Source: Gemmatimonadaceae bacterium (GTDB lineage Bacteria; Gemmatimonadota; Gemmatimonadetes; Gemmatimonadales; Gemmatimonadaceae). Taken from it: 32,607 nucleotides of DNA. The DNA lies in the NCBI GenBank assembly GCA_022843265.1, contig JALHNZ010000037.1:1-32607 (forward strand), in the 5' to 3' direction. The notes below the pieces were generated by a model. The model did not search any database. It saw only the letters and a program-made list of their open reading frames with translations, and had not been told where the DNA came from. The translations under genes were made by a program, and so were the position numbers. Below are positions 1-32,607 of this stretch, one piece after another (positions within the stretch are counted from its first letter, which is position 1; each line of letters begins with the position of its first letter).

Positions 1-67
1 CGGGGCCCCGACCCCCGCGGGCCCACACCCCGTTTCGATACGCCGAGATCGGTCGTCATGCAAAGAC

Positions 68-2746
68 ATGCTCGATTCGATTTTTGGAGTTGCGGCTCCA
101 CCGGCCATAGAACTTTCGGCGGCCCTCGACGCGATTGATCGCGCCGGGCCGTTCGCCTCGCGATTGCGCGTTGCGGCAGGCACACTGCACGCGTGGGGAT
201 TCGGACGCGTCATGCTTGTGCTGCGTGATGCATCAATGGCGCCGCAGCATATCGTGTACGCCGGCAATCGTGATCCCGGCGCGGCACCTGATGCCATGCA
301 GCCGTTACCCGGTGTGGTGTGGCGCCAGCGTCTTCCGTTGCTGCTGCCCTTTGCTCGCGACGGCTGGTATCTGTTGCCGGGTCACGATGCGTGGGTAGCG
401 CGCGAGTTCTGGGCGACCGAGCCCATGCCACGCGCTGTGCCGGGCGAGTGGGGCTCGCACGATTTGATTGTGGCAACGTTGCGCGGGGCAAGCGGCGAAA
501 TACTCGGCACCGCATTGCTCGCTGATTCTGATGCACAGTTGCGTCCTGATCGGGACCGTGCCCTCGAAGCATTTGCGCTGCTGCGGCATCTCGGTGGTCG
601 CGTATCGCACGATGCGCTGCATGAACTTGCCGAGCAGCGCGCAGAGCGGTTGCAGCGACTGCAGGAGGCGGGTGCCGCGCTGGCGCGCTCGCTTGATGAG
701 CGCGAGATCCTGCGCGAACTGGCGCGACAGGTGTCGCGCGCCACACATCCGGATGGTGTGGTGATTGTCGCGCCGGATCTGGCCGCGAATCAGTATCACA
801 CGCTCGTGCGATTTGTCGGAAATGCCGAGCGGCCAGCGGTGGCTGTGCGCACACTCGGCGATGGTGTTTTCGCCGATGTGACGCGCAATGGTCGACCGGT
901 TCGCTCTGGTCGTGTGGACCCGCGCATTGCCCGTAGTGCACAGCCCGAATGGTCTCCACTGGCAGCGCTCGATGTGATGGGCGAGACGGTGAGTGAGTTT
1001 GGTCCTCCGGGTTCGGTGCTTGCGGTGCCGGTGATGGTGGGTATTCGACTGCTCGGGGTGTTGGCGATTCACGCCAGCGCGAGCGGACGGTTCTCGCATG
1101 AAGATGAAGAACTGGTGGCCACCATGGCGTCGCAGGCTGCAACGGCGTTGGCCAACGCCAGGCGGTACGCGGAGAGCGAGCGCGAGCGTCGCCAAACGGA
1201 AGCGCTGGCCGATGTCGCGAGAGCTGTGGGCGAGTCGCTGCGTCCGGGTGAGGTGTTGCACCTCATTTTGCGACACGCTTTGGCGCTGCTGCAAGCGGAG
1301 GGCGCGTGCATTGCACTGCGTCAGGGCGAATGGTTGCACATTGTCGCCGGCACGGGCGCCGCAGATCTGTTTGCCGGTGTGCACGTGCCGATGGGAGCGT
1401 CGCTACTTGGTCGGGTGTGTCTTGAAGGCGAGCTGGTTGTGTCCAACAATCTGCCGAAGGAAGACGGGGCGTACTCGCCACTGCAGCGCATTGCCCCCAT
1501 TCGCAACACGGTCATTGCTCCGCTGACCACGGCGCGTGGCATTATCGGTGCGATTGCCGTGATTAATCGCGCCGCACCCTTCAGTGAGGATGACGCACGC
1601 ATTCTGCAGCGACTCGGCGATCAGGTCTCGGTCGCGATTGTCAACGCGAGGCTGTTCGAGGAAATTGAGCACGCCACCCGCGAGTGGAAGGTGGCTTTTG
1701 ACGCGGTGGCCACCGGACTTGCGGTGCTTGACGACAATCGTCGCATCGTGCGCTGCAACAAGCGCCTCGTTGAGTTGTGCGGGCGATCAGAAATCTCCGA
1801 GCTGCTCGGTGTGAGCTTTCAGAAAGCGCTGCTCGATGACACCGTGATCGCGGCCGACGATGATGTGGTCGCGCGGGCGAGCCGTGACGGTGTGGTCGTG
1901 CGCGGTGATGTGCGACATGCGCGGCGCGGCATGATGTATACGATTACGGCCTCGCCGCATCCTCACGGCGGCACGATGGTCGCCGTGGATGACATCACCG
2001 AAGCGCAGCGTCTCGCCGAGCGCCATCAGCGGGTGCTGGACACGGCAATGGATGCAATTGTTATCACCGACAGTGACCGCCGAATTGCATTTGCGAATCA
2101 GGCCGCGCACGAGTTGTTGTCGCACACACGCGCGCTGGTCGGAACTCCAGTGGCTGATCTCGTGGCCCCTGACTCGCTGGATGTTGTACGTCGCTTTGAA
2201 ACGCTGGCGTTGCATGGGGCAGCGCAGCAGTACGAGTGCCTGATCGTGCGCGCTGACGGTTCACGCCGCCAGGTGGAGGTGCGTACGGCGCCGCTCAAGG
2301 AAGTGGGAGAGATCATTGGCACGGTGGCGTGTCTTCGCGATATCACCGAGCAGCGCGCAAGTGCATCGGCGCTGGAACGGGTTGAATCGCGCTACACACG
2401 ACTGGTCGAGGAAGCGACCGACGCCATCTTTACAGTTGATGTGCGCGGCAACTTCGCATCTGTCAATAAGTCGCTCGAGGAAGCCAGTGGCGTAGCGCGC
2501 GAGCATCTGATCGGACGACGCTGCGTCACGATTATTGATCCGCGCGACCGCGAAATGGGCGAGGACGCGATACGCCGAACGCTTGCGGGTGAGCGGCTGC
2601 AGTTGTCCGTGCGGTACCCGTCGCCCGAGGGACGAATCCTTATCGGCTCACTGATTTCCTCGCCGATTCTTGAAGACGGCGCAGTGGTTGGTGCCCTCGG
2701 CATCATGCGCTACGTGGCTGACGAACCGCTTCGATTGGCCAACTGA
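68..2746 (+). CDS. Soluble multi-GAF/PAS sensor protein without an output domain
   Basis: This 892-residue protein reads as a chain of small-molecule or redox sensing modules. A weak GAF-like region (about 30-180) is followed by a clearer GAF domain (about 205-365), another GAF domain (about 385-530), and three PAS domains starting near residues 538, 654 and 775. The PAS domains carry typical phrases such as 'DAIVITDSDRRIAFAN' and end with 'DITE'-type linkers. I see no transmembrane helix, no histidine-kinase H-box or ATPase motifs, no GGDEF/EAL and no DNA-binding domain: the protein stops just after the third PAS domain. The ATG at 68 is the first in the window, but the frame is open to base 2, so the true start could lie further left. 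There is no clear Shine-Dalgarno. It probably signals through a partner. The domain family assignment is solid; the ligand and partner are unknown. Confidence 0.85.
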   Translation: MLDSIFGVAAPPAIELSAALDAIDRAGPFASRLRVAAGTLHAWGFGRVMLVLRDASMAPQHIVYAGNRDPGAAPDAMQPLPGVVWRQRLPLLLPFARDGWYLLPGHDAWVAREFWATEPMPRAVPGEWGSHDLIVATLRGASGEILGTALLADSDAQLRPDRDRALEAFALLRHLGGRVSHDALHELAEQRAERLQRLQEAGAALARSLDEREILRELARQVSRATHPDGVVIVAPDLAANQYHTLVRFVGNAERPAVAVRTLGDGVFADVTRNGRPVRSGRVDPRIARSAQPEWSPLAALDVMGETVSEFGPPGSVLAVPVMVGIRLLGVLAIHASASGRFSHEDEELVATMASQAATALANARRYAESERERRQTEALADVARAVGESLRPGEVLHLILRHALALLQAEGACIALRQGEWLHIVAGTGAADLFAGVHVPMGASLLGRVCLEGELVVSNNLPKEDGAYSPLQRIAPIRNTVIAPLTTARGIIGAIAVINRAAPFSEDDARILQRLGDQVSVAIVNARLFEEIEHATREWKVAFDAVATGLAVLDDNRRIVRCNKRLVELCGRSEISELLGVSFQKALLDDTVIAADDDVVARASRDGVVVRGDVRHARRGMMYTITASPHPHGGTMVAVDDITEAQRLAERHQRVLDTAMDAIVITDSDRRIAFANQAAHELLSHTRALVGTPVADLVAPDSLDVVRRFETLALHGAAQQYECLIVRADGSRRQVEVRTAPLKEVGEIIGTVACLRDITEQRASASALERVESRYTRLVEEATDAIFTVDVRGNFASVNKSLEEASGVAREHLIGRRCVTIIDPRDREMGEDAIRRTLAGERLQLSVRYPSPEGRILIGSLISSPILEDGAVVGALGIMRYVADEPLRLAN

Positions 2747-2773
2747 CGCATCTGTGTAGTTGCCCCACTGGCA

Positions 2774-3616
2774 TTGCCAGCGGCGGCGGGGCAACGTTCG
2801 TTCATGCTCAAACAAGACTTCATGCCCACTGCGGGCGCGACCGCCCGCGTGCGAGCGGCCGTAGCGCCCATGCTTGGCACCAACCGTATTGCGTCGGTAC
2901 TCACGTCGCAGGCGTTGGCGGGTCAGCTGGTGCAGGTTCTCGACGGTGAAGCGGACTGGTGGCGTGTGCGCAGCGCCGATGCATATGAAGGGTGGATGCA
3001 TCGCGGCTATCTCGAAGCCGCAACAGGAAACGAGAGTGATTGGCCGATCACAACGGGCGCTGTGGTGCGCGAGGCCGATGGGCGTGTGCGTGCGTTGCCT
3101 TTCGGTGCACGCGTAGCGCCGGATGCCATGCTGCTTTCCGGCGAAGCATTCGACGATGACGAACGGGCGCGTCTCCACCCACCGGAAAGCGCGCGACTGG
3201 TCGCTACTGCCGAGACATTTTTTGTTGGGGCCAGTTATCAATGGGGCGGCGTCACACCCTGGGGGTGCGATTGCTCTGGTGTGGTGCAAGCCGTCGCCGC
3301 GTTTCACGACGTACGCTTGCCTCGCGATGCATGGCAGCAGGCGCTCGAGGGTGAGCTCGTACACGCCGCACCCCTGGATATCGACGCGTTACAACCGTTC
3401 GATTTGCTCTTTTTCTCAGATCGCGAAGACCAACGGATCACTCACGTTGGCATCACGCTGGAAAACGGACGCATGCTGCACAGTGCACTGGCGCGCGGCG
3501 GAGTTTACACGGAATCACTGCGCAGCGACGACCCGTACGTGCTACGTCTGCGCGCGCAGTTCGTGACCGCACGACGCGTGCTGCACGCGTCGCACAAGCC
3601 GGTGGGAGCTGTCTAG
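2774..3616 (+). CDS. SH3-like plus NlpC/P60 peptidoglycan peptidase
   Basis: This 280-residue protein is a probable cell-wall gamma-D-glutamyl-diamino acid endopeptidase. Residues about 20-110 resemble bacterial SH3-type wall-binding modules ('DWWRVRSADAYEGWMHRGYL'). Residues about 140-270 are an NlpC/P60 domain: the catalytic Cys167 lies in 'DCSG', His224 in 'THVG', and His236 is the likely third polar residue. The architecture matches YgiM/Spr-like two-domain hydrolases such as the dipeptidyl-peptidase VI group. No signal peptide is evident at the called start. The ATG at 2804 (MLKQDF) is a credible alternative start that fits the SH3 fold better. It begins 27 bases after the GAF/PAS gene. 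The end shares bases with the stop of the convergent gene on the other strand. Confidence 0.85.
   Translation: MPAAAGQRSFMLKQDFMPTAGATARVRAAVAPMLGTNRIASVLTSQALAGQLVQVLDGEADWWRVRSADAYEGWMHRGYLEAATGNESDWPITTGAVVREADGRVRALPFGARVAPDAMLLSGEAFDDDERARLHPPESARLVATAETFFVGASYQWGGVTPWGCDCSGVVQAVAAFHDVRLPRDAWQQALEGELVHAAPLDIDALQPFDLLFFSDREDQRITHVGITLENGRMLHSALARGGVYTESLRSDDPYVLRLRAQFVTARRVLHASHKPVGAV
3613..3616. other. Shared CTAG: tail-to-tail stop codon overlap
   Basis: The palindrome CTAG provides the TAG stop of the + strand NlpC/P60 gene (3614-3616) and, read on the other strand, the TAG stop of the DUF6941-like gene (3613-3615). The two genes therefore abut with no intergenic space, leaving no room for a terminator between them. 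Confidence 0.95.
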
Positions 3617-4038
3617 CTGACCAGTCCGCCCACCGGGCGTGGCTGCGGGGTGCCGCCACGCACGTGCAGCACCACTTCGGCGCGCTGTTCACCGTTCAGC
3701 GATACACGCATCGCATAGTCGCCGGCCACATCGAGTGGCAGATCCACCGCCGCGATGATGGGCATGTCGAGCTCGCCGGTGGTTCCCGCTGGTGCTCCGA
3801 TCGTGAGCTCGGCACTGGACGACCAGAGCTCGGTGCCCCGTGGATTGATCCAGTTCAGGTCCATGGTGTGCACGCCTGCGTCTGCCGGTGAACCCTTGAG
3901 GCGCACGACGAGCGTAGCTCTCGGATGGACAGAGGGAAAAGCGGCCACGTGGACCGCATCAAACACGCCGAGCACGTTCAGCTTTCCCTCTTGTGAGAGG
4001 TTGGCTGCGTCAGCGAAGAGAGCGAAGGAAACATGCAT
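3613..4038 (-). CDS. DUF6941-like conserved hypothetical protein
   Basis: This 141-residue protein opens with 'MHVSFALFADAANLSQEGKL' followed by 'NVLGVFD', a pattern I associate with the DUF6941 family of uncharacterised small cytosolic proteins that begin with a beta-sandwich-like stretch. The middle ('HPRATLVVRLKG', 'GVHTMDLNWINPRG') and the end ('GDYAMRVSLNGE') suggest a single all-beta domain. No catalytic motif, signal peptide or membrane segment is visible. It is divergent from the EamA transporter gene with about 45 bases between starts, and convergent with the NlpC/P60 gene. Family membership is from memory of the motif and the function is unknown. Confidence 0.7.
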   Translation of the reverse strand: MHVSFALFADAANLSQEGKLNVLGVFDAVHVAAFPSVHPRATLVVRLKGSPADAGVHTMDLNWINPRGTELWSSSAELTIGAPAGTTGELDMPIIAAVDLPLDVAGDYAMRVSLNGEQRAEVVLHVRGGTPQPRPVGGLVS

Positions 4039-4083
4039 GGCCGGAAGCTACACGCGTGCCCGTGCGCTCGCCTAGCTTTCAGT

Positions 4084-5091
4084 ATGTCCGCCGCCTCTAC
4101 TTCTGCCGCATCACCGGCCGCTGCGCCCGCGACTCCGGTGGCCGGAGGCAGGCACGCGTTCGGGGCCACGGATATCGGATTGCTGGTCATGGCGGCGATC
4201 TGGGGCATCAACTTTACGGTGGTCAAAGCGGGAATCGCGGCCATGCCGGCGCTCGCCTTCAATGGCATTCGCGTAGTGCTCGCCGCGGTGGTGTTGCAGC
4301 TGGTCGCGTTCGCGGTGGCTGGCTGGCGCACCTTCCCATCTCGGCGCGACGCCCTCGCACTGCTGGCCATGGGGGTGATGGGCAACGGTATTTATCAGCT
4401 GCTGTTTATTGCCGGACTCTCGCGAACACGCGCCGGTATCGCGGCACTTGTAATAGCGGCCGGCCCCGCCTGGATTGCCATTATCTCGCGTTTGTTTGGC
4501 CGTGAGCGTTTGCCGGGTCGCGGCTGGGCGGGCATTGCGTTGCAGATGTTTGGCATGCTGTGCGTGGTGGCCAGTGCCGGGCTGCTCGATGCGGATCCCA
4601 CGGCACTCAAGGGCGCCGCGTTCATCATGGTTGGCAGCATTGTGTGGGCGCTGTTTACTGTGATGCTGCAACCGTACACGGCGCGCGTGCATCCACTGCA
4701 TCTGGCGTCGCTCACTCTTTCGAGCGGTGCCGTATTGCTGTTTGCGGTGGGTTGGCCGGCAATTCGCGTGCTTGATTTTACAACGATTACACTGGCCGCC
4801 TGGGGGGCAGTGCTTTACGCCGGCGTTGGCGCCTTGGTCATTGCCTATCTGTTGTTCTATCGCGGCGTTCGCATTCTTGGCCCCACGCGCACCGCGATGT
4901 ATGGAAACCTGCAGCCCATCATTGCACTATTGGTGGCCTGGGTCGCGCTCAGTGAACAGCCCACTCGCTATCAGGTGCTGGGCGGAGTGCTCGTGATGGC
5001 AGGATTGTTGATTTCGCGCACGGCTCGTATGCAACCTGCGGGGCCCGCGCCGCACGTCACGAGCGTGGCCGCGACTGAGCGCGCCGCCTGA
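4084..5091 (+). CDS. EamA/DMT-superfamily inner-membrane transporter
   Basis: This is a 335-residue integral membrane protein of the drug/metabolite transporter superfamily (RhaT/EamA type), probably an exporter of a metabolite or amino acid. After an Ala/Pro-rich N-terminus of about 28 residues, the sequence shows two repeated EamA domains with about ten hydrophobic helices. The first carries the typical 'AAIWGINFTVVKAG' helix. The second ends with 'GPTRTAMYGNLQPIIALLVAW' followed by 'LGGVLVMAGLLIS', the usual C-terminal signature. I chose the ATG at 4084. The ATG at 4033 would add 17 hydrophilic residues and overlap the divergent DUF6941-like start. Substrate cannot be read from sequence. 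Confidence 0.88.
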   Translation: MSAASTSAASPAAAPATPVAGGRHAFGATDIGLLVMAAIWGINFTVVKAGIAAMPALAFNGIRVVLAAVVLQLVAFAVAGWRTFPSRRDALALLAMGVMGNGIYQLLFIAGLSRTRAGIAALVIAAGPAWIAIISRLFGRERLPGRGWAGIALQMFGMLCVVASAGLLDADPTALKGAAFIMVGSIVWALFTVMLQPYTARVHPLHLASLTLSSGAVLLFAVGWPAIRVLDFTTITLAAWGAVLYAGVGALVIAYLLFYRGVRILGPTRTAMYGNLQPIIALLVAWVALSEQPTRYQVLGGVLVMAGLLISRTARMQPAGPAPHVTSVAATERAA

Positions 5092-5136
5092 CCGTCGTCT
5101 GACACTCCGCATCTCTATTTCACGAACTGGTTACGC

Positions 5137-5826
5137 ATGAAACTGATTTTGTTCGACATTGACGGAACGCTGCTCTGGACCGATGGCGCCGGACGCAAAT
5201 CGATGGAGGCCGCGCTGCTGCAAGTATTCGGCGCTGCTGGTGATCCGGCCTATCGTTACGATGGCAAAACCGATCGCCAGATTACGCGTGAGCAAATGCG
5301 CGGCGCAGGGATCGACAACGCGGTGATCGACGAGCGCATGGATGAAGTGCTCGCCGTGTACCTGCAGAATCTTGGAGCGTTTCTGGCGCGTGATCCGTCT
5401 TCTGCAAAACTCTGCCACGGTGTTGACGCGCTGCTCAATGCGGTGGAGGCGGAGCAGGGTCTGGTGATGGGGTTGCTCACCGGCAATGTGCGCGATGGCG
5501 CCGCGCACAAGCTGAACGCTGTTGGTGTTGATATTGCGCGGTTTCGTGTGAATGCGTTTGGCTCGGATCACGAACATCGCCCGGAGTTGCCGCGCGTGGC
5601 GCAGCGTCGTGCACAGGAAACGCTGGGGCTCAGCGTTCCGGGAGATCGTATTGTGATTGTTGGTGATACACCGGCCGACATCGCGTGCGGTCGACCGATC
5701 GGCGCGCGGGCCATCGGCGTGGCCACGGGTCGTTACGGTGTTGAAGATCTGGCGGCCCACGCGCCACATGCGGTGTTCGCAGATCTCACCGATACCGATC
5801 GGGTGCTCGAGGCCCTGCTCGCGTGA
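5137..5826 (+). CDS. HAD-superfamily hydrolase (phosphoglycolate phosphatase-like)
   Basis: This 229-residue protein has all the HAD phosphohydrolase landmarks. Motif I is 'FDIDGT', with nucleophile Asp7 and acid/base Asp9. The motif II Thr115 is in 'LLTGN', and motif IV 'VGDTPAD' has Asp177 and Asp181. A helical cap lies between motif I and about residue 85, as in the Gph/PgmB group. It is likely a cytosolic small-molecule phosphatase, with phosphoglycolate one candidate substrate. Its stop overlaps the GTG start of the next gene (GTGA at 5823-5826), which suggests translational coupling. The substrate is not determinable here. Confidence 0.88.
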   Translation: MKLILFDIDGTLLWTDGAGRKSMEAALLQVFGAAGDPAYRYDGKTDRQITREQMRGAGIDNAVIDERMDEVLAVYLQNLGAFLARDPSSAKLCHGVDALLNAVEAEQGLVMGLLTGNVRDGAAHKLNAVGVDIARFRVNAFGSDHEHRPELPRVAQRRAQETLGLSVPGDRIVIVGDTPADIACGRPIGARAIGVATGRYGVEDLAAHAPHAVFADLTDTDRVLEALLA

Positions 5827-6581
5827 ATAGCCGCGCGCCAAACGACTCCACGAGCCATGACGTCTCCAATGAAGAGACGGAGTGTCACACGCGCGTCGTT
5901 GGGTTGTGGCGAGGTCGCGAGATTGATGTGCGTGCGAACCTGTACGTTGAAATCGGGGCGCTGCGCTTTGAGTCGGCGTCAACTCCTCCGGTACGCGTGC
6001 GCATGGACGGGCTCGATGGTTGCCAGATCAACGCCACAAATGCGGTGCTCTATTTGAGCAGCGGAGACGTGCTTGACGTGTCGCTGTTGAATGAATCGGC
6101 GCGCCTCGCCATGCGAGCGGCCGTTGAGTCGGCGTTCACCATGCCGGAACTCACGCGCAGTTTGCGGGAACTTGGTGCAATTGGCGCGGCTGATGCCGCC
6201 GCGCACGATCGATGGTTTGCCCCGTTGCTTGTGGCGCGGCGTGCACTGGTCGGGGTGAGCGATCCTCTCCGTCAGCTCGCCCTCTTTGATGTCGACAAGC
6301 TTCGCGATGAACTGGCGCGTGCCCTGGCCGAGCTTGCGGCGCAGCGGGCCGGCGGCGACGCCCCACGTGCGCGGGCGCTTGATGCCATCCTCGAAGACGA
6401 AACGGAGCCGGTGCGGCGCGCCATGGCCCGTGTTGCGATTGCGGCCTCGGCGCTGGAGGGCAGCGAATCCGATTCGCGTTTGGGAGATTGGCGACGCTGG
6501 GTGCGCGAACTCATGGAGCTGTACCGGGCCGCTGATAACGCGTGGCCGGCGATTGCGCGGGCCCTTCGCAGTACGCTCTGA
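5823..6581 (+). CDS. Unrecognised 252-residue protein coupled to the HAD phosphatase
   Basis: I do not recognise this protein. The GTG start overlaps the stop of the HAD gene by 4 bases, supporting the start choice. After a polar N-terminus of about 25 residues, residues about 25-100 look beta-rich ('GREIDVRANLYVEIGALRFE') and resemble a small PH-like or beta-barrel module. The rest is largely helical and charged, with Ala/Arg/Glu-rich stretches ('LRDELARALAELAAQRAGG'). No membrane segment, signal peptide or catalytic motif is seen. Codon usage matches its neighbours, so it is very likely a real gene. The tight coupling hints at a role with the phosphatase, but nothing in the sequence shows what it is. 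Confidence 0.75.
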   Translation: MNSRAPNDSTSHDVSNEETECHTRVVGLWRGREIDVRANLYVEIGALRFESASTPPVRVRMDGLDGCQINATNAVLYLSSGDVLDVSLLNESARLAMRAAVESAFTMPELTRSLRELGAIGAADAAAHDRWFAPLLVARRALVGVSDPLRQLALFDVDKLRDELARALAELAAQRAGGDAPRARALDAILEDETEPVRRAMARVAIAASALEGSESDSRLGDWRRWVRELMELYRAADNAWPAIARALRSTL

Positions 6582-6605
6582 CCAGACATGGGGCGTCGCT
6601 CATTA

Positions 6606-6622
6606 TTTAGCTGAGCGCTAAA
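6606..6622. promoter_or_regulatory. Inverted repeat TTTAGC-N5-GCTAAA upstream of the signalling cluster
   Basis: Perfect 6-bp arms (6606-6611 and 6617-6622) are separated by 5 bases. The site lies in the 128-base gap before the hybrid kinase, about 90 bases upstream of its ATG, in an AT-richer patch. The size and position fit an operator or a small hairpin. I cannot assign a regulator, and an isolated 6-bp inverted repeat can occur by chance. Confidence 0.35.
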
Positions 6623-6709
6623 CATTCTTGCTGTCCGGCCGAGACTTGAAAGGAACGAGTGTCTTCGAACCGCATGGTGCGGTGAGAGCACGCGCTTCCC
6701 ACCTCTCGC

Positions 6710-9003
<2,294 letters not shown>

Positions 9004-9007
<4 letters not shown>

Positions 9008-10776
9008 ACATCGCAACGCTTTCTGCCACAATCTCGTCGCCGTCGGAAATTACGGTGCCGGCGCACGTGCTGCTCATTGACGATGACCCCAATGTGCAGG
9101 CGCTCGTGAGCACCATGCTCAAACCGCTCGGCGCACGCATTTCGGTTGCCGGAACTGGCGCCGACGGCCTGGGCATCGCACGGGCCGACAAGCCAGATCT
9201 GATCCTGCTCGACTATGATCTGCCGCACCTGAGCGGTCTCGACATTCTCGAAGTATTGCGTATGGACGCCGCGCTCGCGCGCGTTCCGGTGGTCATGGTT
9301 ACCGGCAGTGAGAGTCACAGCGTGCTCACCTCGTGCTTCAACGCCGGTGCGCAGGACTACATTCGCAAGCCATTTTTTGCGGCCGAACTCCGCTCGCGTG
9401 TTGGTTCAGTGCTCGAGCGCCAGCGATTGCTGGTAGAACTTGAGAGCGCGGCTCGCCGAGATCGGCTCACCGGTTTGCCCAACCGGGCGCTGCTGCACAC
9501 CCGGTTGCAGGCGGCCATTGATCTGGCACGCGCCAATCATCTCGCGGGCTTTTCATTGATGTTTCTTGATTTTGATCGTTTCAAAATCATCAATGACAGT
9601 CTGGGGCACGATGTAGGTGACCAGCTACTGCAATCGATCGCCTCCCGCTTGCGTGAGAATCTCCGCGCCAGCGACACATTCTTGCTCGAATCCACAGACA
9701 CCACGGTTGCCCGCCTTGGTGGCGATGAGTTTGTTGTCCTGCTGCAGGGTGTTGCAGACCCCGATGTGGCCATGTCGGTGGCCGAGCGATTGATCAACGC
9801 GCTCCAGCCCCCGCACCAGCTCGGGCCACACGCCGTGCGATCCTCCGCCAGCATTGGCATTGCGTGCTACAGTAGTCACTACGTCACCGCCGATGACATG
9901 CTGCGCGACGCGGATATCGCCATGTATGAAGCGAAGTGCCGTGGCAAAGCGCGCGCGGTGCATTTCTCATCGGGTATGCGCGACGCCATTGCGCTGCGCC
10001 ATACGATGGAAAACGATCTGCGTACCGCGATTGAGCAGCAGTCACTGACCATGGTATACCAGCCAATTGTTTCGTTGCAGGACCGCTCCGTGGCTGGCGT
10101 CGAAGCGCTCGTGCGATGGGATCACGCAACGCACGGCAACGTATCACCGTCCGAATTCATCCCGATCGCGGAAGAAACACGTTTGATTCTTCCGATGGCC
10201 GACTGGATACTCCGCACGGCCTGCGCAGACTTCATGCGCTGGCAGCGCGAACTGGGAGGGCAGGCTCCGGGTTTTGTGAGCGTGAATCTGTCGCGCGTAC
10301 AGCTCACCGACCCGGACCTCGTGGCGCATACGCTCGCCATAGTGCGCGCGTCGGGCATGCAGCCGTCGCAGCTGCTGCTCGAGGTGACGGAGTCGCAAAT
10401 CATGGCCAATCGCGTTGGCGCTACGCAGCTGCTGCGCGAGTTCCGTGACGCCGGCGTACGACTGGCCATGGACGATTTTGGCACCGGACATTCGTCGCTC
10501 TCCTGTCTGCAGGCATTCCCACTTGACGTACTCAAAATTGATCGCGAGTTCATCGCGAATATCGGTCGCGGCCGCGACTACGCAGCGCTGGTACACGCCG
10601 TGGTTACGTTGGCGGATAACCTCGGCCTCGATGTAGTCGCGGAAGGCATCGAGGAAGTGGCGCAAGCGGCCATGCTGCAGGACCTCGGCTGTCGCTACGG
10701 GCAAGGCTTTCTTTTGTCGCGACCCATAACAAGCGAAGACCTGCTCGCGAATCACGCTTTGCCTCTCGCCTCATGA
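9004..10776 (+). CDS. Response regulator with GGDEF and EAL domains (cyclic-di-GMP turnover)
   Basis: This 590-residue cytosolic protein has an N-terminal receiver domain (about 20-135) with phospho-acceptor Asp70 in 'LILLDYDLP' and Lys122 in 'RKPFF'. A diguanylate cyclase domain (about 150-320) has an intact GGDEF at 239-243. A phosphodiesterase domain (about 340-580) has an intact EAL at 367-369 ('EALVRW'), 'MDDFGTGHSSL' and 'VVAEGIEE'. Both catalytic signatures are intact, so it may make or degrade cyclic-di-GMP, or switch between the two when phosphorylated. A 9-residue insertion separates an RxxD sequence (221-224) from the GGDEF loop. The GTG start overlaps the kinase stop (GTGA), and its own stop overlaps the ATG of the HDOD gene (ATGA). 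It is likely the output of the kinase next door. Confidence 0.94.
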
Positions 10777-11639
10777 CACCCGCTGCACTCGCCGTAGACG
10801 CCGTCAAGCGACTCGGACCGCTCGCCACACTACCCACCGTCACGCTGCGCATCATGCGGCTAGCCGATGATCCCACAGCAACGGGAGACGCGCTCGACAA
10901 ACTGCTCGCGGGTGATCCGACACTCGGTGCGCGCGTACTGCGTGTGGTGAACTCGGCATTCTACGGTCTACCCGGCACCGTCAACACGACCAGTGCAGCA
11001 ATCGTGCGGCTTGGTTTTTCCGCGATCCGTAACATCGCGATCGCGGCCAGTCTCACGCGCATGTTTCGTGGCGGGCGGTTGCATCAGTCGTTTGATGCGC
11101 GCGACGTGTGGTTGCACTCCGTCGCGGTCGCAGAAGGCGCGCGATTGTTGGCACTGCAAACGCGCAAAGGCAGCGCCGAAGAAGCCATGCTGGCGGGTTT
11201 GCTGCACGACATTGGGGTTGTGGTCGCCATGCAAACGCTACGCCCGCAGTTCGAACAGCTGTTGATGGCGCTGGAGAGTGATCCGACCCTTGAGTTCGCC
11301 ACTGCCGAGCTGCTGCATCTGGGTACGACTCACGAAGCGCTCGGCGCCGCGCTCAGCAACAGTTGGGGATTTCCGCAGTCACTGGCACACGTGGCCGCTC
11401 ACCATCATGCGCCCATGGCGCTGGAACCGGCGCACCGCGCCATGCCCGCAATCGTGCATGTAGCGGATCACCTGGCGGCCGAGTGCAAACTCGGCTACAG
11501 CCGCACGGTATACGGACACGTGCTGGAGCCAGCCGTGTGCGAGTGGCTCGGACTGAGTGATGCGGACTTGCGTGCTGTGCGCGAGCGTTTGCCCGTGGCT
11601 ACAGCCGAAGCGTCACAGGTGCTTGGCGACGGGAGCTGA
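10773..11639 (+). CDS. HDOD-domain signalling protein
   Basis: This 288-residue protein consists almost wholly of an HDOD domain (about 12-210), a catalytically divergent relative of HD phosphohydrolases found in two-component and cyclic-di-GMP circuits. Visible features are 'DPTLGARVLRVVNSAFYG', typical of the HDOD N-terminal helices, and 'LLHDIG' with His145-Asp146. His115, His187 and a His-rich stretch at 210-212 could complete a metal site, so this copy retains more HD-like residues than many HDOD proteins. No membrane segment is present. The ATG overlaps the stop of the GGDEF-EAL gene, making it the third member of a coupled signalling operon. Its last 27 bases overlap the end of the convergent FeoB-associated gene. 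Confidence 0.9.
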   Translation: MTPAALAVDAVKRLGPLATLPTVTLRIMRLADDPTATGDALDKLLAGDPTLGARVLRVVNSAFYGLPGTVNTTSAAIVRLGFSAIRNIAIAASLTRMFRGGRLHQSFDARDVWLHSVAVAEGARLLALQTRKGSAEEAMLAGLLHDIGVVVAMQTLRPQFEQLLMALESDPTLEFATAELLHLGTTHEALGAALSNSWGFPQSLAHVAAHHHAPMALEPAHRAMPAIVHVADHLAAECKLGYSRTVYGHVLEPAVCEWLGLSDADLRAVRERLPVATAEASQVLGDGS

Positions 11640-11768
11640 CGAACTGCAGCCGCATCCGCTGGCGCATCCTGACGCCGCCGCACGTGAGGCACGCCACGCG
11701 CCCAGCGCCCGTCGTGCAATGAACGCCAGCGACGCGAGCACAATCAAACCCACGATCAGTGTTTGCAC
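11613..11768 (-). CDS. FeoB-associated small Cys-rich membrane protein
   Basis: This 51-codon gene starts at a GTG only 4 bases after the feoB stop, with a strong Shine-Dalgarno (GGAGGG, 7 bases before the start) inside the end of feoB. The product has one hydrophobic helix (about residues 3-17, 'TLIVGLIVLASLAFIA'), an Arg/Ala-rich stretch, and a Cys cluster (Cys35, Cys39, Cys41 in 'SGCASGCGCSSS'). This matches the FeoB-associated Cys-rich membrane protein type (Pfam FeoB_associated), known as a small partner encoded after feoB. It may help assemble the ferrous iron transporter or act as a redox or iron-contact element, a role inferred from family context. A longer upstream reading of the same frame overlaps feoB and is not likely. 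Confidence 0.8.
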   Translation of the reverse strand: MQTLIVGLIVLASLAFIARRALGAWRASRAAASGCASGCGCSSSAPVAKHL

Positions 11769-11772
11769 GCGT

Positions 11773-13950
11773 TTACCCTCCGTATCCGAGTGCACGACCC
11801 ACGGTGTACACGAGCCAGGCAGCCCCGTACGCCAGCGCGAGCATGTAGCCAAACTGAATCGCGGCCCACGACCAACCAATCTTGCCGCCGCCCGCTTCAC
11901 GCACCGTGATCGCCGTGGTACTCATGCACATCAGCGCGTACACGTAAAACACCATCAGGCCGAGTGCGACCAACGTTGAATACACCGGACGACCCGTGTT
12001 CGGATCCACCTCGGCCTTGAGTCGCTCGCCCAGCGCGGCGGCGTTGTCGTCATCACCACCCACGCCGTAGATCGTGCCCATGGTGGAGACAAACACTTCA
12101 CGCGCGGCAAAACTCGCGGCAATCGAAACGCCGATCTTCCAGTCGTAGCCGAGCGGACGCACCAGCGGCTCGATCACCTTGCCGATCTGCCCGAGGGCAC
12201 TCTGTTCGAGCTGCTGTTCCTGCTGCGACATCTCCGACAGCAGCGGATCGGGCGCAGTGCGCGGATACGTGGCCAGCGCCCAGAGTACGATCGAGAGCGA
12301 CATGATCACCGTGCCGGCGCGCCGCACAAACAACATGGCGCGCTGCCATACGGTGACTCCGAGCGTACGCACACTCGGCCACCGATACGACGGCAGTTCG
12401 AGAATCATAGGCCGAACGGGGCCCTTGAGCAGCGTGCGCTTGAACACGGCGGCGACTGCAAGTGCGGTCAGCGTGCCGAGCAGATACATGCCGAGCAACG
12501 TCATGCCCTGCAGTCCGAAGCCGAGAGGCAGCGTACTCGCTGGTACAAACGAACCAATGAGCAGCGTGTACACCGGCAGTCGCGCCGAGCAGCTCATGAG
12601 CGGCACGACCATCATGGTGGCCAAACGGTCTTGCCGGTTCTCAATCACGCGCGTGGCCATGATGCCCGGAACCGCGCACGCATAACCCGACAACATTGGA
12701 ATAAAGCTGCGGCCATGCAGCCCAACGCGTCGCATGACACGATCCATGAGAAACGCCGCACGCGCCATATAGCCACTGTCTTCCAATACGCCGATCACCA
12801 GAAACAGAATGCAGATCTGCGGCAGGAATACGAGCACCGATCCGACACCGGCAAACACACCGTCTACCACCAGCGAGCGCAGCTCACCCTCGGGCATGAA
12901 GCCGCCAACGAGCGAGCCGAGCGCCGCGATGCCGCCTTCGATTGCATCCTGCAGCGGTGCGGCCCAGGTGAAGACCGACTGGAACACAAACGCCATCAGC
13001 GCGATGAACAACACCGGACCAATCACCCGATGCAGCGCGACGGCGTCAATGCGATCAGAAATAGACTGACCGTGCGATTCGCGCGATGCCGTCGTGCGCG
13101 ACATTACTTCGCCAATCCATCCGTAGCGCGCATCTGATTCGAGCCGCTGCGGTGCAATGCCCATCTGCGCGAGTGTGACCGTGGCGTCACGCCGCGCATC
13201 GTCGAGCCCTGCAATCGTTTCGAGATGCGGTTCCGCGTGTTGCACGGACATGAGACGCAGCGCTTCGAGTCGTGCGGCCGAGGGTTTGAAGCCGGCCTGT
13301 TCGAGATGCTGCACCACTGGCAACAGTGCGTCGTCTACGGCGTGCGGCAGTACAAATTTTCGCCCCGGCGCTGGCAACGTGACCGCGATTTCGCAGGCCC
13401 GTGTGAGGGCATCGAGCCCCTGCGAACGCTTGGCAATCAGCGGCACAACCGGAACGCCGAGTTCGTGAATCAGCTCGGGCACATCAATGGTGATGCCTTT
13501 GGCTTCGGCGGCATCCATCTGATTGAGTGCAACGACAACCGGCACACCAACTTCGAGCACCTGGCTGGCGAGATACAGATTGCGTTCAAGATGCGCCGCG
13601 TCCACGACGACAACGATGACATCCGGGCGCCATCCGTCGCGCGCTTTGCCGAGCAATACTTCAAGCGCGATTTGTTCGTCGGGAGATGACGCGGACAACG
13701 AATAACTGCCGGGCAGGTCGAGGCACGAAACGCGCGCGCCACCCGCGGTGCGAAACATTCCTTCAACGCGTTCTACCGTCACGCCAGCAAAGTTGCCGAC
13801 GCGCTGACGCAGTCCCGTCAGGGCGTTGAAAAGCGTGGTCTTGCCTGTGTTGGGATTACCTACCAGCGCGACGCGCAGAACTGCAGCATCAGTCGGTGCA
13901 CTGGAAACGGGCGGCGTTGATTCAACAACCGGCACAGCGAGATCGCTCAT
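11773..13950 (-). CDS. feoB: Ferrous iron transport protein B
   Basis: This 725-residue inner-membrane Fe(II) transporter has an N-terminal G-protein domain. G1 is 'GNPNTGKTT' (31-39), the 'GVTVE' G2 region has Thr58, G3 is 'DLPG' (78-81) and G4 'NQMD'. A GDI-like helical spacer (to about 300) follows, then a polytopic membrane part with two Gate domains ('FIPMLSGYACAVPGIMATR', 'SYRWPSVRTLGVTVWQRA'). The length and order match canonical FeoB. The ATG at 13950 lies 27 bases after the feoA stop, and a small Cys-rich partner gene follows after 4 bases. Expression is probably iron-controlled through the Fur-like site ahead of feoA. Confidence 0.97.
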   Translation of the reverse strand: MSDLAVPVVESTPPVSSAPTDAAVLRVALVGNPNTGKTTLFNALTGLRQRVGNFAGVTVERVEGMFRTAGGARVSCLDLPGSYSLSASSPDEQIALEVLLGKARDGWRPDVIVVVVDAAHLERNLYLASQVLEVGVPVVVALNQMDAAEAKGITIDVPELIHELGVPVVPLIAKRSQGLDALTRACEIAVTLPAPGRKFVLPHAVDDALLPVVQHLEQAGFKPSAARLEALRLMSVQHAEPHLETIAGLDDARRDATVTLAQMGIAPQRLESDARYGWIGEVMSRTTASRESHGQSISDRIDAVALHRVIGPVLFIALMAFVFQSVFTWAAPLQDAIEGGIAALGSLVGGFMPEGELRSLVVDGVFAGVGSVLVFLPQICILFLVIGVLEDSGYMARAAFLMDRVMRRVGLHGRSFIPMLSGYACAVPGIMATRVIENRQDRLATMMVVPLMSCSARLPVYTLLIGSFVPASTLPLGFGLQGMTLLGMYLLGTLTALAVAAVFKRTLLKGPVRPMILELPSYRWPSVRTLGVTVWQRAMLFVRRAGTVIMSLSIVLWALATYPRTAPDPLLSEMSQQEQQLEQSALGQIGKVIEPLVRPLGYDWKIGVSIAASFAAREVFVSTMGTIYGVGGDDDNAAALGERLKAEVDPNTGRPVYSTLVALGLMVFYVYALMCMSTTAITVREAGGGKIGWSWAAIQFGYMLALAYGAAWLVYTVGRALGYGG
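11776..11781 (-). promoter_or_regulatory. Strong Shine-Dalgarno (GGAGGG) for the FeoB-associated gene
   Basis: GGAGGG sits within the last codons of feoB, ending 7 bases before the GTG start of the 51-codon Cys-rich gene. Most other starts in the window have weak or no Shine-Dalgarno, so this site decides the small gene's start and supports it as genuinely translated. Confidence 0.8.
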
Positions 13951-13977
13951 CTGGCGACCGAACTACTCGAACTGCAA

Positions 13978-14292
13978 TCAGCCGCGCGCCGAACGGACGG
14001 CTGGCAGCGGCTGAACAGTGATGCCGGCGGTCAATGCCGAACCGAGCGCGATACGCGTGCCGCGCACATCAAGAACCATGGCGTGACGAGCGTCGATCAC
14101 ACTGACCGACGTGCCTTCGCACAATCCAAGCGCACGGAGGCGACAGGCTTCGTCGGAACCACAATCATCAAGGCCGAGCACCGTGGCGCGGCTGCCGGGA
14201 CGACACTGTGAAAGTGCGCACGGACGGGCCTCTGCGAGCAGACCATTCGCAGGCTGGGTGACCGACTCAAGAACAGGAAGCTTGGTGCTCAC
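13978..14292 (-). CDS. feoA: Ferrous iron transport protein A
   Basis: This 104-residue cytosolic protein has an SH3-like FeoA core ('LSQCRPGSRATVLGLD' through 'GTRIALGSALTAGITVQPL') and a typical 'RLRALGLCEGTSVSVI' stretch. It partners FeoB in Fe(II) uptake. It carries an N-terminal extension of about 26 residues and two extra Cys residues around 'DDCGSDEACRL'. The called start is a GTG without an obvious Shine-Dalgarno. It is transcribed with feoB, and a Fur-box-like palindrome lies 21 bases upstream of the start codon. Confidence 0.92.
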   Translation of the reverse strand: MSTKLPVLESVTQPANGLLAEARPCALSQCRPGSRATVLGLDDCGSDEACRLRALGLCEGTSVSVIDARHAMVLDVRGTRIALGSALTAGITVQPLPAVRSARG

Positions 14293-14313
14293 GTGGCGGT
14301 GTCGATAAAAAGA

Positions 14314-14328
14314 TGAGAATGGTTCTCA
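14314..14328 (-). promoter_or_regulatory. Candidate Fur box before feoA
   Basis: The 15-base palindrome TGAGAATGGTTCTCA (6 of 7 arm positions paired around one centre base) fits the Fur 7-1-7 consensus TGATAATNATTATCA at 11 of 14 informative positions. It sits in an AT-rich patch 21 bases upstream of the feoA start codon, where a repressor would block transcription of feoAB. It is thus a plausible iron-responsive operator. An alternative metal regulator of the same fold cannot be excluded. Confidence 0.65.
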
Positions 14329-14421
14329 ATCGATACATCTTTAGATTAGCACACTGAGAGAGGCGAAGCAATGGGGAGTGATTTTGTCGGGAGACGTTCG
14401 CCTCCCCCATTTGTTAGCAAA

Positions 14422-15261
14422 TCAGACGGGGGCGAGCGCCGAGCCCTTCGGGTCACGCCGGGCCACAAGAAAGCCCACGCCAATCACCGCGATCGTAAGC
14501 GCAATCACCTGGGCAATCGTCAAACCGGCTACAAATCGGTCGTCCTTGGCGCGGAAGAACTCCACGATAAAGCGCTCCAGCCCCGCCAGCACGCAGTACA
14601 CGCCGGCCAGCCACCCTACCTTATGAGTGTGCCCCCGGAAGCGCCACAGCACGAGAAACATCACGAATCCCATGGCCACTTCATACAGCTGCGTCGGGTG
14701 CACCGCGATCACCTCGAGCGGATCGGTGCCGGGGGGGAGCTCAACACCAAACATCGATTGCAGGTTCTGGGCGGTGCTCGGCGGCGCGCCCTCCGGGAAT
14801 CGCACCGAAAACGGACCACTCCACGGACGACCGTAGTCATCACCAACCGCCCAGCACCCGGTGCGTCCCACGGCGTAACCACCGGCAATGGAAATTCCCG
14901 CCACATCAGCGATACGGAAAAAGCTGAGCTTCTTCCAGCGCACCGTGAGTGTGCACAGAATGACGGCGCCAATAAAACCGCCCCAGAATACAAAGCCGCC
15001 GCGACTGAAAAACGCCGAGACATCGCCCACCAGAATCACGTAGTACGTCTTCGCCCCAATGAGCGTGCCGATGAGCGCGGCCATGATGATATCAGGCATC
15101 GCGTCGGCTTCAACGAGTTGTCCCCGACGTGTGAGCTCACGAATGCAGATGATCTGTGCAAGCACAAACCCGGCGAGCACGGCGAGACCAAAGCCGGTCA
15201 GCTCAATCGGACCCATCTTGAAGACGGTCGGGAGCGCCGTAATGCCGTCGATAGCGAGCAT
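14422..15261 (-). CDS. lgt: Prolipoprotein diacylglyceryl transferase
   Basis: This 279-residue inner-membrane enzyme transfers diacylglycerol from phosphatidylglycerol to the lipobox Cys of prolipoproteins. About seven hydrophobic segments are visible. Diagnostic phrases are 'GGFIGA', 'GRTGCWAVGDDYGRPW' (the Lgt signature position), 'HPTQLYE' and 'FRAKDDR' near the C-terminus. In the signature, the more common GRxGNFxN form is replaced by GRTGCWAV, a lineage variant rather than a defect. I chose the ATG at 15261; an in-frame TTG lies two codons upstream. It follows tsaD by under 30 bases and is the last gene of the long - strand run before the Feo genes. Confidence 0.93.
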   Translation of the reverse strand: MLAIDGITALPTVFKMGPIELTGFGLAVLAGFVLAQIICIRELTRRGQLVEADAMPDIIMAALIGTLIGAKTYYVILVGDVSAFFSRGGFVFWGGFIGAVILCTLTVRWKKLSFFRIADVAGISIAGGYAVGRTGCWAVGDDYGRPWSGPFSVRFPEGAPPSTAQNLQSMFGVELPPGTDPLEVIAVHPTQLYEVAMGFVMFLVLWRFRGHTHKVGWLAGVYCVLAGLERFIVEFFRAKDDRFVAGLTIAQVIALTIAVIGVGFLVARRDPKGSALAPV

Positions 15262-15288
15262 ACGCAAATGATGGCGAAAGAAGTTGGA

Positions 15289-16353
15289 CTAACGAGACGG
15301 CTGTAACATACCGGGAATCACCATCGACGCATGCGCCGAGAATGCGGGATCCCCAATCTCGCCGGCCGAGAAGCGAAATGCGCCGGCCGCGGCAATCATC
15401 GCCGCGTTGTCAGTGGCGAGCCGCGGCGACGGCGCATACACCACCTGACCTGGTGACCTGAGCGCCCGCTGCATGGCATGCTGCAACGCCACATTACACG
15501 CCACACCACCACCGAGTACCACGCGGTCCCGATTGAACAGGCGCGCGGCACGGGCGGTCTTTGCCACGAGCGTATCCACCACGGCATCCTGAAATCCACG
15601 CGCGATGTGCGCCCGTTCCGCGTCAATCGTACCGGCCGCCTCGGCGGCGCGCACGGCCAGCATCACGGCGGTTTTCAGTCCGCTGAAGGACAGGTCAAAG
15701 TAGTCGGCATCTTCCGGCTGCTGATTGCGGCGCAGCATGGGACGTGAGAACACATGACGTGATGGATCGCCCTCGCGCGCGAGCAACTCAAGTGGACGCC
15801 CGCCCGGATACGGAAGACCGAGCAGTTTGGCCACTTTATCAAACGCTTCACCGGCGGCGTCATCACGCGTTTGTCCGAGCAACCGATACACACCCCAGTC
15901 TTCCACATCGAGCAGCAGCGTGTGTCCACCGCTCACCAGCAGCGCGGTGAAGGGCGGCGTTGCGAGCGGGTGTTCGAGTGCGGTGGCGAACAGATGGCCT
16001 TCGAGATGATGCACCGGAACAACGGGTACACTTCGCGCGAGCCCGAGCGCTTTGGCGAAGTGCACACCCACCAGCAGTGCGCCAACCAGACCGGGTGCGT
16101 GCGTGACAGCGATCGCGTCGCAGTCCTGTACGTCGCACGATGCGTCGCGCAGCGCTTCGCGGACAACCGGTGGCAACGCGGTGAGATGTTGCCGACTGGC
16201 GATTTCCGGCACCACGCCGCCGAAAATCCGGTGCACATCCTGCGACAAAATCACAAGTGACCGAAGCGCAAACGTATCGCCTGTGCGCTCAACCACCGCC
16301 GCCGACGTTTCATCGCACGATGTTTCAATGCTGAGCACACGCACCGTGGTCAT
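15289..16353 (-). CDS. tsaD: tRNA N6-adenosine threonylcarbamoyltransferase
   Basis: This 354-residue cytosolic enzyme transfers the threonylcarbamoyl group to A37 of ANN-decoding tRNAs, together with TsaB/TsaE. The start at the ATG 16353 gives the family-typical 'VLSIETSCDETSAAVV' N-terminus. The metal-binding motif 'HHLEGH' has His116 and His120, and the ASKHA nucleotide site shows as 'LLVSGGHTLLL' and 'VVLGGGVACNVAL'. 'DLSFSGLKTAV' is also typical. The open frame continues upstream of 16353 but that part overlaps the preceding gene and lacks family similarity. It begins 16 bases after the stop of the YbbR-like gene. Confidence 0.97.
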   Translation of the reverse strand: MTTVRVLSIETSCDETSAAVVERTGDTFALRSLVILSQDVHRIFGGVVPEIASRQHLTALPPVVREALRDASCDVQDCDAIAVTHAPGLVGALLVGVHFAKALGLARSVPVVPVHHLEGHLFATALEHPLATPPFTALLVSGGHTLLLDVEDWGVYRLLGQTRDDAAGEAFDKVAKLLGLPYPGGRPLELLAREGDPSRHVFSRPMLRRNQQPEDADYFDLSFSGLKTAVMLAVRAAEAAGTIDAERAHIARGFQDAVVDTLVAKTARAARLFNRDRVVLGGGVACNVALQHAMQRALRSPGQVVYAPSPRLATDNAAMIAAAGAFRFSAGEIGDPAFSAHASMVIPGMLQPSR

Positions 16354-16369
16354 GTGGGAACGCCTGACA

Positions 16370-16786
16370 TCATCGCGCCGGCTGCTCGACGTTGCTAGTG
16401 TCGCGTTCAGGGCGACGCAGCAACACCAATAACAATCGCGGGCGCACTTCGCGTACGACCACGTCACTGCCGGTTGGCAGATTCACATCTTCTCCGCGCA
16501 GCTCAAGACGCGCGCTGTCACTGCCTTCGTTGGTGACCGCACGAGGCATCGTTGGCGGTGAGGCAAGCAACTTGTAGAGCTCTCGGCGTTTGCCAACCAC
16601 CAGCACTTCCACTGGTGGTGTCGGCTCCGCGAGCGTGACATCCGCTTCAAGCGTGAGTGCCACGTTGACCGGAATCCACGCCGAAGCGGCTTCTTCCGCA
16701 CTCACAATGAACCACAATCCGGTTGCCAGCACGAGCGCGATCACGGCCCGCGGCCATTCGGCGCGCAGTCGCCGCTTTAAACCCAC
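16370..16786 (-). CDS. YbbR-like single-pass membrane protein
   Basis: This 138-residue protein has one N-terminal helix ('AVIALVLATGLWFIVSAEE') and then a short beta-rich extracytoplasmic part. The pattern 'WIPVNVALTLE', 'PPVEVLVVGKRRELYKLL' and 'LPTGSDVVVREVRPRLLLVLL' resembles one YbbR repeat. YbbR/CdaR proteins often regulate the cyclic-di-AMP synthase CdaA, but no cdaA is nearby and only one repeat is present, so that role is only an inference. The GTG start lies 3 bases after the stop of the thioredoxin-like gene, which implies co-translation. Confidence 0.65.
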   Translation of the reverse strand: MGLKRRLRAEWPRAVIALVLATGLWFIVSAEEAASAWIPVNVALTLEADVTLAEPTPPVEVLVVGKRRELYKLLASPPTMPRAVTNEGSDSARLELRGEDVNLPTGSDVVVREVRPRLLLVLLRRPERDTSNVEQPAR

Positions 16787-16789
16787 GCG

Positions 16790-17344
16790 TCAGGCCTCGG
16801 ACTCGGCCAGCAACTGCGCAACAAACTTCCGGTTCGACTCTGAACTCCAATCGTCGTCGCCAATCCACTTGCGGCGCACGATGCCGGACTTGTCGATCAC
16901 GTATGTCTCTGGAACGCCCGTGTACGGATAGATCTGGCGGAACAACCCTTCGCGATCATACAGCACGTCAAAAGTCAGCGCGTATTCTTTCACGAAGTCG
17001 CGGATCGCCGTTTCCATGTTCGGGTTGTCCACGCTCACTGCAACCACAGCCAGGCCCTGACTGGCAAACTCCTGATGCAACTTCTCCATACTGGGCATTT
17101 CCTTCTTGCAAGGGCCACACCAGGTCGCCCAGATATTCAGTAATACGACTTTACCACGGTAGTCGCTCAGTGTTTTGAGCGAGCCGTCGGTGCGACTCAT
17201 GTCGACCGCGTTAAATCCGCGCGCCTGCGCACCGATGCTCACGTGATACGACTCAGCGTCCATCATGCGCGTGCCAACGAATAGCCCAACGGCCAGCACC
17301 GCCACGATTCCGGCCACTGCAATCCACTGTTGTTTGACCGTCAT
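16790..17344 (-). CDS. TlpA/ResA-like membrane-anchored thiol-disulfide oxidoreductase
   Basis: This 184-residue protein has an N-terminal membrane anchor (about 7-27, 'IAVAGIVAVLAVGLFVG') followed by a thioredoxin-fold domain facing the periplasm. The active site 'WATWCGPCKKE' holds the CxxC pair, and 'GVPETYVIDKSG' holds the cis-Pro. The family reduces or protects disulfides, for example in cytochrome c maturation, although no ccm gene is present here. The ATG at 17344 overlaps the rpe stop (ATGA), which fixes the start; the longer open frame upstream is an artefact of overlap with rpe. Confidence 0.92.
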   Translation of the reverse strand: MTVKQQWIAVAGIVAVLAVGLFVGTRMMDAESYHVSIGAQARGFNAVDMSRTDGSLKTLSDYRGKVVLLNIWATWCGPCKKEMPSMEKLHQEFASQGLAVVAVSVDNPNMETAIRDFVKEYALTFDVLYDREGLFRQIYPYTGVPETYVIDKSGIVRRKWIGDDDWSSESNRKFVAQLLAESEA

Positions 17345-18006
17345 ACCGACACTCCGCACAGTGCGCGCAGCGCACCGATCTCCGCGGTTGGATTGGCTGC
17401 GGTAAACACTGCGTTCCCCGCAACGAACGTATCTGCTCCGGCGCGCCAGCATCGCGTGATCGTCTCGCGACTCACACCACCATCAATCTCCAGCACCGCG
17501 CGTGAGCCGGTGGCCACGAGCATCTGCCTGGCGCGCGCAATTTTGTCTACCGTGTACTCGATAAACTTCTGTCCGCCGTACCCCGGATTCACCGTCATGA
17601 TCAACAGCAAATCGAGATCAGCCGCCACTTCACGTACCTGCTCAAGCGGCGTGGCCGGGTTTAACGCCACACCAGCCTTGCAGCCAAGTTCGCGAATGCG
17701 CGCCAGCTGGCGATCCAGATGCGGCGCGGCTTCTGCGTGCACCGTGAGCACATTGGCACCAGCCTTTGCGTAATCATCGAAGTAGCGCTCCGGCTCCACC
17801 ACCATGAGATGCACATCAATCGGCAGTGACGTGCAGCGACGTACCGTTTCAATAACCTTCGCGCCGAATGTGAGATTCGGGACAAACCGACCGTCCATCA
17901 CATCAACGTGAATCCAGTCGGCGCCGCCGGCTTCACACATGGCGAGATCGTCGGCCAGGCGCGCAAAATCCGCTGACAGAATAGAAGGGGCGATGCGAAC
18001 AGTCAT
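17341..18006 (-). CDS. rpe: Ribulose-phosphate 3-epimerase
   Basis: This 221-residue TIM-barrel enzyme interconverts ribulose 5-phosphate and xylulose 5-phosphate in the pentose phosphate pathway. Family marks are 'IAPSILSADFARL', the metal and acid/base motif 'HVDVMDGRFVPNLTFG', 'DVHLMV' and 'VNPGYGGQKF'. 'EIDGGV' and 'AGNAVF' complete the phosphate-binding end. The length is standard. The ATG overlaps the PASTA gene stop, and its own stop overlaps the thioredoxin-like start. Confidence 0.97.
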   Translation of the reverse strand: MTVRIAPSILSADFARLADDLAMCEAGGADWIHVDVMDGRFVPNLTFGAKVIETVRRCTSLPIDVHLMVVEPERYFDDYAKAGANVLTVHAEAAPHLDRQLARIRELGCKAGVALNPATPLEQVREVAADLDLLLIMTVNPGYGGQKFIEYTVDKIARARQMLVATGSRAVLEIDGGVSRETITRCWRAGADTFVAGNAVFTAANPTAEIGALRALCGVSV

Positions 18007-18563
18007 GGAAGCGTGTCGGAGCGCATGGTGTCAACGCGCATGGTATCCGGCGGCATTGTGTCGGGCCCCGGAAGAATGATCGAGCGGCGTCGGTCGGCGA
18101 GAATCAGGTTGACCGTTGCCGGCAACTGTACGCGCTCGCCGGGCACTGGAAATGTTTCAAGAACAGTTCCGGTGCGTTCATCCGATTCGCGAAACATGAT
18201 ATCGCCCACTGTAAAGCCAGCGCGCTCCAGCAACCGACGCGCGTCGCCTTCTACGCGGCCCTGCAAATCGGGCACAACCGCTACCGGCGTACTTGATGCT
18301 TCGACGCCTTCTCCGCGCTCCGCGGTTTGCGCTGATCCGGCTCGCATGCCATCGGCGCGCGGGCCGCGGAACGTTTTGCGTGCCGCGGGCTCCACAATCT
18401 CTTCGTTGACCGCTTCAGGAATTGGCGTGCGCGAGTCACCCTCAAGAATGCGAAGTGACACAAAGCCGCTGGCCGCACCGACAATCAGCCCTGCGCCGAG
18501 TGCGATGCCCGCGCGTGACAACCAGAGCTTCCGCAGCGGCGACATTGGTTTTTTCTTGCTCAC
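18003..18563 (-). CDS. Membrane-anchored PASTA-domain protein
   Basis: This 186-residue protein has a short basic cytoplasmic N-terminus and one membrane helix (about 16-38, 'GIALGAGLIVGAASGFVSL'). A flexible linker leads to one PASTA domain (about 94-158, 'VPDLQGRVEGDARRLLERAGF' onward). PASTA domains bind peptidoglycan or muropeptides and usually occur on PrkC-type kinases or PBPs, but neither a kinase nor a transpeptidase domain is present here. The tail repeats a DTM motif (DTMPP, DTMRV, DTMRS, DTLP). The GTG start overlaps the rsmB stop (GTGA) and the stop overlaps the rpe ATG. The function is unknown beyond probable wall binding. Confidence 0.85.
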   Translation of the reverse strand: MSKKKPMSPLRKLWLSRAGIALGAGLIVGAASGFVSLRILEGDSRTPIPEAVNEEIVEPAARKTFRGPRADGMRAGSAQTAERGEGVEASSTPVAVVPDLQGRVEGDARRLLERAGFTVGDIMFRESDERTGTVLETFPVPGERVQLPATVNLILADRRRSIILPGPDTMPPDTMRVDTMRSDTLP

Positions 18564-19996
18564 GAATTCTCCCGTCGGCGCAAGCGCGCGGCAAACGCGC
18601 CGTCTGCACCATGAAGATGTGGCAACACACGTAGCCGCCCATTGTCGAGCACCGTATCCGGTACCGAACCTTCGGGCGGCGGCTCCAGAACAAACTCCGG
18701 ATGCTCAGCGAGAAATGCGTCCACCGGGGCGTCGTTCTCTTCCGGTTCCAGCGAGCAGGTGGAATAAATGAGCAACCCACCGGGACGCACACACTGCGCT
18801 GCCGACCGCAAAATATCACGTTGAATGCTGCTCATCACCGCAAGATCCGACGTCTTCAGGCGCCAGCGTGCATCGGGATGACGACGAAACGTGCCCGTTC
18901 CAGTACACGGTACGTCGAGCAAGAGTGCATCCATATCGCGCAATGCGGGCTCGCGCGCGTCGCCAACGTACGCCACGATGTTTTCGACATCGAGACGTCC
19001 GAGGCCGAGCAGCAAGCGCTCCAGTCTGCCCGGTACACGGTCGGCCGCGATCACCAGCTTGGCCACGCGCGACAGTTCCAGCGATTTCCCACCAGGCGCG
19101 GCGCACAAGTCGGCCACAATACTGCCCGGCGCAATTGCGGCGTAGCGCGTGACCAAGGTGGCCGCCGGATCCTGCACAAAGAGCAACCCCTGCTTGAACG
19201 CTCCCAGCTCGGTGAGTTGCACGCCGTGCCCCAGCACCAGGGAATCATTCACCAGTGGTGCATCCGACACGGTAACGCCTGCGCCTTCGAGCATGGCTTC
19301 AAGCTGCTCGCGCACAACACCAAAAGGGCGCAGCACAATCGGCGCTTCGTGGTTGTTGGCCTCGAGCAGTTTTTCCGTGTCGGCCAATCCGAATCGTGCC
19401 ACCCAGCGCGCCACCATCCAGCGCGGGTGCGAAGCACGCTGTGCCAGCGCGTCTATTGGATCGTTTGGCGGAATCGGTTGCAGGGCATCGCGTTCCCGAT
19501 CCACTCGTCGCAACACCGCATTCACCAGCTTGCTCGCCCCAATGCCGTGTCGCTGTTTGGCAAGCTCCACCGTTTGCGCAATGGCCGCGTACGGAGGCAC
19601 GCTGCCCATGTTCAGCAGCTGATACGCGCCCAAACGCAGCAGGTCGGCCACGTCACCATCAAGACGGGCCAGACCACCGCGAACACGAGCGCCGAGAATG
19701 GCGTCGAACCAGCTGCGTTTGCGCAGCGTGCCCCACACCAGCTCCTGCACCCAGCGACGATCGCGTGCGTCAAGCGGGCCGGCGTGGCGGTCAAATGCCG
19801 GATCGAGCAGCTGGCCACTGCGGATTTCCGCGAGAATGGCCGCGGCCGCAATGCGCGATTCAGTGATCGACGCGGTTTTGCCGCGTGGACCACGATACGG
19901 TTTGCGCACGCGATCAACCGAGTCACTCTCGGGCTCGCGCGCGTCCACCTTTACATCGGGACCGAAGCCCCCGTCAGATTCCCCCACCGGCGTCAT
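18560..19996 (-). CDS. rsmB: 16S rRNA (cytosine-967-C5)-methyltransferase
   Basis: This enzyme of about 478 residues has an N-terminal NusB-like RNA-binding domain ('AIAQTVELAKQRHGIGASKL') and a C-terminal Rossmann methyltransferase domain. SAM-binding 'CAAPGGKS', catalytic 'DVPCTGTGTFRRHPD' and the second Cys in 'IYSTCS' are all present. The N-terminus before the NusB-like domain is longer than usual (about 40 residues, polar, low complexity). I chose the ATG at 19996, which overlaps fmt by 23 bases; an ATG at 20044 is the alternative, with a 71-base overlap. Neither has a clear Shine-Dalgarno. Confidence 0.93.
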   Translation of the reverse strand: MTPVGESDGGFGPDVKVDAREPESDSVDRVRKPYRGPRGKTASITESRIAAAAILAEIRSGQLLDPAFDRHAGPLDARDRRWVQELVWGTLRKRSWFDAILGARVRGGLARLDGDVADLLRLGAYQLLNMGSVPPYAAIAQTVELAKQRHGIGASKLVNAVLRRVDRERDALQPIPPNDPIDALAQRASHPRWMVARWVARFGLADTEKLLEANNHEAPIVLRPFGVVREQLEAMLEGAGVTVSDAPLVNDSLVLGHGVQLTELGAFKQGLLFVQDPAATLVTRYAAIAPGSIVADLCAAPGGKSLELSRVAKLVIAADRVPGRLERLLLGLGRLDVENIVAYVGDAREPALRDMDALLLDVPCTGTGTFRRHPDARWRLKTSDLAVMSSIQRDILRSAAQCVRPGGLLIYSTCSLEPEENDAPVDAFLAEHPEFVLEPPPEGSVPDTVLDNGRLRVLPHLHGADGAFAARLRRRENS

Positions 19997-20984
19997 GCGA
20001 GGAAAGATAGCCGGTTCCCTCTGAATCGTCGAAGCGATCGCCAATGTTCACACCGCGGCCGCGCATCCAGTCGAGCGGCGCGAGGCGACCCTTGCCCGCG
20101 GGCTGTACCTGCGAGATACGCACGGCGCCCGAGCCACAGCGCACCAGCAAGCCGTCGGCATCAATAGATCGGATCGTGCCGGGGCGGCTGGCCCGTAGCG
20201 CGTCATCGGTGATATCCGCGTCAGACTCGGCGACCACGCGCACGCCAAAGCATTTCACGGACTGCCCGTGCAGCACCGTATGTGCACCAGGCCGTGGATC
20301 AAAGGCCCGAATGATGCGCGAGACATTGATGGCATCACGATTGAAATGCAGCTCGGCCGATGCGCGATCAATCTTGGCCGCATACGTGGCCTGAGAGTCA
20401 TCCTGTGCGATTTCCTGCGATGCACCGGCTTCGAGCAACGCCAACGCTTGTACAATGCCAAGTGCACCAAGCTCGGCGAGCTGATCGTGCAACTCGCCGT
20501 ATGTGGTGTCGCTGTTGATCGGCGTACGCACCACGTGCAGCATCGGGCCCGCATCGAGGGCCAGCACCATGCGCATGATGGTGACGCCGGTTTCGGTGTG
20601 TCCTTCCAGAATGGACGCCTGAATCGGCGCCGCGCCGCGCAACTGCGGGAGCAGCGAGGCGTGAATGTTCAGCGTGCCGAGCCGCGGCGCATCAATCACC
20701 ATCTGGGTGAGGATGTGCCCATACGCGACGACCACACTCAAATCGGGGGCCAGCGCCGCCAGCTCACTCATGAACACATCGCCGCGCGGACGTTCCGGCT
20801 GCAATACCGGAAGTCCTTCCTGCAACGCGGCAGCCTTTACAGGCGAGGGATCGAGTTGCGAGCGCGAACGTCCGCGCGGGCGGTCCGGTTGCGTGACCAC
20901 TCCCACGACATCGTGCCCCTCGCCAAGCAATGCGAGCAGCGGGGGAACAGCAAAGTCAGGAGTACCCCAGAACAAAATGCGCAT
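19974..20984 (-). CDS. fmt: Methionyl-tRNA formyltransferase
   Basis: This 336-residue enzyme formylates initiator Met-tRNA using 10-formyl-THF. The start at the ATG 20984 gives the family N-terminus 'MRILFWGTPDFAVPPLLAL'. Catalytic-domain marks are 'VVAYGHIL', 'TLNIHASLLPQLRGAAPIQ' (with Asn and His of the active site) and 'ALDAGPML' (Asp). The C-terminal OB-like domain ends with 'GRLAPLDWMRGRGVNIGD'. It lies 5 bases after def, the conserved pairing of formylation and deformylation. The open frame upstream of 20984 is not part of the family. Confidence 0.97.
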   Translation of the reverse strand: MRILFWGTPDFAVPPLLALLGEGHDVVGVVTQPDRPRGRSRSQLDPSPVKAAALQEGLPVLQPERPRGDVFMSELAALAPDLSVVVAYGHILTQMVIDAPRLGTLNIHASLLPQLRGAAPIQASILEGHTETGVTIMRMVLALDAGPMLHVVRTPINSDTTYGELHDQLAELGALGIVQALALLEAGASQEIAQDDSQATYAAKIDRASAELHFNRDAINVSRIIRAFDPRPGAHTVLHGQSVKCFGVRVVAESDADITDDALRASRPGTIRSIDADGLLVRCGSGAVRISQVQPAGKGRLAPLDWMRGRGVNIGDRFDDSEGTGYLSSHDAGGGI

Positions 20985-20989
20985 GACGT

Positions 20990-21529
20990 TCAGACTTCCG
21001 GCGGCAGGTCTTCCACGGGCAATACACGCAGCAACTTCGGATATTGCAGTTTTTCTTCTTCCCACGTGCGCATGGCGGCGCGTCGTTTGAGCAGCGACAA
21101 CCGGTCCAGAAACAGCTTGCCATGCAAGTGATCAATCTCGTGCTGCAGGCACACGGCTAACAACTCTGTGCCCGTGACTTCAATCACTTTTCCATCAATA
21201 TCGAGAGCGCGCACCGTGACTTCTGCCGAGCGATCCACTTCGGCGAACACTTCAGGGATGGAAAGACATCCCTCTTCCCAGCGAATTTTGCCTTCGCGAC
21301 GGATGATTTCCGGATTGAACAGGGCAAAACGCTGATCGTCTACACCAACCACTGTTAACCGTTCAATCCGTCCAACCTGTGGCGCGGCCAGGCCAACACC
21401 TTTGGCCGCGTCCATGGTGTCGAGCATGTCATCAGCAAGGCGCCGCAGTTCCGGCGTGATGTGCGTGACGAGTTCGGTCTCCTGCCGAAGAATTGGCGAG
21501 CCGAGGACGTGAATATCGAGGCGAGCCAC
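20990..21529 (-). CDS. def: Peptide deformylase
   Basis: This 179-residue metalloenzyme removes the N-formyl group from nascent proteins. All three signatures are present: 'GVGLAAPQVG' (motif 1), 'EEGCLS' with metal ligand Cys88, and 'QHEIDH' with His130, catalytic Glu131 and His134. The start is a GTG located 6 bases after the yajC stop. It is followed by fmt after 5 bases. Confidence 0.97.
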   Translation of the reverse strand: MARLDIHVLGSPILRQETELVTHITPELRRLADDMLDTMDAAKGVGLAAPQVGRIERLTVVGVDDQRFALFNPEIIRREGKIRWEEGCLSIPEVFAEVDRSAEVTVRALDIDGKVIEVTGTELLAVCLQHEIDHLHGKLFLDRLSLLKRRAAMRTWEEEKLQYPKLLRVLPVEDLPPEV

Positions 21530-21535
21530 CGCTGA

Positions 21536-24098
<2,563 letters not shown>

Positions 24099-24161
24099 GG
24101 GCGGGAAAGTAATGTCCAACACGGAATTCAGAACGGCGAAAGGAAAAAATTCCGCATTCGG

Positions 24162-25190
24162 TTACAACAGTTCACCCTGGTCGCTGCGTGCGCGCGGTGG
24201 TTCGTACCCCAGATGTCTGTACGCATGCGCCGTGGCCATGCGCCCTCGCGGTGTACGCTGCAGGAATCCCTGCTGTACAAGAAAGGGCTCGTACACTTCT
24301 TCAATCGTGCCCGCGTCCTCGGCGACGGCGGCCGCAATGGTCGAAAGCCCAACCGGACCACCGTCAAACTTTTCAATGATCACGCGCAACAGGCGCGCAT
24401 CCATATCGTCGAGTCCGAACTGGTCCACGTCCAGCAGTTCCAACGCAGCGTCGGCCACGGCCCGATCGATCGAGCCGTTTGCACGGACCTGCGCGTAGTC
24501 ACGCACGCGGCGAAGCAGGCGGTTGGCCACTCGCGGCGTTCCTCTCGACCGGCGCGCAATCTCGTGCGCGCCGTCGTCACTAATTTCAACACGCAGCACC
24601 TCCGCGGTACGGCGCACAATGATTTCCAGCTCTGACTCCGGATAGAACGCGAGCTGATGCACCAGCCCAAAGCGCGCCCTGAGCGGCGGCGTGAGCATGC
24701 CGAGCCGCGTGGTCGCACCAACCAGCGTGAACTTTTCGATCGGCATGGTGATGCTTTGTGCCTTCGGACCTTCTGAAAGACGGATGTCGATCTTGTAGTC
24801 TTCCATGGCCGGATAGAGGTACTCCTCAATCACCGGGCGCAGGCGATGGATCTCGTCGATGAACAGCAGATCCCCTTCGCGCATATTGGTGAGCGTGCCC
24901 ACCAGGTCACCCGGCTTTTCAAGCGCCGGACCGGACGTGGTATGAATGTTCACGCCCATCTCACGCGCCATCAGCTCGGCGAGCGTGGTTTTTCCCAGTC
25001 CCGGTGGCCCAAAGAACAGCGTGTGGTCGATGGGCTCCCGACGTCCACGCGCCGCGTCGATCGCGATCGACAGACTTTCCTTGACCTTGCCCTGCCCAAT
25101 GAACTCGGCGAGCCGTTGCGGGCGAAGCGAGAGCTCCACCACGCTTTCATCGATCAGGGCTTCGGGGGTGGTAATCTCGGGGCGGGCCAT
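24162..25190 (-). CDS. ruvB: Holliday junction branch migration ATPase RuvB
   Basis: This 342-residue AAA+ motor drives Holliday junction migration with RuvA. Walker A 'GPPGLGKTT' is at 61-69, Walker B is 'LLFIDEIHR', and the sensor/arginine-finger region is '[18 protein letters not shown]'. The C-terminal winged-helix part includes '[18 protein letters not shown]' and the family end '[17 protein letters not shown]'. It starts the long - strand run. Its usual partners ruvA and ruvC lie about 6.4 kb away on the same strand, separated by oppositely oriented genes. Confidence 0.97.
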
Positions 25191-25343
25191 CGCGGGCGGC
25201 GGGAGGCGGAACAGAGGAACGACTTACGCGGGATGGGGAATATAGAGGATGACCGAGCGTTGGGCTCAGCATTCGGGCCGGATTTGCGTAGTATTCAGTA
25301 GCACTGGCTGCAGCTCAGCCACTTCCTCGCACCCCATACGACC

Positions 25344-25955
25344 ATGCTTCGTCGCCTGTTTGCACGTGACGCTGCCGTCACCCGGCGCACGCTGTTAGTA
25401 ACGATCACTTCGACGCTTGCTGTCATGGCGTTTGTGTCCACCGCAGACGCGCGCCCGGAAGCGCCGCGCGCGCATCGTGGCGGCGGCGCCATTTACGTGC
25501 CGCAGTTGTGGGAAGCGCCGGCGTATCACGCGCCGATTCGACTGCAGGCCGCCAAGCTGGCCGCGCGTGCTGAAATGGGTGCCGATGCGCCGCCCATCGA
25601 TTGGCGCGTACTCGCGGGGCTCGACTACCTCACCGGCAAGGCGACCGACACACTCAAGGCGCTCAACGGCAAGGAAGTTCGTATTCCGGGTTTTGTCGTG
25701 CCGCTCGATGACTTTATGGAAGACGGCGCCGAGTTCCTGCTTGTGCCGTACTATGGCGCCTGCGTACACACGCCGCCGCCACCACCGAATCAGATCATCT
25801 TTGTGCAGATGGTCGGTAAGAAAGCGGTCAAACTGACGCTGTTTGACGCGGTGTGGATGCACGGCAAAATCAAGATTGCCACGGTGGAAAGCCCGTACGG
25901 CACAGTGGGCTTCACGCTGGAAGGCACCAAAATGGAACCCTACAGCTCGCGATGA
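25344..25955 (+). CDS. DUF3299 protein with Tat-type signal peptide
   Basis: This 203-residue secreted protein carries the DUF3299 signature: 'EVRIPGFVVPLDDF', then 'LLVPYYGACVHTPPPPPNQI'. The conserved Cys, His and Pro run could bind a metal. The N-terminus has 'TRRTLLVTITSTLAVMAFVS' ending near 'ADARPEA', which fits a twin-arginine signal. Its stop overlaps the ABC ATPase start (ATGA), so it is cotranscribed with the ABC transporter. From memory, DUF3299 proteins sit beside MacB-like ABC genes in Proteobacteria, including the zinc-regulated Zrg locus of Vibrio. The metal role is inferred from that context. Confidence 0.82.
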   Translation: MLRRLFARDAAVTRRTLLVTITSTLAVMAFVSTADARPEAPRAHRGGGAIYVPQLWEAPAYHAPIRLQAAKLAARAEMGADAPPIDWRVLAGLDYLTGKATDTLKALNGKEVRIPGFVVPLDDFMEDGAEFLLVPYYGACVHTPPPPPNQIIFVQMVGKKAVKLTLFDAVWMHGKIKIATVESPYGTVGFTLEGTKMEPYSSR

Positions 25956-26668
25956 TGGCAAACGCGGCCCCTCCGGCCGTCGCACTCTCGAACGTTCGGT
26001 TCGCTTATCGCCCGGGTCAGGATGTCGTGTCAATCGACACGCTCACTATTGAACGCGGCGAGACAGTGTTCCTTCACGGGCCGAGTGGCAGTGGTAAAAC
26101 CACGCTGCTCGGCCTGTTGGCTGGTGTGCTCACAGCCACGTCGGGATCGGTGCGCATTCTTGGCCAGGATCTGACCCCCATGTCGAGCGGCTCGCGCGAT
26201 GCCTTTCGTGCGCAGCATCTCGGTTATGTGTTTCAGCAGTTCAATCTGATTCCGTATTTGTCGGTGCGTGAGAATATTCTGCTGCCGGTCAGGCTGGATA
26301 GCGCGCGTCGCGCAAAGCTTGGTGGTACGGATCCGGTCAAGGCGGCGGAGTCGCTGGCCTCTGATCTCGACATTGCGTCAGCGCTGGGTTCGCCGGTCAC
26401 AGAGTTGTCGGTTGGACAACAGCAACGAGTGGCTGTGGCACGCGCGCTGATTGGTTCGCCCGAAGTAGTGATTTGCGACGAACCGACATCGGCACTGGAT
26501 TCAGATCGCCGTGAGCGATTCCTGCAGCTGCTCTTTGCGTCATGCCAGAAGGCGGGCACGACGTTGGTATTTGTCAGCCATGATTTTTCGCTGCAGCCAC
26601 TGTTCTCGCGCACCGTTGAATTGCCGCAGATCAACAGTGCCAGCGCGCTCATCGCGAAGGAGAACTAG
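25952..26668 (+). CDS. ABC transporter ATPase (LolD/MacB type)
   Basis: This 238-residue cytosolic ATPase subunit has Walker A 'GPSGSGKTT', the Q-loop in 'YVFQQFNLIP', signature 'LSVGQQQRVAVARAL' (LSVGQ in place of the common LSGGQ), Walker B 'VVICDEPTSALD', and the H-loop in 'FVSHD'. The 'QQFNLIPYLSVREN' stretch is characteristic of the LolD/MacB/FtsE group, which drives mechanotransmission rather than simple import. The ATG at 25952 overlaps the DUF3299 stop; a second ATG follows directly. The permease starts 3 bases after its stop. Confidence 0.93.
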   Translation: MMANAAPPAVALSNVRFAYRPGQDVVSIDTLTIERGETVFLHGPSGSGKTTLLGLLAGVLTATSGSVRILGQDLTPMSSGSRDAFRAQHLGYVFQQFNLIPYLSVRENILLPVRLDSARRAKLGGTDPVKAAESLASDLDIASALGSPVTELSVGQQQRVAVARALIGSPEVVICDEPTSALDSDRRERFLQLLFASCQKAGTTLVFVSHDFSLQPLFSRTVELPQINSASALIAKEN

Positions 26669-26671
26669 CGC

Positions 26672-28192
26672 GTGGGTACGATTCTTCGGTTGGCCTTGCA
26701 GTCGCTGCGCAGTCGCGCATTTACGTCGTTTCTCACGGTGGCGAGCATTGCACTCAGTGTGACGTTGCTCGTGGGCATCGAGCATGTGCGTAGTGGTGTG
26801 CGCGAAAGCTTTGCCGGCACGATCCGTGGCGTGGATCTAATTGTTGGCGCACGTGGTGGATCGTTGCAGGTGCTGCTGTCCACCGTGTTTGGTATTGGTG
26901 CGTCGTCTACGGCCATTAGCTACGAAACGTACGAGCGCTGGGCCGAGCATCCGGCAGTGGCGTGGTCGATTCCGTTTGCGCTTGGCGACAGTCATCGCAG
27001 TTATCGGGTGATCGGCACCACGAACGAGTTTTATGAGCGCTATCGTTTTCGCCAGGATGGGCGCGTGTCGTTTGCGCAGGGGCGTGCGGCGGAAACAGAT
27101 GCTGATGTGGTGCTCGGCGCCGAGGTAGCATCGCGACTCGGATACACGCTCGGCGCGCCGATTGTGGTGACGCACGGATTGCAGGGTGGTGGCATTGCCG
27201 ATCACGAAGCGAATCCGTTCAAAGTGGTGGGCATTCTGAATCGCACGTTCACGCCGATCGATCGTGCGATTTACGTGACGCTCGGTGGTATCGAGGCCAT
27301 GCACGAGGATTTTGAGCAGGCGCCTTCGGCGGCTCCCGTGGCACCACCTGCGGGAACGCCGAGCATGCCTGGGGCGGAGGCACCTCCGGTGATGCCGGGT
27401 GCGACGCCGCCGGCCATGCCGGGATATGAGCCGCCGCCGGGCACGCCCACGATGCCGGGGGCGCAGCCGCCGGTCATGCCGGGTGCAACGCCGCCGGCCA
27501 TGCCGGGATACGAGCCGCCACCGGGCACGCCAACGATGCCGGGGGCACAGCCGCCGGTTGCCTCAACCGCGCCGGCGCCCTCCGCCGCGGAACCCGATGC
27601 CGACCACGACGACGATCACGCCGACCACGATCACGAAGCCGAGCAGGTCTCGTCGTTCATGGTTGGCACGAAGAACCGATTCGAGGCCCTGCAGCTGCAG
27701 CGCGAGATGAACACCGATCTGGTGGAGCCGGTGACGGCGATCATTCCCGGTGTGGCGCTCGGCGAACTGTGGCAGAATATCTCGAGCGCCGAAGTGGGAC
27801 TGCGCATTGTAGCCATGTTTGCGGTGGCGATCGGTCTGACGGGTATGCTTGTCGCGCTGTACAGCTCGCTCGACGCACGCCGCCGCGAAATGGCGATTCT
27901 GCGCGCCGTTGGCGCGGGGCCGCGCACCATTGTTTCGCTGCTCGTGATTGAGTCCGCATTACTGGCGTTTGTAGGCTGCGTACTCGGTGTGCTGTTTGTG
28001 TACGCGATTCTTACGGTTGGCCAGAGCGCGATTGAAGCGCGATCTGGTGTGCATCTCGCGATTCGTGCGCTCGGCGCTACTGAATGGAAGTATCTCGCGC
28101 TCGTGCTCGGCGCCGGCACGCTGATTGGCTTTGTGCCGGCAATCAAGGCGTATCGCACGTCGCTCACCGACGGTTTGAGTCCGCGCGCCTGA
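26672..28192 (+). CDS. ABC permease (FtsX/MacB type) with Pro-rich repeats and His/Asp cluster
   Basis: This 506-residue protein has type VII ABC permease topology: helix 1 at about 20-38, a large extracytoplasmic region (about 45-370), and three C-terminal helices (about 375-398, 420-448, 474-492) within an FtsX domain ('LDARRREMAILRAVGAGPRTI'). Within the extracytoplasmic part, residues about 218-308 form a Pro/Gly-rich repeat. It is followed by an acidic, His-rich run at 309-324 (His312, 316, 319, 321 plus several Asp). Such clusters commonly bind zinc or other divalent metals. The GTG start has AAGGAG about 7 bases upstream. The substrate is unknown, and metal is the favoured inference. 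Confidence 0.88.
   Translation: MGTILRLALQSLRSRAFTSFLTVASIALSVTLLVGIEHVRSGVRESFAGTIRGVDLIVGARGGSLQVLLSTVFGIGASSTAISYETYERWAEHPAVAWSIPFALGDSHRSYRVIGTTNEFYERYRFRQDGRVSFAQGRAAETDADVVLGAEVASRLGYTLGAPIVVTHGLQGGGIADHEANPFKVVGILNRTFTPIDRAIYVTLGGIEAMHEDFEQAPSAAPVAPPAGTPSMPGAEAPPVMPGATPPAMPGYEPPPGTPTMPGAQPPVMPGATPPAMPGYEPPPGTPTMPGAQPPVASTAPAPSAAEPDADHDDDHADHDHEAEQVSSFMVGTKNRFEALQLQREMNTDLVEPVTAIIPGVALGELWQNISSAEVGLRIVAMFAVAIGLTGMLVALYSSLDARRREMAILRAVGAGPRTIVSLLVIESALLAFVGCVLGVLFVYAILTVGQSAIEARSGVHLAIRALGATEWKYLALVLGAGTLIGFVPAIKAYRTSLTDGLSPRA
27353..27559 (+). repeat. 84-bp in-frame tandem repeat in the permease gene
   Basis: A full 84-bp unit (27401-27484) is followed by a 75-bp copy (27485-27559) with a handful of third-position changes. 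A 48-bp divergent partial copy precedes them (27353-27400). The 28-residue unit begins ATPPAMPGYEPPPGTPTMPG. The unit length is a multiple of three, so copy-number change would keep the frame. Confidence 0.92.
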
Positions 28193-28256
28193 TTGTTGTC
28201 GCAAATGCAGAACGTGTGGCGCCGTGTGTCGCACACGCAGGTGCAGTATCCCACCC

Positions 28257-28286
28257 GTGCGCGTCTCGTCGCGGAGCGACGCGCAC
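28257..28286 (+). other. GC-rich hairpin in the leader of the M28 peptidase gene
   Basis: GTGCGCGTC (28257-28265) pairs perfectly with GACGCGCAC (28278-28286) across a 12-base loop, about 28 bases before the start codon. A second small hairpin, CGTGTG-TCG-CACACG, lies at 28223-28237. No T run follows either, so a canonical intrinsic terminator is unlikely. They may stop or stabilise the ABC operon transcript, or simply reflect the GC-rich background. Confidence 0.4.
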
Positions 28287-28314
28287 ACTCTCCAGTTCCG
28301 CGCAGGAGTTCTAC

Positions 28315-29970
28315 ATGTCGTCACGTTTGTTCGCTTCTTCGGGCATCCTGCTAGCCCTCGCCGTCGCGGCCATGCCGCTCGACGCGCAGGGCCCGGGTGG
28401 TCGTGGCCCGGCTCGTCCGCTCGCCAAGGCGCCAGGTGCCACCGCGCCCGCTCTTGATAGCGCGCCGGAATACGTTCGTCGCACGCCAGCCACCGACGCG
28501 GGCATCACCCGTATTTATGAAGAGGGTATGCAGCGCTCGCAGGTCGCGAAGATTGCGCAGGTGCTGCTCGACTCCATTGGTCCGCGTCTCACAGGTTCGC
28601 CGAACATGAACCGCGCGCAGGACTGGGCGGTGTCGTTGCTCAAGAGCTGGGGCGTAGAAGCGAAGAAGGAACAGTACGGCACGTGGAACTCGTGGAAGCG
28701 CGGTCCGGCGTACGCATCACTTACGGCACCGCGTGTGAAGACACTCGACGCCACAATGCTGTCGTGGAGCGGCAATACCGGTGGACAGTTCGTTGAAGGC
28801 GGCGTGGTCATTCTTGAGCCGTATCAGACGCCGGAAGAGTTCCGCGCGTGGCTGCCGAAGGTGAAGGGCAAGGTGATTCTCTCCGGCGGACCGCGTTTGT
28901 CGTGCCGTTCGGCTGAGCAGATCAATCTGTTCGGCATGCCGAGCACGATTGAAGCGCTCAACCTGGAGCAGAATCAGCTTGCGGCCACCTACCGTGGCCT
29001 CAATCAGCGCGTGCCCACGTTCTATCAGGATGTGAAAGACGCGGGCGCACTGGCCGTGTTCGAATCGAGCTGGTCGGCGTACTCGGGTGTGCAGAAGATC
29101 TTCGGATCACCGCGCAACAATCCGCTGCCCACGATCGACATTGGCTGCGAAGACTACGGCATGCTGTTCCGTCTCGCGCAGAACAATCAGGGTCCGGTTG
29201 TAAAGCTGATGGCCGAATCGGAGTCGCTCGGCGAACAGCCAGTGTTTAACGTGGTAGGCACGATCAAGGGATCGGAGAAGCCGAACGAATACGTGATGCT
29301 CTCCGCGCACTACGACTCGTGGGAAGGACACTCGGGCGCCACGGACAACGGCACGGGTTCCGTGACGATGCTTGAAGCGCTGCGCATTCTCAAGACGGTG
29401 TATCCGCAGCCCAAGCGCACGATCATCATTGGGCTTTGGAGCGGTGAGGAGCAGGGGCTGAACGGCTCGGGCGGATATTCGGCCGATCATCCGGAAGTGA
29501 TTGAAGGGCTGCAGTTCCTGTTCAATCAGGACAACGGCACGGGACGCGTGGTGAGCATGGGCCCTGGCATCCTCCCCAAGAATGGTGCACGTCTGGCGCA
29601 GTACATGTCGGCGATGCCGTCTGACATCACGCAGTGGGTGCGCTTGTCGGGCCCTGGCGGCATTGGTGGTGGCACCGACCACGTCTCGTTCGCTTGTCGC
29701 GGCGCACCGGCGCTGACGCTCAATGCGCTGTCGTGGGACTACAGCAACAGCACGTGGCACACGCAGCGTGATTCGTACGACAAACTCATCATCGACGACG
29801 TGAAGAACAACGCGACGCTCACGGCGATGCTGGCGTACATGGCGAGTGAAGATCCGGAGCGCAGCTCACGTGAGCTGATCAGTCCGCTGCCAACGGGGCC
29901 GAACGGGCAGCCGATTACGATTCCGAACTGTGGTACGCCGACGCGGAGTTCGCAGGGGAATCGCAGGTAG
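28315..29970 (+). CDS. Secreted M28-family metallopeptidase
   Basis: This 551-residue exported peptidase has a signal peptide at 1-24 ('ILLALAVAAMPLDA|Q'). The zinc-binding core is typical of M28 aminopeptidases: His332 in 'SAHYDSWEGHSG', Asp344 in 'ATDNGTGS', Glu378-Glu379 in 'WSGEEQGLNGS', Asp406 in 'NQDNGTGR' and His482 in 'STWHTQRDSYD'. A PA-like insert probably occupies about 130-300. The closest style is the carboxypeptidase Q/aminopeptidase Y group used for peptide scavenging. The ATG at 28315 is fixed by AGGAG 6 bases upstream; the longer open frame upstream overlaps the permease and is not used. The first 217-bp repeat begins in its stop codon. Confidence 0.93.
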   Translation: MSSRLFASSGILLALAVAAMPLDAQGPGGRGPARPLAKAPGATAPALDSAPEYVRRTPATDAGITRIYEEGMQRSQVAKIAQVLLDSIGPRLTGSPNMNRAQDWAVSLLKSWGVEAKKEQYGTWNSWKRGPAYASLTAPRVKTLDATMLSWSGNTGGQFVEGGVVILEPYQTPEEFRAWLPKVKGKVILSGGPRLSCRSAEQINLFGMPSTIEALNLEQNQLAATYRGLNQRVPTFYQDVKDAGALAVFESSWSAYSGVQKIFGSPRNNPLPTIDIGCEDYGMLFRLAQNNQGPVVKLMAESESLGEQPVFNVVGTIKGSEKPNEYVMLSAHYDSWEGHSGATDNGTGSVTMLEALRILKTVYPQPKRTIIIGLWSGEEQGLNGSGGYSADHPEVIEGLQFLFNQDNGTGRVVSMGPGILPKNGARLAQYMSAMPSDITQWVRLSGPGGIGGGTDHVSFACRGAPALTLNALSWDYSNSTWHTQRDSYDKLIIDDVKNNATLTAMLAYMASEDPERSSRELISPLPTGPNGQPITIPNCGTPTRSSQGNRR

Positions 29971-30185
29971 TAGCAACAGCAAAAGCCACAGCCGGGGCCC
30001 GTCGGCGCGCTGCGCCGACGGGCCAAGGACACGAAAAACAGCGAAAGGACACGAAGAACAGCAACGGCAAACGATTTTTTGGAAACTGCAACAGCGCGCT
30101 GGTTACCTCAAAATCTGTTGCTCTTCTTCGTGTCCTTCGTGCTTTCGTGTCCTTCCCGCCGCAGTTCCCCCAGCATTAGGAGAGC
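29969..30185 (+). repeat. 217-bp structured direct repeat, copy A
   Basis: This copy aligns base for base with copy B (offset 1373), with 5 mismatches and no indels. It starts inside the M28 stop codon. From left to right: a CAA/AGC-rich start; a GC hairpin with 12-bp perfect arms (29996-30007 with 30013-30024); two tandem 20-bp units beginning AAGGACACGAA (30025-30064); about 53 bases with a run of six T; and an arm (30118-30154) whose reverse complement matches the tandem units with few gaps. The last part includes CCCCCAGCATTAGGAGAGC. It could form a long stem-loop. No protein is evident. It fills most of 29971-30227. Confidence 0.95.
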
Positions 30186-30227
30186 GTCGGTGGACTTCCC
30201 CCGACTCGCCCCTGTCCGGAGATCCCG

Positions 30228-31331
30228 ATGCCTGTGTTGAGCGAGTATCGACGTTTTCTGCGTGTTTGCATAGTCGCGATTGGATATGTCGCAGGTACAG
30301 CATCAAGTGCCGAGCTCGCGGCCCAGAATCGCGGCAAGCCCGCCGAGCCGCGGTTGCCGAATCCGTCTTCGCTGCTGAAGACGGGGCGCACGAGCGTAAG
30401 CGTTGGTACTGAGGGCGCGGGCCCGGCGATGATTGGGTATCCAAAGGCGTCTGTGTTGGATGCAAGCGGGAATATCTATGTGCTTGATGATGCAAACCAC
30501 ACCGTGCGCGCGTTCGATCTACGTGGGAACCTGCTGTCGACGGTGGGAAGAAATGGTCGTGGGCCGGGCGATCTGAGTCAGCCCTACAGCATTGCGCACG
30601 ACGGCGACAGTTTGCTGTACCTCGCCGATCAGCTGAACGGTTTGTCAGTCTATAGCGCGCGCAACGGACAGCTGCGTTATCTGCGCACGATGCTCACAAC
30701 CTCGCGACCCGGCGATGTTTGTGTTGCGCGTGGAAGGCTCTTTGTTGCGATGGCGCTCAACGACAAAGTGGTGCATGAAGTTTCGCCCAGGGGCGAGGTG
30801 CTGCAGTCCTTTGCGCCGACATTCGGGCTCGACAGTAACAAAGTTGTGCGAGAGTGGGGACGCACTGCGCCGGGAATCGCATTGCATTGCGAGAAGGAAT
30901 CCGACGGCATAACAATCCGCTACATAGACGGTGATCTCCGCTTGTACGCGCTGAACGGAACAATGCGATGGAGAGCCAAGCTGCCTTCATTTCAAGGCGG
31001 CAGAGTGATGGGAGACCTGCGTGACGGTTCGATCAACGCCACCTTCCCCAAGCACATCCTCTCGTCGCTCGTCGCGGTTGGGTCATATGTCGTTGTGCAG
31101 GCGTTCGACGTCGAGTACGGCCCTCGTCAACGACCACTAGGGGGACCTCGGCTACAGCGCGAGGTGAACGCCGTACTTACGTGGGTGCTGTCGAAATCAA
31201 ACGGCGCTGTGCTCGCGTTCGGAAAGTGGGGCCCGGCTTTAGCCGATGTTCGCGGAAACGTGGCGCTCGCGTTTGAAGAGGATCCGTTTCCGCGCGTGTG
31301 GGCGATGCCTCTTGAGGCGATCGTCCGGTAG
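30228..31331 (+). CDS. Secreted 6-bladed beta-propeller protein
   Basis: This 367-residue protein has a probable signal sequence or N-terminal anchor ('FLRVCIVAIGYVAGTASSAELA'). Repeated blade-like motifs follow, such as 'ASGNIYVLDDANHTVRAFD', 'GRNGRGPGDLSQPYSIAHDG' and 'SLLYLADQLNGLSVYS'. This NHL-like, 6-bladed beta-propeller form is common among secreted or periplasmic proteins of Bacteroidota and Gemmatimonadota; binding or sensor roles are usual and enzymatic roles rare. The ATG has GGAG 6 bases upstream. It is flanked by the two 217-bp repeats. Its codon use looks slightly less GC-extreme than its neighbours (for example several AGA and ATA codons), which is compatible with transfer. 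No specific function can be assigned. Confidence 0.82.
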   Translation: MPVLSEYRRFLRVCIVAIGYVAGTASSAELAAQNRGKPAEPRLPNPSSLLKTGRTSVSVGTEGAGPAMIGYPKASVLDASGNIYVLDDANHTVRAFDLRGNLLSTVGRNGRGPGDLSQPYSIAHDGDSLLYLADQLNGLSVYSARNGQLRYLRTMLTTSRPGDVCVARGRLFVAMALNDKVVHEVSPRGEVLQSFAPTFGLDSNKVVREWGRTAPGIALHCEKESDGITIRYIDGDLRLYALNGTMRWRAKLPSFQGGRVMGDLRDGSINATFPKHILSSLVAVGSYVVVQAFDVEYGPRQRPLGGPRLQREVNAVLTWVLSKSNGAVLAFGKWGPALADVRGNVALAFEEDPFPRVWAMPLEAIVR

Positions 31332-31341
31332 CAGCAATAGC

Positions 31342-31558
31342 AGTAGCAACAGCAAAAGCCACTGCCGGGGCCCGTCGGCGTGATGCGCCGACGGGCCAAG
31401 GACACGAAGAACAGCGAAAGGACACGAAGAACAGCAACGGCAAACGATTTTTTGGAAACTGCAACAGCGCGCTGTTTACCTCAAAATCTGTTGCTCTTCT
31501 TCGTGTCCTTCGTGCTTTCGTGTCCTTCCCGCCGCAGTTCCCCCAGCATTAGGAGAGC
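31342..31558 (+). repeat. 217-bp structured direct repeat, copy B
   Basis: This is the second copy, in the same orientation, starting 11 bases after the propeller gene stop and ending 18 bases before the ruvA stop on the other strand. The GC hairpin is at 31369-31397, the 20-bp tandem units at 31398-31437 and the inverted arm at 31491-31527. The hairpin loop differs from copy A (TGATG versus CGCTG) while the stem is unchanged, a sign that structure may be kept. It lies between convergent genes and fills most of 31332-31576. Confidence 0.95.
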
Positions 31559-31576
31559 CTGCGTCACTAGCGCAGA

Positions 31577-32173
31577 CTATCTGCCCAGTACCACCAGCGC
31601 CGCGCGCACCGTGCTCGCCACATCACCCTGCGCACCAACCTGACGCACCGCAGCGAGCGCCTCGGCTTCGCCGTAGCCGAGTGCAATAAGCGCACGTACA
31701 GATTCGTTATTCGGCGCAGCACCTCCAGCCCGCGCACGCGACACATCACCGCCGCCGGCCACGAGCAGGTCGTCTACCTTCTCGGAAAGATCAAGCACAA
31801 TCTGCTCGGCTTTGCGCTTACCCACGCGCGGTACGCGCATGAGCGTGGTGATGTCTTTGGCACGCAACACCTCGACCACACGCTCGGCGCCAATGGTCGA
31901 GAGAATGCCGAGCGCTAGCGACGGGCCAACACCCTTGGCCGTGAGCACACGCCGAAAGACATCGCGCTCGAGCCGCGATACAAACCCGTAGAGATCCCAC
32001 GCGTCTTCACGAACCGCGAGATGTGTGTGCAGCGTGAGTTCAGCACCATCGGCCGGGAGTTTCTCGAATACCGAGAGCGGGATGTGCACTTCGTACCCCG
32101 TGCCACCGCTCGTTTCGATTTCGATGAGCGCAACGGAGCGATAGACGAGACGACCAGTCAGCAGCGCGATCAT
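31577..32173 (-). CDS. ruvA: Holliday junction branch migration protein RuvA
   Basis: This 198-residue DNA-binding subunit tetramerises on Holliday junctions. The ATG at 32173 gives the conserved N-terminus 'MIALLTGRLVYRS', an OB-fold, then two helix-hairpin-helix motifs ('LTAKGVGPSLALGILS', 'LMRVPRVGKRKAEQIVLDL') and a C-terminal RuvB-contact domain ('VRALIALGYGEAEALAAVR'). Its ATG overlaps the ruvC stop (ATGA). Confidence 0.97.
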   Translation of the reverse strand: MIALLTGRLVYRSVALIEIETSGGTGYEVHIPLSVFEKLPADGAELTLHTHLAVREDAWDLYGFVSRLERDVFRRVLTAKGVGPSLALGILSTIGAERVVEVLRAKDITTLMRVPRVGKRKAEQIVLDLSEKVDDLLVAGGGDVSRARAGGAAPNNESVRALIALGYGEAEALAAVRQVGAQGDVASTVRAALVVLGR

Positions 32174-32607
32174 TGGCGCGAGGGCAACTTGAGGGAGGCG
32201 AACGTGGGCAACCGTGGGGCGAGCAGCGCACAAAGTGCGGCGGCAACACCATCCGCTGCGTCAGCGGGCTGCGGCGGAGATTTGAGGCGCAACAACTGCG
32301 CCACCATGTACTGCACTTGTTCTTTTGTTGCGGCGCCGCGTCCAACGATGGCTTTTTTGATCACTGCCGGGGCGTACTCTTCAATGGAAACGCCAGCCAG
32401 TTCACCGGCCAGCAGGATCACACCGCGTGCGTGGCCGAGTACCACGGTAGTGCGCACATTCTTGGCGTAGAACACATCTTCGACAGCGAGTGTTGACGGT
32501 GCGTGACGCGCAATCAACTCCGATACACCTTCATGTATGTCGCGCAATCGCGCCGCCAGCGGCTGTTCAGCTCGCGTGCGAATCACACCACACTCAATGA
32601 GCTCTGG
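32170..32607 (-). CDS. ruvC: Holliday junction resolvase RuvC (3' part, cut by window edge)
   Basis: This is the C-terminal 145 codons of the Holliday junction endonuclease. The visible part includes 'STLAVEDVFYAKNVRTTVVLGHARGVIL' (with the second catalytic acid, Glu, in 'AVEDVF') and 'PAVIKKAIVGRGAATKEQVQYMV'. The conserved 'ADAADGVAAALC' supplies the last acidic residues. The N-terminal catalytic Asp lies beyond the right edge, so the start is not seen. The reading frame is open to the edge. The stop overlaps the ruvA ATG. Confidence 0.95.
   Translation of the reverse strand, partial: PELIECGVIRTRAEQPLAARLRDIHEGVSELIARHAPSTLAVEDVFYAKNVRTTVVLGHARGVILLAGELAGVSIEEYAPAVIKKAIVGRGAATKEQVQYMVAQLLRLKSPPQPADAADGVAAALCALLAPRLPTFASLKLPSRQ

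Follow-up and report, generated by a model that had tools for sequence, protein, structure and literature searches.

The window, by which we mean the entire 32,607-nucleotide stretch of DNA that was analysed, contains a pair of direct repeats of 217 nt (Table 1). The first repeat follows a gene for a peptidase of family M28. The second lies between a gene for a six-bladed beta-propeller or NHL-like protein and ruvA. The stop codons of the two forward genes (29970 and 31331) are at, or at most 11 nt from, the starts of the repeats. The two copies are 98% identical, with no indels and with mismatches at just five positions (29990, 30008, 30010, 30036, and 30102 in copy 1, which correspond to 31363, 31381, 31383, 31409, and 31475 in copy 2). 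The nested architecture that the original prediction described is all present: a GC-rich hairpin is followed by two tandem 20-bp units (AAGGACACGAA..., starting at 30025 and 30045 in copy 1) and by an arm that is complementary to them (30115-30154). Two of the five mismatches had been placed in the loop of the GC-rich hairpin, with the stem intact; indeed, both are in the loop or at its edge, and 12 bp of the stem is unaffected.

Table 1. Features of the repeat pair and its neighbors in the window, and sites of a related subfamily elsewhere in the same genome (G000; C numbers are its contigs)
Feature	Position	Strand	Description
Peptidase family M28 gene	28315..29970	+	Upstream of copy 1; PF04389, E 1.6e-36; longer ORF from 28084
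Copy 1 of the 217-bp block	29969..30185		Follows the M28 peptidase gene; consists of a terminator-like GC hairpin and the hairpin element
GC-rich hairpin, copy 1	29996..30024		13-bp stem, 3-nt loop; terminator-like, no T-run on the + strand
Left arm of the element, copy 1	30025..30065	+	Two degenerate AAGGACACGAA units, lacking the outer part of a typical arm
Family unit, copy 1	30113..30188	-	CTCCTAATGCTGGGGGAACTGCGGCGGGAAGGACACGAAAGCACGAAGGACACGAAGAAGAGCAAC on the minus strand; model R1, 80.1 bits, E 3e-22
6-bladed beta-propeller/NHL-like gene	30228..31331	+	Between the two copies; PF17170 (E 3.7e-5), PF01436
Copy 2 of the 217-bp block	31342..31558		Between the beta-propeller gene and convergent ruvA
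GC-rich hairpin, copy 2	31369..31397		12-bp stem, 5-nt loop
Left arm of the element, copy 2	31398..31438	+	Counterpart of the copy 1 left arm
Family unit, copy 2	31486..31561	-	Model R1, 79.5 bits, E 5e-22
ruvA	31577..32233	-	Copy 2 separates it from the convergent beta-propeller gene; PF01330/PF14520/PF07499
CGCGAA subfamily sites	G000:C4:143440-143720; C5 22.78 kb, C6 5.8 kb, C8, C12 61.6 kb, C26, C29, C49, C90, C156		

The peptidase gene is syntenic with ruvA in three sister species (G002, G003, and G004), and the beta-propeller gene is missing from this interval in all three. The peptidase gene and ruvA adjoin in G002 and G004, where the spacer holds other hairpins, and are 2.1 kb apart in G003. 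In G004, a different GC hairpin occupies the place 3' of the orthologous gene that is equivalent to 29996-30024, and the spacer includes a CGCGAA-type half arm, which could reflect an older presence of such elements there. The spacer of G002 (C14:59500-66500) holds another long inverted repeat family, with CTGATCAGCTGAACAG-type units. In G003 (C12), the extra genes in the 2.1-kb spacer seem to resemble a toxin-antitoxin pair, to judge from a short antitoxin-like gene and its neighbor.

We found no close relative of the beta-propeller gene among 40 related genomes (the best matches reached 24-41% over parts), and its codon score is weakly host-like. There are 20 weakly similar matches to it elsewhere in its own genome. 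The 217-bp length is that of a local duplicate of a block, consisting of the terminator-like hairpin and the hairpin element, that flanks this extra gene. The duplication may have accompanied the gain of the beta-propeller gene between the peptidase gene and ruvA, and recombination at the repeat might have been the mechanism.

A BLAST search with the window repeat against its own genome (a draft of 4.63 Mb in 211 contigs, 95% complete) identified 43 places. What these have in common is a unit of about 80 nt, which the window copies carry on their minus strand. A sequence-only model of this unit (R1), built from 30 units, had 34 matches in the genome, with E values from 2.5e-22 to 1.5e-11. We count these as 33 unique units because the matches at the end of contig C4 and at the start of contig C12 are one sequence, with the two contigs overlapping inside a hairpin. 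The 33 units are spread over about 21 sites, nearly all as inverted pairs. (The sequence that C4 and C12 have in common lies within one inward-facing hairpin, and these contigs could be joined. A practical consequence is that such hairpins break assemblies, and they probably explain several of the contig breaks in this draft.)

The proposal that the 217-bp repeat might be a dispersed unit holds for the right-hand unit of about 80 nt and its inverted partner but not for the repeat as a whole. The leader and the GC hairpin are outside the dispersed family and recur in the genome only within the window pair, which is what would be expected if the pair were nothing more than a segmental duplication at this locus. 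However, the search of the genome that had been suggested as a check identified 31 unique copies of the right-hand unit at other sites, beyond the two in the window. We therefore rejected a local duplication as the sole explanation, and we consider it extremely improbable.

Each arm of about 80 nt contains three tandem CACGAA-type repeats, and the arms are paired in two opposite arrangements. In the 10 inward pairs, the CTCCTAATGC ends point towards each other, and the spacer between them is 26-48 nt in nine pairs and about 290 nt in the pair on contig C90. The long spacer of the C90 pair carries a second hairpin, so that a CGCGAA pair is nested in the loop of a CACGAA pair. In the roughly seven outward pairs, which include the window copies with their truncated left arms, the ends point away from a middle of 52-58 nt; the size of these pairs varies little, at about 190-200 bp, and their termini read CTCCTA...TAGGAG. 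In a few cases, a unit stands alone or is interrupted where a contig ends.

The two arms of a pair are often of different types. We recognized two types, GAAGAAGAGCAAC and GAAAACTGCAAC, and of 12 pairs, 10 combine the two as heterodimers (permutation test, p = 0.05). In the loop-side columns of the alignment, arms from one locus differ more than randomly paired arms do (0.688 vs. 0.557; p ~0.003 for a greater difference). In the 42 distal columns (25-66), they are more similar than expected at random (p = 0.004). We have moderate confidence that the heterodimeric pair is the unit. Single units have no consistent stem of their own: compared to shuffled sequences, their mean z score is -0.07 (range, -5.3 to 1.3).

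As RNA, both copies in the window are predicted to be far more stable than shuffled sequences, at -101.7 kcal/mol for copy 1 (z = -7.2) and -102.7 kcal/mol for copy 2 (z = -7.7), which bears out the large stem-loop that had been expected. Copy 1 folded as DNA has a z score of -8.1. The fold of the element near 67 kb of contig C6 is also very stable, with a z score of -13. Every paired copy could give one or both of its flanking transcripts a long 3'-terminal hairpin, which might plausibly affect mRNA ends as a side effect. Nevertheless, of the original suggestion of a conserved structured RNA at the 3' ends of genes, the position stands but the conserved RNA does not. The element is not shared with sister species (see below), a search of Rfam found no family at threshold, and covariation within the family was near zero: just 5 of 50 base pairs had changes on both sides (covariation term, +0.67). 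Because covariation within the family is weak, we did not use it as evidence for an RNA function.

We also considered a specific role as a terminator. Between 29800 and 31700, no intrinsic terminator (a GC-rich stem with a T-run) was found on the plus strand, and the minus strand contains weak 5-bp stems at a frequency near chance. In addition, several copies of the family adjoin a separate terminator-like hairpin. We therefore rejected this role.

The elements are located mainly between convergent genes. (Gene positions are from a simple codon-usage gene caller on a draft genome and are approximate.) Both neighbors are known for 18 sites; of these, 13 are flanked by convergent genes and the other 5 by tandem genes, and no site has divergent neighbors. 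As a background, we used 20 arbitrarily chosen stretches of 20 kb from the same genome (400 kb in total), in which 49 of 321 junctions (15%) are convergent; these account for 7% of intergenic bases and have a median spacer of 20 bp. For this bias, the binomial p is ~8e-8 at p0 = 0.15. The elements often fill the entire convergent spacer. This enrichment may arise from selection against insertions at other locations.

Another explanation for this location is that the hairpins serve a function at 3' ends, as bidirectional terminators, protectors of mRNA 3' ends, or insulators that separate converging transcription units, and were placed and retained by selection rather than by mobility. The convergent sites and filled spacers fit this explanation, as do the very stable folds (such as the z score of -13), the greater likeness of same-locus arms in columns 25-66, and the hairpins at the ruvA sites of G002 and G004, although the latter belong to other families. 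On the other hand, the plus strand of the element has no intrinsic-terminator signal, several copies lie beside a separate terminator-like hairpin, and the covariation term is near zero. The orthologous sites also argue against it. The element on contig C25 sits between two convergent genes, and in G002, G003, and G004, the corresponding spacer is about 120-175 bp, lacks the element, and retains a conserved, ordinary terminator hairpin. Since the sister species have the terminator alone, the hairpin arrived recently. Similarly, the element near 67 kb of C6 is missing from the orthologous spacers of G001 and G002. (For a site on contig C2, the best matches in sister species were 45-47% identical and may be paralogues.) We consider a functional 3'-end element to be unlikely, but it is the most serious of the alternatives.

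The suggested search of relatives gave a similar picture. When we searched 40 related genomes, including four from the same genus, with model R1, there were borderline matches and no confident copies, so the family seems to be restricted to its own species.

Overall, the units are dispersed, inverted in pairs, restricted to one species, and biased towards convergent genes; orthologous sites are empty, and related subfamilies are present. We think it likely that the window pair contains a member of a recently amplified and non-autonomous family of extragenic hairpins that resembles REPINs and BIMEs and occurs mainly in convergent spacers. A dispersed extragenic repeat family or non-autonomous mobile element was among the possibilities raised originally, and the 33 units, their restriction to one species, and the empty orthologous sites favor it. 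We infer that the element is actively mobile. The propagating unit would be an inverted pair of arms of about 80 nt, with three tandem CACGAA-type repeats each, which would insert mainly into short spacers between convergent genes. The head-to-head and tail-to-tail pairs might be circular permutations of one alternating array; such an array would fit a circular or single-stranded intermediate, which a mobilizing enzyme would presumably act on.

A mobile family could also be a miniature inverted-repeat transposable element (MITE) with terminal inverted repeats, moved by the DDE transposase of a present or former insertion sequence. The elements resemble MITEs in being short, non-coding, and palindromic, with inverted ends and a length of about 200 bp, and the outward pairs have CTCCTA...TAGGAG ends at a fairly constant distance. 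However, the arms occur in two opposite arrangements, and inward pairs, in which those ends are central, are no less common than outward pairs. The inverted arms are present, and no target-site duplication was noticed by eye at the copies that we read. A MITE seems improbable, and more so than a functional 3'-end element.

RAYT transposases are the usual partners of REP-type hairpins. We searched for the Y1_Tnp/RAYT family (PF01797) in the genome that contains the window, which is 95% complete, and found no match, while five control genomes did match. Since this search was empty, we rejected a RAYT-driven REP. In addition, by inspection of the 30-unit alignment, no GTAG or CGTC tag is conserved at either end. 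By the tests made, the element is not a REP, because a single unit has neither a stem nor a GTAG or CGTC tag and the genome has no detected RAYT.

REPs are palindromes of 20-40 bp, tagged at one end by GTAG or CGTC (PMC3733652). They are extragenic and are frequently found between convergent genes (PMC1525189), and doublets of REPs that form hairpins are known as REPINs (PMC3116915). As with the tagged REPs and BIMEs, our element forms both head-to-head and tail-to-tail dimers, has spacers of a comparable length, lies downstream of genes, and belongs to families that are confined to some species (PMC3733652), but its units have no such conserved tag or self-palindrome. Its extragenic location, with 13 of 18 sites convergent and none divergent, is also like that of REPs (PMC1525189). 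As with REPINs, nearly all of the units are in inverted doublets that form hairpins, and these doublets are the presumed replicative unit; further similarities are the extragenic location, species-restricted amplification, some singlets that resemble remnants, and possible circular or single-stranded intermediates (PMC3116915). In contrast to REPINs, each arm is not a short REP but spans about 80 nt and contains tandem CACGAA-type repeats, single units have no stem of their own, and no RAYT gene was found. In other words, a hairpin family with a REP-like lifestyle seems to spread in a genome without a detectable RAYT. If its mobilizer were found, it would represent a separate solution to the same problem that RAYT and REPs solve.

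The same genome contains a second subfamily in which CGCGAA replaces CACGAA in both arms (36 places by BLAST, or roughly 15 units); about 5 of 8 of its sites are convergent. Two further long hairpins, with CACGGAG and CGCAGAG heptamers, were found in the arbitrarily chosen stretches of this genome. Long hairpins are otherwise rare there: these two, which follow the design of our element, were the only ones in 184 spacers. A looser pattern (three CRCGAA blocks) had 24 matches in this genome and 4 in G002; it matched 32 of 298 genomes, in small numbers elsewhere, and some of those matches look like other repeats. In members of the same order (G088, G219, G238, and G242), the looser pattern occurs in inverted pairs. 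Across 84,980 species genomes, the CACGAA pattern identified two MAGs of Acidobacteria gp6 with the same inverted layout. The original prediction mentioned GGACACGAA-type repeats in other phyla, and these two MAGs confirm their presence there.

Within the phylum, other heptamers (CACGGAG, CGCAGAG, and CACAGAG) occur in the same inverted layout. A CRCRGAG pattern matched 42 of 200 genomes, with nearly equal counts on the two strands (such as 192/190, 76/77, and 62/62); a backward control was low in most genomes. The class is therefore present in a fifth of the sampled genomes from the phylum, and one genome has about 190 matches per strand. Regions from six of the positive genomes contain hairpins whose arms reach 78 nt and carry matching heptamers on both sides, and 11 of 22 sampled hairpins from relatives lie between convergent genes. 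Like our element, these CRCRGAG or CACGGA-heptamer hairpins have tandem 7-9-mers in each arm, form inverted pairs, and are often at the ends of genes, but the heptamer differs for each lineage, and no published name for them was found in open-access PMC text. Searching that text for the repeat strings gave unrelated matches only, which is not proof of novelty, and it yielded no relevant paper about extragenic repeats in Gemmatimonas. Apparently, this class of hairpins is widespread and undescribed, with a sequence that varies between species while the arms stay matched.

More tentatively, these hairpins might form a mobile superfamily across this phylum and others, with inverted blocks of tandem 7-9-mers, a lineage-specific heptamer, arms that change together, an enzyme other than RAYT, and a preference for convergent spacers. 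The link between the subfamilies would rest on layout and short motifs rather than on overall alignment, and we consider the superfamily possible but slightly doubtful. The concerted change of the heptamer in both arms is a testable case of arm coevolution, whether by selection, conversion, or template switching.

Elsewhere in the window, a gene for an FtsX/MacB-type permease (26672-28192) includes a tandem repeat rich in proline (MPGATPPAMPGYEPPPGTP...) and, after it, a stretch that is rich in histidine and aspartate and is possibly metal-binding.
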